From the NCBI RefSeq assembly GCF_900182745.1, contig NZ_FXTY01000006.1, positions 1 through 64,000 on the forward strand: a stretch of DNA of 64,000 nt. Reading direction: 5' to 3'. The DNA comes from Shimia sagamensis (GTDB lineage Bacteria; Pseudomonadota; Alphaproteobacteria; Rhodobacterales; Rhodobacteraceae). Below are positions 1-64,000 of the stretch, in pieces. The notes beneath the pieces are model-generated. The model made no database searches. It saw only the letters and a program-made list of their open reading frames with translations, and was not told the origin of the DNA. Within the stretch, counting starts at the first letter, position 1; each line of letters starts with the position of its first letter. The position numbers and the translations under genes are program-made.

Positions 1-7
1 ATTCATT

Positions 8-208
8 GGGGCATTTTGGGGGGCAGAACGGTTCAATGGGACCGAGTGGGCTCTTCGTTCACTGATGTTCGGATTAGTGGCTGGGGTGGTAGGAAGCCTT
101 GCGTCTCGATGAAACGCATCGGCTTTCCCGAACCAACTCCAAAACTGGGGCAGCTACTGGGGCGAAACGCTAGTGAGCCGTGGGCACTTTGGCCTGTCTT
201 TGTGGCCC
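8..208 (+). repeat. Left copy of a 201-bp inverted repeat
   Basis: This 201-bp segment recurs in reverse complement at 6619-6819 with only three mismatches by eye. It begins GGGGCATTTTGGGGGG and ends TGTGGCCC. Its inner end coincides with the stop codon of the gene at 208-909. Open frames run through both copies but have no recognisable protein. It may be a terminal repeat or a recombined duplicate. The sequence outside position 8 is too short to test for a target duplication. Confidence 0.9.
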
Positions 209-909
209 TAACGATGGAGATGGACCTGAAGGCACCGCCAGCGTTCACAGAACTCTTCCGTCCGCTTTTTTGCCTCGTCATCTGGATTGATGATGAAGAA
301 CGTCCGAGGGCTGTAGGCTTTGGCTCGCACTGCTAGAGCTGGGCTTTGGATCTCAGCTAGCCAGTGATCAACTTCAGCACCGTGCCCACCCTTACGCCTC
401 GTATTGTGATGATAGATCACTGCACAGCGTCCGTCCGCTAGAGCTCTGACCTCACTCAGAGGAATGTGCTTGCCGAACTTGGCTCGCCCTTTCCGACGAT
501 CATCATCGTCAACTATGCCATTATCAGGGTCCGCAAACACAAGGTCGCAGTCAGTCGCCGCCAGCAACGCTCTGGACATCCAGTCAGACCGCCCCTGACG
601 TCTGAGGCCATGATGCAGGTGCGACTGATCAGTGCTTTCATCAAACGAAACAGCACCATCAACCACTGGAAGAAGAGAGGTTATCGACCGTTCAGTGGCC
701 ACAACTGTTTTGAGATGATTGAAGAGCGGCGGATCAAGCACAGCATACCTATCGGCCTGATCCAGATATCCGATGTGGCGTCCATCACCATTGTGAATTT
801 CATCAGGAAAGCGATACCAAACCACCCCCAGCTTCCTCTCTGGCGATAATGCTCTGAGCAGGCCAAGCTTGATGAAGTCGCCGATATCGCCCGCGTACCT
901 ATCCTGCAT
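208..909 (-). CDS. Uncharacterised 233-aa protein, possibly nuclease- or methylase-like
   Basis: The protein is soluble, with no signal peptide or membrane segment. Its N-terminus (MQDRYAGDIGDFIKLGLLRA) resembles a hypothetical family that I have seen scattered in bacteria and phages. Around residues 125-135 it carries LVFADPDNGI, followed by DDDDRRKG. The DPDNG core recalls DPPY-like nucleotide-binding motifs, but this is too weak for a function. The stop codon straddles the inner edge of the 201-bp inverted repeat (208/209), so the C-terminus may have been trimmed or re-formed when the repeat arrived. It lies downstream of the nuclease gene on the same strand, 120 bp away, and may share its transcript. 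A role in defence is inferred from location only. Confidence 0.7.
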   Translation of the reverse strand: MQDRYAGDIGDFIKLGLLRALSPERKLGVVWYRFPDEIHNGDGRHIGYLDQADRYAVLDPPLFNHLKTVVATERSITSLLPVVDGAVSFDESTDQSHLHHGLRRQGRSDWMSRALLAATDCDLVFADPDNGIVDDDDRRKGRAKFGKHIPLSEVRALADGRCAVIYHHNTRRKGGHGAEVDHWLAEIQSPALAVRAKAYSPRTFFIINPDDEAKKRTEEFCERWRCLQVHLHR

Positions 910-1028
910 GTCGGCTCACTTCCCGATCTCCCAATAACGCCATTACCAGCTCTCGGTTCCGCCGACTGAACCGTCTGAAGTCTGGAGTGGCAGTCGGTCG
1001 AGGCGAACCAGGAAGAGCGGGGGCGGCA

Positions 1029-2258
1029 TCAAACTTCCTCCAACCCCTTGAGAGCATCGTCAAAACCCCGAAGCGTTTTGGAATAGAAGCTTGCAATGTC
1101 ATCTCGCATTTTGGCCAAATCGGCTTCCTCGATGCCTTGTTCAAGCATCTTTTCCATTTGCGGCCGGTTCCTCAGAGATTTGGATACTATGCGGCTAAAC
1201 TCGGGAGACAGAGGGCGAACCTGGCTGGGAAGAGCATTGCCTTCTTTGAGGGCCGTAAATACTTTTTGCCTCTCCTGTTGATCACCACGCCCAATGACCA
1301 TTCGAACGGCTAGCGTTCGTTCCGAAACCTCAATTTCGCAGAGAAGAATTCGGTTGGAAGGGGTCCAACCACTCCCAGACTGCATGGATTGAAACCTGTC
1401 CCACTCCGTAACTGCGAGGCGAATGAACCGAGCGTTGGCGGAATCAATTGCGACCGTCAAACCGGCATTGGAGGTCTCCAGGCCTTCATTAATTGATTTG
1501 AGCGTTACTTCCTCAGAAAGGAGTTTTGCGAGCTCTCGAGCTGGGTTTGGTCTTCGGTCTGTAAGGAACTCAAGCGCATTCTTGTGCTTTGCCCAAATTT
1601 TCTCGGCTAAGTCCTCAAGTGCGGGGTCTTCCAAGTACTTTCTCCTGATCATCTGGGTGTAAGATTCGAGCATCATTCGGGCTTTAGGGTCTCCCGATTG
1701 ATTGTTGTTCGCGGATTCTAGGTTCCTCACCAGCGATGAGAAGTTGATACTGATCCAATCGGGATCACTCGCGTCATCATCCCTCAAAGTCATGAAGTAA
1801 AACAGGTGCTTCGCTTGCGGCCAAGTTTCGCGAACAGTGGTTGCGTATCTCTTTAGCTGTCCTGCACTTTCTCGAGCTTCAACTTTGAGTTCGATGGCAA
1901 ATACTAGGTCGTCGCTAGGCTGCAGCCCTGGCAGTCGCAAGAGCAGGTCTATGTTCCGCCACTCTCTCAAGACTTCGATTTCGCCGAGGTCTCGTAAATG
2001 GAGTTGTAGCAATAGTTTGGGCTCTCCGGATGCTGTTACCAGTGTTTCTAGTAACGCTCTGGTGCAAGTATCATCAAAACCGTGTTGACCGCGAGGATTC
2101 ACAACGTTCGCGAGAAAATTCGAATGCCGGATTTCGGTTCGTTCTACCGATAAGGCCTCAAATGGGCAATACACATCCAGTCGTTCACTTAACCTCGCAA
2201 AGTCGGACGACTTCACGATCAAGTTAGACAGTTCAATATCTAAAGGGGTATGTTCCAA
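1029..2258 (-). CDS. PD-(D/E)XK nuclease superfamily protein (PDDEXK_4-like)
   Basis: The 409-aa protein shows the PDDEXK_4 layout. An ERTEIRHSNFLANVVNPRG block lies near the N-terminus. It is followed by RNIDLLL, which supplies the catalytic Asp, then AIELKVEARE, which supplies the E-x-K pair, and then a QLKRY helix. Such proteins are predicted Mg2+-dependent DNA nucleases and are common in defence islands and prophages. I chose the TTG start at 2258 because GGAGGG sits six bases upstream. A longer TTG start at 2279 lies inside the heptamer array and has no clear ribosome site. The C-terminal half (about 200 aa) is helical, charged and unrecognised. It is likely co-transcribed with the 233-aa gene. 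The fold is fairly secure. The target is unknown. Confidence 0.8.
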   Translation of the reverse strand: MEHTPLDIELSNLIVKSSDFARLSERLDVYCPFEALSVERTEIRHSNFLANVVNPRGQHGFDDTCTRALLETLVTASGEPKLLLQLHLRDLGEIEVLREWRNIDLLLRLPGLQPSDDLVFAIELKVEARESAGQLKRYATTVRETWPQAKHLFYFMTLRDDDASDPDWISINFSSLVRNLESANNNQSGDPKARMMLESYTQMIRRKYLEDPALEDLAEKIWAKHKNALEFLTDRRPNPARELAKLLSEEVTLKSINEGLETSNAGLTVAIDSANARFIRLAVTEWDRFQSMQSGSGWTPSNRILLCEIEVSERTLAVRMVIGRGDQQERQKVFTALKEGNALPSQVRPLSPEFSRIVSKSLRNRPQMEKMLEQGIEEADLAKMRDDIASFYSKTLRGFDDALKGLEEV

Positions 2259-2273
2259 ATCTGGCCCTCCACC

Positions 2274-2343
2274 CTTCAACCTTCAACCTTCAACCTTCAA
2301 CCTTCAACCTTCAACCTTCAACCTTCAACCTTCAACCTTCAAC
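2274..2343. repeat. Ten tandem copies of a 7-bp unit (CTTCAAC)
   Basis: Ten uninterrupted perfect CTTCAAC units lie immediately upstream of the nuclease start. On the nuclease strand the unit reads GTTGAAG and brings a TGA into every reading frame within 21 bp, so translation cannot run through the array. Copy-number change would alter promoter or leader spacing, not reading frame. Confidence 0.97.
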
Positions 2344-2365
2344 CTATGAGGTGATTACCAAGGGG

Positions 2366-2689
2366 TCAAGGAGCATAGGACTGGCGTATCCCGAGGAAGC
2401 AGGAAGCGCCGACCTGAGTGTCGCTAAGGAACTGACTGTAAATTGAAACACCTTTTTTTCTCAAAAGAAGTGGTTGCCTTCGACCTATACGTAATTCTCT
2501 GTCTTTACCTATGAATTGATGCCGAATAATTGTGAAGTTCAACCGTAACCCCAACCGCTGAGCCCAAAAATTCATGTCTTCCTTCAACACGGAAACTAAA
2601 TCCGGCTGGAGGAAATCCGCCAGTTTTCCACCCAACCTCAAATCCTCTGACCTTTCACCGACATTCTCCTGATGATCGCCCCTGTTCAT
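2366..2689 (-). CDS. Possible hypothetical protein (weak)
   Basis: This open frame of about 107 codons starts with MNRGDHQENVGE and has a plausible amphipathic core (KLADFLQPDLVSVLKEDMNF). I do not recognise it. No ribosome site precedes the ATG, and the zinc-ribbon gene with a strong ribosome site starts only 18 bp away on the other strand. It could be a remnant or a chance frame. If it is not coding, 2344-2706 is an AT-richer non-coding stretch that holds the leader for the nuclease gene. Confidence 0.25.
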   Translation of the reverse strand: MNRGDHQENVGERSEDLRLGGKLADFLQPDLVSVLKEDMNFWAQRLGLRLNFTIIRHQFIGKDRELRIGRRQPLLLRKKGVSIYSQFLSDTQVGASCFLGIRQSYAP

Positions 2690-2706
2690 CAACTGGAGGA
2701 TCATTC

Positions 2707-2829
2707 ATGAACTTGCTCAGCACCACCGCACTGCACCTTTGCTCTTACGGCGATACTCACTGCCATAACTGCGGGAGAGCCGTTTCGAAGTGGATAGAGA
2801 AGTGCCCTAAGTGCGGCTACGAGTTGTAA
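2707..2829 (+). CDS. 40-aa zinc-ribbon miniprotein
   Basis: ATG at 2707 follows GGAGG with a 7-base gap. The 40-residue product contains HCHNC at residues 18-22 and KCPKCGYEL at residues 32-40. Together these give two CxxC knuckles ten residues apart, the arrangement of a compact zinc ribbon. It has no other domain, so it may be a DNA- or RNA-binding accessory or a complete small protein. It lies between the nuclease and the recombinase and is transcribed against both. The strong ribosome site and spaced cysteines make it likely to be real. Its function is unknown. Confidence 0.6.
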   Translation: MNLLSTTALHLCSYGDTHCHNCGRAVSKWIEKCPKCGYEL

Positions 2830-2874
2830 AAAAAAAGAAAAGTGGACCCCGGCCAGCACGAAGCCAGCCGGGGT
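2830..2874 (-). terminator. Rho-independent terminator after the recombinase gene
   Basis: On the minus strand a stem of ACCCCGGC with GCCGGGGT (2846-2853 and 2867-2874) is followed by a T-rich run (complement of 2827-2845). It sits 43 bp past the recombinase stop and also backs onto the zinc-ribbon gene. Confidence 0.75.
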
Positions 2875-2916
2875 TAAGCTTAGGGCATCCTGTGACCCTC
2901 TCTATGTCAGGAACAG

Positions 2917-4221
2917 TCACATCGGCAGGCGGATCTGATCCACGATGCCTCGCTTCTGCTGGTCCGAAATGCCCGCGCTGTAGATACCGTAGGTCATCCC
3001 ATTTTCTGAGCGAGCTGACTTGTGGCCAACGATGCTAGCCGTGAAGTGCTCAGGCACACCGGTGCGCTCACATTGGGTCACAAACCACTTACGCGTCGAA
3101 TGAAACACCAGGCCTGGACGCTCAAGTCGCTTCGCCTTTCTCAGAGCTGTGAAGCCCTTGGTCACACGATCAACCGTCAAGTCAGGAAACAGCGGTCCCT
3201 CGCTTGGAAGACTCCGAAACAATTCCTCCAACGCAGGATGCACAGGCACCTCGCGTTCTGCCGCATCCGTCTTTAACAGCCGAAGCTCATTTGGACGCAC
3301 GTGAACAAAGCCACCAAGATTGCCCTTTGAGGTCAGGTCTTCTCTGAGCAGCCCTACCGCCTCACCAGCCCGCATGCCTGAGAGCAGACAGGTCAGCATC
3401 ACGGGTCGCAAAGCATCGTCCTTGGTCGCCAGCAGCTGAACCACTTCCTCATCTGTTGGCACGGCATAAGGCTGTGGTTTGATCTTCTGATCGAACAGCA
3501 CTGTCCTGAAGGGGTTCTGCTCAAGATGTCCCTCATAAACCGCCCAGTCCAGGAACGCGTTGACCTGTGCCCAGATCCTCTTCTGCGTTCGAGTTGTGAT
3601 CCGAGCAGTTCCTTGAACGGAGAAGGCCACCAACTGGTCGAGCGACAACCCTCTGGTCCTCTCCGACTTGCCAATGACCGGTGACAGCTGAGCCACCAGA
3701 CTAAGGAACTCGCGCCCCTCATCTCTGGTCAAACTGCACAGCGATTGGTCGCCATATTTTGAGAGGAACAAGCCCACCGAATACCGCACCGATTTAAACC
3801 CACCGGGCCGAAGCTCATTGGACCTGCGACCTAAGTAGACAGCGCCCTGATCCTTAATCGGGATCTTTTGGCGGGGCCGAACCCGCTCAAAGTTGGAGCG
3901 ATCCTCAAGCTGCCCGGAGGCCTCCAGAGTGGACCGTAGACGATCAAGAGCTGCCCCTGATGCTTCAGCCCAATCAAGGACGTCAGCGGTCTTCTCTGGC
4001 TGAGAGAGGGCTTCTTCCGCACCCGCTCGGACCTGCGAAACAGTCTTCTCATATCGAAGGTTTACCTCCGCTGCCCGTGCGCGAGCGGTGTGGACGGAGT
4101 TGGTCTTAAGGCTTTGTTTCAGGGCTTGTTGACCAAGGACCAGCTCAACGTCCTTAGGCCAGTTACGTCTGAACAACCACGTGTGGCCCTTCAAGTACGC
4201 ATAACGAATTTGAGCAGACAT
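2917..4221 (-). CDS. Tyrosine recombinase (phage-type integrase)
   Basis: This 434-aa site-specific recombinase is expected to integrate and excise the element. The first 60 residues (YLKGHTWLFRRNWPKDV) resemble the N-terminal domain of DUF6538-type integrases. A core-binding SAM-like region follows. The catalytic domain has Arg in LLSGMRAGEAVGLL, then HSTR (H-x-x-R), GHK, and the Tyr nucleophile in the MTYGIY segment. All expected catalytic residues are visible and the length is normal. It is the last gene of a minus-strand operon with the 57-aa and 61-aa genes, 32 bp after the latter. No tRNA attachment site was found. The inverted rather than direct repeats at the island edges do not fit simple integration by this enzyme. 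Confidence 0.93.
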   Translation of the reverse strand: MSAQIRYAYLKGHTWLFRRNWPKDVELVLGQQALKQSLKTNSVHTARARAAEVNLRYEKTVSQVRAGAEEALSQPEKTADVLDWAEASGAALDRLRSTLEASGQLEDRSNFERVRPRQKIPIKDQGAVYLGRRSNELRPGGFKSVRYSVGLFLSKYGDQSLCSLTRDEGREFLSLVAQLSPVIGKSERTRGLSLDQLVAFSVQGTARITTRTQKRIWAQVNAFLDWAVYEGHLEQNPFRTVLFDQKIKPQPYAVPTDEEVVQLLATKDDALRPVMLTCLLSGMRAGEAVGLLREDLTSKGNLGGFVHVRPNELRLLKTDAAEREVPVHPALEELFRSLPSEGPLFPDLTVDRVTKGFTALRKAKRLERPGLVFHSTRKWFVTQCERTGVPEHFTASIVGHKSARSENGMTYGIYSAGISDQQKRGIVDQIRLPM

Positions 4222-4253
4222 CAGTCTCCTCCTTTCTGTTTTGGGTGAGGCGG

Positions 4254-4439
4254 CTAACCGCGTTGATGGACCCGTAGAACAAGGTCAAAGTCCGGCTCGC
4301 CGTACTCGCCCGTCAGAGGTCCGGTCACTGAGTAGCCACCGATGCAGTCGTTAAAAACGAAATCGACCCGAAACAGATGTTCGGGCCAATCTTCAGTTGC
4401 TCGGATAACGACGATGTCGTCGGGTTGCGGCTCAACCAT
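4254..4439 (-). CDS. 61-aa hypothetical protein upstream of the integrase
   Basis: This is a small acidic protein (MVEPQPDDIVVIRATEDWPE at the start, DFDLVLRVHQRG at the end) with a beta-rich look and no cysteine pairs. Its ATG lies within the last codons of the preceding 57-aa gene (8-bp overlap), so translation is probably coupled. Position directly before the recombinase suggests a role in the mobile element, for example as an excision or regulatory factor, but no excisionase motif is visible. Confidence 0.6.
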   Translation of the reverse strand: MVEPQPDDIVVIRATEDWPEHLFRVDFVFNDCIGGYSVTGPLTGEYGEPDFDLVLRVHQRG

Positions 4440-4605
4440 CTCTTGCGCCTCGAATCCAGGCGGCGAGAAAGACCAGCATCAACGCCATCGAGACAGTTGG
4501 ATGTGTCCTGGCACCGAGCCAAAGTATCGCGGTCAACACGGAACGAGGGGGTGCGCTCATAAGAAAACCCCCGGCGGTATCGCCGAGGGTACGAAACGAT
4601 TTCAT
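4432..4605 (-). CDS. 57-aa small membrane protein heading the integrase operon
   Basis: ATG at 4605 is preceded by AAGGAG with a 7-base gap. The frame encodes 57 residues, beginning MKSFRTLGDTAGGFLM and containing two hydrophobic stretches (VLTAILWLGA and SMALMLVFLAAWI) before a basic tail (RGARDG). It overlaps the start of the 61-aa gene by 8 bp. The strong ribosome site and overlap support a real gene. Small two-pass proteins occur in toxin, holin and phage contexts, but nothing here assigns one. The promoter should lie in 4606-4800. Confidence 0.6.
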   Translation of the reverse strand: MKSFRTLGDTAGGFLMSAPPRSVLTAILWLGARTHPTVSMALMLVFLAAWIRGARDG

Positions 4606-4803
4606 GGTGTATCTCCTTACGTTGTTTCTATTTTAGATACGCAAGGGACCTCGGTTTATGGCGGCAATACTGCTCTCACCTGACAGTGATGCAGCACAAC
4701 CATTATGGTGCCATTCCGGAGGCCTTAACCTCTCTCGCATACGCATTGACATCTGTCGCAATTTCAAGTTTGAGTTGTTTTACGGCGTGGAGCCTAGGCG
4801 GCG

Positions 4804-6462
4804 GTGCAGCTACCCGGTCTCTTAGAGGCCGATGACGCTCTTTGGGGAAACCCATTGGACGACGGTGGTTCCTCGTTAGAACTACTGGAAACCCTTACTT
4901 TAGGCACTGCCGCCGAAATCATGAGAAAAGAACTTCGAGACGAAATCAAAAGGCTTTGCCGTAAGGCGTTCCAAAAGCAAGAAGCGGAACGCGTAACCGA
5001 GTTAAAGTATCAAAAGAAGTTTACAACTCGCACGGGACTTCCTGCGAGAACCGGTTGGCCGAAGGGGTCGACATATAGCCATCGACATTTTGACCCCAGC
5101 CACTGCGTTAGAAACGCAAATGCTCAGGCAACGGCGATTTGGTCAAAGGTTCTCGACAATAGTTATCAGCCGACTCCGGCTATCTGCTATTCAATCCCAA
5201 AGCCGACTGGCGGACAGCGTGAAATAATGGCATTCTCGATTCCGGATGCCGCACTAGCCAATGTCCTTTTCCGCGCTGCACGCGATAGAAACAGAAAACG
5301 ACTTTCGCCTTTTTCATTTGCCTACCTGCCCGACAGAAACGTGTTTGATGCGATTATTTCTCTGAATCAGTTTGAAGCTGACGGCAAACTGATTGCAGTT
5401 CAAATCGACTTCGAAAAGTACTTTGACTCCATTCCGAAAGGATACCTAGAGGGTCTGATAGACGACAATGCAATTGTTAGTCTGACACCTCATGAGCGCT
5501 ACGTTTTCAAAGCGTTTTTGTCCCATCAGTTCGGGAGTTCTGAGCACTTCTGGTCCAAGGATTTCAAGAGCAGACATCGAGGGACACCTCAAGGCAACTC
5601 AGTCTCTTTGCTATTGGCGAATTTAGCCAACGATCAGTTGGATCGAAAACTAGCAAGGGAAGCCGGGAGGTTTGTGCGCTTTGCGGACGATGTGGTTGCC
5701 TTTTGCGATAGGCATGAGGACGCTGAAAGAATAGCTCGCTGTTTTGAGCGTCATTGTGGCAATAGTGGTCTGAGCATTAATCGAACAAAATCCCCAGGAA
5801 TTACTGCTGTCTCGAGAAATGAACAGGAGATTAAGACGATTGCCGAGTTTAAGTATCTTGGCTATTCTCTTTCAAACGAAGCACTTCGCATCCCGGCCCC
5901 AAAAGTGCGTCAGTACCAGCAAAAATTCTCTAGATTGACACATATCTATTTGATCCACTCGTTGCAGTTTGGGTTCAACTCAAAAAGATGCTCCGCCTCC
6001 GCCGGGTATGACTGGGACCTGCTTGGGCTTATCTCTGAAATCCGCAGGTCCGTGTATGGCGGCCTAGACGAGAGAGATATTCAGGACTTCATTTTGAGAG
6101 GCAAACGTCTGCGCTCGATGCAAGGGCTAATGGGTTTTTATTGCCTGCTTGAAGATCCAGAGCGACTTCGAATACTCGATGGTTGGCTGGTGAACCATAT
6201 TCGCCGCTCAATGGTTTATAGAAATAAGTTGCTTTTGACTAAGTATGGGGCGAGTTGCCCAACCCCTTCCAACAGTGAGCTGATATCAGGAAAGTGGTTA
6301 AACCTTGGGGCATGGGGTAGAGACCCTGATGAAGTAGAGCCACAACTGCCCAGCTTTGTTAGAGGCTGGCGTGCCGCGAGAAAATACTACCTCACTTTTG
6401 GCTTGGAAGGTGTGCAACCGCCAAAATACGGAGACGATTCCTCTTTCAACGCGCTCCCCTAA
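4804..6462 (+). CDS. Stand-alone reverse transcriptase (candidate defence-type RT)
   Basis: The 552-aa protein contains a reverse transcriptase palm. Motif A is IDFEKYFDSI (residues 201-210), followed by GTPQGNSVS (260-268), the FADD catalytic box (293-296), NRTKS and EFKYLGY. The N-terminal region and the 200-residue C-terminal tail (RSMVYRNKLLL) are not maturase X or HNH domains. This argues against a group II intron protein. The retron VTG and NAxxH signatures are also absent. It most resembles the 'unknown group'/DRT reverse transcriptases, several of which protect against phage, but I cannot assign the class. The GTG at 4804 is the first possible start. ATG at 4921 is an alternative. The 198-bp leader (4606-4803) could hold a template RNA, though I saw no convincing fold. 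Confidence 0.85.
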   Translation: MQLPGLLEADDALWGNPLDDGGSSLELLETLTLGTAAEIMRKELRDEIKRLCRKAFQKQEAERVTELKYQKKFTTRTGLPARTGWPKGSTYSHRHFDPSHCVRNANAQATAIWSKVLDNSYQPTPAICYSIPKPTGGQREIMAFSIPDAALANVLFRAARDRNRKRLSPFSFAYLPDRNVFDAIISLNQFEADGKLIAVQIDFEKYFDSIPKGYLEGLIDDNAIVSLTPHERYVFKAFLSHQFGSSEHFWSKDFKSRHRGTPQGNSVSLLLANLANDQLDRKLAREAGRFVRFADDVVAFCDRHEDAERIARCFERHCGNSGLSINRTKSPGITAVSRNEQEIKTIAEFKYLGYSLSNEALRIPAPKVRQYQQKFSRLTHIYLIHSLQFGFNSKRCSASAGYDWDLLGLISEIRRSVYGGLDERDIQDFILRGKRLRSMQGLMGFYCLLEDPERLRILDGWLVNHIRRSMVYRNKLLLTKYGASCPTPSNSELISGKWLNLGAWGRDPDEVEPQLPSFVRGWRAARKYYLTFGLEGVQPPKYGDDSSFNALP

Positions 6463-6618
6463 GTTTGCAGCCAGTTTACCCTGAATCAACTGACTCTCTA
6501 GACCTCAGACCGAAATCTGTGACCGAGTGGTGGCGGTCAGGGTCGACCCGCCAACTGACGGAGTGGTCCACGTCTCGCATGGTCCGTTGCAGAATGCTTG
6601 CCGTCGTCGCTTCAGGAC
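6463..6618. other. Spacer between the RT gene and the right inverted repeat
   Basis: There is no convincing gene here. A minus-strand open frame runs from the inverted repeat through this spacer but has no ribosome site or recognisable sequence. It is unique to the right end, so the repeat homology stops abruptly at 6619. Confidence 0.4.
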
Positions 6619-6819
6619 GGGCCACAAAGACAGGCCAAAGTGCCCACGGCTCACTAGCGTTTCGCCCCAGTAGCTGCCCCAGTTTTGGAGTTGGTTCGGG
6701 AAAGCCGATGCGTTTCATCGAGACGCAAGGCTTCCTACCACCCCAGCCACTAATCCGAACATCAATGAACGAAGAGCCCACTCGGTCCCATTGAACAGCT
6801 CTGCCCCCCAAAATGCCCC
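6619..6819 (-). repeat. Right copy of the 201-bp inverted repeat
   Basis: Reverse complement of 8-208, with three mismatches near the outer third. Homology ends sharply at both edges. With the left copy it brackets about 6.4 kb holding the nuclease, recombinase and RT genes. Confidence 0.9.
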
Positions 6820-6835
6820 TGTTTATGCCCCTGTT
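6813..6835. repeat. Short direct repeat ATGCCCCTGTT at the outer edge of the right repeat
   Basis: ATGCCCCTGTT occurs at 6813-6823 and 6825-6835, spanning the outer edge of the inverted repeat. The GGGGCAT core also opens the left copy. Such short repeats could be recombinase arm sites. This is inference. Confidence 0.45.
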
Positions 6836-6958
6836 GGTTTGGGAGTGTCTGAGACAGGAAGATTGGCCCCAGTAGTGACGACTGAGATGGTCTGAGTGGA
6901 GTCCGATTAAGCCCTCTAGGCTGGGACCCTTAAGCTTCCCCTTCTGCCACTTTGCGCC
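6820..6958. other. Non-coding spacer right of the island repeat
   Basis: I see no gene, stable hairpin or further repeat here beyond the second ATGCCCCTGTT. The stretch joins the island to a gene tail. Confidence 0.4.
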
Positions 6959-7138
6959 CTAAGGATGCTCGGTAGATATCTCAGGCAACAAACCAACCTT
7001 TAGCCTGAACTCTTCCCTCATGACCTCACTGGCTTCTGCTTTGTAGTTGGCATTCACCAAGATCGCGTCATGGATAGGCAAAGCAGTGATCGCCTTGGCC
7101 TTCAGGGACAGAAAGACATCAACAAGGATGGGCCCCAC
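6959..7138 (-). pseudogene. 3' remnant of an unknown gene
   Basis: The minus-strand frame ending at 6959 encodes a coherent C-terminal tail of about 60 residues, with ALPIHDAILVNANYKAEA followed by EVMREEFRLKVG. The IHD-based motif is like the C-terminal part of some plasmid or phage replication/polymerase-like proteins, but I cannot name it. Upstream the frame enters IS3 sequence in antisense, so the 5' part of the gene was lost when that element arrived or recombined. Confidence 0.4.
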
Positions 7139-7158
7139 ATTGCTGCGCAATGCACTGC

Positions 7159-7580
7159 TGGGCAGTGGTGAGCAACCGCATGAAACGTGACCTTGCAATC
7201 TAGGCGCTGGAGGTGGCGATCGCATTCAGGGCACCGCCCAAACGCAGCATTCATCACTCGGATCGCAGTAGCCAATATTGCTCCCGCGATTATCACAGGT
7301 TCCTGCGCCAACATGGGTTCAAGGTATCGATGGCTGGTCATGGCAATTGCTATGATAATGCGGCGATCGAGACGTTCTTCAAGACCATCAAAGCTGAACT
7401 GATCAGGCGACAGTCATGGGACACACGGCGGCAAGCTGAGATGGCCATCTTCGAATACATGGACGGCTTCTACAATCCGCGACGCCGACACTCAGCATTG
7501 GACTGGAAAAGCCCTGTCGCCTTCGAACGGAAAGTGGCCTAAACGAGCAATTGGGGCGGCACAAAAACGGAGCAGGTCCA
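7159..7580 (+). mobile_element. IS3-family transposase remnant with the right end of the element
   Basis: Translation gives WAVVSNRMKRDLAI, a stop (TAG at 7201), then ALEVAIAFRAPPKRSIHHSDRSSQYCS and NCYDNAAIETFFKTIKAEL, ending at 7542. These are the last Asp and Glu of the IS3 DDE domain (OrfB). The 5' two-thirds and OrfA are missing, and the nonsense codon disables what remains. TGGACCTGCTCCG on the minus strand (to 7580) looks like the terminal inverted repeat of IS3 elements. The copy is dead. It marks the right-hand scar between the island and the chromosome. Confidence 0.85.
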
Positions 7581-7750
7581 ATTTACCGTTGGGCCACATC
7601 TCGCGCTTGCAATCGCTGCCGACCAAAGCGCCAGCATCCCGGATCAGTTGTCCGTCTCTGACTTATACGCGCAAACGGGCTCTGATGCTGAGGCTACACG
7701 AAGCCAAATGCACGACCTGAGTCAGCAACAGGCGCATCGTGACACCCCAT
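7581..7750. other. Spacer with a possible truncated gene tail
   Basis: From 7579 a plus-strand frame stays open to 7794 (QFTVGPHLALAIAAD then LSVSDLYAQTGSDAEA), abutting the IS3 end. It could be the 3' stub of a gene cut by the insertion. It overlaps the 3' end of the kinase gene by 44 bp, so it is weak. Confidence 0.25.
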
Positions 7751-10246
7751 TCAGCCCAGCACGTCACGCAATGACGTTTCCGTCACTGGCTTAGACAGGA
7801 TTGCCGGCTGCGCTTTGTTGATTGCCTCAACGCGCCCCTGCATATCTCTTGTCGACATCAAGATCAGAGTGCAATCCGGAAATTGATGATAACCAAGCTG
7901 CAATAGTTCCCAACCGGACCGTCCATCGTCCAAATTCAAATCGCTGATCAAAAGCCCCAGCTCTCGCATGGCTCTCAAACGCCGCTGCCCTGCGGCAAAA
8001 CTCGAAGCCGTCTCCACACTATAACCCAACTCAGCCAAAACCGCCGCCGTGGCGCCCAAATACGCTGGGTCATCATCAATCACTAGAGCCGGACCGCGCC
8101 CCACGCCGTGCTCTGCGCCCGATGCAATCTGAGCGTTGAGTGGGAACAACATCGTAACAGTTGTGCCATGATCAGTCGGGCCAGTACGACTGAGGATCGA
8201 CAAGGTGCCACCCGATTGATGCACAAAACCATCCACCATCGACAAACCAAGCCCGGTGCCGCCGCCATCATCCCTTTGTGAGAAAAATGGCTCCGTCGCC
8301 CGACTGCGCGCGTCCTCACTCATACCTCGACCTGTGTCGCAAATGGCCACAAACGCACCACCGCCGCCATCTGCATCCGCACCAACGCGCACACTTACCT
8401 GCCCGGCGCCATCAATTGCCTGGCCCGCATTCACGCAAATATTCAGAACCGCACTCTCCAATTGGCCAGGGTCAACACGTGCAAACACTGGCGCATCAGG
8501 CAGCTCAAATGACATGGACACGGTTTCCGGCATGCCAATCTCCAGCAGGTCTGCCATACCCTCAACCAACTGGCCGATGTCAGTAACCTGCGGTGCCAAG
8601 TGCTGCTTACGTGCAAATGCCAACAGCCGCTCCGTCAAAGACACGCCAAGATCCAATGCCGACCGTATCCGCGCCTGCAAGTCTCTGGACCTCTCTGGAT
8701 CGGCCTTTTCCAAAAGGTGCAAATTGCCCGATATGCTCGACAAGATGTTGCCAAAGTCATGCGCCACCTCGCCGGAAACTTTGCCCAACGCCTCTACACG
8801 CCGGATTTCTTCCAAACGTTGTTCCATTCGCTTGCGCTCAGTGGTTTCCGACAGCAGCCAGACCTCCTCGCCATTGGGTAAAGGGGAGCGTCGCAGCTCC
8901 AGAACATTGCCGGAGGGATCGACATATTCCTCAAACCCGCCGTGTTCACTGGCTGAGGTTTGTCGTTCAAAACGAGACTGCGCAATCAACTCCGAAACTT
9001 TGGTACGCACACCATCTTCTGCACCGGGCAGTCGCAGAAGGTGCCGCAAGTTGGCGTTCTCCGCCTCAATCCAGCCCCCCGCGGACGCTATTGCCACCCC
9101 GTCTTTAATGTTGCGGAACACCCGCGAAAACAGCGCGTTCTGATGCCCAACCTGCCGCGTGCGACGCTCCAGTTTACGCGCACTTTCCCGGAAAACGTGG
9201 AACGCGGCATAGAGCTGGCCAATCTCGTCCTCAGACGTTGGGCCGTGTGGCAATTCGGTGCGGTGGTTGCCCGCAGCCAACCTCCGCATGGCAGCAGCAA
9301 TCAAATGCAGGTTTCGCGCCACGTAGCGCGACACATACAACGACGAAGAAATCGCCACCAAAAGGCTTGCTGCCGTCAATGCCAGAAATACATTTTTGGC
9401 AAATTCCAAATTGCCAGACGTTTCCATGCGCGCCTGCGACAACCTTGCCTCCGCTTGGGTGACCTTGCCTTCGGCAAACGTACTGACGCGGTGCGCCTCC
9501 TGCCGAATGCGAAACAACGCGTTCTCCGCATCCAACCGCGCCGCCAACGCTCGGTGTTTCAACACAAACAGACTTTCACTGCGCACGGATGCAGCCTCAA
9601 TCTCCGCCAAAGCGTCTTCATGCATCGGCGTCACGAACCGATGTGCTTCTTCCCGTTGCTTGGTGTGTCGGCGGCTAAACTCTCCAAGCTCGATCAAGGC
9701 ATTGGATCGCCCCGCCCCAATGGCGCTTGCGGTTAGTTGCTGCAGTGCCGCCCAAACTTCGCGTTCCTCCAACGGCAATGCCCGATCACTGGCCAAACGC
9801 CGCACCCGCTGGTTCAAGCGCTCCATATCCCGGTCAATTGCATCCAGTTCTGCCTGACGCGCCGCCTGTGGCGCCAATGCCTTGGATAAATCGTCAATCG
9901 CCAATCGCAGACGTGCGACAGGCAGATGCAATTCGGTGTCCTCCGCAGCGAGCACCTCAATGCGGCGCAGGTTTTCCAGGACCTTTTCTTCCTCTTTTTC
10001 CAGTTGGAACGGAGGAAATAACGCGTGCAAAAACGGTGCAGACGTCGCCAGTTCTGCGGATTCCCGTGACAAATCAAGCGCATCGGACACCTCAGCCAAG
10101 GTCTCTTTGTGCAAAACATTCATCCAGAGCTCAGTACGATTGAGCACCAACATGCCAACCAAACTCACCAGCAGGATCAACCCGAACAGTACCGATATGG
10201 CTGCAGACAGGCGTGCCCTTACGCTCAACCGCGACAAAATCGCCAT
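7751..10246 (-). CDS. Hybrid sensor histidine kinase (TorS-like architecture)
   Basis: This 831-aa inner-membrane kinase has a first membrane segment at residues 15-35. A long helical periplasmic sensor (about 36-285) and a second membrane segment (LALTAASLLVAI) follow. Next come HAMP, a PAS-like region, a DHp box with GEVAHDFGNILSSI (phospho-His), and a GHKL ATPase with NICVNAGQAI, DTGRGMS and GTGLGLS. The C-terminal receiver has DDDP, SDLNLD (phospho-Asp) and SKP. The helical sensor recalls TorS, which works with a periplasmic binding protein. Its ATG overlaps the regulator stop (TGATG), so the two are translationally coupled. The divergent importer with a periplasmic binding protein is the likely sensory partner or target. 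That link is inferred. Confidence 0.88.
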   Translation of the reverse strand: MAILSRLSVRARLSAAISVLFGLILLVSLVGMLVLNRTELWMNVLHKETLAEVSDALDLSRESAELATSAPFLHALFPPFQLEKEEEKVLENLRRIEVLAAEDTELHLPVARLRLAIDDLSKALAPQAARQAELDAIDRDMERLNQRVRRLASDRALPLEEREVWAALQQLTASAIGAGRSNALIELGEFSRRHTKQREEAHRFVTPMHEDALAEIEAASVRSESLFVLKHRALAARLDAENALFRIRQEAHRVSTFAEGKVTQAEARLSQARMETSGNLEFAKNVFLALTAASLLVAISSSLYVSRYVARNLHLIAAAMRRLAAGNHRTELPHGPTSEDEIGQLYAAFHVFRESARKLERRTRQVGHQNALFSRVFRNIKDGVAIASAGGWIEAENANLRHLLRLPGAEDGVRTKVSELIAQSRFERQTSASEHGGFEEYVDPSGNVLELRRSPLPNGEEVWLLSETTERKRMEQRLEEIRRVEALGKVSGEVAHDFGNILSSISGNLHLLEKADPERSRDLQARIRSALDLGVSLTERLLAFARKQHLAPQVTDIGQLVEGMADLLEIGMPETVSMSFELPDAPVFARVDPGQLESAVLNICVNAGQAIDGAGQVSVRVGADADGGGGAFVAICDTGRGMSEDARSRATEPFFSQRDDGGGTGLGLSMVDGFVHQSGGTLSILSRTGPTDHGTTVTMLFPLNAQIASGAEHGVGRGPALVIDDDPAYLGATAAVLAELGYSVETASSFAAGQRRLRAMRELGLLISDLNLDDGRSGWELLQLGYHQFPDCTLILMSTRDMQGRVEAINKAQPAILSKPVTETSLRDVLG

Positions 10247-10974
10247 CACGCGACATCCGTGCCAAGGTTAAAGATGTAGCCCTGCGCCCGTCGGGTCTGA
10301 AGATGCACCGGCTTAGACGGCACCGGCTCAATCTTGCGTCGTAGCCGCAGTATAAGCACGTCAATTGTGCGATCCACATAGCGCTCCATGTCTGAACCCA
10401 ACTCTTTGAGCAGCTCTGGCCGCGGGATCACCCGATCGGGATTGCGGGCAAAATACTCCAACAGTCGGTATTCCGCATTGGTAAGGGGAACTTCGTCTCC
10501 CTGCGCGTCCAACAACCGGCGCGATTGCACATCAATCCGCATGTCCCGAAAGGCAATGCCCTGCCCAGTTGCAAGATTTGATTTGGCGCTGCCATGACCA
10601 TATCGACGCAACACGGCGCGAATGCGTGCCACCAACTCGCGTGGATTGAATGGTTTTATCAGGTAGTCATCCGCGCCGGTTTCCAGGCCAATAATCTTGT
10701 CGATCTCATCGCCGACACCGGTCAGCATGACAATTGGAATTTCGTAACGCTCTCGAATGTGGATCGCCAGCGTCAATCCGGACTCCCCGCGCAACCGTAA
10801 ATCTATCAGCGCCAAATCCACCTGTGGCGGATCTCCCAAGGCCATAAATGCCGCAATGCCGGGGCAACACACAGCATCAAACCCGCTCTCCCGCATCAAA
10901 GCAGACAGCGTGTCGCGCACACTCTCATCATCGTCCACAATGGCGATCAGAGGATCATCTTTACCCGTTTGCAT
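10246..10974 (-). CDS. OmpR/PhoB-family response regulator
   Basis: The 242-aa protein has a receiver domain with DDDE, LIDLRL (phospho-Asp), a conserved Thr in VMLTG, and KPF. A winged-helix DNA-binding domain follows (RDMRIDVQSRRLLDAQGDE through RTIDVLILRLRRK). It is cognate to the overlapping hybrid kinase downstream. It diverges from the phosphonate-type importer with a 255-bp shared promoter region, where three TTAACA-like repeats could be its sites. Confidence 0.9.
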   Translation of the reverse strand: MQTGKDDPLIAIVDDDESVRDTLSALMRESGFDAVCCPGIAAFMALGDPPQVDLALIDLRLRGESGLTLAIHIRERYEIPIVMLTGVGDEIDKIIGLETGADDYLIKPFNPRELVARIRAVLRRYGHGSAKSNLATGQGIAFRDMRIDVQSRRLLDAQGDEVPLTNAEYRLLEYFARNPDRVIPRPELLKELGSDMERYVDRTIDVLILRLRRKIEPVPSKPVHLQTRRAQGYIFNLGTDVA

Positions 10975-11080
10975 GAAACCCCATCCTGCGGTGTTGCGTG
11001 ACCTCCCACCATCAGGGGGGACAATTGTTCTGAATCAGTTTCGTAGATCATGCCAGATTGTAAGTCTGCGCGCGCGGCTT

Positions 11081-11099
11081 TGTAACATTGTTAACATGA
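11081..11099. promoter_or_regulatory. Candidate regulator site (TGTAACAT/GTTAACAT)
   Basis: The divergent promoter region contains TTGTAACATTGTTAACATG, two near-identical 8-9-mers in tandem, with a further GTTAACAAA at 11119-11127. Tandem spacing suits an OmpR-type dimer. No PhoB-type CTGTCAT box was seen. Confidence 0.35.
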
Positions 11100-11229
11100 A
11101 AGCCCGCATTCATCTGTTCCGTTAACAAAACCTTCCTCGCCTCAGCGCCCCCGCGTCTCCTACGCTGATCTGGTCAACGCCTTGCTTTGGGATCACAACT
11201 CCATGGCCAGCGTTATTAGGGAGGACACC

Positions 11230-12207
11230 ATGACACCAATTTTCACCCGCGCGGCAACAGCCTTGGGCATTCTATCGGTAAGCGCTTTTGCTGCCGCCGC
11301 TGAGTGTGCAGACCGTGGCGCACTGGACGATCTATATTGCGACGCCAACGGCGATCTGGTTGCGGACACCCCAACGGACCCAGCTGAACTGAACAATCCG
11401 GACACTCTGGTCTTTGCTTATACACCAGTTGAAGATCCCGCCGTTTACGCAGACATCTGGGCGCCGTTCATTGCCCATATGGAAGACGTCACCGGCAAAG
11501 ACGTGCAATTCTTCGCAGTACAATCCAACTCCGCCGAAGTGGAAGCCATGCGCTCCGGCCGCCTGCACGTTGCAGGTTTCTCCACAGGTCCAACGCCTTT
11601 TGCGGTGAACCTCGCAGGTGCGGTCCCATTTGCCATCATGGGCGCAGACGACGGTCAGTTTGGCTACAAGCTGCAAGTCTTCACCCAAGCTGACAGTGAG
11701 ATCAAAGAAGTCAAAGACCTCGCCGGTCGCCGTGTGGCGCACACTTCGCCAACATCCAACTCCGGCAACCAGGCCCCTCGCGCCCTGTTCCCCTCACTGG
11801 GCGTCGAGCCGGATAAAGACTACGAAGTGACCTACTCAGGCTCACACGACCAATCCATGCTGGGTGTTGTGGCTGGCGACTATGACGCTGCACCAGTGGC
11901 CTCCGAAGTGGTGGAGCGTATGGCGGAACGCGGTCTCTATGATCCCAAAGACGTGCGCATGGTCTGGGAAAGCGATCCATTCCCAACCACCTCGTTCACC
12001 GTGGCTCACAACCTGGACCCTGAGCTGTCTGAGAAAATCAAAGAAGCTTTCTTCACCTTTGAATTCTCCGGCACAAAACTGGGTGAAGAATTTGCCGGCG
12101 TGAGCAAATTTATCCCGATCACTTACAAAGATCAGTGGGCGGTCATCCGCCAGATCCAGAGCTCCAACGGCGTGGAATACACCCCGCAGGGTCTCGCAGG
12201 TAAGTAA
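11230..12207 (+). CDS. phnD: Phosphonate/phosphate-ester ABC importer, periplasmic binding protein
   Basis: The 325-aa PhnD-family protein has a signal peptide (FTRAATALGILSVSAFAAAA) and starts after GGGAGGACACC. The family features are visible: FAYTPVEDP, WAPFIAHMEDVTGKDV, SGRLHVAGFSTGPTPFAVN, and HTSPTSNSGNQAPRALFPS in the ligand pocket. Two N-terminal cysteines (EC and YC) may form a disulfide. It heads the phnC-E-E operon. The exact ligand (phosphonate, phosphite or an organophosphate) cannot be read, and no C-P lyase or phosphonatase genes are nearby. Confidence 0.88.
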   Translation: MTPIFTRAATALGILSVSAFAAAAECADRGALDDLYCDANGDLVADTPTDPAELNNPDTLVFAYTPVEDPAVYADIWAPFIAHMEDVTGKDVQFFAVQSNSAEVEAMRSGRLHVAGFSTGPTPFAVNLAGAVPFAIMGADDGQFGYKLQVFTQADSEIKEVKDLAGRRVAHTSPTSNSGNQAPRALFPSLGVEPDKDYEVTYSGSHDQSMLGVVAGDYDAAPVASEVVERMAERGLYDPKDVRMVWESDPFPTTSFTVAHNLDPELSEKIKEAFFTFEFSGTKLGEEFAGVSKFIPITYKDQWAVIRQIQSSNGVEYTPQGLAGK

Positions 12208-12223
12208 CTCAAAGACCAACCAA

Positions 12224-12259
12224 GCCCGGTCAGCGCATGTCGTTGTCCGGGCACCTTTT
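12224..12259 (+). terminator. Intercistronic hairpin after phnD
   Basis: GCCCGG (12224-12229) pairs with CCGGGC (12247-12252), followed by ACCTTTT. It is a weak attenuator or mRNA-stabilising stem, usual between a binding-protein gene and its transporter genes. Confidence 0.45.
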
Positions 12260-12328
12260 CGGCCTTGCGCAAAGCTCTCGGTGGCGGGCGCGTTTTGGGC
12301 GGGGCCGCGCCATGTCCGGAAGACCGCA

Positions 12329-13102
12329 ATGCTTAAAATATCAAAACTCACAAAACGCTACGGCTCGGGCGATCCCGTGCTCAAGGAACTGGACCTGACC
12401 GTTGAGGGTGACCAGCTCACCTCCGTAATTGGCTCCTCAGGCGCCGGCAAAAGCACGCTGTTGCGCTGTATCAACCGCTTGGTGGAACCCACCTCAGGCT
12501 CCATTGATCTGAACGGCACCGAATTTACCACGCTGAACCGGCGCGACCTGCGCCATGCGCGCCGCCGCATCGGCATGGTTTTTCAAAGCTTCAATCTAAT
12601 TGACCGCCTGACCGTGATGGAAAACGTACAATCCGGTCGTTTGGGCTACATCTCCACATGGGCCGCTCTCACCCGACGTTATCCACGTGAAGACATCCGC
12701 CACGCCTACGAGCTAATGGAGCGGGTTGGCATCGCCCACTATGCAGACCGCCGCGCAGACGAACTCTCAGGCGGTGAACGCCAACGCGTTGGTGTAGTGC
12801 GCGCATTGATGCAGCGTCCCGAAATCCTGCTGGCAGATGAACCAACAGCCTCGCTTGATCCCAAAACATCGGAACAGATCATGTCGCTGCTGCGTGACCT
12901 CGCTTCTGAATTGAAACTGCCTGTGATCATCAACATCCACAACGTAACCGAAGCCAAAGAATACAGCGACCGCATTGTCGGCATGCGCTATGGCCGCATC
13001 ATCTTTGATGACCTGCCGAGTAAACTCACCCAATCCGAGATGGATGAGATTTACGCCGGTGTGCCCGCCATGGATCGCGCCGAAGTTGGGGCCGTGGCAT
13101 GA
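12329..13102 (+). CDS. phnC: Phosphonate-type ABC importer, ATP-binding protein
   Basis: This 257-aa ATPase energises the PhnE permeases. Walker A is GSSGAGKST, the Q-loop is MVFQSFNLI, the signature is LSGGERQRVGVVRAL, Walker B is ILLADEPTASLD, and the H-loop is INIHNV. The length and the LIDRLTVMENVQSGRLG segment are characteristic of PhnC. ATG 12329 was chosen because it starts MLKISKLTKRYG at the usual position. It overlaps phnE by 4 bp. Confidence 0.93.
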   Translation: MLKISKLTKRYGSGDPVLKELDLTVEGDQLTSVIGSSGAGKSTLLRCINRLVEPTSGSIDLNGTEFTTLNRRDLRHARRRIGMVFQSFNLIDRLTVMENVQSGRLGYISTWAALTRRYPREDIRHAYELMERVGIAHYADRRADELSGGERQRVGVVRALMQRPEILLADEPTASLDPKTSEQIMSLLRDLASELKLPVIINIHNVTEAKEYSDRIVGMRYGRIIFDDLPSKLTQSEMDEIYAGVPAMDRAEVGAVA

Positions 13103-13893
13103 GCATGGCCAAAGACACCTGGCGCAAGCCACCGTTCATATCCAACCCCCTGCTGCGCTATGGGCTCTACGCTGCGGCGGCAATCTACGTAGTCTTCACC
13201 TTGACCACACTGCCCATCGACTGGGACCGCGTGTCTGACGGTATGCGTCGCGCGCAGCGCATCTTCAGCGGCGCCTTTCCGCCAAGTTTTGAGCGCTCCG
13301 GCCTGCTGATCGACGGCTTTCTCGAAAGCTTGAAAATAGCGATCCTTGCCACCGTTGGCGGCATTCTGCTTTCCGTCCCATTGGCCTTCATGGCTGCCAG
13401 CAACATCGCCGTCAAACCCGTCTATATTCTGGGCCGCGGCATCATCATCGTTGCGCGCAGCTTCCACCCGGTCATCGTCGCCATCATCTTTGTGAAAGCC
13501 GTGGGGTTTGGCCCATTCGCAGGAGCTCTCACCTTGGTTGTCTACTCCATTGGATTTGTTGCCAAACTTCTGGCTGAACGCATTGAAGAAATCGACTTCG
13601 GTCAGGTTGAGGCCATGCGCTCCGTTGGCGCAGGGTTCCTCGCCACATTGGTCTACGCTGTGATCCCACAGATCATGCCGCGCCTTGTGGGCTTGGGCAT
13701 TTACCAACTCGACAGCAACCTGCGCGCCTCCGCAGTGGTGGGCATCGTCGGCGCTGGCGGCATCGGCGCCACTCTGGCCAATGCTTTTGGCCGCTACGAC
13801 TATGACTTCGCGCTGGCCATCACCATGGTCATTGTGGGCGTGATCCTCGTGTCCGAGGCAATCAGTGGCTTTATCAGGAAGCGGATCGCATGA
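13099..13893 (+). CDS. phnE: Phosphonate-type ABC permease 1
   Basis: This 264-aa inner-membrane permease has about six transmembrane segments (LLRYGLYAAAAIYVVFTLTT first). The EAA-type cytoplasmic loop reads VEAMRSVGAGFLATLVYAVIPQ, and the C-terminal LDSNLRASAVVGIVGAGGIG block is typical of PhnE. It overlaps phnC and the next permease by 4 bp each, so expression is coupled. With its paralogue it forms the heterodimeric channel. Confidence 0.92.
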   Translation: MSMAKDTWRKPPFISNPLLRYGLYAAAAIYVVFTLTTLPIDWDRVSDGMRRAQRIFSGAFPPSFERSGLLIDGFLESLKIAILATVGGILLSVPLAFMAASNIAVKPVYILGRGIIIVARSFHPVIVAIIFVKAVGFGPFAGALTLVVYSIGFVAKLLAERIEEIDFGQVEAMRSVGAGFLATLVYAVIPQIMPRLVGLGIYQLDSNLRASAVVGIVGAGGIGATLANAFGRYDYDFALAITMVIVGVILVSEAISGFIRKRIA

Positions 13894-14702
13894 TGAGCTC
13901 TCAATCTATGCAACAAACACTTGACCACTGGTCCCGGTTCACCCTGCAGCAACGCCTCATGCGCTACGGCGGATTTGCCCTCACCCTTCTGGTTGTGGCT
14001 TGGGCGCTTTCCAGCATCAATGTGATCTGGGAATGGGTGTGGGATGCACCTGTACAGATGGGTGATCTCTTTGGCCGGATGATGCCACCGGACCCCAGCA
14101 ACCTGCCTTCGATCCTTGAGGCAATTTGGCAGACCGTGAATATCGCCACTTTGGCCACCATGTTTGCCGTCGTGGTTGCACTTCCTGTGGCTTACATCTC
14201 GGCACAAAACACCACTCCCAACCGGGTCACACTTTGGATTGGCCGCTTCATTCTGGTGTCGTCCCGCTCGGTCAACACCATCATCTGGGCGCTGTTGTTT
14301 GTGGCCATCTTTGGGCCTGGCATTGTCGCGGGTATTGTCGCGATCATGTTCCGCTCAATTGGCTTCCTAGGCAAACTGCTCGGTGAAGCCATTGAAGAGA
14401 TTGACACAAAACCAGTCGAAGCGCTGGAAGCCTGTGGTGCCTCGCGCTTTAAGATTGTGCTCTACGCCATTGTGCCCCAGGTCATGCCCGCCTTTTTTGC
14501 AATCGCTATCCTGCGCTGGGACATCAACCTGCGGGAATCCACGGTTCTTGGGCTTGTTGGTGCCGGCGGCATTGGCATGATCCTGCAAGGAGCTATCGAC
14601 ACTTTCAACTGGCCGGAGGTTTCCATGGTGTTGCTCACCATCCTCGCGCTGGTGGTGTTTGGTGAAGTGGTCTCTTCTTACTTGCGCAAGAAAATCCTCT
14701 GA
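13890..14702 (+). CDS. phnE: Phosphonate-type ABC permease 2
   Basis: This 270-aa second PhnE-type permease has six predicted membrane segments. Its EAA loop is VEALEACGASRFKIVLYAIVPQ, and the LRESTVLGLVGAGGIGMILQ block follows. Paired phnE genes after phnDC are common in Rhizobiales and Rhodobacterales. A strong hairpin follows within 10 bp, separating it from the HAD gene. Confidence 0.92.
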   Translation: MMSSQSMQQTLDHWSRFTLQQRLMRYGGFALTLLVVAWALSSINVIWEWVWDAPVQMGDLFGRMMPPDPSNLPSILEAIWQTVNIATLATMFAVVVALPVAYISAQNTTPNRVTLWIGRFILVSSRSVNTIIWALLFVAIFGPGIVAGIVAIMFRSIGFLGKLLGEAIEEIDTKPVEALEACGASRFKIVLYAIVPQVMPAFFAIAILRWDINLRESTVLGLVGAGGIGMILQGAIDTFNWPEVSMVLLTILALVVFGEVVSSYLRKKIL

Positions 14703-14711
14703 CCTTACAAC

Positions 14712-14744
14712 GGCGGCCGACATCCTCGGCCGCCCATTTTCTTT
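14712..14744 (+). terminator. Hairpin terminator after the second phnE
   Basis: GGCGGCCGA and TCGGCCGCC form a perfect 9-bp stem with a CATCC loop, followed by CCATTTTCTTT. It ends only about 14-20 bp before the HAD start, so it may reduce rather than block read-through. Confidence 0.65.
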
Positions 14745-14757
14745 CCGGACCCTATTT

Positions 14758-15660
14758 ATGATCGACACGCAAACAGCGTTTGACCGCTACGAAAGCCTGC
14801 GCCACGCGCTGCCTTCCGCTACCTTCCCGGACACCTCCCATGCTGGCCGCGATCTCAGCGACACAGCAGAGCACTATGACGCCTACATCCTTGATGCCTT
14901 TGGTGTTTTGAACCGCGGCGAGACAGCTATTGAAGGCGCGGTCGAGCGCATGACAGAGCTACGCGCCGCAGGCAAACGGCTGATCGTTCTGACCAACGCC
15001 GCCAGCTATACGCGTGTTGAAATCCTCGCCAAATACCATCGCCTTGGCTTTGATTTCACCGCTGACGAAGTGGTCTCGAGCCGCGACGTGGCCTTCGCGA
15101 ACCTGCCCAAACTGGCAGACGGTCAAGTCTGGGCAGCCATCTCCGCAGAGGGTGATAACTTCAGCGACGCGCCCGCCTCCGCAACGCTCCAGGATGTCAT
15201 CGAGAACCCAAATCTCCTAAACACAGCAAGTGGCTTTCTGTTCTTATCCACCGCCCGCTGGAATAACGCAGACACCGACGCCCTTACAAGGGCACTGCAG
15301 GACACCCCTCGCCCTTTGGTCATCGCCAATCCCGACTTGGTGGCCCCTCGCGAAGACGGCCTCACCATTGAGCCCGGCATGATCGCCCACAACATCGTGG
15401 ACCGCGTCGATGCCGAAGCCACATTTTTCGGCAAACCCTACGGAAACGCTTTTGACACCGCTCTGGCCCGCCTCCCCGGTATCCCACGTCACCGCATCGC
15501 TATGGTGGGCGACACGTTGCATACGGATGTGCTTGGCGGCGCTGCAGCGGGTATCGGCACCATCTTGATCACAGATCATGGCTTGTTCAACGGCTTCGAC
15601 GTCGCGCCTTACATCAAACAATCCGGCATTAAGCCGAACTGGATTGTTTCAACAACTTAG
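14758..15660 (+). CDS. HAD-superfamily phosphatase (NagD-like, TIGR01459 type)
   Basis: The 300-aa protein has the HAD motifs YILDAFGVLNRGE (motif I, nucleophile Asp), VLTNAAS (motif II), FGKPYGNAF (motif III Lys) and MVGDTLHTDVLGGAAAGI (motif IV). A C2-type cap is expected between motifs II and III. Such enzymes dephosphorylate small phosphate esters. The position after the importer suggests that it releases phosphate from an imported compound. This is inference. The start was set at ATG 14758, just past the hairpin. Confidence 0.82.
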   Translation: MIDTQTAFDRYESLRHALPSATFPDTSHAGRDLSDTAEHYDAYILDAFGVLNRGETAIEGAVERMTELRAAGKRLIVLTNAASYTRVEILAKYHRLGFDFTADEVVSSRDVAFANLPKLADGQVWAAISAEGDNFSDAPASATLQDVIENPNLLNTASGFLFLSTARWNNADTDALTRALQDTPRPLVIANPDLVAPREDGLTIEPGMIAHNIVDRVDAEATFFGKPYGNAFDTALARLPGIPRHRIAMVGDTLHTDVLGGAAAGIGTILITDHGLFNGFDVAPYIKQSGIKPNWIVSTT

Positions 15661-15682
15661 GTTTTGAAAAACGTCGCTTGCC

Positions 15683-16777
15683 TCAGCGCGCCACAATCAA
15701 CAACTCCTTGGGAAAGGACGTCAACGCCCGCACGCCATCGGCCGTGACCAGCATGTCGTCCTCAATCCGTACGCCAAAGTTGCCGAGATCGTACAGACCC
15801 GGCTCATTGGTCCAGACCATGCCTTCGCGCATCACCTCGTGATTGCCGCGCATAATGTAAGGTGCCTCATGCACCTCGCGCCCCAATCCATGCCCGGTCT
15901 TGGTGCGAATGCGATCAACAAAAGGGGAGGCTTCCAACACACCAGTGACGGCATCATCAATCTGATGCGCTGTCACGCCTGGTTTGGCCACCTCAAAGCC
16001 ACGTAGATTGGCAGCCAAAACAGTCTCATAGACTGCCCGCCCCTCATCGCTTACATCTCCAACAAACACGGTGCGCGTGATATCCGCCGCAAACCCATCT
16101 TTGCGGGCTCCAAAATCAAACAACAACGCGTCCCCTTCTTGCACCGCATAATCCGACCGTGCCTTACCATGTGGCCGCGCCGTGTTGTCGCCTGCCACAA
16201 CAATGGGCGAAAACGCCAGATCATCCGCCCCTTCGGCAAACAACGCCTGGATCAATGCGCTTTCGATCTGCTTTTCCGTTTGCCCAATCTGCACACCGTC
16301 CAGCACGTGTGACAAAGCCCGCTCTGACACGTCAATCGCCACCTGAAGCGCCGCCACATCTGCCTCCGACTTGATCACCCGCAAGCCCGATATTGCCTTT
16401 TCACCATCTACAATCCGCAAGTCCGACTGCGCTTTGGTCAATGCCACCTGCACAAACACACGCATCACCTGGCCTTCGACCGCCAAAGAGCCAATCTTCA
16501 GATGCTCGGTGAGCGCCGCAAAGGCCGCGTCATACCCGTCCTGATCGCGCCAATCAAACACCGCACCGTCAAATTCCACCAAAGCCCAACTGCCCAATTC
16601 CAAGTTCGGCACAATCGCCGCTGGCGCGCCCTCCTCGGGGATCACCGCCAAAAATGGGCGCTCATGGCTCATAAATGGTTTGCCAAAGGCCCGGGTGAAA
16701 TTTGGCCCCGGCACCAGCGCCACAGCATCCACATTCAGATCCCGCGCCACTTGGCGGTATTCGGACAGCTTCGACAT
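15683..16777 (-). CDS. M24 metallopeptidase (prolidase/Xaa-Pro aminopeptidase-like)
   Basis: The 364-aa protein has an N-terminal creatinase-like domain (1-130) and a pita-bread catalytic domain. Metal ligands are visible in LLFDFGARKDGFAADITRT (two Asp), GHGLGREVHEAP (His), WTNEPGLY (Glu) and GVRIEDDM (Glu). These enzymes cleave X-Pro or X-Hyp bonds. It diverges from the amino acid importer, and its promoter carries a perfect copy of the regulon palindrome (16823-16837). It probably frees proline or hydroxyproline from collagen-derived peptides before catabolism. Confidence 0.85.
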   Translation of the reverse strand: MSKLSEYRQVARDLNVDAVALVPGPNFTRAFGKPFMSHERPFLAVIPEEGAPAAIVPNLELGSWALVEFDGAVFDWRDQDGYDAAFAALTEHLKIGSLAVEGQVMRVFVQVALTKAQSDLRIVDGEKAISGLRVIKSEADVAALQVAIDVSERALSHVLDGVQIGQTEKQIESALIQALFAEGADDLAFSPIVVAGDNTARPHGKARSDYAVQEGDALLFDFGARKDGFAADITRTVFVGDVSDEGRAVYETVLAANLRGFEVAKPGVTAHQIDDAVTGVLEASPFVDRIRTKTGHGLGREVHEAPYIMRGNHEVMREGMVWTNEPGLYDLGNFGVRIEDDMLVTADGVRALTSFPKELLIVAR

Positions 16778-16822
16778 TCTGATCTCCTGAAAACTCTCTG
16801 TGCAGCTTCACTTCTGCATTTT

Positions 16823-16837
16823 TGGATACAGTATCCA
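16823..16837. promoter_or_regulatory. Perfect operator palindrome TGGATAC-A-GTATCCA
   Basis: This 7-1-7 perfect inverted repeat lies 46 bp upstream of the M24 peptidase start. Variants occur at 17090, 26506, 26588 and 27355, all next to hydroxyproline genes. It is probably bound by the GntR-family protein encoded at 26632. The remaining divergent spacer (16838-17089) holds a GTATCCAA half-site at 16944-16951 and otherwise nothing clear. Confidence 0.75.
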
Positions 16838-17089
16838 CAAAATACATTTACGCACAATCACCTTAATCCGACGGCAAGCGCGATCCAAGGAATCGCCGCC
16901 GAGTCTCTGTCAGAATTCGAGAGATGGACACTCCTAAGGGGTACGTATCCAACATGATCCTAGTTGGGAACGCAACGCCCCTATATTTCCGGACCTCCTC
17001 CACCGCGTAAAAAAGTCATTTATTTCAGGTAACTACGTCTCTCGACGTCCTTAAACCGGTCAACTCTCATTTGGCGCAAATATTTTATA

Positions 17090-17106
17090 TTGGATTTTGT
17101 ATCCAA
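17090..17106. promoter_or_regulatory. Operator variant TTGGAT-N5-ATCCAA before the importer operon
   Basis: A 17-bp inverted repeat of the same size as the regulon palindrome, with one degenerate half, adjoins an AT-rich -10-like TATTTTATAT. It lies 41 bp upstream of the binding-protein start. Confidence 0.7.
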
Positions 17107-17147
17107 TTTGGATTAGCACTCGGTCCACCAACTTTTGGGAGGACCCT

Positions 17148-17948
17148 ATGCTTAAGAAACTCGCTGCCATCGCGGCACTCACCACCTTCGCCGCCATTCC
17201 GGCCAAAGCTGACACCCTTGACGACGTGGTTGATCGCGGCACACTGCGCTGCGGTGTGGTGCTCGATTTCCCGCCAATTGGCTACCGTGATGCCAACAAC
17301 GAGCCTGCCGGCTACGACGTTGAGTATTGCAACGACTTGGCCGCCGCGCTGGAAGTGGAAGCCGAAGTGCTGCCAGTGACCTGGGCGGAACGCCTGCCAG
17401 TGATTGTAACCGGCCGTGCCGACGTGGTGTTTGGCGCCACATCTGACAGCCTCGCCCGTGCGCGCACCGTTGGCTTCACCATCCCCTACGCGATCTACTA
17501 CGCCCAAGGCGTGGTGAATGCAGACAGCGGTATCTCAACATTCGAAGACATCCGCGGCAAGCGTGTTGCCGCTGCCATCGGAACCGTACCAGAGCAGGAA
17601 TGGCTGAAAATCGCCGCTGAATGGGGCGAAGAAGGCAACTACCAAGGCTACCAGTCCGAAAACGAAGTGTTCTTGGCTGTAGCACAAGGCAAAGCTGACA
17701 TCGGCATCACCACCAACACCGCTGTTCTGCCCATCACGCAGCAGTACGACAGCATTCTCGCAGGCCCACGCATGCCTTGGACCACCGACTACACCTCTGT
17801 TGTGGGCAAGCGCGAAGACGTAACCTGGCTGAACTTCCTCAACCTGTTTGTGACCCACCAAGTGCGCTCCGGCCGCTATTCCGAACTGTGGGGCAAATAC
17901 GTGGGTGGCGAAGCGCCAGAGCTGCGCATCCCCGGCGTGATGTACTGA
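17148..17948 (+). CDS. Polar amino acid ABC importer, binding protein (hydroxyproline candidate)
   Basis: The 266-aa family 3 binding protein (PF00497 type) has a signal peptide ending near AKA. Blocks include DVVDRGTLRCGVVLDFPPIGYRD, GYDVEYCNDLAAAL, RLPVIVTGRADVV and GKRVAAAIGTVPE. The ATG at 17148 follows GGGAGGA. It heads an operon whose downstream enzymes degrade hydroxyproline, so trans-hydroxyproline or a related proline compound is the likely ligand. The ligand is inferred from context only. Confidence 0.87.
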   Translation: MLKKLAAIAALTTFAAIPAKADTLDDVVDRGTLRCGVVLDFPPIGYRDANNEPAGYDVEYCNDLAAALEVEAEVLPVTWAERLPVIVTGRADVVFGATSDSLARARTVGFTIPYAIYYAQGVVNADSGISTFEDIRGKRVAAAIGTVPEQEWLKIAAEWGEEGNYQGYQSENEVFLAVAQGKADIGITTNTAVLPITQQYDSILAGPRMPWTTDYTSVVGKREDVTWLNFLNLFVTHQVRSGRYSELWGKYVGGEAPELRIPGVMY

Positions 17949-17965
17949 TCCACCACTCCCTAAAA

Positions 17966-17997
17966 CCCGCCCCTGTCCAGCACATGCTGGGCGGGGG
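17966..17997 (+). promoter_or_regulatory. Intercistronic mRNA stem after the binding-protein gene
   Basis: CCAGC/GCTGG stacked on CCCGCCCC/GCGGGGG forms a strong stem with no T-run. It probably protects the upstream message so that the binding protein exceeds the permeases. Confidence 0.55.
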
Positions 17998-18014
17998 CCA
18001 CGGGAACAAACCAC

Positions 18015-18677
18015 ATGTTTGATTACAACTTCCATTGGCGACCGGTGATGAAAAGCCTGCCAGACCTGCTTGAGGCAGCAATGCTGACCCTGCAGGTGGC
18101 TGTGCTCGCCATGATCCTTGGCATCGTCATCGGCCTCTGCCTCGCCTTGATCCGCCTGCACATGCGCGGCCCGCTCTTGTGGCTGGCCTCCACCTGGGTG
18201 GAACTGGCCCGCAACACCCCTGCCCTGTTTCAGCTTTTCTTCTTTGGCTTTGGTCTTGGCTCTTTTGGCCTGCACCTCTCGCCCTACATGATTGTGCTCA
18301 TGGGGCTGACCTTCAACTGCGCCGGTTATCTGGCGGAAAACTTTCGCGGCGGCTTTCAAGCCATTCCGGACACCCAAATCCGCGCCTCCCGCTCGCTCGG
18401 AATGAACGCATGGCAAGCCTACACCCGCATCGTGATCCCGCAGGTGTTTCGCATCGTCTATCACCCGATCACCAACCAAATGGTCTGGGCCGTGCTGATG
18501 TCGTCGCTTGGCATGCTCGTCGGCTTCCGCGAACTCTCCGGTGAGACGCAATTCTTCGCCTCCCGCACCTTCCGGATCTTTGAATACTTCGCCGTCACCG
18601 CGGTCATCTACTACGTGATCGTGAAACTCATCCTCGGAGCCTCCCGCCTTTTGGCGACCCGGCTCTTCCGGTACTGA
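18015..18677 (+). CDS. Polar amino acid ABC importer, permease 1
   Basis: This 220-aa HisM/GlnP-type permease has membrane helices from about residue 20. The family WVELARNTPALFQLFFFGFG block follows, and the EAA loop reads GGFQAIPDTQIRASRSLGMN. It is followed ten bases later by its partner permease. It is part of the transporter set read together with the hydroxyproline enzymes. Confidence 0.9.
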   Translation: MFDYNFHWRPVMKSLPDLLEAAMLTLQVAVLAMILGIVIGLCLALIRLHMRGPLLWLASTWVELARNTPALFQLFFFGFGLGSFGLHLSPYMIVLMGLTFNCAGYLAENFRGGFQAIPDTQIRASRSLGMNAWQAYTRIVIPQVFRIVYHPITNQMVWAVLMSSLGMLVGFRELSGETQFFASRTFRIFEYFAVTAVIYYVIVKLILGASRLLATRLFRY

Positions 18678-18687
18678 GGAGCGCCCC

Positions 18688-19350
18688 ATGGAACCTACTA
18701 TTAGCTTTTTCAGCGGATTTGCTCCCAAAGACCTTCTGTTTCTTGGCGAAGCGGCCGTCCGCACCATGTGGATTTCGGTCTTGTCGATCTCCATCGGTAC
18801 TGTGCTCGGCGTGATCTTTGGCTGGATATTATATGAGGGAAAATGGGCCGCGGCCCTCACCGTCGCCCCCATTTTGGACGTCTTCCGCTCGGTGCCTCTG
18901 ATCATCCAATTGGTGTTGTTCTACAACTTCGCCCCCATCATTGGCCTCAACCTTGATCCGTTTGCCTCTGGCGTGGTGATCCTAACGATCTACACCGCGT
19001 CCCTAGTGGCCAGCGTCGCCCGTGGTGGGATCGAAGCCGTCGACGCCCCCATGCGCCGCGCCGCACGCAGCCTTGGCATGAGCTACTGGCAAGATCTGCG
19101 CTACGTGGTCCTGCCCATCGGTGGTCGCGCCGTGTTCCCGGCTTGGGTTGGGGTTGCCCTTGGCGTGATGAAAGACAGCGCGCTGGTCTCCGTACTCGGC
19201 TACGTCGAACTGCTCAAAGCCAGCCAAATCCTGATCACCCGGACACAGGAACCCTTCCTCATCCTTTCCATCGCAGGCGCGTTCTACTTCGCGCTCAGCT
19301 ACCCAATTTCGCGCTATGCCGCGTCGCTTGAAAGAAAGTGGGCCCAATGA
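18688..19350 (+). CDS. Polar amino acid ABC importer, permease 2
   Basis: This 220-aa permease is of the same family. It has [19 protein letters not shown] and the EAA loop [20 protein letters not shown]. It pairs with permease 1. Its stop codon overlaps the ATPase start (ATGA), so translation is coupled. It begins after GAGGAGCGCCCC. Confidence 0.9.
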
Positions 19351-20069
19351 TCGAAATTCATGACCTGCACAAATACTTTGGTTCCCTGCACGTGCTCAAG
19401 GGCATCGACCTGAACGTCGAAAAAGGCGAGGTGCTCTCCGTCATCGGCGCGTCGGGGTCCGGCAAATCCACACTGCTCTACTGCATCAATGGGCTGGAGC
19501 CTGTGCAGCAGGGCAAAGTGGTGGTCGACGGCACCGACGTGCATGCCAAAGGCACCGACATCAACAAACTGCGCCAGCAGCTTGGCATGGTGTTTCAACA
19601 ATGGAACAGCTTTCCGCATCTGACCGCGCTGGAAAACGTCGCCCTCGCGCCCAAGATCGTGAAAGGCAAATCCAAAGCCGAAGCCCGCGAGATCGCCGCG
19701 CAACAGCTCAAACACGTGGGTTTGGGTGACAAACTCGACGTCTACCCATCCGCCCTCTCCGGTGGTCAACAACAGCGCCTCGCCATTGCCCGCGCCCTCG
19801 CTATGGAGCCGGAATACATGCTCTTTGACGAAGCCACCTCCGCACTTGATCCGGAGCTGGTCGGCGAAGTGCTCGAAACCATGCGCATGCTGGCCGAAGA
19901 AGGCATGACCATGATCTGCGTGACCCACGAAATGGGCTTTGCCCGCGACGTGAGCGACCGCGTCGCCTTCTTCCACCAGGGCGTCATGGAAGAAATCGGC
20001 CCGCCCGAGCAAATCTTCGGAAACCCGCAGTCTGAACACACCCAAAAATTCCTCGCCAACGTGCGCTAA
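19347..20069 (+). CDS. Polar amino acid ABC importer, ATPase
   Basis: This 240-aa GlnQ/HisP-like ATPase has Walker [11 protein letters not shown]-loop MVFQQWN, signature [15 protein letters not shown], Walker [13 protein letters not shown] and H-loop [11 protein letters not shown] 19347 ([13 protein letters not shown]) is preferred over an upstream alternative. It is followed 31 bp later by the deaminase gene, with no terminator, so transporter and enzymes form one operon. Confidence 0.93.
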
Positions 20070-20100
20070 CCCCGCACGCAAGACCAAAAAGGCAAAAGCT

Positions 20101-21060
20101 ATGACCAAAAACATCTTCTCCGGCACCATGCCGGCCCTCATGACCCCGTGCAAAGCAGACCGCAGCCCGGACTACGACGCGCTTGTGAAAAAAGGCCACG
20201 ACATGATCGCGGCAGGTATGTCCGCTGTGGTCTACTGTGGTTCCATGGGCGACTGGCCCCTGCTGTCCGACGAAGAGCGCATGACCGGCGTGCAGCGACT
20301 GGTTGAGGCAGGCATCCCGGTTGTCGTTGGCACCGGCGCCATCAATCCCAAGTCCGCCGTCGCGCACGCGGCTCATGCGCAGAAAGTTGGCGCCGTTGGC
20401 CTGATGGTGATCCCGCGTGTATTGTCCCGTGGCTCCTCCATGGCTGCACAGAAGAACCACTTCAAAGCCATCCTTGAGGCCGCGCCCGACGTGCCCGCGA
20501 TCATCTACAACAGTCCTGTGTATGGTTTTGCGACCAAAGCTGACCTGTTCTTCGCGCTGCGTTCCGAACATAAAAACCTGATTGGTTTCAAAGAGTTTGG
20601 CGGCAAAGATGATCTGCGTTACGCCGCAGAGCACATCACCTCCCAGGACGATCAAGTCACCCTGATGGTGGGCGTGGACACCGAGGTCTACCATGGTTTT
20701 GTCAACTGTGGCGCCACCGGCTCCATCACCGGCATCGGCACCGCTCTGCCAAAAGAAGCCCTGCTGCTCGCTGCCCTGTCACAAAAAGCCGCCGCTGGTC
20801 ACGCTGAGGCCCGCAAACGCGCGCAGGAACTCGAAGAAGCTTTTGGTGTGCTCGCCAGCTTTGATGAAGGCACCGACCTGGTCCTTTACTACAAATACCT
20901 GCTCGTCCTGAACGGCGAAGAGGAATACCGCCTGCACTTCAACGAGACCGACGTTCTGAGCGACGCCCAGCGCAACTACTGTGAGGCGCAATACAGCCTG
21001 TTCCGCACCTGGTTTGCCGACTGGTCCAAGCAAGGCGGAGTCATCGCTGAATGCATGTGA
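20101..21060 (+). CDS. DHDPS/NAL-family deaminase, likely pyrroline-4-hydroxy-2-carboxylate deaminase
   Basis: The 319-aa TIM-barrel protein is of the dihydrodipicolinate synthase family. It has CGSMGDWPLLSDEER in place of the usual GTTGE block, the substrate Tyr in IIYNSPVYG and the Schiff-base Lys in LIGFKEFGG. In bacterial hydroxyproline catabolism (LhpC/HypD) this family converts 1-pyrroline-4-hydroxy-2-carboxylate to 2-oxoglutarate semialdehyde. The neighbours (epimerase, D-amino acid oxidase and semialdehyde dehydrogenase) supply the other steps. It overlaps the epimerase gene by 10 bp. Confidence 0.85.
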   Translation: MTKNIFSGTMPALMTPCKADRSPDYDALVKKGHDMIAAGMSAVVYCGSMGDWPLLSDEERMTGVQRLVEAGIPVVVGTGAINPKSAVAHAAHAQKVGAVGLMVIPRVLSRGSSMAAQKNHFKAILEAAPDVPAIIYNSPVYGFATKADLFFALRSEHKNLIGFKEFGGKDDLRYAAEHITSQDDQVTLMVGVDTEVYHGFVNCGATGSITGIGTALPKEALLLAALSQKAAAGHAEARKRAQELEEAFGVLASFDEGTDLVLYYKYLLVLNGEEEYRLHFNETDVLSDAQRNYCEAQYSLFRTWFADWSKQGGVIAECM

Positions 21061-21983
21061 TCGACAGCCATACCGGCGGGGAGCCGACACGGGTGATCCT
21101 GGACGGCGGGCCGGATCTGGGGACCGGCTCCCTCACAGAACGCGCGCACCGTCTGGCGACGGAGCATGAGGATTTCTATCTCTCCGTGATGCGCGAACCG
21201 CGTGGCCAACCCGCTATGGTTGGCGCGCTTCTGGTGGAACCGGTGGACCCCACCTGTGTGGCAGGCGTGATCTACTTTGACATGGGCGCTGTGCTCGGCA
21301 TGTGCGGCCATGGCACCATTGGTCTTACCGTGACATTGGCACATCTGGGCCGCATCACACCCGGAGTGCATCGCATCGAAACGCCGGCTGGTGTGGTTGA
21401 GGTGGAACTCAGCGATGCCAACACTGTGACCGTCAGAAACGTCGAAAGCCGTCGTGTGCGCAAACACGTCACTCTGGACGTGCCAGGTTATGGCATGATC
21501 ACCGGTGACGTGGCCTATGGCGGCAACTGGTTTTTCATCCTCGATCCAAGCCCGCTGCCCGTCAACATTGGCAACATCCGCGCGCTGACCGACATGGGCA
21601 TCGCCATTCGTGATGCTGCCAATGACATCGGCGCGGGTGGTGAGAACGGCGAACCGATCGATCACGTGATCTTTCAGGGTGAAGCGCCGGAGAAAGGCGT
21701 GCACAGCCGCAACTTTGTGCTCTGCCCGGATGATACTTACGACCGCTCCCCTTGTGGCACGGGCAGCTCCGCGCGGCTGGCCTGCTTAGCCGCAGACAAC
21801 CGTTTGGCCCCTAGCGAAGAAATCGTGCAGCACAGCGTGATCGGCAGCCCCTACACGCTGTCCTATCAAACAGGCCCCAACGGTGGCGTCATCCCTTCGA
21901 TCACCGGCCAAGCCTTTGTCACCGCACAAAGCACCATCCTGTTTGAAACCGAAGACCCCTTCAAACACGGCATCGCGCATTAG
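21051..21983 (+). CDS. 4-hydroxyproline 2-epimerase (proline racemase superfamily, Cys/Cys)
   Basis: The 310-aa protein has both catalytic cysteines of the superfamily, in GMCGHGTIGLT and YDRSPCGTGSSA. It opens with HVIDSHTGGEPTRVI, typical of hydroxyproline epimerases. The expected reaction is trans-4-hydroxy-L-proline to cis-4-hydroxy-D-proline in the cytoplasm, the first step of the pathway. Proline racemase is the alternative, but the company of deaminase and oxidase favours hydroxyproline. Confidence 0.85.
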   Translation: MHVIDSHTGGEPTRVILDGGPDLGTGSLTERAHRLATEHEDFYLSVMREPRGQPAMVGALLVEPVDPTCVAGVIYFDMGAVLGMCGHGTIGLTVTLAHLGRITPGVHRIETPAGVVEVELSDANTVTVRNVESRRVRKHVTLDVPGYGMITGDVAYGGNWFFILDPSPLPVNIGNIRALTDMGIAIRDAANDIGAGGENGEPIDHVIFQGEAPEKGVHSRNFVLCPDDTYDRSPCGTGSSARLACLAADNRLAPSEEIVQHSVIGSPYTLSYQTGPNGGVIPSITGQAFVTAQSTILFETEDPFKHGIAH

Positions 21984-21989
21984 CGCCTT

Positions 21990-22021
21990 CCGGACAGACA
22001 TCCCTCCCCGTGCCTGTCCGG
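21990..22021 (+). promoter_or_regulatory. Intercistronic stem CCGGACAG/CTGTCCGG
   Basis: A perfect 8-bp stem lies between the epimerase and oxidase genes, with a 16-nt loop and no T-run. It is probably an mRNA processing or stability element within the operon. Confidence 0.45.
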
Positions 22022-22049
22022 TCTCTCCCTCTCACGACAGGTCACAGGC

Positions 22050-23288
22050 ATGACAAACGACATCATCGTCATTGGCGCCGGCATCATTGGCATCTCCACC
22101 GCGTTGGAGTTGCAACGCCGCGGCCATCAGGTCCGCGTGTTGGATCGCGCAGGCATCGCAACAGAAGCCTCCAGCGGCAACGCTGGCGCTTTTGCTTTCA
22201 CCGACATTGAGCCGCTTGCCACCCCCGGCATCATGCGCAAAGCCCCCAAGTGGCTGCTCGATCCGCTTGGCCCCCTGTCGATCCCTCCGGCCTACGTCCT
22301 AAAAATCGCCCCTTGGATGCTGCGCTTCTGGCGCGCCAGCTGGAAAGACCGCTACACCGCCTCAGTGGATGCACAAACTCAGTTGATGACCCATTCCCGC
22401 GCCGCGCTGGAACGTCAGATCATAGTCACAAAAGGCGAAGACATGATGCAGCGAGAAGGCCAGTTGCAGCTCTATGAAGGCGAAAAGGAATTCCGCGCCA
22501 GCCTGTCCGGCTGGGAGCTGCGTCGCTCCCACGGCATTGATTTCCAAATATTGGAAACACCCGAAGTCATCGCAGAGATCCAGCCCGGCCTTGATCCTCG
22601 GTTCACCCATGCGGTCTTCACCCCCGGCTGGATGAACACGGTTGATCCACAAGCGTGGACACAACATCTCGCCGACGCCTTTCTCGCTCATGGCGGACGC
22701 ATCGACACCGCCAACATTCATGCGCTGGAATGCCATGACAGCGCCGCCGTTTTGCATACGGAAAACGGTCCCATCTCGGCTCCCAAGGTGATCGTGGCGG
22801 CGGGTGCATGGTCCCACCACCTCGCCCACACAATGGGAGACAAGATCCCGCTTGAAACAGAACGCGGCTACAACACCACGCTGCCCACTGGCGCCTTCCC
22901 GCTGCGCACCCACCTGACCTTTGGCGGCCACGGTTTTGTGGTGACCAAAATCAACGGCGGCGTACGCGTGGGCGGCGCAGTGGAGCTTGGCGGTCTCAAG
23001 CTTAAGCCAAACTACAAGCGCGCCGACATTCTCCTGCAAAAAGCCGCCAGATTTATGCCTGCACTGGACACCTCAAGAGGCAATCAATGGATGGGGTTCC
23101 GCCCCTCCATGCCAGACAGTCTACCGGTTATCGGTCCCGCCGCGCGCAGCAACAACATCCTTTACGCTTTTGGGCACGGCCACCTCGGCCTCACCCAATC
23201 CGCAGGCACCGCAGAACTGATCGCGGACCTCGTGGACAACACCTCCCCCGCCATTCCTCTCACCGCTTATGCGGCCACCCGTTTCTGA
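22050..23288 (+). CDS. FAD-dependent D-amino acid dehydrogenase (D-hydroxyproline type)
   Basis: This 412-aa DAO/DadA-family protein starts with the dinucleotide-binding motif IIVIGAGIIGISTALELQRRG. SGNAGAF and the C-terminal FAD contact FGHGHLGLTQSAGTAELIADL follow. In this cluster it should oxidise cis-4-hydroxy-D-proline to 1-pyrroline-4-hydroxy-2-carboxylate, feeding the deaminase. D-proline or other D-amino acids remain possible. Confidence 0.85.
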   Translation: MTNDIIVIGAGIIGISTALELQRRGHQVRVLDRAGIATEASSGNAGAFAFTDIEPLATPGIMRKAPKWLLDPLGPLSIPPAYVLKIAPWMLRFWRASWKDRYTASVDAQTQLMTHSRAALERQIIVTKGEDMMQREGQLQLYEGEKEFRASLSGWELRRSHGIDFQILETPEVIAEIQPGLDPRFTHAVFTPGWMNTVDPQAWTQHLADAFLAHGGRIDTANIHALECHDSAAVLHTENGPISAPKVIVAAGAWSHHLAHTMGDKIPLETERGYNTTLPTGAFPLRTHLTFGGHGFVVTKINGGVRVGGAVELGGLKLKPNYKRADILLQKAARFMPALDTSRGNQWMGFRPSMPDSLPVIGPAARSNNILYAFGHGHLGLTQSAGTAELIADLVDNTSPAIPLTAYAATRF

Positions 23289-23300
23289 AAGGAACACGCT

Positions 23301-24404
23301 ATGAAAATCACCGGTTTCAACGTCTATCAAGTTGACCTGCCTCTAAAAGAAGGCCGCTACAACTGGTCCAACGGCAATTTCATCGAAGTCTTCGACAGCA
23401 CCGTGCTGGAAATCCTCACCGATGAGGGCCTCAAGGGCTACGCCGAATGCTGCCCGCTGGGCTCCGCCTACCTGCCGTCTTTTGCCAAGGGCGTCCGCGC
23501 AGGCTTGGCTGAATTGGCCCCGCACCTCATTGGTCAGGACCCGCTCAACATCGGTGCGATCAACCGCACCATGGACGCCGCTCTGCGCGGCCACCCCTAC
23601 GCCAAGGCCCCTGTCGACATCGCTTGCTGGGACCTTTTGGGCAAAGCCACGATGCAGCCAGTTTACACTCTTTTAGGCGGTGCCGCACAGGACGACGTGG
23701 TGCTCTACCGCGCCATCAGTCAGGAAGACCCGGACGTCATGGCCAAGAAGATCGAAGGCTATGCCGCCGAGGGCTACACCAAGTTCCAACTCAAGGTGGG
23801 CGGCGAGGCCAATGACGACATCGACCGCATCCACGCCACCCGCGCTGTGCTGAAGAAAACCGATCAGCTTGTGGCCGACGCCAACACCGGCTGGACCCGC
23901 CACGAGGCCGCCCGCGTGGTGAACGCTGTGGCCAATCTCGACGTCTACATTGAACAGCCCTGTCTGACCTATGAGGAAAGCATCTCCATCCGCCGCCGTA
24001 CCTCTCTGCCATTTGTGATGGACGAGGTCATCGACACACCCAACACTTTGGTAAAAGGCATAGCCGAAGATGCGATGGACGCCATCAACCTGAAAATCTC
24101 CAAGGTCGGCGGCCTCACCAAGGCCCGCCTGATGCGTGACCTCTGCGTGGCGCATGGCATCCCCATGACCATCGAAGACACTTGGGGCGGCGACATCACC
24201 ACCGCAGCCATTGCCCATCTGGCCCGCTCCACACCCGCAGAATTCACTTTCTCCGCGACAGACTTCAACTCTTACGGCACAGTCACCATCGCCGAGGGTG
24301 CGCCGAAGCGCAAAAACGGCCGCATGACCGCGCCGGACACGCGCGGTCTTGGCATCACACCTGTGTTTGACGCTCTGGGCGATCCTGTCGCCACCTACCG
24401 CTGA
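23301..24404 (+). CDS. Enolase-superfamily enzyme (hydroxyproline-linked epimerase or dehydratase)
   Basis: The 367-aa protein is of the muconate-lactonising subgroup. It has the base motif KFQLKVGG (KxK), metal ligands in [10 protein letters not shown] (Asp), DVYIEQPC (Glu) and PFVMDEVID (Asp/Glu), and the opposite Lys in [20 protein letters not shown]. Known relatives next to hydroxyproline genes are hydroxyproline-betaine 2-epimerase and an enolase-type cis-3-hydroxy-L-proline dehydratase. With a reductase and a second racemase-fold enzyme alongside, the cis-3-hydroxyproline route is attractive. The sequence alone cannot separate the two. Confidence 0.78.
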
Positions 24405-24415
24405 AGGACTTCTAA

Positions 24416-25441
24416 ATGCGCAGCAGCAAAACCATCCATGTGGTCTCCGCCCATGCTGAGGGCGAAGTGGGTGACGTGATTGTCGGTGGCGTAACCCCGC
24501 CACCGGGCGACACCATCTGGGAGCAACGCAGCTTCATTGCCAAGGACCAAACCCTACGAAACTTTGTGCTGAATGAACCTCGTGGCGGCGTATTCCGCCA
24601 CGTGAACCTGCTTGTGCCGCCCAAACACCCGGACGCCGACGCCGCTTGGATCATCATGGAGCCAGAAGACACACCGCCAATGTCTGGCTCCAACTCGATC
24701 TGCGTCTCCACCGTGCTTCTGGATGGCGGCATCATCCCGATGCAGGAACCGGAAACCTTTATGACGCTGGAGGCTCCCGGCGGTTTGGTGAAAGTCCGCG
24801 CCGAATGCAAAGACGGTAAGGCCCAGCGCATCTTTGTGCAAAACCTGCCCAGCTTTGCGGACAAAATTGGCGTGCCGCTTGAAGTACCCGGCCACGGAAC
24901 CATCACGGTTGATACGGCCTACGGAGGCGACAGTTTTGTGGTTGTCGACGCAGAGGCGCTTGGCTTTGAGATTGTGGAAGATGAGGCCAAGGACATCGCA
25001 CGCCTTGGCGTCGCCATCACCAATGCCGCCAACGACCAACTTGGCTTCACGCATCCGGAAAACCCGGATTGGAACCACATCTCTTTCTGCGCGTTCTGTG
25101 GTCCTCTGTCTCGTACTGAAACGGGCCTCACGGGCAAATCTGCTGTGGCTATCCAACCGGGCAAAGTGGACCGCTCGCCCACTGGCACAGCTGTCTCCGC
25201 CCGCATGGCGCTTATGGTTGCCAAAGGTCAGATGAAACCCAACGAGACATTTGATGCGGTGTCCATTATCGGCTCCCGTTTTTCCGGCCGCATCGTAGAA
25301 AGCACAACCGTCGGCGACCGCTCCGCAATTGTGCCGGAAATCTCCGGCCGTGGCTGGGTCACCGGCATTCATCAACATATGCTGGACCCTGATGACCCTT
25401 GGCCCACAGGTTACCGCCTCAGTGACACTTGGGGCGCCTAA
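24416..25441 (+). CDS. Proline racemase superfamily protein with Ser/Thr in place of both catalytic Cys
   Basis: The 341-aa protein has the superfamily fold blocks but MSGSNSIC where the first catalytic Cys is expected, and [11 protein letters not shown] where the second is. These give Ser and Thr. Known trans-3-hydroxyproline dehydratases have Cys/Thr and some epimerases Ser/Cys, so a Ser/Thr pair is unusual for racemisation and fits dehydration or another lyase step. The Ldh-family reductase convergent to it could reduce a 1-pyrroline-2-carboxylate product to proline. It is the last gene of the operon and is followed by a terminator. Confidence 0.75.
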
Positions 25442-25447
25442 TAATGG

Positions 25448-25478
25448 CTGGGCGGCCCTTAGCCGCCCAGTTTCTTTA
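25448..25478 (+). terminator. Bidirectional terminator between convergent genes
   Basis: CTGGGCGGC and GCCGCCCAG form a perfect 9-bp stem with loop CCTTA, then TTTCTTT. It overlaps the last codons of the convergent reductase gene. Confidence 0.8.
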
Positions 25479-26475
25479 GATCTTCCAGAAGCGCTTTGGG
25501 CACCTCAACATAGCCGCGCTCTGTATTGCGCGCCCGCGCCTCAAACCGCCGTTGAGATGGCAACCGCGCACCCTGATCCAGAATATCCGCAAACAGCCGC
25601 TCCGCTCGGGCATTGTTATCAGCCACTCGCCCGCCGCTCAGGTGATACGGATCAAGCGCCAGAATGATCTGCCCATGATAGGGCGCACCACCCTGCCCTT
25701 CGGCAAACGCCATGCTTTGTGCACTGGTCAGATCATCAATCAGCGGCCCCGCCATCAGTTCAATCATGATCGACAGTGCGGAACCCTTGTAGCCACCAAA
25801 GGTCAACATCGCGCCATCCAGCGCCGCCTGCGGATCAATAGTTGGGTTGCCTTCATCATCTACTGCGACACCTTCCGGCAACGGCTTTCCAGCCCGCAGG
25901 TACAGTTCAATTTCCCCCCGCGCAAACCCGCTGGTGGCAAAATCAAACGTAAATGGATTTTTGCCCATACGTGGCCAGGAAAACGCCAACGGATTGGTCC
26001 CCAGAGTACCGCGTTTTCCTCCAGCCGGAGCGACCCAGGAATGGCTGGGTACCATCGACAACCCCGCCAAGCCTTCTTCAGACAACCGTTCCACCTCTGG
26101 CCAAAGCGCGGAGAAATGGAAGCAGTTGTTCACAGTCATCGCCGCCATGCCAAACTTGCGCGCCTTCTCGATCAATGTCGGCATCGCCTCATTCACCGCC
26201 AAAATAGACATCGCATCACGCGCATTTACCCGCACAATTGCACCCTCTGACGGATCAATATGCGGCAACGCATGCCCATCGATCTTTCCAGCCTTCATCG
26301 TTTGATGGCACATCAATAGGCGGAACAGCCCGTGGGACTGACAATCATCGCGCTGACATTGGAGAAGCATCTCGGCAATTGCTGCAGCGTGTCGGTCACC
26401 ATAACCAACGTCAGATAAGGTTTGCACCGCAAGCTGGCGCAGATCTTCCAGGGTGATTTGAGCCATTTCAGCCAT
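25459..26475 (-). CDS. Ldh/MDH-2 family NAD(P)H reductase (1-pyrroline-2-carboxylate reductase candidate)
   Basis: This 338-aa malate/lactate dehydrogenase-2 family protein (DpkA, YlbC type) has the substrate/catalytic block QCQRDDCQSHGLFRL with the conserved His. NCFHFSALWPEVERL, LGTNPLAFSWP and LTFGGYKGSALSIMIELM follow. DpkA-type members reduce cyclic imino acids. Here it likely makes L-proline from the product of 3-hydroxyproline dehydration. ATG 26475 was chosen because GGGAGAAG precedes it. An operator half-site lies 31 bp upstream, and it diverges from the GntR gene. Confidence 0.8.
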   Translation of the reverse strand: MAEMAQITLEDLRQLAVQTLSDVGYGDRHAAAIAEMLLQCQRDDCQSHGLFRLLMCHQTMKAGKIDGHALPHIDPSEGAIVRVNARDAMSILAVNEAMPTLIEKARKFGMAAMTVNNCFHFSALWPEVERLSEEGLAGLSMVPSHSWVAPAGGKRGTLGTNPLAFSWPRMGKNPFTFDFATSGFARGEIELYLRAGKPLPEGVAVDDEGNPTIDPQAALDGAMLTFGGYKGSALSIMIELMAGPLIDDLTSAQSMAFAEGQGGAPYHGQIILALDPYHLSGGRVADNNARAERLFADILDQGARLPSQRRFEARARNTERGYVEVPKALLEDLKKLGG

Positions 26476-26505
26476 CAATACTTCTCCCGCCAAATTTTAT
26501 GGATA

Positions 26506-26520
26506 TTGGATACAATAAAC
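26506..26520. promoter_or_regulatory. Partial operator TTGGATACAATAAAC
   Basis: The left half of the regulon palindrome (TTGGATACA) is intact and the right half is poor. It lies 31 bp before the reductase start in the reductase/GntR divergent region. Confidence 0.5.
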
Positions 26521-26587
26521 TCAAGCCGCACCACAAGCTGGAAAATTACCTCACGAACGCAAATCTTGTTGGAAAATCAGCATACAG

Positions 26588-26604
26588 CCGGTACCTGTAT
26601 CCAA
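26588..26604. promoter_or_regulatory. Operator half-site GTATCCAA before the regulator gene
   Basis: The right half (26597-26604) is perfect and the left half keeps only GG. It lies 28 bp before the regulator start, consistent with autoregulation. Confidence 0.5.
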
Positions 26605-26631
26605 AACACAGCTTTAAATGAAGGATACGGC

Positions 26632-27309
26632 ATGACTGGGAAGCGCGCGGTTACCAAACAGAGTCTGCCAGAGATGATCGCCAACGATCTACGTGAGCGC
26701 ATCCTTAGTGGCGACATGTCTGAAGGGGAACCAATCCGTCAGGAAGCACTTGCCGAGGAGTATGACGTCTCCCGCATGCCAATCCGCGAGGCTCTGAAAC
26801 GGCTCAATGCCGAAGGACTGATCCAATGGGCCAACAATCGTGGTGGCACTGTCACCAAGCACTCAATCGGCGAGATTGGTGAAATCTTTGACCTGCGCAT
26901 TCTGATCGAAACCGACCTCTTCCGTCGTGCAATACCGCAGATGTCGCTCGCCGATTTTGACAAGTGTGAGAACATCTTACAGCAGATGGAAACCTCGTAT
27001 GACGAGGATGATGTGGCACGCTGGGGAACGCTCAACCACGCGTATCACAGTGCACTTTACGCCGCTGCCGGACGTAGCCTTACCAAAGACATCCTTGACC
27101 GCATCAACATCCAATCCGACCGCTACGTGCGCCTACACCTTAGCGTCATGGAACAGCGCGAGCCGGCCAAGGAAGAGCACCGCAACCTGCTCAAACTAGC
27201 TCGGGAGCGAAACACTGATGCAGCCTGCGGCCTGCTTGCCGCACATATTGAGCGCACCAAGAACGAACTTCTTGAGCTGATCGAGGCAAAACGCGCAATC
27301 GAAACCTAA
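26632..27309 (+). CDS. GntR-family (FadR/FCD) transcriptional regulator of the hydroxyproline genes
   Basis: The 225-aa protein has an N-terminal winged helix (LRERILSGDMSEGEPIRQEA, EEYDVSRMPIREALKRLNAEGLI) and a helical FCD ligand domain (DLRILIETDLFRRAIPQ, LNHAYHSALYAAAG, EEHRNLLKLA). Metal-binding His residues of the FCD pocket are visible. ATG 26632 was chosen because the frame upstream lacks domain sequence. It sits among five copies of the TTGGATAC-type palindrome and is the obvious candidate to bind them, probably as a repressor released by a hydroxyproline or pyrroline effector. Confidence 0.85.
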   Translation: MTGKRAVTKQSLPEMIANDLRERILSGDMSEGEPIRQEALAEEYDVSRMPIREALKRLNAEGLIQWANNRGGTVTKHSIGEIGEIFDLRILIETDLFRRAIPQMSLADFDKCENILQQMETSYDEDDVARWGTLNHAYHSALYAAAGRSLTKDILDRINIQSDRYVRLHLSVMEQREPAKEEHRNLLKLARERNTDAACGLLAAHIERTKNELLELIEAKRAIET

Positions 27310-27354
27310 TTCCAAGTCGCTTTTTGCGGAACAGACTTGCTTGCGTCGATAAAT

Positions 27355-27369
27355 TGGATACAATATCCA
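27355..27369. promoter_or_regulatory. Operator TGGATAC-A-ATATCCA before the aldehyde dehydrogenase
   Basis: Fourteen of fifteen positions match the perfect palindrome at 16823. It lies 30 bp upstream of the dehydrogenase start. Confidence 0.75.
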
Positions 27370-27398
27370 CAAGCAATCTTTCAAACAGCGAGTCCCAC

Positions 27399-28913
27399 AT
27401 GACTTTTGTCCCTCACGGCAACCACCTCATTGCTGGCACCTGGGTGTCCGGCGGCGCCAAATTTCCATCTGAACCTGCGCACGGCCCAGCCCATGACTTC
27501 TCCATTGGCACTGTCAATAATGTTGACGCAGCTGTGCAAGCCGCCGAAGACGCCTTCTGGAGCTTTGGCTACTCGTCCCGCACCGAGCGCGCCGCCTTCC
27601 TGAACGCCATCGCCGATGAAATCGACGCGCGGGCTGAGGCTATCACCCAAATTGGCACCCAGGAAACCGGCCTGCCCGAAGCCCGCCTGCAAGGCGAGCG
27701 CGGCCGCACCACCGGTCAGCTGCGTCTGTTTGCCGAACACATCCTCAAAGGCGATTACCTCGATCTGCGCCACGACCCGGCCCTGCCCGATCGCGCACCA
27801 ATGCCGCGTCCCGAGCTCAAGATGATGCAGCGCCCCATTGGGCCTGTGGCCGTGTTTGGCGCGTCCAACTTCCCGCTGGCTTTTTCCACCGCAGGTGGTG
27901 ACACCGCCGCCGCATTGGCCGCTGGCTGCCCCGTTGTGGTGAAAGGCCACTCCGCGCATCCCGGCACCGGTGAAATCATCGCCGAAGCCATCCATGCGGC
28001 GATCAAATCTTGCGACCTGCACCCCGGTGTGTTCAGCCTGATCCAGGGTGGCAACCGCACTGTGGGTTCCGCTCTGGTGCAACACCCGCTGATCAAAGCG
28101 GTTGGTTTCACTGGCTCGCTCGCAGGTGGCCGTGCCCTGTTTGATCTCTGCGCCGCCCGCCCGGAACCAATCCCCTTCTTTGGCGAACTCGGCTCCGTGA
28201 ATCCCATGTTCATCTTTGAGAACGCGCTGGCCAACCGCCATGCTGAGCTCGCCACAGGTTGGGCTGGCTCTCTGACCATGGGCGCCGGCCAATTCTGCAC
28301 CAACCCCGGCATCGCTGTTGTGCTTGCTGGCTCGAACGCAGAAACCTTTGCGCAAGAAGCCACAGCCGCCCTCACCGATCAGCCAGAGCAAACCATGCTC
28401 ACGGACGGCATCGCCGCTGCCTACCGCAAAGGCCAAACTTTGGTCGCCGAAACCACCGGCGTGCAAGAGCTGTTAAAAACCAGCTGCGACCTGCGCGGCG
28501 CCACACCGTACCTCTACCAAACCACCGCACAGAACTGGCTGGCCAACGAAGTGCTGGGCGAGGAAGTCTTCGGCCCGCTTGGCGTGATCCTTGTCGCCGA
28601 CACCCTCGATGAAATGCGCGCCGTGGCCAAGCAACTGCAAGGTCAGCTCACCTGCACACTGCATATGGACGACGCTGACACCGAAGCCGCGCAAAGCCTG
28701 CTGCCCATTCTGGAACGCAAAGCTGGCCGCATTCTGGCCAACGGCTTCCCCACCGGCGTCGAGGTCAGCGACACCATGGTGCACGGCGGCCCTTACCCGG
28801 CCTCCACAAACTTTGGCGCCACCTCGGTGGGCACGCTCTCCATCCGCCGCTTCCTGCGTCCGGTCTGTTATCAGAACCTGCCAGCGGCTCTGGATCCAAC
28901 CACACAAACCTAA
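27399..28913 (+). CDS. 2-oxoglutarate semialdehyde (2,5-dioxovalerate) dehydrogenase
   Basis: This 504-aa aldehyde dehydrogenase is of the KGSADH branch. It has the catalytic Glu in FFGELGSVNPMF, the nucleophile Cys in GAGQFCTNPGIAVV, and FGASNFPLAFSTAGGDTAAALA in the cofactor site. It should oxidise 2-oxoglutarate semialdehyde to 2-oxoglutarate with NAD(P)+, the last step of hydroxyproline breakdown. It has its own operator-bearing promoter and a strong terminator, so it is a separate transcription unit of the regulon. ATG 27399 lacks a clear ribosome site. Confidence 0.88.
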   Translation: MTFVPHGNHLIAGTWVSGGAKFPSEPAHGPAHDFSIGTVNNVDAAVQAAEDAFWSFGYSSRTERAAFLNAIADEIDARAEAITQIGTQETGLPEARLQGERGRTTGQLRLFAEHILKGDYLDLRHDPALPDRAPMPRPELKMMQRPIGPVAVFGASNFPLAFSTAGGDTAAALAAGCPVVVKGHSAHPGTGEIIAEAIHAAIKSCDLHPGVFSLIQGGNRTVGSALVQHPLIKAVGFTGSLAGGRALFDLCAARPEPIPFFGELGSVNPMFIFENALANRHAELATGWAGSLTMGAGQFCTNPGIAVVLAGSNAETFAQEATAALTDQPEQTMLTDGIAAAYRKGQTLVAETTGVQELLKTSCDLRGATPYLYQTTAQNWLANEVLGEEVFGPLGVILVADTLDEMRAVAKQLQGQLTCTLHMDDADTEAAQSLLPILERKAGRILANGFPTGVEVSDTMVHGGPYPASTNFGATSVGTLSIRRFLRPVCYQNLPAALDPTTQT

Positions 28914-28951
28914 GACCCGGCCCACCGGGCCAAACCCAAAGACACCTCCCC

Positions 28952-28986
28952 AAAGGGCGGCATCACATCCGATGTCGCCCTTTTTT
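28952..28986 (+). terminator. Rho-independent terminator
   Basis: AAGGGCGGCATC pairs with GATGTCGCCCTT (one mismatch), followed by six T residues. It ends the dehydrogenase transcript. Confidence 0.9.
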
Positions 28987-29104
28987 GTATCTCCCCGCGC
29001 CTTTGGTCGCAGTTGCACTTTGTCCGCTTTCCAGTAGCTTACCGCAAAGACCCGCAGCCACTTTTAGCCAGAACTCTGTTTAGTCCCCAGTCGGAGCGAA
29101 CCTT

Positions 29105-30061
29105 ATGCGCCCCATTTCCCATGTTGACCGCGTTCTGGACGCTGCTTTTTCTCCCTCTGCCGCTGCACACTCCCGTCTTGCCGCCAGTTGGCGCCGCTCT
29201 GCCCACAAACACGGGCTGGATCCAGCTTCCAAGCGCGACGTGGCCCGCGTCACCCAAAACTGCCTCAAACACCGTCGAGCGTCCCTGGACACTTTCATGA
29301 CCGTTGCCGCCCCGCGTCTGGACTCGCTTTACGCTCTGGTCGGCCAATCCGGCTGTGGCGTGTTTCTGTCCGACGCCAAAGGCGTGATCCTGGATCAACG
29401 TCTCAGCGACGCGGACGCCCCCACCTTCGATCACTGGGGCCTGTGCAATGGTGCCGACTGGAGCGAAGCGCAGGAAGGCACCAATGGCATTGGCACCTGC
29501 CTCACCGAAGGCCGCCGCTTGATCATCCACCGCGACGAACACTTCTTTGCCTGCAACACCGGCATGAGCTGCATCGACGCCCCAATTTATGGCAGCGACG
29601 GCACAATTGTCGCCGCTCTGGACGTTTCCTCTGCCCGCGCGGATCAAACCGAAGCCTTCAACCGCCTGATCGCCGCACAGGTTGCCCAAACAGCCCGCGC
29701 CATCGAAGAAGCCCACTTCCGCGCCACTTTCCCCACCGCCCGCATTGTGGTGGCAGAAAGCGAAGACGCCGAGGCCGCCACCCTGCTTGCCATCGACAGC
29801 GATGATCTGGTGGTGGGCGCCACCCGCGAGGCCCGCCGCGTCTTTGGCATGGAAAGCAGCGCCGCGCTGACGCCGCGCCCAGCCGCAGACATCTTGGGGC
29901 GAGAAGACGGCCCCACCGGATTTGAAAAAGCCGAGCGCGCCGCCGTAGTTCGCGCCATCGCCCGCGCAGACGGCAACATCAGCCAGGCGGCGCGCCAGCT
30001 TGGCATTGGCCGCGCCACGCTCTATCGCCGCATGAAACGCCTCGGCCTTAACGAAACGTGA
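29105..30061 (+). CDS. AcoR-like activator: GAF plus Fis-type helix-turn-helix, no AAA+ domain
   Basis: The 318-aa protein has an N-terminal ASWRRSAHKHGLDPASKRDV region typical of AcoR/DhaR regulators. A GAF sensor follows (GCGVFLSDAKGVILDQRL, EGTNGIGTCLTEGRRLIIH, FACNTGMSCIDAPIYG). The C-terminal HTH_8 helix pair reads ERAAVVRAIARADGNISQAARQLGIGRATLYRRMKR (split here only for the reader: the helix spans the last 40 residues). The sigma-54-interacting AAA+ module of classical AcoR is absent, so it cannot drive sigma-54 open-complex formation in the usual way. It lies directly upstream of the aldehyde dehydrogenase it probably controls. Confidence 0.82.
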   Translation: MRPISHVDRVLDAAFSPSAAAHSRLAASWRRSAHKHGLDPASKRDVARVTQNCLKHRRASLDTFMTVAAPRLDSLYALVGQSGCGVFLSDAKGVILDQRLSDADAPTFDHWGLCNGADWSEAQEGTNGIGTCLTEGRRLIIHRDEHFFACNTGMSCIDAPIYGSDGTIVAALDVSSARADQTEAFNRLIAAQVAQTARAIEEAHFRATFPTARIVVAESEDAEAATLLAIDSDDLVVGATREARRVFGMESSAALTPRPAADILGREDGPTGFEKAERAAVVRAIARADGNISQAARQLGIGRATLYRRMKRLGLNET

Positions 30062-30067
30062 CCCCAT

Positions 30068-30087
30068 GTGTCTCACCCCTGAGACAC
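30068..30087. promoter_or_regulatory. Perfect palindrome GTGTCTCA-N4-TGAGACAC
   Basis: An 8-bp inverted repeat with a CCCC spacer lies between the regulator and the aldehyde dehydrogenase, about 100 bp before the latter's ATG. A TTGTACAA palindrome follows at 30093-30100. There is no T-run, so an operator is likelier than a terminator. Confidence 0.6.
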
Positions 30088-30189
30088 CTCGTTTGTACAA
30101 CCGTTTGCCCCCTCCCTGACGCGCACCTCCGCACACGCCATCCTCCCTGCAATCCGATCGGAGGAGATCGGACCTAGAGGAGGACCACT

Positions 30190-31713
30190 ATGAACGACAT
30201 GACCCACACCGAGACCGGCACCTACGTCTCGCCTTTTGCAGATCGCTACGACAATTTCATCGGCGGCGAATTTGTTGCACCGGTCAACGGCCGCTACTTT
30301 GACAACGTCACCCCGATCACCGGCGAGAAAGTCTGCGAAGTCGCCCGCTCCGACGCCGCCGACATCGAAAAAGCGCTGGACGCCGCGCACGCCGCCAAAG
30401 ACGCTTGGGGAAAGACCTCCGCGGCTGAGCGCTCCAACCTGCTGTTGAAAGTGGCTGACGCCATCGACGCCAACCTAGAGCGCCTCGCGCAAGCAGAGAC
30501 CTGGGACAACGGTAAACCAATCCGCGAAACCATGGCGGCTGACATTCCACTTTCCGCTGACCACTTCCGCTACTTCGCAGGCGTGCTGCGTGGTCAGGAA
30601 GGCAACATGTCCGAGATTGACGCGGACACCGTGGCGTATCACTTCCACGAGCCTCTGGGCGTTGTTGGTCAGATCATCCCATGGAACTTCTCCATCCTGA
30701 TGGCCGCTTGGAAACTGGCCCCTGCTCTGGCCGCAGGTAACTGCATCGTGCTGAAACCAGCTGAGCAAACCCCAGCCGCAATCATGATCCTTGCGGAAAT
30801 CATGTCCGAGTTCCTGCCAGCTGGTGTTCTGAACATCGTAAACGGCTACGGTGCCGAAGTGGGCGCCCCACTGGCAAGCTCCAAGCGTATCGCAAAGATC
30901 GCCTTCACTGGCTCCACCGCCACCGGCAAAAAGATCATGGAAGCGGCCACCGACAACCTGATCCCGGTCACGCTGGAACTGGGCGGCAAATCGCCAAACA
31001 TCTTCTTCTCTGATGTCATGGCCAAAGATGACGCCTTCCTAGACAAAGCGGTCGAAGGCTTTGTGCTGTTTGCCTTCAACCAAGGCGAAGTCTGCACCTG
31101 CCCGTCCCGTGCCCTGATCCAGGAAGACATCTACGAAGAGTTCATCAAACGTGCCATCGCCCGCGTTCAGGCCATCAAACAGGGCGACCCACGCAACCCG
31201 GAAACCATGGTTGGCGCACAGGCTTCCGTGGAACAGCAAGAGAAAATTCTCTCCTACCTGACCATCGGTGTGGAAGAAGGTGCCGAAGTGCTGACCGGTG
31301 GCGCAGCGGCCAAATTCAATGGTGAGCTTTCTGGCGGCAACTACATTCAGCCAACCATCCTGAAAGGCCACAATAAAATGCGTGTCTTCCAGGAAGAAAT
31401 CTTTGGCCCGGTTGTCTCCGTGACCACCTTCAAAACCGAAGAAGAAGCGCTCGAGATTGCCAATGACACCATGTACGGCCTCGGCGCCGGTGTTTGGTCA
31501 CGTGACGCCAACACCTGCTACCGCTTTGGCCGCGCCATCGAAGCTGGCCGTGTCTGGGTGAACAACTACCACGCCTACCCGGCCCACGCTGCCTTTGGTG
31601 GTTACAAACAGTCCGGTATTGGCCGCGAGAACCACAAAATGATGCTGGACCACTACCAGCAGACCAAGAACATCCTGATGAGCTACAACCCAAACAAGTT
31701 GGGCTTCTTCTAG
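30190..31713 (+). CDS. Aldehyde dehydrogenase (acetaldehyde dehydrogenase/ExaC-like)
   Basis: This 507-aa NAD+-dependent aldehyde dehydrogenase has the catalytic Glu in [11 protein letters not shown], Cys in [13 protein letters not shown], and the substrate-pocket blocks [20 protein letters not shown] and [17 protein letters not shown]. Length and the adjacent double-Cys (VCTC) match the acetaldehyde/ExaC group that is often paired with AcoR-like regulators. It follows AGAGGAGGACCACT. Likely substrates are acetaldehyde or other short aldehydes from alcohol oxidation. Confidence 0.9.
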
Positions 31714-31738
31714 GAACCGCCCCCCCGTGAGGAAACTT

Positions 31739-31768
31739 CCCCCGCTGCGTTTGTGGCGGGGGCTTTTT
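31739..31768 (+). terminator. Rho-independent terminator
   Basis: CCCCCGC and GCGGGGG form a 7-bp stem followed by CTTTTT. It ends the aldehyde dehydrogenase transcript, facing the convergent globin gene. Confidence 0.9.
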
Positions 31769-31772
31769 ATGC

Positions 31773-32180
31773 CTACTCTGACCCAGCGCCAATCATCACA
31801 TCAGACAGTGTCCCATAGGCTGCAATCCAGGCTGCTTGCACATCATCTGTGAACGCCTCCCCAAGCCCCTGACGCAACGCCCACATCAGCGCTTCACCGA
31901 CAAAGCGGTAATCTTCAGGCGTAACCTCATAATCAGTGTGACGCTGTCCCAATCCAACAACCGCAGGTAAAAACCGCCCCGGTGAATTGAGGCATTTCAT
32001 CACCAACTCTAACATCTGCATAAATTTCTTTTTTTGCTCCGCCATGTCTTCGGGAAACAGCGGTCGCAAGTGCGGCGCCAGATCAAAAAACCGACCGTAA
32101 AACAGACCCGCAATCGCCTCTGCATTTGGCGTTACCATCCGAAAGCTGCTCTGCACCAAATTGATCTGTTCCGGGGTCAT
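31773..32180 (-). CDS. Single-domain bacterial globin
   Basis: This 135-aa globin resembles the haem domain of flavohaemoglobin (Vitreoscilla type). It has FYGRFFDLAPHLRPLFP with the distal-side CD region, and LGQRHTDYEVTPEDYRFVGEALMWAL with the proximal His in GQRH. There is no reductase domain. It may bind oxygen or nitric oxide. A GGT/ACC palindrome lies upstream at 32200-32215. Confidence 0.88.
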   Translation of the reverse strand: MTPEQINLVQSSFRMVTPNAEAIAGLFYGRFFDLAPHLRPLFPEDMAEQKKKFMQMLELVMKCLNSPGRFLPAVVGLGQRHTDYEVTPEDYRFVGEALMWALRQGLGEAFTDDVQAAWIAAYGTLSDVMIGAGSE

Positions 32181-32199
32181 CTCAAGGATCCTTCACAAA

Positions 32200-32215
32200 G
32201 GTAGCAATTGTAACC
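32200..32215. promoter_or_regulatory. Imperfect palindrome GGTAGCAATTGTAACC before the globin gene
   Basis: Twelve of sixteen positions pair. It lies 20 bp upstream of the globin start and could be an operator for an Rrf2/NsrR- or Fnr-type regulator, but it matches no consensus closely. The rest of the 216-bp spacer has a 9-bp inverted repeat, GCGAAGTGA/TCACTTCGC (32339-32371), of unknown role. Confidence 0.3.
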
Positions 32216-32396
32216 TACACCAATTTCCACCCCGCGGCCCGAAATTTAACTTACGCAACAGCGGCCAAAGGTCTTACTGTTTCGCGTAAACAAAAACACT
32301 CGCGCCTCACTGGTCGGCCCATTCTGTGCCGCGCACCTGCGAAGTGACCCCGTGCCACAGTTTCACTTCGCAAGCCACGCACAGGCGCCTTTGGGC

Positions 32397-32618
32397 TTAT
32401 CGCGCTTGCGCCCGATACGCCTCCACAGGCAATCCACCAATGCCCCAATCTTCCAGCGCAACCTCATTGATGACAACAAAGGTGGTTGCCGGGCTTTTGC
32501 CAAGTACGTTCTTTAGCAGGTCCGTGACCCCCGCAATCAACTGGGCCTTTTGTTCCACGCTTGGGCCGTCACCATTCGGGCCACCTTCGCGGGTCACTTC
32601 AATATTCACATAAGGCAT
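32397..32618 (-). CDS. 4-oxalocrotonate tautomerase-family protein
   Basis: This 73-aa protein begins MPYVNIEVTREG, so Pro becomes the catalytic N-terminal residue after Met removal. ATG 32618 was chosen for that reason. The SVEQKAQLIAGVTDLLKNVLG helix and the FVVINEV strand are typical. It lies downstream of the NTF2-like and GST genes and may act on a keto-enol substrate. The specific substrate is unknown. Confidence 0.85.
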   Translation of the reverse strand: MPYVNIEVTREGGPNGDGPSVEQKAQLIAGVTDLLKNVLGKSPATTFVVINEVALEDWGIGGLPVEAYRAQAR

Positions 32619-32621
32619 CAA

Positions 32622-33002
32622 TCAATCCTCTAGCGGAACATAGGTGAAAACTTTGGTCACGATGCGCCAGCCAGACCCGTCATCAACAAGCGTGAGCACA
32701 TCCAAAAATGCACGCCCCATCATGCTCATATGTGCGGTAACATGCGCCAAACGCCCCCCTGGAAACGCAATTTCCAGCACATGTTCTTCGCGCGGATCAC
32801 CACGTTTGGCCGGTGGTTCGCGGCTGTCCACACGCTCCATGTATGTCTCCAGATCGAGACAAAGCTCATCCCCGTGAGTGGCGCAGACATAGGACAAACG
32901 CGGATGAAACACCCGGCGCAAAAGCGCACTGTCTGCCTGGTGCAGCCCCTCAAAGTACGTTTCCATCAGCAAGCTTACGGCTTTAAAATCAGCTGGTGTC
33001 AT
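32622..33002 (-). CDS. NTF2-like (SnoaL/lumazine-binding-type) protein
   Basis: The 126-aa alpha+beta protein has the NTF2-like pattern. An N-terminal helix (LLMETYFEGLHQADSALLRR) and VFHPRLSYV come first. C-terminal strands follow (HVLEIAFPGGRLAHVTAHMSM, FLDVLTLVDDGSGWRIVTKVF). Members of this Lumazine_bd_2-like group bind small ligands or act as lyases or isomerases. It overlaps the GST gene by 4 bp (ATGA) and precedes the tautomerase gene by 3 bp, so all three are one operon. Confidence 0.72.
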   Translation of the reverse strand: MTPADFKAVSLLMETYFEGLHQADSALLRRVFHPRLSYVCATHGDELCLDLETYMERVDSREPPAKRGDPREEHVLEIAFPGGRLAHVTAHMSMMGRAFLDVLTLVDDGSGWRIVTKVFTYVPLED

Positions 33003-33610
33003 TGGATCAGCCCCTCCGCTCGCATTGCGCGCTGAACCGAAGGGCGAGACGCCACACGGGTCACAAACGCTGCCAGAAGAGGCCAGCGCGTGATGTCGAT
33101 TTCGGTGAAGTTGGCCCAGTTTGAGACCACAAACAAATAGGCGTCAGCGACAGAAAACCGGTTAGAAACCAACCATTCTCGGCAATCTTTCAACTGCGTT
33201 TCAATCAGATCAAATTTGCCCGCGACTGCTGCGCGCGCGGTGTCTTTAGCAATCTCAGATGTGCCATTTCGAAACAATGGGCCAAATGCCTTGTGCAACT
33301 CAGTTCCTATCCAATTGAGCTGCTCGTTCACACGTGCGCGATCCAGCGTGCCCGCTGCTGGTGCCAAACCCGCCTCAGCGTTGCTATCCGCGATAAATTG
33401 CAAAATTGCCGGCCCTTCGGTCAGCACGCCGCCTGCATCCAACTCCAACGCGGGCACATATCCTTTTGCGTTGATCAAGTGATAGTCCGCGCCAGCTTCG
33501 GTGCGACCGGCATCGGTGTCCACCATTTCGATGTCATAGGCGAGCCCGGCTTCCTGCAAAATGATGTGGCTGGCCAGCGAGCAGGCACCGGGTTTGTAGT
33601 ACAGTTTCAT
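32999..33610 (-). CDS. Glutathione S-transferase (GstA-like)
   Basis: This 203-aa cytosolic GST has an N-terminal thioredoxin fold with KLYYKPGACSLASHIILQEAG, in which Cys is the beta-class active residue, and LTEGPAILQFIAD with the glutathione-binding E-S/G-P turn. A helical C-terminal domain follows. ATG 33610 is preceded by GGAG. It diverges from a LysR gene, which probably regulates this operon of GST, NTF2-like and tautomerase genes. Confidence 0.92.
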   Translation of the reverse strand: MKLYYKPGACSLASHIILQEAGLAYDIEMVDTDAGRTEAGADYHLINAKGYVPALELDAGGVLTEGPAILQFIADSNAEAGLAPAAGTLDRARVNEQLNWIGTELHKAFGPLFRNGTSEIAKDTARAAVAGKFDLIETQLKDCREWLVSNRFSVADAYLFVVSNWANFTEIDITRWPLLAAFVTRVASRPSVQRAMRAEGLIQ

Positions 33611-33687
33611 GGGATACTCCTGTGATAAAAGATGCCCCATGGCTAAACGCCGAAATCATAAATTGATAATATTGTGTTCTCACTTTA

Positions 33688-34596
33688 ATGATCAGAAAAA
33701 TCGATCATGAAGGCGTTCTTTTGAAACACGATCAACTTTTGGCATTAGACGCAATTGTCTCAACCGGCACATTTCGGGGCGCAGCCGAACGGCTGAACAA
33801 GTCCCAATCAGCGGTCAGCCACGCTATCCGCCTGCTCGAAGAAGAACTTGAAATTTCACTGTTCAGCCGCGCGGCCTACCGCCCAGCCCTAACGCCTGCC
33901 GGCGAGATTTTTTACCGCGAAGCCTCACGCGTGTTACGTCAGATGCAAGATTTGCGGTCAACAGCAGCCCGGCTGCGCGCCCGCGTGGAACCAGAGATAA
34001 CCCTTGCTGTCACGGCAACAATGGACCTCGACCCACTGTTGTCCGCTTTGGCGGACGTTGGACAGCGCCACCCGGCGACACATCTCCGGTTGGCCATGGA
34101 AATGATGGGCGGGCCAGCCGCGAGATTGATGGAGGGCAAGGCAGATATTGCATTGGCCTCGATGGATGGGGTGCCGCTGGATAAAGTTGAGGCTGAACCC
34201 GTCGCAGAGGTGACAATTCGCCCGGTCGCCAGTCCCAAATTGGACCTGCCTTCCGGCACCCGGGCACTCTCTGTCTCAGACATGCAAAGCTATATCCAAG
34301 TTGTCACCGCAGGAACCGGCGGCGATGCCTATGCGCAAAGCCGAGACTTGCTCCCCGGAGGACGCAAATGGACGGTTTCCGATCTCAGCGCGAAGAAAAA
34401 GGTGATTGTCTCCGGCTTGGGTTGGGGCGGCATGCCGGATCACATGACCCGCGAAGAACGGGAGGCAGGAGGTTTGCGGTCTCTGAACCTCGAGGGGTTT
34501 CCCCCGCGGCATACGGTCCTCTACAAAATAAGGCGCAGAGATCGCCCACCGGGCGTTGTCGCCACAGACCTTTGGGACCGAATTGGGACAGGCTGA
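33688..34596 (+). CDS. LysR-family transcriptional regulator
   Basis: The protein, of about 302 aa, has a winged helix (LLALDAIVSTGTFRGAAERLNKSQSAVSHAIRLLEEEL) spread over the first 65 residues and a periplasmic-binding-like effector domain after it. TTG 33721, giving KHDQLLALDA, is an alternative start closer to the family norm. The 77-bp divergent spacer before the GST gene holds an AT-rich region (ATAAATTGATAATATTGTG) suitable for a T-N11-A box. It is the likely activator of the GST operon. Confidence 0.87.
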   Translation: MIRKIDHEGVLLKHDQLLALDAIVSTGTFRGAAERLNKSQSAVSHAIRLLEEELEISLFSRAAYRPALTPAGEIFYREASRVLRQMQDLRSTAARLRARVEPEITLAVTATMDLDPLLSALADVGQRHPATHLRLAMEMMGGPAARLMEGKADIALASMDGVPLDKVEAEPVAEVTIRPVASPKLDLPSGTRALSVSDMQSYIQVVTAGTGGDAYAQSRDLLPGGRKWTVSDLSAKKKVIVSGLGWGGMPDHMTREEREAGGLRSLNLEGFPPRHTVLYKIRRRDRPPGVVATDLWDRIGTG

Positions 34597-34699
34597 TGTC
34601 GTTTACCGCCTGCTTGCCTTCCCCATGCGCTGCGCACCATAGCGCGTTGGGATCGAGCTCCGCAACATTGCGGCCTGCCAGCCCCGCTAATAACCCTCT

Positions 34700-34743
34700 T
34701 GACACACGGCGTTCAATATTCGCAAAAATGTCCAACATTTTTG
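34700..34743 (+). promoter_or_regulatory. Promoter region with perfect operator AAAAATGT-CCA-ACATTTTT
   Basis: TTGACA at 34700-34705 resembles a -35 box. An 8-3-8 perfect palindrome at 34725-34743 overlaps the expected -10/start region. The ATGT-N3-ACAT core fits GntR/FadR operators, so autorepression of the next gene is likely. Confidence 0.65.
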
Positions 34744-34758
34744 ATTTTGGTCGGTAAA

Positions 34759-35430
34759 ATGATCCTGCGACGCGACAGCCAAGAAGACGACACCGTTATT
34801 GCCATGCTTGCGGCTGCTTTACGGCGCGACATCTCTTTTGGCACGTTGTTGCCAGACCAAAAGTTGAAGTTGCAAGCCCTGCGCACGCGGTATGGAGGAT
34901 CCAACCACTCGATGCGTGAAACCCTACGGCTGCTCACCGCCGAAGGGCTGGTGGAGGCCACGTCCCAGCGCGGATTTCGGGTCGCCTCAGCAACTGAGGA
35001 TGATGTGCGCGACATTCTGATGGTGCGGACGGAGATCGAGAAACTGGCCGTCGCTTTGGCCGTCGAAAACGGCGATATCGCTTGGGAGGGCCGCGTGATT
35101 GCCGCGCATCATGCCCTTCGCAAAGCCGAAGAGTGCATCGCCGAGACCGCTGATGACTTGACTGCGATGGAGTGGGATGAGGCCTGTCGGGCGTTTTCCT
35201 ACGCACTCATTGATGCCTGCGGCAGCCCGCGTCTCATCGACCTTCAGCGCAAACTATACAATCAAAGCCGCCGGTTTCGGCTGGCGCTGCTCCGCGAAGG
35301 GCACCTTGACTTTGACAGGCGCGGCAAACGGCAACAGGCGCTTGTCGATGCGGTTCTGGCCCGCGACAGCAAGGCTGCGATTGCAGCTTTGGCAGAGGAC
35401 ATCAAATCGGAATTACAGCCGGACACTTGA
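34759..35430 (+). CDS. GntR-family (FCD) transcriptional regulator
   Basis: The 223-aa protein has an N-terminal winged helix (LAAALRRDISFGTLLPDQKL, RYGGSNHSMRETLRLLTAEG) and an FCD helical domain (ILMVRTEIEKLAVALAV, FSYALIDACGSPRLIDLQR). ATG 34759 follows the palindromic operator. It lies 22 bp upstream of the NitT/TauT-type transporter operon and is probably its regulator. Confidence 0.85.
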   Translation: MILRRDSQEDDTVIAMLAAALRRDISFGTLLPDQKLKLQALRTRYGGSNHSMRETLRLLTAEGLVEATSQRGFRVASATEDDVRDILMVRTEIEKLAVALAVENGDIAWEGRVIAAHHALRKAEECIAETADDLTAMEWDEACRAFSYALIDACGSPRLIDLQRKLYNQSRRFRLALLREGHLDFDRRGKRQQALVDAVLARDSKAAIAALAEDIKSELQPDT

Positions 35431-35452
35431 AACAGATCATTGGGAGGATAAC

Positions 35453-36466
35453 GTGATCAAACTTACTCGCCGGAAGGCACTGGCCCTGATGGGCGGCACG
35501 GTGGCAGCAAGCGGATTGGCCGCGCCTGCACTGGCCATGAACAAAAAAATCAAAGTGGGCGCACTGCGTTTCACATCCCACTCCGGCAACTTCGTGGCCT
35601 TTGAGCGCGGTTACTTCGCCGAGGCAGGATTGGATGTGGAATTTGAGTTTTTCCAAGCTGCACAACCCATGGCCGTCGCCATCGCAAGCGGCGACATCGA
35701 CTATGCGGTGACCGCTATTTCTGGCGGTCTCATTAGTCTGGCTGACAAAGGCGCAATCAAAGTTATTGGCGGCGCATTGCAAGAAGAAGCTGGCATTGAT
35801 GGTCAGAAGTACCTGATCTCCGATGCCTCCTATCAAGCTGGCATCAAAAGCCTCAAAGATCTCGATGGCAAGAAATACGCCGTCACCCAGGCAGGCTCAT
35901 CCTTCCACTACATGGGCGCCAAAATGGCAGCCGCCGAAGGCATCAACCTGAACTTCACTCCTTTGCAAAAGGTTGGTGCGATCATCGGCGCGATGAAGTC
36001 CGGTCAAGTGGATGGTTGGTCGATTGTGCCGCACATCGCCAAACCTCTGGCCAAAGCGGGCGCATGGCACATTGCGGGCAATGTCTCGGACTACATCCCG
36101 GATTATCAGGTCACCACCGTGTTCACTTCCGCCAATAACGCAGCCAACGAGCGTGGTCAGACCGAAAGCTTCCTGGCCGGTTTCTCCAAAGGCGTGGATG
36201 ACTATGCTGCCGCCATGATTGACGGCACAGCGGATCAGGACGCGATGGTCGATCTGATCCACAAATATGTCTACACAGACCGCGAACGCGCCAAGGCAGC
36301 CGGATCCATCATCAATGGCACCATGCGCATCAGCTCCGGTGCTGCCCTGAACGTGGGCTCTGTTCAAGACCAGTTGAGCTGGTTCCAATCCGAAGGATTG
36401 GTCGGCGCAGACATCACCCTCGACACACTCGTAGACAGCTCCTACGTGGAAACAACCGGCGCCTAG
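35453..36466 (+). CDS. NitT/TauT-type ABC importer, binding protein
   Basis: The 337-aa SsuA/ThiY-like binding protein starts at GTG 35453 after TGGGAGG. Its leader, LTRRKALALMGGTVAASG, has a twin-arginine-like start. Family blocks include FVAFERGYFAEAGLDVEFEF, DYAVTAISGGLISLADKGAIKVI and GAMKSGQVDGWSIVPHIAKPL. Relatives bind sulfonates, pyrimidine precursors, aromatics or nitrate. The ligand is not apparent. Confidence 0.85.
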   Translation: MIKLTRRKALALMGGTVAASGLAAPALAMNKKIKVGALRFTSHSGNFVAFERGYFAEAGLDVEFEFFQAAQPMAVAIASGDIDYAVTAISGGLISLADKGAIKVIGGALQEEAGIDGQKYLISDASYQAGIKSLKDLDGKKYAVTQAGSSFHYMGAKMAAAEGINLNFTPLQKVGAIIGAMKSGQVDGWSIVPHIAKPLAKAGAWHIAGNVSDYIPDYQVTTVFTSANNAANERGQTESFLAGFSKGVDDYAAAMIDGTADQDAMVDLIHKYVYTDRERAKAAGSIINGTMRISSGAALNVGSVQDQLSWFQSEGLVGADITLDTLVDSSYVETTGA

Positions 36467-36523
36467 ACCGCCCTCAGGTGGGGCAGCAAGAGCCGCCCCG
36501 CCGCAGACTTCTTGAGGCACGAC

Positions 36524-37291
36524 ATGGACATCAGGCTTGATGGTATCGGCCATTCTTACGATGGCTTTGAGGTGATGCGCGACATCACACTCGACATCCC
36601 AAACCAACAAATCATCTGCATTGTCGGGCCGTCAGGCTGCGGAAAATCGACGCTCCTGAGGTTCATTGGCGGGCTGGAACGCCCCCAACGTGGTCAGGTT
36701 TTGCAGCTGGGTAATCCCCCCAAAGACTGCCTCAACCCGTTGACCTATATCTTTCAGGATTTTGCCCTACTGCCGTGGCGGTCAGTAACCGGAAACATCT
36801 CGCTGGTCTTGGAGGATCACGGTATCCGAGGCGCCGCCGCGCGCGAGATCATCACCGATGTTCTGGCCCGCACCAAGCTCACCGATTTTGCCAAAGCCCT
36901 GCCCAAACAGCTGTCAGGCGGCATGAAGCAACGCGTGGCCATTGCCCGCGCCTTGGCGGTGAAACCCGCCGTTATGTTGATGGACGAGCCACTGTCTGCG
37001 CTCGACAGCCAAACCCGCGAGTTGTTGATGGATGATCTGGTCAGCCTTTGGTCGCGCCAGCCTTTCACAGCTGTCTACGTCACGCATAACTTAGCGGAGG
37101 CCGTGCGCCTTGGGCACAAGGTAGTTGTTTTGTCGCGCCGCCCCGGCCAAATCCGCGAGATTGTCGAGATCGACAAACCTTTGGCTGACCGTGAGTTTGG
37201 CGACGCGGACCTCGACGCCTACCAGAAACGCCTGTGGAACCTGATGCGCGACGAAGCCCGCGCCGCAGATGAGGAGTTGCTGCATGTCTGA
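36524..37291 (+). CDS. NitT/TauT-type ABC importer, ATPase
   Basis: This 255-aa SsuB/TauB-like ATPase has Walker A GPSGCGKST, the Q-loop in TYIFQDFALLPWRSV, signature LSGGMKQRVAIARAL, Walker B VMLMDEPLSALD and H-loop VTHNLAEA. ATG 36524 (MDIRLDGIGHSYDG) is preferred. It overlaps the permease gene by 8 bp. Confidence 0.92.
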   Translation: MDIRLDGIGHSYDGFEVMRDITLDIPNQQIICIVGPSGCGKSTLLRFIGGLERPQRGQVLQLGNPPKDCLNPLTYIFQDFALLPWRSVTGNISLVLEDHGIRGAAAREIITDVLARTKLTDFAKALPKQLSGGMKQRVAIARALAVKPAVMLMDEPLSALDSQTRELLMDDLVSLWSRQPFTAVYVTHNLAEAVRLGHKVVVLSRRPGQIREIVEIDKPLADREFGDADLDAYQKRLWNLMRDEARAADEELLHV

Positions 37292-38081
37292 AACTTCAGA
37301 AAAAGCCGTCACCTTTCGCGGCGGCGGGTTTGCCCCCAAACCCAAAGCCTGGATTGGTGTCGCAGTCTTTGTTGTGCTTATCGCCATCGCAGAATGGGGT
37401 ACTCAGTCAGGCTGGATTTCACCTCTGACCCTGCCCAAACCGTCCGATGTTTTGGAGACATTCCGCCAACTTTATACCAGCGGATTGCTGTTTCAACATT
37501 TAGGCCCCTCCTTGGCACGCCTCGCTGTGGGCGCCACCTTTGGTGTCAGCATAGGCATCGCCGTTGGCGTGTTAATTGGGCTGTTTTCCCATATCCGATC
37601 CGGGCTTGTACCTTTGGTGGCCGCAATTTTTCCCATCCCGAAAATTGCCCTTTTGCCGCTGTTTGTGATCTGGTTTGGCATTGGCGAAGGCTCCAAATAT
37701 GCCCTCATCGCATTTGGCACCTTCACCCCCACCGTTGTCGCCACCTACGGCGCTGTCGACAATGTGGATCGCACATTGATCCGTATGGGTCAGAGCTTTG
37801 GCCTGTCATGGTGGTCCATTGTGCGCAAAATCATCCTGCCAGGGGCTATGCCAGGCATCTTGTCTGGCCTGCGCATCAGCCTCGCAATTGCGATCATCCT
37901 GCTTGTCGCAGCAGAAATGCTGGGCGCGCAATACGGGATTGGCGCGTATATCCTTGAGGCCGGCTCGCTTTATGACCTAGAGCGGTTGTTTGCAGGAGTT
38001 GTGATCCTGTCGCTGCTTGGTGTGATTGTGAGCACTGTCATCGGATTCATCGAACGACGCATGCTTGGCTGGCGCTCCTGA
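37284..38081 (+). CDS. NitT/TauT-type ABC importer, permease
   Basis: This 265-aa SsuC/TauC-like permease has about six membrane segments. It has LVAAIFPIPKIALLPLFVIW and the EAA loop RMGQSFGLSWWSIVRKIILPGA. Its ATG overlaps the ATPase stop by 8 bp. A strong hairpin 170 bp downstream ends the operon. Confidence 0.9.
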   Translation: MSETSEKAVTFRGGGFAPKPKAWIGVAVFVVLIAIAEWGTQSGWISPLTLPKPSDVLETFRQLYTSGLLFQHLGPSLARLAVGATFGVSIGIAVGVLIGLFSHIRSGLVPLVAAIFPIPKIALLPLFVIWFGIGEGSKYALIAFGTFTPTVVATYGAVDNVDRTLIRMGQSFGLSWWSIVRKIILPGAMPGILSGLRISLAIAIILLVAAEMLGAQYGIGAYILEAGSLYDLERLFAGVVILSLLGVIVSTVIGFIERRMLGWRS

Positions 38082-38253
38082 ACACAGCGCCAATAATCGC
38101 TCTGATGGAGGCGTGACCTTCATCATCAGGCCACCCAGATTCAGTAAAACACAAACGACGCAGCATGCCCGCGAGATCGAATTTGTGTTATCGATGTGAA
38201 CGCATCAAGTCGAAAAGCAAACAGCCCACCTATGGTTCATAGGGATAGACAGA

Positions 38254-38287
38254 AAACGGCGCAGGGTCCTCCCTGCGCCGTTTCTCA
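38254..38287. terminator. Strong bidirectional hairpin
   Basis: AAACGGCGCAGGG and CCCTGCGCCGTTT form a perfect 13-bp stem with loop TCCT. It serves the importer operon and the convergent nrdJ. The spacer 38082-38253 otherwise shows nothing. Confidence 0.9.
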
Positions 38288-38355
38288 TTTAGACAATTCA
38301 GTGATTGAAGAACCCCAAAAATCCAAGACGGAAACCGAAAGCTCCTCAGTTTCCT

Positions 38356-40638
38356 TCACCCACACTTGCTGTGGCCACAGCTGCGGCATGTCATACAGCC
38401 TTCCACCATCTGCAAATCAAACTGACCACAGCTTGGGCAGGCTTTGCCACGTGGGGCGCCACCAACTGCCATTACTTCAGCCTGCGGGTCGGATTTCAGC
38501 CCCATGCCTTCACCTTCGATGAAGCCAATCGCAATCATGTGGCGCTCCAGCACGCCGCCAATCGCAGCCAGAATGGACGGGATGTATTTGCCCTCCATCC
38601 ACGCGCCACCACGCGGGTCAAACACAGCCTTCAGCTCTTCGACCACAAACGATACGTCCCCGCCACGACGGAACACCGCCGAAATCATCCGGGTCAACGC
38701 CAATGTCCAGGCGTAGTGCTCCATGTTTTTGGAGTTGATAAACACTTCAAACGGACGGCGATGCCCATTGATGATCACATCGTTCACCGTCAGGTAAATC
38801 GCGTGCTCGCTGTCTGGCCATTTCAGCTTGTAGGTCGCACCTTCAAGGCTTTGTGGCCGTTCCAGCGGCTCCGCCATGTAAATGACCTCACCGGAATCTG
38901 CCACATGGTCCGCTGGCTGCTCACCCGGCGCTTTCTCACTGCTTTCAGACACGGTCAAAACCGAGCCCGTCACATCGTTTGGACGATAGGTGGTGCAGCC
39001 TTTGCAGCCGGTGTCCCACGCCTGCATGTAGACATCTTTGAAGCTTTCAAAGTCGATGTCTTCCGGGCAGTTGATGGTTTTGGAGATCGAGCTGTCGATC
39101 CATTTTTGCGCCGCCGCCTGCATGCGCACATGCGCTGCGGGTGCCAATGTCTGTGCATTCACAAAATAGCTTGGCAGCTCCTTGTCGCCAAACTTGTCGC
39201 GCCACATTTGCACTGCGTAATCAACCACTTCCTCTTCCGTGCGCGAGCCGTCTTTCTGCAAAACCTTGCGGGTGTAGGCATAGGCAAACACCGGTTCGAT
39301 GCCTGAGGACACGTTGCCCGCATAGAGGCTGATGGTGCCGGTTGGTGCAATCGACGTCAGCAGCGCGTTGCGAATGCCGTGCTCAGCAATCGCCGCCTTC
39401 ACGTCCTCGTCCAAGTCCTGAACCAGGCCACCGTTCACGTATTTGTCTTTGTCAAAGAGCGGGAAAGCCCCCTTCTCTTTTGCCAGATCCACCGACGCCA
39501 GGTAAGACGCGCGCGCAATGGCTTTCATCCAGGCTTCGGTCTGCAAGGCCGCTTCTTCGGTGCCGTACTCCAGGCCCAACATCAGCAGAGCATCCGCAAG
39601 GCCGGTCACACCAAGGCCGATCCGGCGCTTGTTCTGAGCTTCATTCTGCTGCTCCGGCAGCGGGAATTTGGACGCATCCACAACGTTGTCCATCATCCGC
39701 ACGGCAGTTGCCACCAGATCAGTCAGCGCCTCTTCATTGAGTTCCGCCGCTTTTTCAAACGGGTCGGTTACCAATCGTGCAAGGTTGATCGAGCCCAGCA
39801 AACACGCACCATAAGGCGGCAATGGCTGCTCACCACATGGGTTGGTTGCCGCAATCTCTTCGACATAGCTGAGGTTGTTGCGCTGGTTGATGCGGTCGAT
39901 GAAAATCACACCTGGCTCAGCATAGTCATAGGTGCCCTGCATGATCTTGTTCCACAGGTCACGCGCATCCACGGTGTGATACACCCGATCGCCAAACTTC
40001 AGCTCCCACGGACCATCCGCTTTCACCGCTTCCATAAAGTCATCGGTCACCAGCACGGACATGTTGAACATGCGCAGACGGGCCGGGTCAGATTTGGCAG
40101 TGATGAAATCTTCAACATCCGGGTGGTCACAACGCATGGTCGCCATCATCGCGCCGCGACGGGAGCCCGCAGACATGATGGTGCGGCACATTGCGTCCCA
40201 CACATCCATAAAGCTCAACGGTCCGGACGCATCCGCCGCCACGCCCATTACGTCCGCGCCGCGCGGACGAATGGTGGAGAAGTCATAGCCAATGCCGCCG
40301 CCCTGCTGCATGGTCAGCGCCGCTTCTTTGAGCATGTCAAAAATGCCGGACATGCTGTCGGGTACCGTGCCCATCACAAAACAGTTGAACAATGTCACAT
40401 TGCGCGCGGTGCCTGCGCCAGCCGTGATCCGGCCGGCTGGCAGATATTTAAAGTCTTCCAACGCGCCGTAGAATTTCTCTTCCCACTTGGCCGAGTCTTT
40501 TTCCACTTTGGCCAGATCGCGGGCGATCCGTCGCCAGCTGTCTTCCACCGACAGATCAATCGGCGTACCGTCCGCCTCTTTGAAACGGTATTTCATGTCC
40601 CAGATTTGCTCTGCGATGGGGGCGGCGAAACGGCTCAT
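38356..40638 (-). CDS. nrdJ: Adenosylcobalamin-dependent (class II) ribonucleotide reductase
   Basis: The 760-aa protein makes deoxyribonucleotides without oxygen dependence, using vitamin B12. Visible features are NVTLFNCFVMGTVPDSMSG, QQGGGIGYDFSTIRPRGADV, NPCGEQPLPPYGACLLGS with the active-site Cys, and SIAPTGTISLYAGNVSSGIEPVF. A C-terminal cysteine-rich tail follows (CPSCGQ, CMTCRSCGHSKCG) that holds reductant and zinc cysteines. Its promoter carries two NrdR-like boxes. Confidence 0.95.
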   Translation of the reverse strand: MSRFAAPIAEQIWDMKYRFKEADGTPIDLSVEDSWRRIARDLAKVEKDSAKWEEKFYGALEDFKYLPAGRITAGAGTARNVTLFNCFVMGTVPDSMSGIFDMLKEAALTMQQGGGIGYDFSTIRPRGADVMGVAADASGPLSFMDVWDAMCRTIMSAGSRRGAMMATMRCDHPDVEDFITAKSDPARLRMFNMSVLVTDDFMEAVKADGPWELKFGDRVYHTVDARDLWNKIMQGTYDYAEPGVIFIDRINQRNNLSYVEEIAATNPCGEQPLPPYGACLLGSINLARLVTDPFEKAAELNEEALTDLVATAVRMMDNVVDASKFPLPEQQNEAQNKRRIGLGVTGLADALLMLGLEYGTEEAALQTEAWMKAIARASYLASVDLAKEKGAFPLFDKDKYVNGGLVQDLDEDVKAAIAEHGIRNALLTSIAPTGTISLYAGNVSSGIEPVFAYAYTRKVLQKDGSRTEEEVVDYAVQMWRDKFGDKELPSYFVNAQTLAPAAHVRMQAAAQKWIDSSISKTINCPEDIDFESFKDVYMQAWDTGCKGCTTYRPNDVTGSVLTVSESSEKAPGEQPADHVADSGEVIYMAEPLERPQSLEGATYKLKWPDSEHAIYLTVNDVIINGHRRPFEVFINSKNMEHYAWTLALTRMISAVFRRGGDVSFVVEELKAVFDPRGGAWMEGKYIPSILAAIGGVLERHMIAIGFIEGEGMGLKSDPQAEVMAVGGAPRGKACPSCGQFDLQMVEGCMTCRSCGHSKCG

Positions 40639-40742
40639 CGGTGGATTCCTTGGTTGTGCTGCGCGTGAGTTTAGGGTTTTTTAATCTATATCAAATCTGC
40701 GTCATCTGACAACGGGCAAATATGGTATTTTTCGCGAAGGAA

Positions 40743-40790
40743 CCACATTATTTTGGGGTTGAAGGTTAACAACCCCACTATATACTGTGT
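40743..40790. promoter_or_regulatory. Pair of NrdR boxes upstream of nrdJ
   Basis: CCACTATATACTGTGT at 40775-40790 matches 14 of 16 positions of the NrdR consensus (ACACTATATATTGTGT as I recall it). A weaker copy at 40743-40758 matches about 10 of 16. Start-to-start spacing is 32 bp, the three-turn spacing usual for NrdR. Confidence 0.7.
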
Positions 40791-40818
40791 TGTCCGTGCA
40801 TAATTCTGTGGATAAACT

Positions 40819-41250
40819 GTGGGTAAAACCGTGCATCTTGTGAAACTTTCGGTTGGCTCAGAGAGCCCGGAAACGCTTGCGGCCTGGCAAGAGGCCAACA
40901 AAGCGCGCTTTCCTGACGGACTCCCCCGCCACGTCACGCGCATGTGGCCTAAACGTGAGGCTGAAATCCTCAATGGAGGCTCAATTTATTGGGTCATCAA
41001 GGGCAGCATTCAGTGCCGTCAGCGCGTTTTGCGTTTGGACGAAGTCATAGGCGAAGACGGCATCCGCCGATGCGCGATCGTTTTGGAGCCAAAAGTGCAT
41101 CTGACACAGGCCGCTCTCAAACGTCCTTTTCAAGGATGGCGTTACCTGAAGCCCGAGGACGCTCCTGCCGATCTGCCTGCCAACCGCGCCAATGACGATG
41201 TTTTGCCGGACGACCTCAACCGCGCCCTGGCAGAAATAGGCGTTCTCTAA
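40819..41250 (+). CDS. DUF1489-family protein
   Basis: The 143-aa protein starts at GTG with KTVHLVKLSVGSESPETL and contains YWVIKGSIQCRQRVLRLDEV and RPFQGWRYLKPEDAPADL. These are typical of the alphaproteobacterial DUF1489 family of unknown function. It diverges from nrdJ and shares the spacer with the NrdR boxes. No catalytic motif is evident. Confidence 0.82.
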   Translation: MGKTVHLVKLSVGSESPETLAAWQEANKARFPDGLPRHVTRMWPKREAEILNGGSIYWVIKGSIQCRQRVLRLDEVIGEDGIRRCAIVLEPKVHLTQAALKRPFQGWRYLKPEDAPADLPANRANDDVLPDDLNRALAEIGVL

Positions 41251-41394
41251 AGAGATGCAACGCGCGGTGCAGTAACCGTTGCGCGCGCCCTGCGCCTCAC
41301 AAAAACGCACCTCTGCGATACAGTCGTAATACCGACGCAATACTGACATGGATTTTCCAGAGATTTGGCGGATTAACGCGCCAACAAATCAAAC

Positions 41395-42480
41395 TCAGCG
41401 CGTGCCAATATCCTGCGGTGCCACGGACACGGATTTCATCACCGCATAACAGCGCACACCTTCTGACAACTCAAGGGCAGCCGCCGACCGTCGCGTGATC
41501 CGCGCCAAAATGCGCCCGGCTTTGGTGTCCACCGACACAATGGCGCCCGGCCCACCGCCGGATCGAACCGAGTGCACCTTGCCCTCCACAATATTGAGCG
41601 CAGACAACCCTTTAGGCGCCTCTCTTGAGAGGATCACATCATGCGCAGCCACGCGCACACGCACCTTATGTCCCGTTGGATGGCCCACCTCTGGCAACAT
41701 CAAAGCCACGCCATTGGCTGAAAGTTCTGTAAGCCCGTCCTCGTGATGCTGCGCCACTACCGCCTCAAGTACCGCCCCCACAGCCCGCGGTCCCATAGGC
41801 GTAAAGCTCGGATCAGACAGCACTTCCGCCGCCGTCCCCACCCGATCCACCTTGCCTTCTTTGAGCGCCACAACCGTGGTCGCCAACCGCGCCACCTCGG
41901 CAATTGAATGAGTAACATACAGAATTGGAAGGGAAAATTCATCCCGCAGCCGCTCAAAATACGGCAATATCTCCGCCTTACGTGGCTCATCCAACGCCGC
42001 CAGAGGTTCATCTGCCAAGATCAATTTAGGCCGCGCCAACAATGCACGCCCAATAGCCACCCGCTGCTTTTCGCCGCCCGACAATTCCGACGGCCGCCGC
42101 TCCAACAACGCGGCAATGCCAAGGATATCAACCACCTGATCAAAGCTCGCCACCTCTGGTCGCGCTTTTGCCAACCCATTGCCGTACATCAAGTTTTTGC
42201 GCACCGACATATGCGGAAACAAGCGGCCCTCCTGAAACACATACCCAAGGCTGCGCTGATGTGTGGGCACCCAAACTCCTGCCGCACTGTCACTCAGAAC
42301 CGCGTCATTCACAACAACCCGACTCTTTTTGGGTTTACTCAGCCCCGCCACCGCGTTGATCACACTGGTCTTTCCGGATCCAGAGCTGCCAAACAACACC
42401 GTCAGCCCAACCGGTGCCTCAAATCGCACATCGAGGTCAAAACCTCGAAACCCCTGCCGGATGTGCACCTCAACACTCAT
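41395..42480 (-). CDS. modC: Molybdate ABC importer, ATPase
   Basis: The 361-aa protein has Walker A GSSGSGKTS, signature LSGGEKQRVAIGRALL, Walker B LILADEPLAALD and H-loop VTHSIAEV. A C-terminal TOBE/Mop domain follows (KVRVRVAAHDVILSREAPKG, SALNIVEGKVHSV) that binds oxyanions. It is the last gene of modABC, overlapping modB by 4 bp. Confidence 0.95.
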   Translation of the reverse strand: MSVEVHIRQGFRGFDLDVRFEAPVGLTVLFGSSGSGKTSVINAVAGLSKPKKSRVVVNDAVLSDSAAGVWVPTHQRSLGYVFQEGRLFPHMSVRKNLMYGNGLAKARPEVASFDQVVDILGIAALLERRPSELSGGEKQRVAIGRALLARPKLILADEPLAALDEPRKAEILPYFERLRDEFSLPILYVTHSIAEVARLATTVVALKEGKVDRVGTAAEVLSDPSFTPMGPRAVGAVLEAVVAQHHEDGLTELSANGVALMLPEVGHPTGHKVRVRVAAHDVILSREAPKGLSALNIVEGKVHSVRSGGGPGAIVSVDTKAGRILARITRRSAAALELSEGVRCYAVMKSVSVAPQDIGTR

Positions 42481-43172
42481 GCCTGCCCCACCTTTCTGGC
42501 GATGCGGCGGGCGAGCACTTCAGACAATATCAACGCCCCTGCAGCCACGATGATACTAACCACCACAAGCCGCATCGCTGCCGTTTCACCACCAGGCACT
42601 TGCAAAAACGCGTAGATTGCACTTGGCAAGGTCCGTGTTTGGCCGGGAATATTGCTGACAAATGTAATGGTTGCACCAAATTCTCCCATCGCTTTGGCAA
42701 AAGCGAGCACCATTCCCGCCAATAGCCCAGGCAACATCAATGGTACCGTGACTGTGAAAAACACCATCAAACGTGAGGCCCCAAGCGTGGCGGCGGCCTG
42801 CTCCAACTTTGGGTCAATCGCTTCAATCGAAAGCCGGATGGACCGCACAAGCAATGGAAACGCCATTACGGCTGCCGCCAGGGCTGCTCCGGTCCAACGA
42901 AAGGCAAACACCACGCCAATTTCTTTGAGAGCACCGCCAATAAGACCCTGCGTGCCAAATGTCACCAGCAACAAATACCCTGTCGCAACTGGAGGAAGAA
43001 CAAGTGGCAAGTGTACCAAAACGTTAACAATTTGTTTACCAAAAAAGTCCCAGCGCGCGAGTGCATAAGCGACAAGAACCCCCGGTACAACAGCGCCCAA
43101 CATTGCCCAAAAGGCCACCTTAAGAGACAGGCCCACTGCCGCCCATTCCTGCGGTCCCAACCACTCCGTCAT
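42477..43172 (-). CDS. modB: Molybdate ABC importer, permease
   Basis: This 231-aa permease has five to six membrane segments. Its EAA loop is IDPKLEQAAATLGASRLMVFFTVTVP, and family blocks are LPLVLPPVATGYLLL and GEFGATITFVSNIPGQTRTL. ATGA overlaps on both sides couple it to modA and modC. Confidence 0.95.
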   Translation of the reverse strand: MTEWLGPQEWAAVGLSLKVAFWAMLGAVVPGVLVAYALARWDFFGKQIVNVLVHLPLVLPPVATGYLLLVTFGTQGLIGGALKEIGVVFAFRWTGAALAAAVMAFPLLVRSIRLSIEAIDPKLEQAAATLGASRLMVFFTVTVPLMLPGLLAGMVLAFAKAMGEFGATITFVSNIPGQTRTLPSAIYAFLQVPGGETAAMRLVVVSIIVAAGALILSEVLARRIARKVGQA

Positions 43173-43957
43173 TGTGTTTCCTCCAACACAACAAACCCAC
43201 GATTGGCAAAGGCCTCCCTCGCTGCATCGCTTTCCATGTAGGTCATAAATTCAAGCACTTCCGGCCGATCTTGCCCAGTGACAACAGCGGTAGGATAGAC
43301 AATCTTACTGTGCAAATCCGCCGTAAACCGAGCGGCGATCCGCACACGATCATCCACCTCTGCATCCGTGGCATACACAATCCCCGCGGCCACTTCTCCC
43401 AGCGCCACCAGCGCCAGCGCCGCACGCACATTATCTGTTTCGACCACATTGGGTCGAATGCCCTCCCAAAGCCCGAGGGATTGCAGGGCTTCTCTGCCGT
43501 AAATGCCTGCGGGCACCGCCTCAACCAGAGCCATCGCAACCTTGCCAGATTTTAATATTTCCGACAAATCTGCGACAACGCCTTCCTTCGAACTGGCCGC
43601 TATACTCACAGGAACCACAAGCGCCAACTCATTGCCAAATCTGGTGTTTATATTTTCCTTGGCCAGAAGACCTTTATTGTTCAGGTACGTCATCCACTTG
43701 ACATTTGCCAACATTACCACATCTGCAGGCGCGCCATACGCAACCTGCCGCGCCAAGGTGGAAGATCCGGCAAACGAGGCGGTGATCTTATGTCCACTTT
43801 TCTCTTCAAACCTGGAAATTACGTCTGAAACCGCTTCCTGTAGGCTGGCGGCGGCAAAAATGCTGATCTGCTCAGCCCGAACAGACGACACAGCTACACC
43901 GAAGATGCCGGTCGCCAGAAGAAGCACAGAGAAGTAAGACCGCAGCATGGAACCCAT
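43169..43957 (-). CDS. modA: Molybdate ABC importer, binding protein
   Basis: This 262-aa periplasmic protein has a signal peptide and the ModA blocks IFAAASLQEAVSDVI, ITASFAGSSTLARQVAYGAPADV and AEVAAGIVYATDA-like GEVAAGIVYATDAEV. It captures molybdate or tungstate. No ModE site was recognised in the 200-bp upstream spacer (43958-44158), which also separates it from the polysaccharide locus. Confidence 0.95.
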   Translation of the reverse strand: MGSMLRSYFSVLLLATGIFGVAVSSVRAEQISIFAAASLQEAVSDVISRFEEKSGHKITASFAGSSTLARQVAYGAPADVVMLANVKWMTYLNNKGLLAKENINTRFGNELALVVPVSIAASSKEGVVADLSEILKSGKVAMALVEAVPAGIYGREALQSLGLWEGIRPNVVETDNVRAALALVALGEVAAGIVYATDAEVDDRVRIAARFTADLHSKIVYPTAVVTGQDRPEVLEFMTYMESDAAREAFANRGFVVLEETQ

Positions 43958-44158
43958 TGTGTCCAGACAAGTTTTGTTGCCTGCATAGGCCTAGCCAATG
44001 TAGGCCAACCTACGCAAGGACTTTGCGCCCCTTCCCGGACATTCAGGATGGGCCGTCTGAGTGGCAAACCCATGGTCGTCCGCCCCTCCGAAGCCAAAAC
44101 ACATGTCAAACGCGACCGCCAAAGCTCTCGACCTTTACCGCACAAAAAAACGGAGAGC

Positions 44159-45757
44159 TTAGGGCTGAAGCACATGTCCCGCCCCTGTGCGCGACAACAA
44201 AGCTGGCAGCGCCGCGGACACAAAATACCGCGACAACAGTTGATACTCTTCCACTGATGCCTGCCCCGGCAATGCCACACCTTGGTGCTCAACCGTGCCT
44301 GCGGCGGCCATCTCGGTCTCCAACTCAGCCAAAATTTGATCCACCATCGCGTTTTCATACAAGACATTTGACGGCGTTGCGGCAATTTCTGTCAGGGTGC
44401 TCAGCCCTGGAATGGCGCTGGCTTGAGAGGGTATGATCCTATTGTCTGGAACCGCCTGTAAAATTGCGCGCGCTGTCTGTGCATCAAATCCCAGGTGCTG
44501 AACCAAATAGGCCATACGGGCGCTGCTCTGACCCTGAACTGGCGGAGAAGAATCTGTCCTCTCGGTATCCCGCCCCAGATTGCCCAAAGGCACCGGTTGG
44601 GTCGAATTGCTTAGTGAGGCATACGAACCTGTTGCATTGGGCTGGAACTGAGACACCTGCGCCTGCAGCCGCTCCATCGCCTCAAACAGCTTTTTTACCT
44701 CAGCCTGCGATGGTTGCCCAATAGGTTCAGCATCCTGCTGTGAAAACAGCGCCGAGGGTCTGGCCCGCATTGCATCCGCATCTTGTGCCTCAACAAACAG
44801 GTCTTTCAACGTGGCCAGTTCTCGTCGCAAGGTTTCAGCATCCAGCACGTCTGGTGCGCCCGCACTATACGGTGACAGCACCGGCTGGATCGTCACTGGC
44901 TGCACTTGCACGGGCGGAATTGTGTTGCTTTGCACCATTGTGGTCTGCGGCACTTGCGCAGAGTACGTGAGAGGAGCAGCGGAGGTGGCCGGCGCAATCC
45001 CAGTTGCCATTGGAGTTCCATACCCTGGCGCCACCACTTGTGGCTGTGGCATTGGAGAATTCCACGCCGCCGGCTGCGTCATACCCCCTGCGCTCTCTGC
45101 GTTTGGCACAGGCCACCCTCTTGGCAACACGGCGTAATCCTGGCGCGCAGCAATCCAACGCAGATAGGCTGTGACCGCCGAAAAGCCTTTGAGCGACACC
45201 CGCCCAACTTCGGTGGACCCCCGCCGGGTGCTCAGCTCCCCACCCGCGCCCAAAAGCAATTCAAGTTGCACATCCAATGGCTGCAAGATGCGCTCAGGCA
45301 CCTGTATCTCCGAGACGCCCTCAGACACAAAAAACATGTCGCCAGCCAATGCGTGTTCCAGCCGCATCTGCAGCTGCCCCCGCTCAGTCAGAAACACCTC
45401 AAGCCCGTCTTTACGCGCCGCGCAAGCATAGGTACGCGGCCGACAGATCACCTCAAACACGTCGACATCCAACCGCGGCGTAGGGGCAAACCGCGCATAC
45501 CCATCTGGATCAAACCGGAAATAGACCCCTTGCACCAGCCCTTCTTGAAAGCTGGGCCAGCCAAACGCCCCTCGCAACGCCTGTCGTGCCTCCCGTGCGC
45601 CAATGGCAAAGGGAATGGCCGTATCCAGGATGGCATTTTCCGAAGCAAACGCCTCGGCGCTCCGATCTTGGCCTCGCGCTGGTTGCACCGCCACAAAGGA
45701 CGCGGCGCCGATCGAAACGGCCAAAGAGAAAAATAGTGCCTGCATGGTATGTCGCAT
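44159..45757 (-). CDS. Exported protein of unknown function in the polysaccharide locus
   Basis: The 532-aa protein has a signal peptide (QALFFSLAVSIGAASFVAV). The N-terminal half (about 30-230) is globular and contains two Cys (EVICRPRTYACAA). A Q/T/P-rich linker of about 80 residues follows (TMVQSNTIPPVQVQPVTIQP). Then comes a helical region with two coiled-coil-like stretches and an NRIIPSQASAIPGL segment. I recognise no family. Its start overlaps the stop of the DUF3131 gene by one base, so the two are coupled and probably work together in the periplasm. Confidence 0.7.
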   Translation of the reverse strand: MRHTMQALFFSLAVSIGAASFVAVQPARGQDRSAEAFASENAILDTAIPFAIGAREARQALRGAFGWPSFQEGLVQGVYFRFDPDGYARFAPTPRLDVDVFEVICRPRTYACAARKDGLEVFLTERGQLQMRLEHALAGDMFFVSEGVSEIQVPERILQPLDVQLELLLGAGGELSTRRGSTEVGRVSLKGFSAVTAYLRWIAARQDYAVLPRGWPVPNAESAGGMTQPAAWNSPMPQPQVVAPGYGTPMATGIAPATSAAPLTYSAQVPQTTMVQSNTIPPVQVQPVTIQPVLSPYSAGAPDVLDAETLRRELATLKDLFVEAQDADAMRARPSALFSQQDAEPIGQPSQAEVKKLFEAMERLQAQVSQFQPNATGSYASLSNSTQPVPLGNLGRDTERTDSSPPVQGQSSARMAYLVQHLGFDAQTARAILQAVPDNRIIPSQASAIPGLSTLTEIAATPSNVLYENAMVDQILAELETEMAAAGTVEHQGVALPGQASVEEYQLLSRYFVSAALPALLSRTGAGHVLQP

Positions 45758-47445
45758 TAGAAATCAGCCTTCTCTTGTACTGAATGACGCAAAGCCGGCA
45801 GCCAGTCGTCTTTCTGGGGGGGGTCCGGGTAATGGCGCAACAATCGTATGTCTTGATCGCGGAACGCGGTGTACCAGACCTCTGTGTCGCCCGTGTAAGG
45901 CGTCAGAATTGTGCCCTGCACCTTGTGCAGCAAGGCGGTGAGAATGATGCCATTATTGTTGGCTGTGAAAATGCCGACCCGTCCCTGCCCGCGCTCGTAA
46001 AGCCCTTCATACATGCCGTTTTCCGGATCGTAGAGCTCGATCATCGCCTCATAGAGCACGTCCGTGTACTCGGTCTCCCACAAGGCCCAGAGGCCCAGCG
46101 CCGCCTTGGCCGCCACTGCGGAATGATCCGGGACGTAGTCGCCGCGCGGCGTCACGGTGTTCCACGGGTAGCCGTCCGAAAAGATTGTATCGTAAGTGAA
46201 ATACGGTGGCCCTTTGACATTGTGTTCTGAGCGCGCAGTCATAAACCCGGTCTGACGCCAACGGTTTTCCTGCACCTGATAAATCCGATCGGCAAACTCG
46301 GCGCGCCACCCGTCGGTATGCACCCACTCAGGACTGCTGTCGTCATGTGGGAGATCAAAACCCAGCTCCAACCCGTCTTGCAGGTAACTCTCTGTCACCA
46401 CATAATTTTGAGAGTGGAAAATTCGAGGGTCGCGGCCATCATACGGCACCTGAATGCCAAAAATGGACGCTGTCAAAAACGGCTCTGCACGATGGGCCAA
46501 TCGCGGCCGAAACCCCCAGAGGGCAAAACCCTTGGCCGCATACTCTTCATACCCCAGCCGCCCTTCCTGGGCATAGACCGTTTCATCCGTTTCCTTGTCG
46601 ACATAGGCGCCAAACATCAGCCCCTCATCGTCAATCACATTGCGAAAATCCCACTTCAAAAGCACCGAATCGATGGTGTTGGCCAAATAGGGGTAGCGAT
46701 TTTTGTAGATCCGCATCCACACAAGAAAGCGCCCGATATCCAGTGCGGAAAATCCAATTTCACCCGGTTTATTGGTATAATCCACCTTTGCGCCGGTTTT
46801 GGTGTGATACACTTTGTTGGGCAGCTCTTTGCGAAATAAATCCAAGCCTTTGATGGTCGTCAACAACTGCGTGATGCGGCGATCAAATTCTGGCTTTTCA
46901 ATAAGGCAAAGCTCATAAGCGCTAACCAGACCTGCCATATAAGATGCAGTGTCCCACAGTGTGGTGGACGGGTAATTCCCCACCGAATTGGCCAATCCGG
47001 TGGACTCCTGCGTGAACTGTTCGAAGTAGTGCCATGCAACCTGAGCTGCCCGCATATCACGTTCATTTAGGAACCCGCGACGGCTGCGGTATTTTCGCAC
47101 ATAAGCGTTGTGCTTGTCATAGCCATGCGGGGCATTTTCCCCTCGGCTTTGTTGATCAAAGTAATCCGCAGGCATGTCGCACATGCGTGGCGGTTTTTCA
47201 CGGCGGCGCTGCTCAACGGCCATACTACTGGTAACGCTGGGCAAATTGCCTCTCATAAGGGCGGGAATTTCATCCAATGCGCCCCCAGCTATGATCGGAA
47301 TGACCTCGTCTTCCTGGGCTAGAAACACGCGGCGCGCAGAGACGCCAACTGCGTAACTCGCTCCGGTGATACACACCACCACAAGGCAAAACATCAAGAC
47401 ACCCACGATCGGGGCTCGCTTGCTGGAACCAACAGCACTCTTCAT
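45757..47445 (-). CDS. DUF3131 protein 1, membrane-anchored periplasmic
   Basis: The 562-aa protein has one N-terminal membrane segment (IVGVLMFCLVVVCITGASYA) and a large DUF3131-type domain with YPSTTLWDTASYMAGLVSAYEL, PNKVYHTKTG, IGFSALDIGRFLVWMRI and YAAKGFALWGF. Such domains are helical, toroid-like and thought to act on glycans. ATG 47445 follows GGAG. It is paralogous to the protein at 50862. A role in polysaccharide processing is inferred from the locus. Confidence 0.8.
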   Translation of the reverse strand: MKSAVGSSKRAPIVGVLMFCLVVVCITGASYAVGVSARRVFLAQEDEVIPIIAGGALDEIPALMRGNLPSVTSSMAVEQRRREKPPRMCDMPADYFDQQSRGENAPHGYDKHNAYVRKYRSRRGFLNERDMRAAQVAWHYFEQFTQESTGLANSVGNYPSTTLWDTASYMAGLVSAYELCLIEKPEFDRRITQLLTTIKGLDLFRKELPNKVYHTKTGAKVDYTNKPGEIGFSALDIGRFLVWMRIYKNRYPYLANTIDSVLLKWDFRNVIDDEGLMFGAYVDKETDETVYAQEGRLGYEEYAAKGFALWGFRPRLAHRAEPFLTASIFGIQVPYDGRDPRIFHSQNYVVTESYLQDGLELGFDLPHDDSSPEWVHTDGWRAEFADRIYQVQENRWRQTGFMTARSEHNVKGPPYFTYDTIFSDGYPWNTVTPRGDYVPDHSAVAAKAALGLWALWETEYTDVLYEAMIELYDPENGMYEGLYERGQGRVGIFTANNNGIILTALLHKVQGTILTPYTGDTEVWYTAFRDQDIRLLRHYPDPPQKDDWLPALRHSVQEKADF

Positions 47446-47628
47446 AAAACACACTCCAAACGGAATACATCTATAAAACCCCAAAATGGTTAAGAATTGG
47501 CAACTTCAATATTTGATCGCCAAATTACCGGTAATGGACAAAATAAGAACAAAAAATTACACGCAAACGCCTTCTTAACCTCATCCCGATATTCTTTCCA
47601 TGTTCTTTGAGTAACCGGGTGTTGTTTT

Positions 47629-49602
47629 ATGTCTCATGATCGCGCGCTGCCTGACCTATCTCTGGATGTCATTGGCACAATTTCAAATGAGCCAAGTGCA
47701 TTTCGGGATCGCACGGTGCCCATGTGGACACACGGGGTGTCGTTTCTCTTTTCGTTTGGAGGCGGCATATGCCTACTCGCGGTCGCTATTTTTGTCGTGT
47801 TTTTTTACGAACTTGTGGCACAAGAGGGACAACGCATTCTTGCGGTATTGCTCGCCTTTGGAGCCGTGGTGCCAATCCTGGGCATTTTGATTTTTGATGT
47901 TGGACACGCCCGAGCACTTTCCGGCTACCGCCACATCCGAAAGCGCAATGCCGTAACCGGCCAGGCTCTTGTTGCGGTGCTCGCAGGAGGGGTGTTTGGC
48001 TTTCTGCACCCGCTGATGGCGGCGCCTTTTGTTGTTGGCGGCGTGTTGAGCTGGCTCCTTTGCGGCATGGCCGCGCGATGGACCCGCCGCGAACCCATGT
48101 GGGAGTTCTTGCCGCAAGAAGCCACCAGCTTCCTGTCCGGACGGGATCAAAGGGCCATCGATTTGGCCAACGCCGCCCGCGGGGACAGCGCGTTACTGGA
48201 AGGGCTGCAGAAAGTGCTGAGCCTTGGCGCACTTATCGCAGGTTTTGCTGTGGCCAGTTGGCTCAGCGCAACTGAGGTTATCAACATCGCAGCCATCGCC
48301 ACCAGTGCTTTGGTGACCTATTGGTCTGTGGACGCGTTTTTTGCCTATTTTCGCCAACGCTCCGTTGCCGATCCCGAACGCCTTGGCCGCGCCGATGAGG
48401 TGGTGCTTTTACCGCCCCCGTATTCGGCGGATCCGGAGGGCGACAACACTTCCCTTGTTGTGCACCATTTAACTGTGCGCCCGGCAAGCGGAGCGGCCCT
48501 GTTGTCCGATGTGTCCTTTCGCGTCGAGCCTGGCGAAGTGATTGGCCTGTCTGGCGACAGCTTCTCCGGCAAGTCTCTCTTAATGCAAGCCCTGCACGCA
48601 CCACATGACCTCACCGGGTTACAGATTGAAGGTCATGTCGCCCTGCAAGGCGCCTCTCTTTGGAGCCGCAATGGTGAGGACCGCCCGATCCAAAGTGTAT
48701 TGGTGCCCCCCGAAACCTTGTCCGTGCCGGGCGGTGGCGCGGCGAACCTGTCCTGTTTTTGCGGAGATGCGCAATTGGATCGCGCCCGCAAGGCCCTGCA
48801 ATCTTTGGTCTTTACCGCGGACACCGTGTCTCGAATTCTCAACGCATCAGACGTACGCCACCTCTCCCGCACAGAGCAAAAGGCCTTGTCTCTGGCGCGC
48901 GCATTGGCGCTGCGCCCTGGGCTATTTTTGATTGACCGACCCGAAGATGGCGCCAGTGAAAGCCTGCTCGCAGCCCTTGGTGACCGTTTGCGTTCTGAGG
49001 CCCGACTGGGCCATACCACATTGCTCGCCACCGAAAACCGCCAGCTCCTGGAACGCTGCGACCGCTTGTTAATGATGCAAAACGGACGCGTGATCGAATT
49101 TGCTTCAACGGCGGAAATCCGGGCGCGGTTGTCTTCCGGTTGGAGCCGTTTTGTCACCACCCGTGAGCTGGACAATGAAGAGGCGTTGGATGCCTGGCTT
49201 TGCAGCCAATTCCGCCGCGACGGGGATGAAGGGAACCGCCGTGCGGTCTGTATGGTGGCCAATGAAATGCTGGCCGTGGCCTGCCAGGCACCAAGCGACA
49301 GCAGTAACAGCTCGGATAACGTCTCTTTTGAATTCAAACATTTTGTTGGGCAGTGCCAATTGCGCATGATTGACCCGCGCTTGGCTCTCTCTTCAGGCGC
49401 CATGCAAAAAGCTCGGGTCGCCGCAGACACCTCTGTCGAAGGTGAGCGCTTGTCCCCACTTGCCAAAATTATGCGCGACAGCCTGGAAGTGGAAACCGGT
49501 GGCGAAGACGGAGAAGGTTATCTTCAGGTCACAATGAAAACCTATGATCCTCGGCTGCAGGAAAACCGCAAAGGGCATGCCGATGCACCGTCCCAAACTT
49601 GA
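47629..49602 (+). CDS. Degenerate ABC exporter-like protein
   Basis: This 657-aa protein has roughly six membrane segments in residues 36-240 and an ABC domain at about 275-500. Walker A is intact (GDSFSGKS, 309-316). The signature is LSRTEQK (412-418) rather than LSGGQ. Walker B is LFLIDRPED, with Arg437 where the catalytic Glu belongs, and the switch His is replaced in ATENRQ (467-472). A 150-residue C-terminal extension follows. Nucleotide may bind, but efficient hydrolysis looks unlikely. It resembles type I secretion (PrtD/LapB-like) exporters and overlaps an HlyD-like gene. It may be a regulatory or scaffold component of glycan export. Confidence 0.75.
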   Translation: MSHDRALPDLSLDVIGTISNEPSAFRDRTVPMWTHGVSFLFSFGGGICLLAVAIFVVFFYELVAQEGQRILAVLLAFGAVVPILGILIFDVGHARALSGYRHIRKRNAVTGQALVAVLAGGVFGFLHPLMAAPFVVGGVLSWLLCGMAARWTRREPMWEFLPQEATSFLSGRDQRAIDLANAARGDSALLEGLQKVLSLGALIAGFAVASWLSATEVINIAAIATSALVTYWSVDAFFAYFRQRSVADPERLGRADEVVLLPPPYSADPEGDNTSLVVHHLTVRPASGAALLSDVSFRVEPGEVIGLSGDSFSGKSLLMQALHAPHDLTGLQIEGHVALQGASLWSRNGEDRPIQSVLVPPETLSVPGGGAANLSCFCGDAQLDRARKALQSLVFTADTVSRILNASDVRHLSRTEQKALSLARALALRPGLFLIDRPEDGASESLLAALGDRLRSEARLGHTTLLATENRQLLERCDRLLMMQNGRVIEFASTAEIRARLSSGWSRFVTTRELDNEEALDAWLCSQFRRDGDEGNRRAVCMVANEMLAVACQAPSDSSNSSDNVSFEFKHFVGQCQLRMIDPRLALSSGAMQKARVAADTSVEGERLSPLAKIMRDSLEVETGGEDGEGYLQVTMKTYDPRLQENRKGHADAPSQT

Positions 49603-50755
49603 TCTTCACCCACCGCGCAGCCTCAACCCCTTGCAATGGATGTGGGTATTATGGGCGCTCTTGGCGACAAGCCTGCTGGTGATCAGCGCTTGGGCCTTTG
49701 CCACCCGTTTTTCGGTACAGCCCGCGCGCAGTGTGCGCGGCTCCTTTGAAAGCCAAACGCCCTTCGTCGACGTGGTTTTGCCAGCTGATGTCACATTAAG
49801 CGAGCTGCTAATTATCAATGGTGATCCAGTGGTTGTTGGGCAAAAGCTCGCGAGACTTGATCAAGTTGCGCTCCATGAATTGCTCGACAGGCTGCGCCAG
49901 GATCTCGCGGAAAATGCAGCAGCAAGCACGTGCTGGCGGGATCCTTCTCTCCCTCCGACAAGTTCCGGAGAAACGCTCTCGACGTCTTTGCAATCCTGTT
50001 ACAACGCCAAAAGACGCCAGCAATTGGCGCGGGAGCAGCTGATGCACCGCCGCCATAGCCTTCAACGCGAAACCGCGCTTGCCGTGCGCGAGCTGGTCTT
50101 GCGCGCAAAAAACACGCCGCCAGCCGAGCAAAAAATCCTGATGCTGCGTGCCGCGTTGGAGCGGGAAACCCTCAATAGTGTGGTACGTGATGTGGAGTTT
50201 GAATTGGCAGACCTAATTCAATCTCAAGACGCCAGCCGCCTTCATGAGCTGACGGCGCTGGAAGCAGATTCGGCTGCCCTACACACGCGCTTGCTAACCC
50301 TGGAAGAAATCGCCGCTGATCCATGGCTCTACGCCCCACAGGACGGGCGTATCGAGCGCCTCCGCCGGCTGCCGGAAACCGCCGCGCGGGCGTGGGATGT
50401 CACTTTGGCGCAAATTCAAACGGACGCTCCCAACACGTATCAAGCCCGGTTTGTAATCCCGGTATCAGAAGCGGACACCCTACATGTTGGCGATCCGTTG
50501 TTTGTCACTCTGGCAGGTATACCGGTGCCGCAAAACCGGTTTCCGGCCCGCGTGCAAACCATCAAAAGCATGGACACCAGCGCTAGCAACGCCAGCGAAG
50601 TGCTTGTGCGCCTGTCCACGCCGGACCAACAAACACTAGGCATTTTGCGCACTTTGCCAGCAGGCACACGCTCATCCATGCAAGTTGACCTCCCGGTGCA
50701 AAAGCTCAGTAGCATGTTAAGCGCTGCCACAGACCGCATGAAACGCTCTTTCTAG
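49577..50755 (+). CDS. HlyD-like membrane fusion/periplasmic adaptor protein
   Basis: The 392-aa protein has a membrane anchor near the N-terminus (WVLWALLATSLLVISAWAFA) and a first lipoyl-like half (SFESQTPFVDVVLPADVTL). A long charged helical hairpin (about 90-240) follows, then a second beta domain (YAPQDGRIERLRRLPETAAR, FVIPVSEADTLHVGDPLFV). This is the adaptor layout used with ABC exporters. It overlaps the degenerate ABC gene by 26 bp. ATG 49577 or 49583 are both possible starts. Confidence 0.78.
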   Translation: MPMHRPKLDLHPPRSLNPLQWMWVLWALLATSLLVISAWAFATRFSVQPARSVRGSFESQTPFVDVVLPADVTLSELLIINGDPVVVGQKLARLDQVALHELLDRLRQDLAENAAASTCWRDPSLPPTSSGETLSTSLQSCYNAKRRQQLAREQLMHRRHSLQRETALAVRELVLRAKNTPPAEQKILMLRAALERETLNSVVRDVEFELADLIQSQDASRLHELTALEADSAALHTRLLTLEEIAADPWLYAPQDGRIERLRRLPETAARAWDVTLAQIQTDAPNTYQARFVIPVSEADTLHVGDPLFVTLAGIPVPQNRFPARVQTIKSMDTSASNASEVLVRLSTPDQQTLGILRTLPAGTRSSMQVDLPVQKLSSMLSAATDRMKRSF

Positions 50756-50790
50756 CTCGCCAGCCACCCCATCCGTGATTTATCCATAGA

Positions 50791-50817
50791 AAAGCTCCGA
50801 AACCACTCCGGAGCTTT
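50791..50817. terminator. Bidirectional hairpin between convergent genes
   Basis: AAAGCTCCG and CGGAGCTTT form a 9-bp stem with T or A runs at the edges. It sits between the adaptor gene and the DUF3131 protein 2 gene. Confidence 0.75.
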
Positions 50818-50861
50818 ATCTATTGCAGCACATTTCTTGTCCCAATATTTTGAGACCGCCG

Positions 50862-52184
50862 TCACTCAACCAGCAGCAATGGCCCTTTGTGTTTATAGTG
50901 CAAGGCTTCCAAAACAACCGCATTGGTGTTCAAGGTCAGCGCCATGTTGACACGGCCATCAGCCTCATATTGCCCCGCATACCAGCCGTGTTCACCAGCC
51001 AGGTGATCCAGACCGACAACCACTTCCTCTGTGTACGGGGTGCCATACAGTGCCTGCCAGGCAAACGCAGCTTTCAAACTGACTGTTCTGAGCGCATCAT
51101 GAGCGCTGCCGTCTTCGGCCAACACCGCCCAATCTGCCCCGTTGCCAAAAACCGCCCCATACAGAAAATGCGGCGCTTGATCGATGTGATCTTCGCTCAC
51201 CATAGTGGCCTGGCCTGTCTGCCGTGCCCGCGCTTCTTGCGCCTGATACAGCCGACTGGCCAAAAGCCGTCCTTCTGCATTCAAACCTGTTTCGAAAGCT
51301 TGCAAAACATAAGGTTCACTGACCACTGGTGTGATCGCCCCAAAATCTTTTGCCCGCCGTCGATCGATGCCGATGTTTATACCTGACACCTCTTCCCACG
51401 CCATGATAGGGCGCGCAGTGCTGGCACCCAACACATCCAATCCCCAAAGCGCGGCCGCCCGTGCGCCATACTGCTCATAGCCAATGCGCCCTTCCTGATG
51501 ATACCGTGTCTGGCCGTCCTGCCGGCTACTGCCCCACAGCCGCCCCTCCGCGGTCATCGCTGCCAAATCCCAGGTCGCAAGCAAGGCCCGTATGCGCGGG
51601 CCATATTCTGGCGTTTGGATCTCCAGAATACGCAACGCCATGAGCAGTCGAGACACATCCAGCGCAGACCAGCCGATGCCCTCCGGCACGGGCGTGTTGG
51701 CATAATCCACCATGGCAAGACTGCGGGTATCATACGCTTTATTTGGCAGCCGTCCTTCAAACAACGGCAGGCGCTCCAATCCGCTCAAAAACGCATCGCT
51801 GCGGCTCAAAAACGTACCGTCATCCACTATCCCCAAGCCTTTTGCAGCCAGAAGCGCCATGAGATAACTGCCTTGATCCCACAGGGTTGCGCTGGGGTGG
51901 TCATGGATGGCATCCACAAGCCCGGTTTCGGCCCGATAATGGCTTTCGAAATACCGCCAAGCCGTCGCAGCCGAGCGCCAGTCCTGTGTCGTCATTCCCT
52001 GTCCAGGTTTGGGCTGAAGCCCCTCGGTTTGTGGCAGTTGCGCCAAGCCGGTGTCACGCATAACGCGGCCCCAACCGTCCTGCTGCACGGCGATCCCCGC
52101 CGTCAGCAAAAGCCCGGTGAGGAACGCAAAACTTGACCGATTGGCCCGGACAGGGGCGTCAGTTTGAATAGGAGTGGGCGACAT
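50862..52184 (-). CDS. DUF3131 protein 2
   Basis: The 440-aa protein has a signal or anchor segment (FAFLTGLLLTAGIAV) and the same domain blocks as the protein at 45757: HPSATLWDQGSYLMALLAAK, PNKAYDTRS, IGWSALDVSRLLMALRI and IGYEQYGARAAALWGL. It lacks the first protein's longer N- and C-terminal parts. ATG 52184 follows GGAGG and overlaps the synthase stop by 26 bp, so it is coupled to the GT2 gene. It probably processes or guides the polymer. Confidence 0.8.
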   Translation of the reverse strand: MSPTPIQTDAPVRANRSSFAFLTGLLLTAGIAVQQDGWGRVMRDTGLAQLPQTEGLQPKPGQGMTTQDWRSAATAWRYFESHYRAETGLVDAIHDHPSATLWDQGSYLMALLAAKGLGIVDDGTFLSRSDAFLSGLERLPLFEGRLPNKAYDTRSLAMVDYANTPVPEGIGWSALDVSRLLMALRILEIQTPEYGPRIRALLATWDLAAMTAEGRLWGSSRQDGQTRYHQEGRIGYEQYGARAAALWGLDVLGASTARPIMAWEEVSGINIGIDRRRAKDFGAITPVVSEPYVLQAFETGLNAEGRLLASRLYQAQEARARQTGQATMVSEDHIDQAPHFLYGAVFGNGADWAVLAEDGSAHDALRTVSLKAAFAWQALYGTPYTEEVVVGLDHLAGEHGWYAGQYEADGRVNMALTLNTNAVVLEALHYKHKGPLLLVE

Positions 52185-54018
52185 GTTGCACCTCCGTTGT
52201 ACTCTGCTGGGAGACTGTGGTGTGGTCTTGCGACAAATGCGCGGGCGGACGCCAGCGCGCCATTTGGACAGCGCGCACCACAAAGCTCATATTCACGCCC
52301 AGCCAAAACAGATTGACCCACAACAGTGACGCGCTGTAGCCGGGGACGTGCTGCGCTGTTTGCCAAACACCAAGAACGGCCGCACCGCCCATGACACCCA
52401 AAAGGGTCACATGCGGCCAGACATGCCGCATGTTTGGCGTGCCACCAGCATTGGGCAGTTTGGGTGTTGGAGCAAACTGAGGCGTTTGGCGACGCAATAC
52501 ACAATAGAGCGCCCGCAGCTGAACTGGCAGAGCCACAACAGCCATGACACGTCCGGCGCCGATCGCGTGCCCCTTACAGGCCGCAACCATGGCCAACTCT
52601 CCCAGGACCACCGCCGGCAAAAATCGTTGAAAGAACTCCACCGAAAAGGCCGAAACCGGCGCCCACCCCGTGGCAAGTGACACAACCGGAGCCAATAGCA
52701 GGACCGGTGCCCACAGGATGCTCAGATAAGACCAGAACGTCGCCCCATAATGCAGCTTTTGGCGCCAGTTCAGCCCTTTGCGAAACAGTGGATTGTCCCA
52801 GATTGCGATATCAAACGTACCACCGGCATATTTGAGCCTCTGCGCTGCCCAGGCTGTCATACACCATGGCGACAACATGCGTGCTTCCACCTGAGGGTGG
52901 TATACCGAAGTCCACCTTGCCGCTTGATCTGCGTGTATCAAAATCGACGTGTATAGGTCTTCTGACACATGAAACCGGTACGGTTGCAAGGGATGCGCTG
53001 AGAGGCAAGCCTGAGTGTTCAAACGACTTTTTGCTGCGGCCTTACTTACGGACTGCGTTTTGTCACGCAAGGCGGCATCAAACACCGCTTCCCGACGATG
53101 AATGGACGCCGCGCCACAGCAGAACGAGGCACCGTTGCGGTTTCGCCGCCGCTGAATCACATCAAAAAACACACTTGGGTCGGACAAAAAGGGATCCCGC
53201 CCAACGCGGTTTTTTCCACTCATCCAAGTCAAAACACGCGCGATCACCCGCGAGCACCACCTCGCTGTCCTGGGACACGCCCGTATCCACCTTGGGCTTT
53301 GACGTGTTACCCATCTGTGCCAACTCTCGCCTTCCGGCAAGTCATAAAACCAATGCGGCGTCTGAACCCAAGCCACGTTTGGATCACGAAAATAGCCCAT
53401 GGTGTTCTGCAAAAACGACGGAAGCAGCCTGGTGTCAGCGTCGCAAATCACAACAAAATCCCCTGATGTGCGCAACAGCGCATGCCTCAAGTTACCTGCT
53501 TTAAACCCCTCATTTGTTTGCCGTGCGAAGTAGCTTATGCCGCGGCGATCCGCCTCCAACGCCATTCCGGCACGATCCCCGTCATCCAACAAACAAACGC
53601 GTACCCGCACCCCGTCAGGCACGTATACAGCCGCCGCAGCCTCCAACGAAGGCCCCACAACGTCGAGCGGCTCATCATACGTGGTGACAAAAATATCCAC
53701 CGTGGTGGTTGTGGATTGCGGCGTGCGCCAGGGATTATCATCCCAAACCGCGCCAAAAGGCGTGTCCCCTTCATCCCAGATGTCGAAGTAAAACAACGAC
53801 GTGCCCAAGAAAAACAAACTCTCCGCAGTGGCGACACAAACGGAAAACACAAAGGCGTCCGAATTTAGGGAGGCAGTCCAGCGCCAGTGCAAATAGGCCG
53901 CGCCGGCGGCAATGGTTGCGCCAGCCAAAAAGTTCCAAACCCACCGGCGACAGGAACCGAGGGGCGCATAGATGGGCGCTTGGCGATGGGAAAACTGCTC
54001 AAAATACGGCTTGGTCAT
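52159..54018 (-). CDS. BcsA-like family 2 glycosyltransferase (polysaccharide synthase)
   Basis: This 619-aa inner-membrane synthase has two N-terminal helices and a GT2 domain with FVTTYDEP (110-117), LLDDGD (143-148), CDADTRLL (192-199), WVQTPHWF, and SEDLY (352-356) carrying the catalytic Asp. QRLKY (393-397) takes the place of the processive QxxRW motif. At least four C-terminal helices follow. A basic insert at 240-285 is unusual. No PilZ domain is present, so direct c-di-GMP control through PilZ is not expected. ATG 54018 follows GGAGG. The polymer is not known. Beta-glucan-like chains are plausible given the GH16 nearby. Confidence 0.87.
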   Translation of the reverse strand: MTKPYFEQFSHRQAPIYAPLGSCRRWVWNFLAGATIAAGAAYLHWRWTASLNSDAFVFSVCVATAESLFFLGTSLFYFDIWDEGDTPFGAVWDDNPWRTPQSTTTTVDIFVTTYDEPLDVVGPSLEAAAAVYVPDGVRVRVCLLDDGDRAGMALEADRRGISYFARQTNEGFKAGNLRHALLRTSGDFVVICDADTRLLPSFLQNTMGYFRDPNVAWVQTPHWFYDLPEGESWHRWVTRQSPRWIRACPRTARWCSRVIARVLTWMSGKNRVGRDPFLSDPSVFFDVIQRRRNRNGASFCCGAASIHRREAVFDAALRDKTQSVSKAAAKSRLNTQACLSAHPLQPYRFHVSEDLYTSILIHADQAARWTSVYHPQVEARMLSPWCMTAWAAQRLKYAGGTFDIAIWDNPLFRKGLNWRQKLHYGATFWSYLSILWAPVLLLAPVVSLATGWAPVSAFSVEFFQRFLPAVVLGELAMVAACKGHAIGAGRVMAVVALPVQLRALYCVLRRQTPQFAPTPKLPNAGGTPNMRHVWPHVTLLGVMGGAAVLGVWQTAQHVPGYSASLLWVNLFWLGVNMSFVVRAVQMARWRPPAHLSQDHTTVSQQSTTEVQHVAHSYSN

Positions 54019-54049
54019 TGTGTGTGCACCTCCAATGGCCCTGTCATCA

Positions 54050-54901
54050 TCAGCGCGCATTCGCCTGTTGGTGATCGCGTACAAACATGTCCACAACACG
54101 CATAATTGCGTCAGCTTCTGTCCCGTGATGGTCCTTGGCCGTGGATCCCGTCGAGTAAGACCAAACACCGGCCGCAACCTTGATCCGAAGATCCCGGGTC
54201 AACAGCACCTCCTGCGACAAGCTGGCAAAAACTGAATACTCGTATTTGCACAGATCGCTTGGATCAGAGAACGAAAAATAGAGGTTCAAAGTGGGTTGTC
54301 CTGGCACAAGATGAAGTTGGTCTTGGGGGACAATCCGAATGCCTGCTGCCGCGAGTTTGGCGTCAAAGGCTTTTTGCAGCTGGCGCCCAAATGTTCCATC
54401 AAATCCAGGTGGAGGCTTAAGAGTTGTCAGGTCCAGGTGTAGTTGCTTAACCCCCCGTAACACTTCTCCTTTTTCAGACCGAGGCAAAGCCCTCGGGTCA
54501 AAACCAAGGCTCAAAGCCGCCTGATTTTTCAGGCAAACTTCCGGCGCTTCGGGGTGGTCACGCGGCAGCCCTCCTGCCTGACTTCCGCCATCATGCACAC
54601 CAAACAATCGATAAATAAACCCAGTGTTGCTGGTGTCCAGAGGACGGCTTGAAAAGCTGCGCCGCTCCTGACACTGCGCGCCCCCCGGGCAATGCGTTCC
54701 AACAAAGTCAACCCGCTCCCACAAAATCCAAAATCTGTCCTGCGCTGAGGTTGCACGTACGGTATCAGCCCGCACCGAATGGAACATAAAAACGATACAA
54801 ACCCCGATCAAACCGACTTGCCACACCAGTGACCCAAATCCCAACAACCATCGCCAAACCTTTGCAGCCAGGCGCTCCACTTGCCCTTTTTGCCTCATCA
54901 C
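54050..54901 (-). CDS. Hypothetical membrane-anchored protein in the synthase operon
   Basis: The 283-aa protein has one N-terminal membrane segment (LVWQVGLIGVCIVFMF). The periplasmic part has four cysteines in the first third (HCPGGAQCQ and two more further on). Its C-terminal 150 residues form an alpha/beta domain (VKQLHLDLTTLKPP, LNLYFSFSDPSDLCKYEYSV, ADAIMRVVDMFVRDH). The C-terminal part is organised like small periplasmic lipoprotein-type domains, but I cannot name it. It overlaps the STAS-fusion gene by 4 bp and precedes the GT2 gene by 31 bp. Confidence 0.7.
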   Translation of the reverse strand: MMRQKGQVERLAAKVWRWLLGFGSLVWQVGLIGVCIVFMFHSVRADTVRATSAQDRFWILWERVDFVGTHCPGGAQCQERRSFSSRPLDTSNTGFIYRLFGVHDGGSQAGGLPRDHPEAPEVCLKNQAALSLGFDPRALPRSEKGEVLRGVKQLHLDLTTLKPPPGFDGTFGRQLQKAFDAKLAAAGIRIVPQDQLHLVPGQPTLNLYFSFSDPSDLCKYEYSVFASLSQEVLLTRDLRIKVAAGVWSYSTGSTAKDHHGTEADAIMRVVDMFVRDHQQANAR

Positions 54902-56406
54902 ACACCTCCGCCAGCCTGCCGCACCGTAGGTTGAGGCTGTATCAAAGGCTCCCTATCCTGAAGCGGCTCAACCTCAACACCGCCAAGCGGCGTGTGCGGT
55001 TGCGCATGGCTGTCCATATAGCGGTGATCAACCGCCCAATCAGGCGCCACAATCATGTCATCAACCCAAGTTCCCGGTTTTATGCGGGTTTGCGCACACA
55101 CCACGGATCGGCGCACCAAGCTGCGTCCACAGGCCCGTGCGCCGGCACCAAGCACAACCGGCCCCTCCAGCTTTGCACCAGCTTCCACCACCGCATCCGC
55201 GCCGATAAAGGCTGGTCCAACAATCACTGCACGCGGCGAGACTTGTGCTCCATCCGCAGCCCAGACGTGCCGCCGTATCAGCTGCCCGTTTGGCATCAGG
55301 TCAGGGATAAGCCCGCGCAGTCCGCGAGATAGGCCAGAGAAATAGTCTTGTGGGTTGCCCATATCGATCCAACTGAAAGGGGCATCGTAGACCTGCAAAT
55401 GTTGCCCTGCGGCCAAAAGCCTGGGCAGCAAATGCTGCGCAATGTCTTGCTCAGGCTGCGCAGACACATGTTTCAAAACTCTTGGCGCAAAGACGTAGAT
55501 GCCGGTGCTGGCCAGGCAGGATGGGGCATCTTTGGGCGCTGGCTTCTCGATAAACCGTCGAATGCGTCCAGATCTCTCCGCATCAATGATGCCGTATTGT
55601 TGCACACGCGCGGGCGGCACATGCTGTGCGGCCATTGTCACATCCGCACCACTGGCGCGATGCTGCGCCAATAATGCCGCCACATCGACATTGGTTACAG
55701 CATCGCCGCAAAACACCAGGAAATCCTCGTCAAACGCACGGGTGTTGCGCTGCAGATGTCGCAGGGTGCTGGCCGATCCTAGGGGAGCACCCTGCCACTG
55801 ATCACCGTACCACTCACCTTCATTCAAAAATTGGAAACTGCGCAATGGCGAGCTGCGCACATGCGCGTGGAACTGAGGGGCCAGGTGCCCGGGATTGAGG
55901 ATAAAGTCCCTGATCCCAAACCCCGAAAGATGCCGCAGCACATGGTCCAGTATCGGTCGCCCGAGGAAATCGAGCAGCGGTTTGGGTGTATCCTGACTGA
56001 GCGGCGCCATGCGCGCGCCTTGTCCTGCCACCAAAATCACGGCCTTTACGCCGGTCAATTGCCGGGCGCGAAATACCGGGGCCGCAAGCGCATCTTTACG
56101 GGTTTTAAACACTCTCAACAATTTGGCCAAAGAGCATTTTGAGATTTCCTTCTGAACACGCTCGCCCGCCCCAAAGAACCCAACCGCCATCTGATGTGGC
56201 GCTTCACTTTGAAACTCGACCAATGCTGCAAGGCCAGAGCGCGCAATCCGGCGCACTGCACTGAGATCCACCAAAATTGCCGAGCGCCCGCGGACGGCAC
56301 ATTGGGCTTCTGCGGCTTTCAACGTGGCGTAGTCGGCTGATGTCAGCCGTGCCGCGGCGATCTTCAGGATCGAAATCATGCCGACATCTTCAGAATTCGT
56401 AAGCAT
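54898..56406 (-). CDS. STAS domain fused to a sugar-nucleotidyltransferase
   Basis: The 502-aa protein starts with a STAS domain (about 10-105: ILVDLSAVRRIARSGLAALVE). It continues into a nucleotidyltransferase with VKAVILVAGQGARMAPLS and TPKPLLDFLGRPILDHVLRHL (about 119-345). It ends with left-handed beta-helix hexapeptides (VSPRAVIVGPAFIGADAVVE). In the STAS part the usual D-S-S-G phosphorylation turn reads A-R-S-G, so classical phospho-control is doubtful. The enzyme half resembles GDP-mannose or dTDP/UDP-glucose pyrophosphorylases and would supply a sugar donor to the synthase. The fusion suggests a link to a partner-switch system. Confidence 0.85.
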   Translation of the reverse strand: MLTNSEDVGMISILKIAAARLTSADYATLKAAEAQCAVRGRSAILVDLSAVRRIARSGLAALVEFQSEAPHQMAVGFFGAGERVQKEISKCSLAKLLRVFKTRKDALAAPVFRARQLTGVKAVILVAGQGARMAPLSQDTPKPLLDFLGRPILDHVLRHLSGFGIRDFILNPGHLAPQFHAHVRSSPLRSFQFLNEGEWYGDQWQGAPLGSASTLRHLQRNTRAFDEDFLVFCGDAVTNVDVAALLAQHRASGADVTMAAQHVPPARVQQYGIIDAERSGRIRRFIEKPAPKDAPSCLASTGIYVFAPRVLKHVSAQPEQDIAQHLLPRLLAAGQHLQVYDAPFSWIDMGNPQDYFSGLSRGLRGLIPDLMPNGQLIRRHVWAADGAQVSPRAVIVGPAFIGADAVVEAGAKLEGPVVLGAGARACGRSLVRRSVVCAQTRIKPGTWVDDMIVAPDWAVDHRYMDSHAQPHTPLGGVEVEPLQDREPLIQPQPTVRQAGGGV

Positions 56407-56421
56407 TGGAGTCTCCTTGAT

Positions 56422-57585
56422 CTAAGAGCGCGTTCCGGCTTTCTGCGGTGAACGAAACAAGGGAAAATCAGGCAGAGAACCCAATCCCACTGTCCACGCG
56501 GTCAACCTGAGGCGGCTCAGCGCCCAGACGAAACAGCCGGTTGCGGGAAGCGTCCAGGCAAGTTCCAACACAATAGACTGACTGGGCGTGACATCCCGTC
56601 CCGCCAACGCCACTTCCGCAAGGTCCAGAAAAACCGGATGGCACAAATAAAGCCCGAACGCGTACTTCGAAAGCCGCGACAGCCCAGCCGGCCACGCCTT
56701 ATGGGCCAGGGTCAGGCATAAAACCAAAAGCGCCACCGGCATCAAGTAATCCGCCCAAAAGACAAAAGGATTGTCATACACCCAGAGGCCGGTTGCGATC
56801 ACCTTGGCTGTACTAATCAGCTTGAGGGCGAGCAACACAATCACAATCAGGGCAATTGGCCAAATCCAGATTTGCCGCTGCGCTGCCGTGGTTTGGCGCC
56901 ATACTCCCAAAACCGCACCTGCCGCCATGCCGTAGCCAATATAACTCAGTACCTTGAGGGCACGCACCGCATAGCCAAGCGTTTCCGTGTCCCAAAGGGC
57001 GGCATACAGCACAGGGTCCACCCGCTGTTTCAGCAGCAATGCCGGTACCACCATAAGGCCCAGCGCGGGCTTCCGTTCCGCCACCCCGAATAGTGGGAAA
57101 AACAGCAGGAGCGCAAACAGCGTTGGGATAAAATGCATGTGATACTTCACATCCCCCAACAGCAGATACCCGGCCCAAGTGACAGGCTGTTGAAGCGCGG
57201 CAAAAACCTCAGCCTCATACCCCAACGACCGGGCCTTCAGAAGGTTGTAAAACGCATAAGCCGCGGTCCAGAACACAAATGGGATCAGCAGCCTACGTGC
57301 CTGTTCAGCCATCACTGTGCCATAACTGCGGGGGCGCCGGGAAAGCGCCATCAACAGCAACATAATCGAGATCATCAAAAACAGTTCCGTCCGCGCCGTA
57401 TACAGCAGCGCGCGCAGCACCATGGGCGCCAGGCGCGCCGCAGGATCCGCCTCCGGGAACGGCTGCCCTTGGGCATCCGCTGTCACATGCAACCCAACCA
57501 TCGACACACCTGCAAAAAGGCGCAAGGCGTCGATCCAAGTGTGCCGCCCCGCATAAGGACCATCTGCAACCATGCAGTTCACCAT
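56422..57585 (-). CDS. Acyltransferase family 3 membrane protein
   Basis: The 387-aa protein has about ten membrane segments and an N-terminal WIDALRLFAGVSMVGLHVTA block, with the conserved His of acyltransferase-3 enzymes (ExoZ, OafA). It is likely to acetylate or otherwise acylate the polysaccharide. It is the first gene of the minus-strand operon that runs through the STAS fusion, the 283-aa protein, the GT2 and the DUF3131 protein 2. It diverges from the OmpA-like gene. Confidence 0.87.
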   Translation of the reverse strand: MVNCMVADGPYAGRHTWIDALRLFAGVSMVGLHVTADAQGQPFPEADPAARLAPMVLRALLYTARTELFLMISIMLLLMALSRRPRSYGTVMAEQARRLLIPFVFWTAAYAFYNLLKARSLGYEAEVFAALQQPVTWAGYLLLGDVKYHMHFIPTLFALLLFFPLFGVAERKPALGLMVVPALLLKQRVDPVLYAALWDTETLGYAVRALKVLSYIGYGMAAGAVLGVWRQTTAAQRQIWIWPIALIVIVLLALKLISTAKVIATGLWVYDNPFVFWADYLMPVALLVLCLTLAHKAWPAGLSRLSKYAFGLYLCHPVFLDLAEVALAGRDVTPSQSIVLELAWTLPATGCFVWALSRLRLTAWTVGLGSLPDFPLFRSPQKAGTRS

Positions 57586-57728
57586 TTACCAAACAAACAA
57601 CACAATCAGTGTCGCCGCCACATCTGAACAAAAAGTGAACAAATGCGCATTTGTTTTTATTTTGTTCTACATTCATTTACCGCTTCGCAACAGTTTGTTC
57701 TTACCCTGATGGGGCTAGGAGAGTTGTT

Positions 57729-58262
57729 ATGTGTGTCTTTCGGTTCCCCCATCTACTGATGCTGGCTTTGCTCGGCGGTTTTGATCCAAGCGCAGCAAAT
57801 GCATTGAATGAAGCTGATCTCTGCGCCCGTGCCGTGGAGCAGTACGGCGTGGAACCCACGCAATGCGGTTCGCTCAGCGCCGGGTCGCCGTCGTCCTCCC
57901 AAACGGCCCTGCCCAATGAGGTGCTGGAAAGCCACATTTTTTTCCCACAAGGCGGCGCCAGTTTGAATGACGACGCACAGGTACAGCTTGCGGTGCTGCT
58001 GTCCGTGCTAAATACATCGGTGATGCAGTCCGCGTGCTTGCGCCTGATTGGCCACTCTGACAGCAGCGGTGGTGCGGACGCCAATAAGGCACTGGCACTC
58101 AAGCGTGCCGAAACAGTTGCAGCTGCGCTGCGCGACGGGTTGAAAGACCCTTCGCGCATCCGCGTCGTCGACTCCGCAGGCGAAGCACTGCCTCTGTCCG
58201 GTTTGGAAAGCACGTCCGTACATAACCGCCGCGTGGAAATTCAGGCCAAGACCTGCCCGTAA
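57729..58262 (+). CDS. Small OmpA-domain periplasmic protein
   Basis: The 177-aa protein has a signal peptide (HLLMLALLGGFDPSAANA). A short linker with two Cys follows, then an OmpA-like domain: ESHIFFPQGGASLNDDAQVQ, LRLIGHSDSSGGADANKALALKRAETVAAAL and VHNRRVEIQ. Peptidoglycan-binding Asp and Arg are present. It may anchor the export apparatus to the wall. ATG 57729 follows AGGAGA. Confidence 0.82.
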   Translation: MCVFRFPHLLMLALLGGFDPSAANALNEADLCARAVEQYGVEPTQCGSLSAGSPSSSQTALPNEVLESHIFFPQGGASLNDDAQVQLAVLLSVLNTSVMQSACLRLIGHSDSSGGADANKALALKRAETVAAALRDGLKDPSRIRVVDSAGEALPLSGLESTSVHNRRVEIQAKTCP

Positions 58263-58413
58263 CGCAAAATCCGTCCCATTACGGCAAATCCACCGCAATC
58301 ATTAACCAAAATGCACGTTAACCAACGCGCGCGTTTTCTCTTGCCCTCCTGCCCTGTCTGGTGATCTCAAAGGTGTGGAAATAATCCATTAACCTTGATC
58401 GGGTGGGGGCCTG

Positions 58414-59202
58414 ATGCGTGGGATACTCGAAAGCTGGCGCCGCCTGCGTCTTGGCTGGGCCGTGGCGTTAGCGGCAGCCAGTCCGGCGTTGGCTGATCCA
58501 ATCAACGGATTTAGTGAACAGTTTGTGCAGCCACCTGTAGCGAGTTGGCATGTCGCACATTACAACTTCAGCCACCCGGCGTTTGACACCGACTGGAGCC
58601 GCAAAAACCTGCGGTTTGATCAAGGGCTGCATCTGTCGTTGACCCCGCAGACTTCCACAGAAAACCGCTTTTTAGGGGCTTCAATCCGGCGCGACACGCC
58701 AAGCCACTATGGCCGCTACGAGGCGGTGCTGCACCCGGCGCGGGGTGACGGCATTGTCACCGGTTTTTTCACCTATACCGGGCCGCACTATGGCACCCGA
58801 CATGATGAAATCGACATTGAGTTTCTTGGGCAGGACACCACCCAAGTTCAGGTCGCCTGGTTTGTGGACGGTCATCTCAGAAGCCGTAAAATCCCATTGG
58901 GGTTTGACGCCGCTGACCAACCGCGCCGTTATGCCTTTGAATGGCATTCGGATCGCTTGCGGTGGTTTGCCGAGGACAAGCTGATTTTTGAAGTGACCGA
59001 GGCAGAGTCCCCGCTGCCAAAGGAACCAGGCTACTTGTTTGCCAATCTATGGGCGGTGGACAAAAGCGTCGCCTCCTGGGCCGGCGTTGCGGCAGAGGGA
59101 ACCTCTGCACAGGCTTATGTGGGCCACATGCAATTTGCGCCGCTTATCACGCTCACATCGGGGTTGGGTACGGCACTGGCCACCGGACGGCTCTCACCAT
59201 AG
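58414..59202 (+). CDS. GH16 family glycoside hydrolase (ExoK-like)
   Basis: The 262-aa protein has a signal peptide (GWAVALAAASPALA) and the GH16 catalytic motif in HDEIDIEFLGQD, with nucleophile and acid/base glutamates in ExDxE. YGRYEAVLHPARGDGIVTGFF and YLFANLWAV are also typical. The closest known pattern is ExoK-like beta-glucanase, which trims succinoglycan. Here it probably cuts the polymer made by the adjacent synthase to set chain length. Confidence 0.9.
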   Translation: MRGILESWRRLRLGWAVALAAASPALADPINGFSEQFVQPPVASWHVAHYNFSHPAFDTDWSRKNLRFDQGLHLSLTPQTSTENRFLGASIRRDTPSHYGRYEAVLHPARGDGIVTGFFTYTGPHYGTRHDEIDIEFLGQDTTQVQVAWFVDGHLRSRKIPLGFDAADQPRRYAFEWHSDRLRWFAEDKLIFEVTEAESPLPKEPGYLFANLWAVDKSVASWAGVAAEGTSAQAYVGHMQFAPLITLTSGLGTALATGRLSP

Positions 59203-59217
59203 CCGATCGGCGCCAAC

Positions 59218-59343
59218 TCAATGGCCTTTCAAAAACCCAAATGCAGCAGAGGTTGCAAAGCCGTTTTCTGCAGAGCCCGTTGCAGCCATGGTCGACACCG
59301 CCATAACCGTCAGAGTCACAAACATCACCACGTGTTTTTGCAT
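59218..59343 (-). CDS. 41-aa exported peptide
   Basis: ATG at 59343 follows GAGAGGA with a suitable gap. The product begins MQKHVVMFVTLTVMAVSTMA, a clear signal peptide with a TMAATGSA cleavage region. It then has only about 17 mature residues (ENGFATSAAFGFLKGH). It faces the GH16 gene and lies downstream of the chemoreceptor terminator. The mature part is glycine- and phenylalanine-rich. Its function is unknown. Confidence 0.5.
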   Translation of the reverse strand: MQKHVVMFVTLTVMAVSTMAATGSAENGFATSAAFGFLKGH

Positions 59344-59443
59344 AAAAAGTCCTCTCTGCTACCAGCCGCTACAACATTCATGCTGGCGGGATTCGGTAAA
59401 ACCAAAGTGAACTCCGCAAAATTTTCACTGCCCCAATCCACAC

Positions 59444-59479
59444 AAAAAGGCCGGCACACATTCCCTGCACACCGGCCTT
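59444..59479 (-). terminator. Terminator of the chemoreceptor gene
   Basis: AAGGCCGG and CCGGCCTT form a perfect 8-bp stem. On the minus strand it is followed by five T residues. Confidence 0.85.
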
Positions 59480-59500
59480 CAAAATTGTTCCACCTGCTGT

Positions 59501-61231
59501 TTAAGCCGTCTGACGGAAGTCCTCGTCATAGGCATTGGAATTTGCCCCGCTCACCGAAGACGGGCGGAAACTGCCAACCAGCTCAGCCAACTCACCGGCG
59601 GCTTCTTGCAATGCCCGTCCCTGCGCGCTGGAGCGGTCCACCAGGCTGGCGTTCTGCTGAGTGACCCGGTCAAGATCCATCACACCAGAGTTGATCTCGG
59701 TGATCGCGGTTGCCTGATCGCGGGAGCTGTCGGCAATCTGCACTGCCAGCTTGCTCACTTCCTGGATCTTGGTGATGATCTCTTCGATCGCCTTGCCAGC
59801 CTGATCCACCAGATCCACGCCAACCTCAACCTGGTCAGATGAGGTATCAATCAATTCCTTGATCTCATGCGCACTGGTCGCGGAACGCAGCGCCAGAGAG
59901 CGCACCTCCGAAGCCACCACAGCAAAGCCACGACCGCTATCACCAGCTCGCGCAGCCTCAACCCCGGCATTCAGCGCCAAAAGATTGGTCTGGAACGAAA
60001 TGTCCTCAATCACGCGGTTGATCTCGCTGATCTTTCCGGAGCTGTCTTTGATGTCTTGCATCGCTTCCATCGCGGATTTCACAATCTCGCCGCCGCGCAA
60101 CGCGTCACTCTTGGTGGCTGTCACTGTGCTTTCAACCGATTTGGTTTGATCAGACGCGGTCTGCACACTGTCAGTGATCGAGCCAATCGCGGCTGCGGTC
60201 TCCTCCAGCGTTGCGGCCTGAGCCTCAGTACGTTTGGCAAGATTCTGCGTGCCTTCCGCCATCTCGCCAGTCTCGTCTTCGATCTGCGAAATGGTACCCA
60301 ACACGCGGCCAATCACATCGTCCAAAGCTTCTGCGGTCTTGTTGAAATCCGCCCGCAACATTTCATAATCGCTGCTAAACGCCGTGGTGATGCGATGGCT
60401 CAATTGGCCCTGCGCCAGATGATTCAACCCATCCGCCAGTTCATTGACCACCTCGGATTGCTCCCGCGCCGACGCCTGGGCCTGCTCTTCCATGTTCTTG
60501 TTGGCTTTGATGGTTTCCACAAATTCGCGCACCGCCCGCGCCAGCCGGCCCAATTCATCTTTGCGATCGGTTGAGGGCACCTCACTTGCGGTGTCACCCT
60601 CCCGCAACGCTGTGATCCGCGCCACAATCCGCGCCAGCGGACGGGTCACACCTGCTGCAGAGACATAAACAATGGCAGACATCACCAAACAGATCAGCGC
60701 CACAGCCAGCAGCGACTGCATATACAGCTTGTTCACCACAGCAGCGATCACGCCGTCATAAAATCCCATCACCATTTCGGCCACAACTGTGCCATCGGTG
60801 TGGTGGATCGGAAATTTCACATAGGCCACATGGTTCGTTTCAAACCGCGCTTCGGCTTCTTCCATCGCCAGAATCTCGGCCACGCCTTCTTCCCAACCGG
60901 TTTGATCCGCGCCTTCAACAGCCACTTTTGCAAAAAGCTCACCATCGACAAACACTTTGGCAAACAACGCATTTTCCATCTGGGTCACACCGGCAATGGC
61001 ACCTGCGGCACCATCGGTGTTAAAATCCCAAACCGCGGCTGCCACCGGCGGTGCCACAAAGGTCTGCGACAGCGCCAATTCGCTCTCAAACGCCTTAATC
61101 AGGGTGTTGCTTTGCTTGCTCACCCAAAACACGGTGGTCGCAATGAAGGACACCAGGATACAGGCCACGATCGGCAACAATAGCCGCCCCATAATCGACA
61201 ACCCAAAAGACCGCTTCTTTTCACCAGTCAT
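59501..61231 (-). CDS. Methyl-accepting chemotaxis protein
   Basis: This 576-aa receptor has a membrane segment (LLLPIVACILVSFIATTVFW), a small periplasmic sensor (about 40-165) and a second segment (LLAVALICLVMSAIVYVSA). HAMP repeats and a cytoplasmic signalling hairpin follow, with NLLALNAGVEAARAGDSGRGFAVVASEVR. It ends DEDFRQTA without a CheR-tethering pentapeptide. ATG 61231 follows GGAG. No ligand can be inferred. Confidence 0.93.
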   Translation of the reverse strand: MTGEKKRSFGLSIMGRLLLPIVACILVSFIATTVFWVSKQSNTLIKAFESELALSQTFVAPPVAAAVWDFNTDGAAGAIAGVTQMENALFAKVFVDGELFAKVAVEGADQTGWEEGVAEILAMEEAEARFETNHVAYVKFPIHHTDGTVVAEMVMGFYDGVIAAVVNKLYMQSLLAVALICLVMSAIVYVSAAGVTRPLARIVARITALREGDTASEVPSTDRKDELGRLARAVREFVETIKANKNMEEQAQASAREQSEVVNELADGLNHLAQGQLSHRITTAFSSDYEMLRADFNKTAEALDDVIGRVLGTISQIEDETGEMAEGTQNLAKRTEAQAATLEETAAAIGSITDSVQTASDQTKSVESTVTATKSDALRGGEIVKSAMEAMQDIKDSSGKISEINRVIEDISFQTNLLALNAGVEAARAGDSGRGFAVVASEVRSLALRSATSAHEIKELIDTSSDQVEVGVDLVDQAGKAIEEIITKIQEVSKLAVQIADSSRDQATAITEINSGVMDLDRVTQQNASLVDRSSAQGRALQEAAGELAELVGSFRPSSVSGANSNAYDEDFRQTA

Positions 61232-61545
61232 TATTCGCTCCGGCCAGACCGTCGCCACATCCTGTGGAGGGGCCTGCATAGGCGCCATTTTTTGGCGCAG
61301 TTTCAATCTGTTACGCGATCATAACCTGCCATCAGACAAGCCCAAATCCTCACCTCCCACCTGGCCCAATTGCCAAATGAAAACCCGTAAACACTGTGTG
61401 CCTCTGTGTGTCTTGATGGGGAAACCGCAGTTTCGCTTGTCCAAAAGACGCACAGACGCCTTTAGTTCCTCGATCAAATTAGATCTGCTGAGTTAATAGA
61501 GACTTACGCGGGACAACAGTATTTCACTTATAAAGCAGAAACACT

Positions 61546-62151
61546 TTAACCCTTTGGCCACGAACCGTTTTTTCGCAACTCAGTAGAGCTGATTGCCTGC
61601 ATAGGGACATTGGCAAACGCCCAAGCCGGCGCGTGGGCGCGACTCAGGGCACGGCTGTTTTTGGGGTGCAGCCGCGCCGTTCGAAACACCTGTGCCGCCT
61701 TGGCTGTGCGCGCTTCGATCCGATCACCGGGACGGGCCAGTACCCCCACGGGCACTCGGGCCATTATGTCCTGCCAGTCTTTCCAGCGATGAAACTGCGC
61801 CAAATTATCGGCGCCCATCAGCCAAACAAACCGCGCCTGCGGACATTTGTCCTGCAGCACAGCCAGCGTCTCCGCTGTGTAGCGTGTCCCCACGTGGCTC
61901 TCAAAATCAGAGACATGCACCCGCGGATGCGCCATGATCTCCCGCGCCGCCGCCAAGCGCCGCGCAAGTTTAGCCGGTCCACGATCCTTGAGCGGATTGC
62001 CCGGGCTCACCAGCCACCAGACCTGATCCAGACCAAATCGCTTGAGCGCCTCTTTGGTAATGTGCACATGGCCTGCATGTGGTGGATCAAACGATCCCCC
62101 AAGCAGGCCAATTTTCTGGCCGCGCGCGACATATGGCAATCCGTAAGGCAC
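61546..62151 (-). CDS. nadD: Nicotinate-nucleotide adenylyltransferase
   Basis: The 201-aa enzyme of NAD biosynthesis has [23 protein letters not shown], which contains the nucleotide-binding GGSFDP-x-H-x-GH motif. [19 protein letters not shown] and [16 protein letters not shown] are also present, and the C-terminal ISSTELR (ISSTxxR) closes the site. GTG 62151 gives [11 protein letters not shown], the usual family spacing to the motif. A longer ATG start at 62208 is possible. Its first 23 codons are duplicated at 63344-63413. Confidence 0.93.
62082..62151 (-). repeat. 5' part of nadD that is duplicated downstream (copy 1)
   Basis: This 70-bp segment recurs as a direct repeat at 63344-63413 with about seven mismatches. 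It covers the start codon through GGSFDP. Confidence 0.85.
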
Positions 62152-62206
62152 GCAGGCTAAAAAGCTTTGGGCGGGCGGGAAGTCAACATCAAAGCGCCAA
62201 AGGCAC

Positions 62207-62234
62207 AAAAAAGGGCGACCGATCTTGGCCGCCC
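62207..62234 (-). terminator. Terminator of the YcnI-like gene
   Basis: GGGCGGCC and GGTCGCCC (one mismatch) are followed on the minus strand by six T residues. Confidence 0.85.
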
Positions 62235-62257
62235 ATCTCCAATTTCATATTATGGGT

Positions 62258-62788
62258 TTAGTGCGAGTGCGCGTTGGGTGCAGTCAGCATCAACCCAGGC
62301 GCTGGCTTTTTAAGCTCATGTGGATCCTGACCTTTGGCCGGGATTTCCACCCATGGATTTGCCCCTTCAAAACAGGACTGCACCGTTGGGAAGAACAACA
62401 TTTCGCCAGCTGGAAGCGACTTATCAAGCTTCGCCATAAAGACAAATTCATCAAAGTGAGGAGCCGCCAATTCACCGGTCCAGACCACCTCTTTGACACC
62501 TTCCGTCATGGTCCGCCCATGCAGCTCATAACTGTTTTCATACGCGCCGTTCACTGTCTCCAGCGTCCAGCCTGGCTTGGGCATTGGCTTCACCGACAGC
62601 ACGCCTTCTGGGATCTGCACCCGCATGGATTTGGTGGCCGAGCCATCGCAGCCATGGCCGATACGCACCACAGCTTTATAGTAGCTGCCCACCTCGGCTT
62701 CTTTGACTTCAAGTGTGGCATGGGCGTTGGCGACAGTTCCGGTTACCGCCGCAAACACGCAGGCGGACACAATGTGAGAGATTTTCAT
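62258..62788 (-). CDS. YcnI/DUF1775-family exported copper-binding protein
   Basis: The 176-aa protein has a signal peptide ending in VANA, so the mature chain begins with His (HATLEVKEAE). An N-terminal His, a Glu and a Trp bind copper in this family. RIGHGCDGSATKSMRVQIPEGV and GWTLETV are typical. There is no C-terminal membrane anchor. The tail ends NAHSH. ATG 62788 is best spaced from AGGA, and ATG 62794 is an alternative. It lies downstream of a DUF2946 gene, a usual pair in copper handling. Confidence 0.88.
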   Translation of the reverse strand: MKISHIVSACVFAAVTGTVANAHATLEVKEAEVGSYYKAVVRIGHGCDGSATKSMRVQIPEGVLSVKPMPKPGWTLETVNGAYENSYELHGRTMTEGVKEVVWTGELAAPHFDEFVFMAKLDKSLPAGEMLFFPTVQSCFEGANPWVEIPAKGQDPHELKKPAPGLMLTAPNAHSH

Positions 62789-62840
62789 TTTCATTTTCCT
62801 GATATCTTTGAGATGTGGAGGGGTCCCTCCGTTTGCCTGG

Positions 62841-63179
62841 TCAGGAAAAAGATGGCGGTGCTCTTGCAAAATAGGCTGTTTCGCCCGCCCTCACAGACCA
62901 CGTCTGAGACGGCCAGAGGGCCCGCTCCCGGTAGGAGGAAACAGGGGTCGGCACTGATTGCGTTGGCACGAGCAAAACGGTTGCGGCTACGATACAGCTT
63001 GGGCACTCCAGCCCAGCGTCGCCACCCATTTCGCCGCAGATGTCCCCAGCGCCAAACAGCCCTGTAACGTCAAACACAGGCTCCGCTACCGCGCGGGTGA
63101 CATGGGCGGTTGAAAACGTCGCAAAACTCAGTGCCGCAAACAGCAACACGAAGAGATTTATCAGGACTCTGCTTTTCAA
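62841..63179 (-). CDS. DUF2946-like small exported protein
   Basis: The 112-aa protein has a signal or anchor segment (INLFVLLFAALSFATFS), then DICGEMGGDAGLECPSCIVAA with a CPSC pair that could bind metal, and a hydrophobic stretch. DUF2946-type proteins accompany YcnI and copper-export genes. It is likely co-transcribed with the YcnI gene 52 bp downstream. Confidence 0.65.
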   Translation of the reverse strand: MKSRVLINLFVLLFAALSFATFSTAHVTRAVAEPVFDVTGLFGAGDICGEMGGDAGLECPSCIVAATVLLVPTQSVPTPVSSYRERALWPSQTWSVRAGETAYFARAPPSFS

Positions 63180-63293
63180 CGCCTGCGGTCTTTCAGCTAT
63201 TCAAGGACAACTTTTGGCTTTGTCACCTGTGGGTAACCGCTGCGACATGACCTAGCTCAAGCCACCGCAAGAAAACACCTTTAAATTGTGCCA

Positions 63294-63413
63294 TCAGGCC
63301 TCAAACTGCAGATACTCTTCCAAAAGCATCTCCCAGCTTTCCTGTGGATCAAACGATCCCCCAAGCAAGTCAATTTTCTGTCCACGCGCGACATATGGCA
63401 TTCCGTAAAGCAT
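63294..63413 (-). pseudogene. Duplicated 5' fragment of nadD forming a 39-codon chimeric frame
   Basis: ATG 63413 opens [19 protein letters not shown], continues SFDPQESWEMLLEEYLQFEA and stops. Codons 1-23 match the start of nadD. The final 16 codons are unrelated. The HxGH nucleotide motif is lost, so it cannot be an adenylyltransferase. It may be a partial duplication left as a scar, or a leader-like peptide. Confidence 0.6.
63344..63413 (-). repeat. 5' part of nadD, downstream copy (copy 2)
   Basis: Direct repeat of 62082-62151 in the 378-bp spacer between the DUF2946 gene and the last gene. Apart from this copy, 63180-63557 shows no gene. Confidence 0.85.
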
Positions 63414-63557
63414 GGAGTTTTAGTGGACTGTTGCGGCGGGAAGACCAAACTCAGGCGGATGACGACGCCGCCGCTCTCCCGAAAGCTGCAATCAGCTCTT
63501 GCACGCATAGCGATAAACAAAATACACAATCTCTCGGAAAATTACGAAAGTCGAATA

Positions 63558-63956
63558 ATGAAAAAGCTTATTGTAGCAGCAACGGCACTGTGCCTATGTA
63601 CCGCACTCCCCGCCGCAGCCGCCGACAAATATGTCAGTTATCGTATCAAGAAAAAAACCCCTACCGTGGAAGGCACTTTGTTGGTCGACGGTTTTTCAAT
63701 TGGTGAAATTCAGACGTTTGTCCGAAAAAACTGTGCCGGAAAAGTTGGGGACGTTGCTCTAGTCGGAAAACCACGCAAAAAACGCGGGAACCTGCTCCAG
63801 AAATTCAAAACAACATGCAGTGGAGGACCGGCGCAGCGATATGCTGGCGCCAAAAGTGTCACTTTGGAACACGAGTTGATGCCGGATGGTCGCGTACTGA
63901 CCGAAATGCTCTATGGCCTTAACGGCGACGTTCAGTTTCTTCAAGAATACAACTAA
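63558..63956 (+). CDS. Small exported protein of unknown function
   Basis: The 132-aa protein has a clear signal peptide (KLIVAATALCLCTALPAAAA). The mature domain is basic, with GTLLVDGFSIGEIQTFVRKNCAGKVG in two parts, KPRKKRGNL and a second Cys in FKTTCSGGP, which may form one disulfide. It ends GDVQFLQEYN. I do not recognise the family. The ribosome site is weak. Confidence 0.65.
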   Translation: MKKLIVAATALCLCTALPAAAADKYVSYRIKKKTPTVEGTLLVDGFSIGEIQTFVRKNCAGKVGDVALVGKPRKKRGNLLQKFKTTCSGGPAQRYAGAKSVTLEHELMPDGRVLTEMLYGLNGDVQFLQEYN

Positions 63957-64000
63957 CTCTAAGCCGACAGGTGGCAAATCGTTTTCGACTAGCCGCCTGT

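Follow-up and report, generated by a model that had tools for sequence, protein, structure and literature searches.

A DRT9-like reverse transcriptase and its upstream structured RNA in a divergent alphaproteobacterial branch

The locus and its reverse transcriptase

Near the left end of the window, by which we mean the whole 64,000-nucleotide stretch of Shimia sagamensis DNA that was analysed, a single reverse transcriptase (RT) of DRT9 fold is preceded by a noncoding RNA (ncRNA) with a long closing helix and a conserved unpaired loop in the place of the DRT9 template. The genes and features are as follows.

1029–2279, reverse strand: PDC-S26 candidate defence nuclease (PDDEXK_4; PADLOC and Pfam scans), a neighbour outside the system
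2917–4221, reverse strand: tyrosine recombinase with DUF6538 (Pfam scan), a neighbour outside the system
4746–4751, forward strand: TTGACA, a conserved −35-like box (comparison of loci)
4784–4914, forward strand: structured ncRNA, spanning hairpin SL1 through the 3′ strand of the closing helix SL2 (alignment A3, RNAalifold, pair counts, single fold)
4921–6462, forward strand: UG28/DRT9-like RT of 513 aa, with an ATG start and a FADD active site (PADLOC Drt9 profile, AlphaFold2 model, PDB matches)

The nuclease, the recombinase and the RT form a block bounded by a 201-bp inverted repeat (8–208 and 6619–6819, 99% complementary), which has one 35-bp match only elsewhere in the genome and whose left copy stands at the contig edge. 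Since no protein family besides the RT is shared by more than 4 of the 27 loci (ORFs of at least 90 aa, some flanks being short), the RT and the RNA look like the whole system. Ten perfect copies of the 7-bp unit CCTTCAA occupy 2273–2345, at the 5′ end of the nuclease ORF, and could vary the region of its translation start. Beside the block, an rve (integrase-core) ORF of 109 aa at 7213–7542 is likely an insertion-sequence remnant. A further defence RT is encoded elsewhere in this genome (L002, contig C11, 664–2403, reverse strand), its best PADLOC match being Drt6, at 490 bits.

An earlier note, made from the letters of the window, had described an open frame at 4804–6462 with intact palm motifs, and DFEKYFDS, GTPQGN and FADD are indeed found there, with an RVT_1 match at E 2.3e-21 in the Pfam scan. 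The start that it gave, GTG 4804, is rejected. The Drt9 profile match begins at residue 40 of that ORF, which is ATG 4921, where the relatives start too, and an in-frame stop lies at most 35 codons upstream of the RT start in 12 of 17 loci (within 3–6 codons in 6 of those). Given these stops, the 39-residue extension of 4804–4920 cannot be a family feature; its sequence is mostly RNA and shows no conservation at the protein level. RT genes whose RNA abuts the start codon thus carry an annotation trap, in which residues predicted as protein (39 in this case) are actually RNA.

The window RT scores 489.5 bits against the PADLOC Drt9 (UG28) profile, over residues 1–504 of the 513-aa form, while the generic RT model gives 109 bits, UG17, the next DRT model, 70, and Drt2 51. 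All 17 aligned members of the branch described below match the Drt9 profile. A phmmer search with the window protein alone places the E. coli DRT9 chain 9ioa at 1.4e-53, and its group II RT matches begin at 3e-19. An AlphaFold2 model, built without templates from 15 sequences (13 rows of the branch and 2 classic viral-contig rows), reaches a pLDDT of 85.7 and has an N-terminal helix at residues 2–38. The six best Foldseek matches of the predicted fold are all DRT9, and in a fold comparison (VIA) DRT9 9vma gives Z 33.2 over 475 aligned residues, while the best group II RT reaches 24.5 and DRT2 18.8. The long N- and C-terminal extensions, previously regarded as unassigned, are accounted for: model residues 1–504 align to DRT9 structures, and the part before residue 1 is the RNA-bearing segment described above.

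In the C-terminal tail, a tyrosine within a P-x-Y motif occurs in 11 of 11 branch rows of protein alignment A1. Tyr503 is invariant in alignment A5 but not in A1, where the tail aligns differently. We regard Tyr503 as a candidate priming residue; the tail (502–513) has pLDDT below 50, so that placing it at the active site is impossible from the model.

A group II intron RT, or a remnant of one, has in its favour a TIGR04416 score of 122 bits and the second-best fold matches. The curated cut-off of that model is 300 bits, retron models fall far under theirs, and a scan of the window at the Rfam gathering threshold gives no match, so that no group II intron RNA was detected. The window RT moreover stands apart, at 100/100 in a tree of 30 RTs, from four outgroup RTs of group II type, of which 2 are annotated as group II and 2 are unannotated viral-contig sequences, one on a very long branch. 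The absence of maturase and retron signatures that had been noticed earlier is thus borne out, and the clustering with group II intron RTs that would have refuted the earlier reading is not seen. Group II intron or retron identity is rejected, and we give the group II reading next to no credence. As this tree contains neither DRT2 nor DRT10 RTs, the class assignment relative to these two rests on the PADLOC and fold scores.

The alphaproteobacterial branch

By its sequence the RT is UG28/Drt9-related and belongs to a divergent alphaproteobacterial branch. Genome contigs yielded 18 loci in one scan, 51–77% identical and each alphaproteobacterial according to its title; the branch RT shares 27–30% identity with classic DRT9 (alignment A1). 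When Drt9 matches are counted at E 1e-40, with the window's own genome included where drawn and with overlapping draws, they occur in 9 of 325 genomes of the family, 6 of 390 of the order, 2 of 385 of the class and 5 of 398 of the phylum; in the gammaproteobacterial-type order centred on G915, 3 of 300 genomes have one.

The tree comprises 17 branch RTs, 7 classic RTs, the intermediates L028 and L033, and the four outgroup RTs. Support for the group of 7 classic rows is 100/100. A split with weak support (66/96) has the 17 branch rows on one of its sides, and L028 and L033 pair at 97/93 and are placed on the classic side (93/93). UG17 RTs sought as an outgroup in 120 genomes gave none, in a search in which the controls likewise matched nowhere; no relative turned up in viral contigs scanned with a classic RT and with L033.

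Alignment A3 consists of 17 distinct RNAs, and 18 loops were counted. L042, which has only the 3′ part of its RNA, is outside A3 with its loop counted; L007/L060 and L015/L058, whose template half is missing, are not among the loops; and L003 and L019 have no upstream sequence. Because their lengths are equal, several contigs were judged to be a single one present in two collections (L004=L030=L062, L005=L029, L009=L027, L013=L061, L020=L059, L007=L060, L015=L058, L003=L064, L017=L066). Four pairs of viral contigs were likewise judged identical (L021=L040, L022=L041, L023=L043, L024=L045), and L008, L021 and L023 are near-identical. Two RTs are frameshifted: L016 was kept out of the protein alignment and the tree, and L018 was used from after the shift.

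A few members deserve separate mention. L015 (4902–5035) and L007 (4906–5115), the two without a template half, come from two related Rhodobacterales MAGs; the gap reaches the RT N-terminus and is a deletion or an assembly artefact. Intermediate UG28 RTs of Rhodobacterales are found with L033 (4641–4829), which lies on a Thioclava plasmid and overlaps a SLATT gene, and with L065 (reverse strand, about 1095–1203), whose RT has an internal stop. In L054 (G1286:C1), the match to a classic DRT9 RT is split in two, with about 860 bp between the parts, and a U5 loop lies upstream.

Literature searches, whose scope did not extend to supplements, where an earlier description is possible, gave no report of the branch RNA or its loop. 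Song et al. (Science 2025) reportedly describe poly(A)-rich cDNA, and their paper may hold a prior description. The word alphaproteobacteria is absent from the main texts of PMC12483538 and PMC12632851.

The upstream RNA

The RNA is composed of the following elements.

4784–4794, forward strand: SL1, a small hairpin (single folds, RNAalifold)
4797–4807, forward strand: 5′ strand of the closing helix SL2 (RNAalifold, pair counts, single fold)
4815–4831, forward strand: hairpin SL3, in which all 6 counted pairs have two-sided changes in the family (pair counts)
4836–4861, forward strand: SL4, a variable hairpin outside the covariation counts (single folds)
4863–4887, forward strand: hairpin SL5 (pair counts, single fold)
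4888–4903, forward strand: unpaired loop GAAACCCUUACUUUAG, which stands where DRT9 has its template loop, with UUU at 4899–4901 and not U4 (fold and loop alignment; putative template role by analogy with published SenDRT9)
4904–4914, forward strand: 3′ strand of SL2, ending 6 nt ahead of the RT start codon (single fold, comparison of loci)

Single-sequence folds of the relatives are mostly alike, with SL1, a long SL2, SL3, a variable SL4, SL5, the unpaired loop and the closing strand. For the 17 distinct sequences the RNAalifold consensus has 26 pairs, and 18 of these show two-sided change. In the pair counts, 94.5% of cells pair, and the 61 cells with two-sided change compare with 16.4 in shuffles and 5–15 in slid structures, a comparison in which the counted structure is favoured over the slid versions because it was derived from the same sequences. 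None of 500 shuffles reaches the observed two-sided count, although kinship among the sequences can inflate this test. The alternating pair types of SL3 (GC, CG, AU, UA) are hard to explain without conserved pairing.

A leader RNA had been proposed in the spacer 4606–4803, with covariation across homologues as the way to find it. The covariation is there and so is the RNA, but its place is 4784–4914, and only its first 20 nt (4784–4803) fall in that spacer. An RNA inside the spacer is rejected: the single-fold z against shuffles is −3.66 for 4780–4920, −1.45 for 4606–4746 and −0.27 for 4650–4779, and the upstream DNA of relatives has, among the alignment parts listed, a conserved block adjoining the start codon. 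The wider suggestion of an anti-phage-type RT with a partner RNA stands as to the UG/DRT class and the adjacent structured RNA, although the family is a known one and the RNA lies elsewhere than supposed.

In 16 of 17 loci TTGAC precedes SL1 by 36–39 nt; L017, the exception, has TTGAT. A covariance model of the branch RNA, R1, makes 26 strong matches in 44 sources, the majority being sequences that it was trained on, or duplicates. When viral contigs were scanned for the pattern without use of the RT, 26 stretches emerged; R1 confirmed 4 of these, all previously known and lying in four contigs that carry the RT.

The distance from the end of SL2 to the start codon is 6 nt in the window and in L017 and 5 nt in L014, which leaves no room for a ribosome-binding site outside the helix. 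It could be argued, then, that the structure is conserved chiefly as a cis-acting leader that controls translation of the RT mRNA and not as a template bound by the RT. In the other 14 of 17 loci, however, the gap is 16–27 nt, and the stem order and the place of the loop resemble those of the DRT9 RNA, which the account of SenDRT9 proves to be scaffold and template (PMC12483538). Both roles are possible for one RNA, and we find a mainly regulatory leader improbable. In the window's sub-group, RNA folding or RT binding may nevertheless control translation of the RT.

The loop and the DNA it may template

In DRT9, as PMC12483538 describes it, the ncRNA is both scaffold and template, a U4 tract templates poly(dA), to which the toxicity is attributed, and C-terminal tyrosines prime. 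In the SenDRT9 loop, U123–126 lie about 8 Å from the active site, U4 is called universally conserved, and defence is abolished by deletion of U124 or by replacement of U4 with C4, G4 or A4 (PMC12483538).

The classic loops agree with this description: they read CUUA-[C/A/U]-UUUU, with U4 or U5 in 7 of 7. The branch loops read C-U-[G 11, U 7]-A-C-U-[C 13, U 4, A 1]-U-[A 7, C 7, U 4], and U4 occurs in 0 of 18. Their middle is UCU in 13 of 18, UUU in 4 (the window among them) and UAU in 1; runs of at least four U's stand elsewhere in 5 of the 18 sequences, never in the loop at the template place. In two classic loops, L034 and L032, a 6-nt direct repeat was seen (UUACUU twice and UUAAUU twice) that exceeds those of shuffled letters in length (0.0046 and 0.0066, uncorrected for the 16 loops tested). 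The intermediate loops UUAGAUUA (L033) and ACAUACAU (L065) have direct repeats of different sequences, not longer than chance.

R1 finds no match up to E 10 in classic RNAs, L028, L033 or L065, and a model of the classic RNAs, R2, finds none in the branch RNAs; R1 is small and R2, with 4 base pairs only, very weak. As the models do not cross-match, the case for homology between branch and classic RNAs is built on the order of the stems, the position of the RNA and the CU-x-A motif common to both. The published DRT9 covariance model was seeded with the 100 proteins nearest SenDRT9 and finally covered 201 systems after clustering at 85% identity (PMC12483538), a figure not directly comparable with the 438 homologues of the published UG28 tree (PMC12483538). 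Since neither R1 nor R2, both small, finds the other group of RNAs, we infer that the window's branch probably fell outside the published model.

We consider it highly probable that the locus is a two-part UG28 (DRT9-like) antiphage system, in which an RT of DRT9 fold and its upstream ncRNA act together and DNA is copied from the loop of that RNA. It is most likely an abortive-infection system making protein-primed single-stranded DNA. The RNA and the RT would be transcribed from one promoter near 4746, and the RNA, as in DRT9, would fold on the RT as scaffold and template. Upon infection, the RT would prime DNA on a C-terminal tyrosine, perhaps Tyr503, and copy the loop repeatedly, and the long single-stranded DNA so made would halt the infected cell. 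As the window loop has UUU within CCCUUACUUUA, its DNA should be A-rich, being either poly(dA), by slippage on the three U's, or a short repeat (TAAG, for example), should CUU realign.

The first of these products is that of an ordinary DRT9. The window would then make poly(dA) as SenDRT9 does, three U's being enough and the loop differences immaterial, and it is in agreement with this that the RT profile and fold are those of DRT9 and that UUU is retained in the window and altogether in 4 of 18 branch loops. The loss of SenDRT9 defence upon removal of a single U or replacement of the tract (PMC12483538) speaks against it, as do the 13 UCU loops and the one UAU loop. We give this reading nearly an even chance for the window. 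Pure poly(dA) would not be expected from the 14 of 18 branch loops in which a C or an A stands between the U's.

The second product would be a short tandem repeat made by realignment, in the A-B-A′ manner of DRT10, for example (GA)n templated by CUCU or a 4-nt unit templated by CU-[U/G]A-CU. All 18 branch loops have a CU..CU arrangement of period 4 and a C at position 5, where classic loops have C, A or U, and A and A′ of DRT10 can be as short as 2 nt according to PMC12632851. However, CUUACU is found also in 3 of 7 classic loops, and the classic systems that have been studied make poly(dA); the UG17 profile gives the window RT 70 bits only; and when repeats of the A-B-A′ type were sought in the branch loops, the longest were no longer than in shuffled letters, so that the short-repeat form is without statistical support. 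Realignment of this kind is, in our estimation, rather unlikely.

Tentatively, and at somewhat less than even chance, we propose that the branch makes no poly(dA) and that CCCU[U/G]ACU[U/C/A]U directs a different DNA, A-rich or of short repeats, that varies from member to member. For the window itself, poly(dA) and a different DNA have similar odds. If the proposal is true, DRT9-type immunity is independent of a homopolymer, and the branch combines DRT9 anatomy with DRT10-like chemistry. An RT branch whose covarying RNA resembles that of DRT9 in stem order and has no U4 leaves two possibilities: three U's, or interrupted ones, are enough, or the immune effect needs no homopolymer. The natural variants UUU, UCU and UAU offer a ready-made experiment on the DNA that such RTs can write.

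Comparison with known systems

With group II intron RTs (GsI-IIC, 6ar1) the window RT has the RT core in common (Z 24.5); it differs in having no intron RNA beside it, in scoring below the maturase cut-off and in standing separate in the tree. DRT2 (UG2) likewise joins an RT to an upstream ncRNA, but the fold and profile scores (Z 18.8 against 33.2; Drt2 51 bits) set the window RT apart, and the loop of the window RNA is too short for a template of about 120 nt. DRT10 (UG17), with ncRNA-templated, protein-primed synthesis of repeats, offers one possible reading of the window loop, although the RT scores 70 bits with the UG17 profile and 489.5 with Drt9. No SLATT protein, the partner in DRT10, was found among five neighbouring proteins scanned with Pfam (four of them also with PADLOC and NCBIfam).

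The closest relative is DRT9 (SenDRT9 and E. coli DRT9; PDB 9nlv, 9vma, 9ioa). The system characterised in SenDRT9 is marked by poly(dA) synthesis, a hexamer of RT and RNA, and abortive infection. The RT profile and the fold with its long N-terminal helix are common to both, the active site being YADD in DRT9 and FADD in the window; the window RT also has a tyrosine in the tail, a candidate counterpart of the priming tyrosine. The RNAs are alike in their position upstream, SL1, the long closing helix, SL3–SL5 and the CU-x-A before the closing strand; unlike that of DRT9, the branch RNA has no U4, its loop is close to the closing helix, and no terminator-like stem separates RNA and RT. Because U4, published as universal, was looked for and is absent, we do not file the locus as a poly(dA)-making DRT9; it is filed as a DRT9-like variant branch that most likely follows the same general scheme as DRT9.
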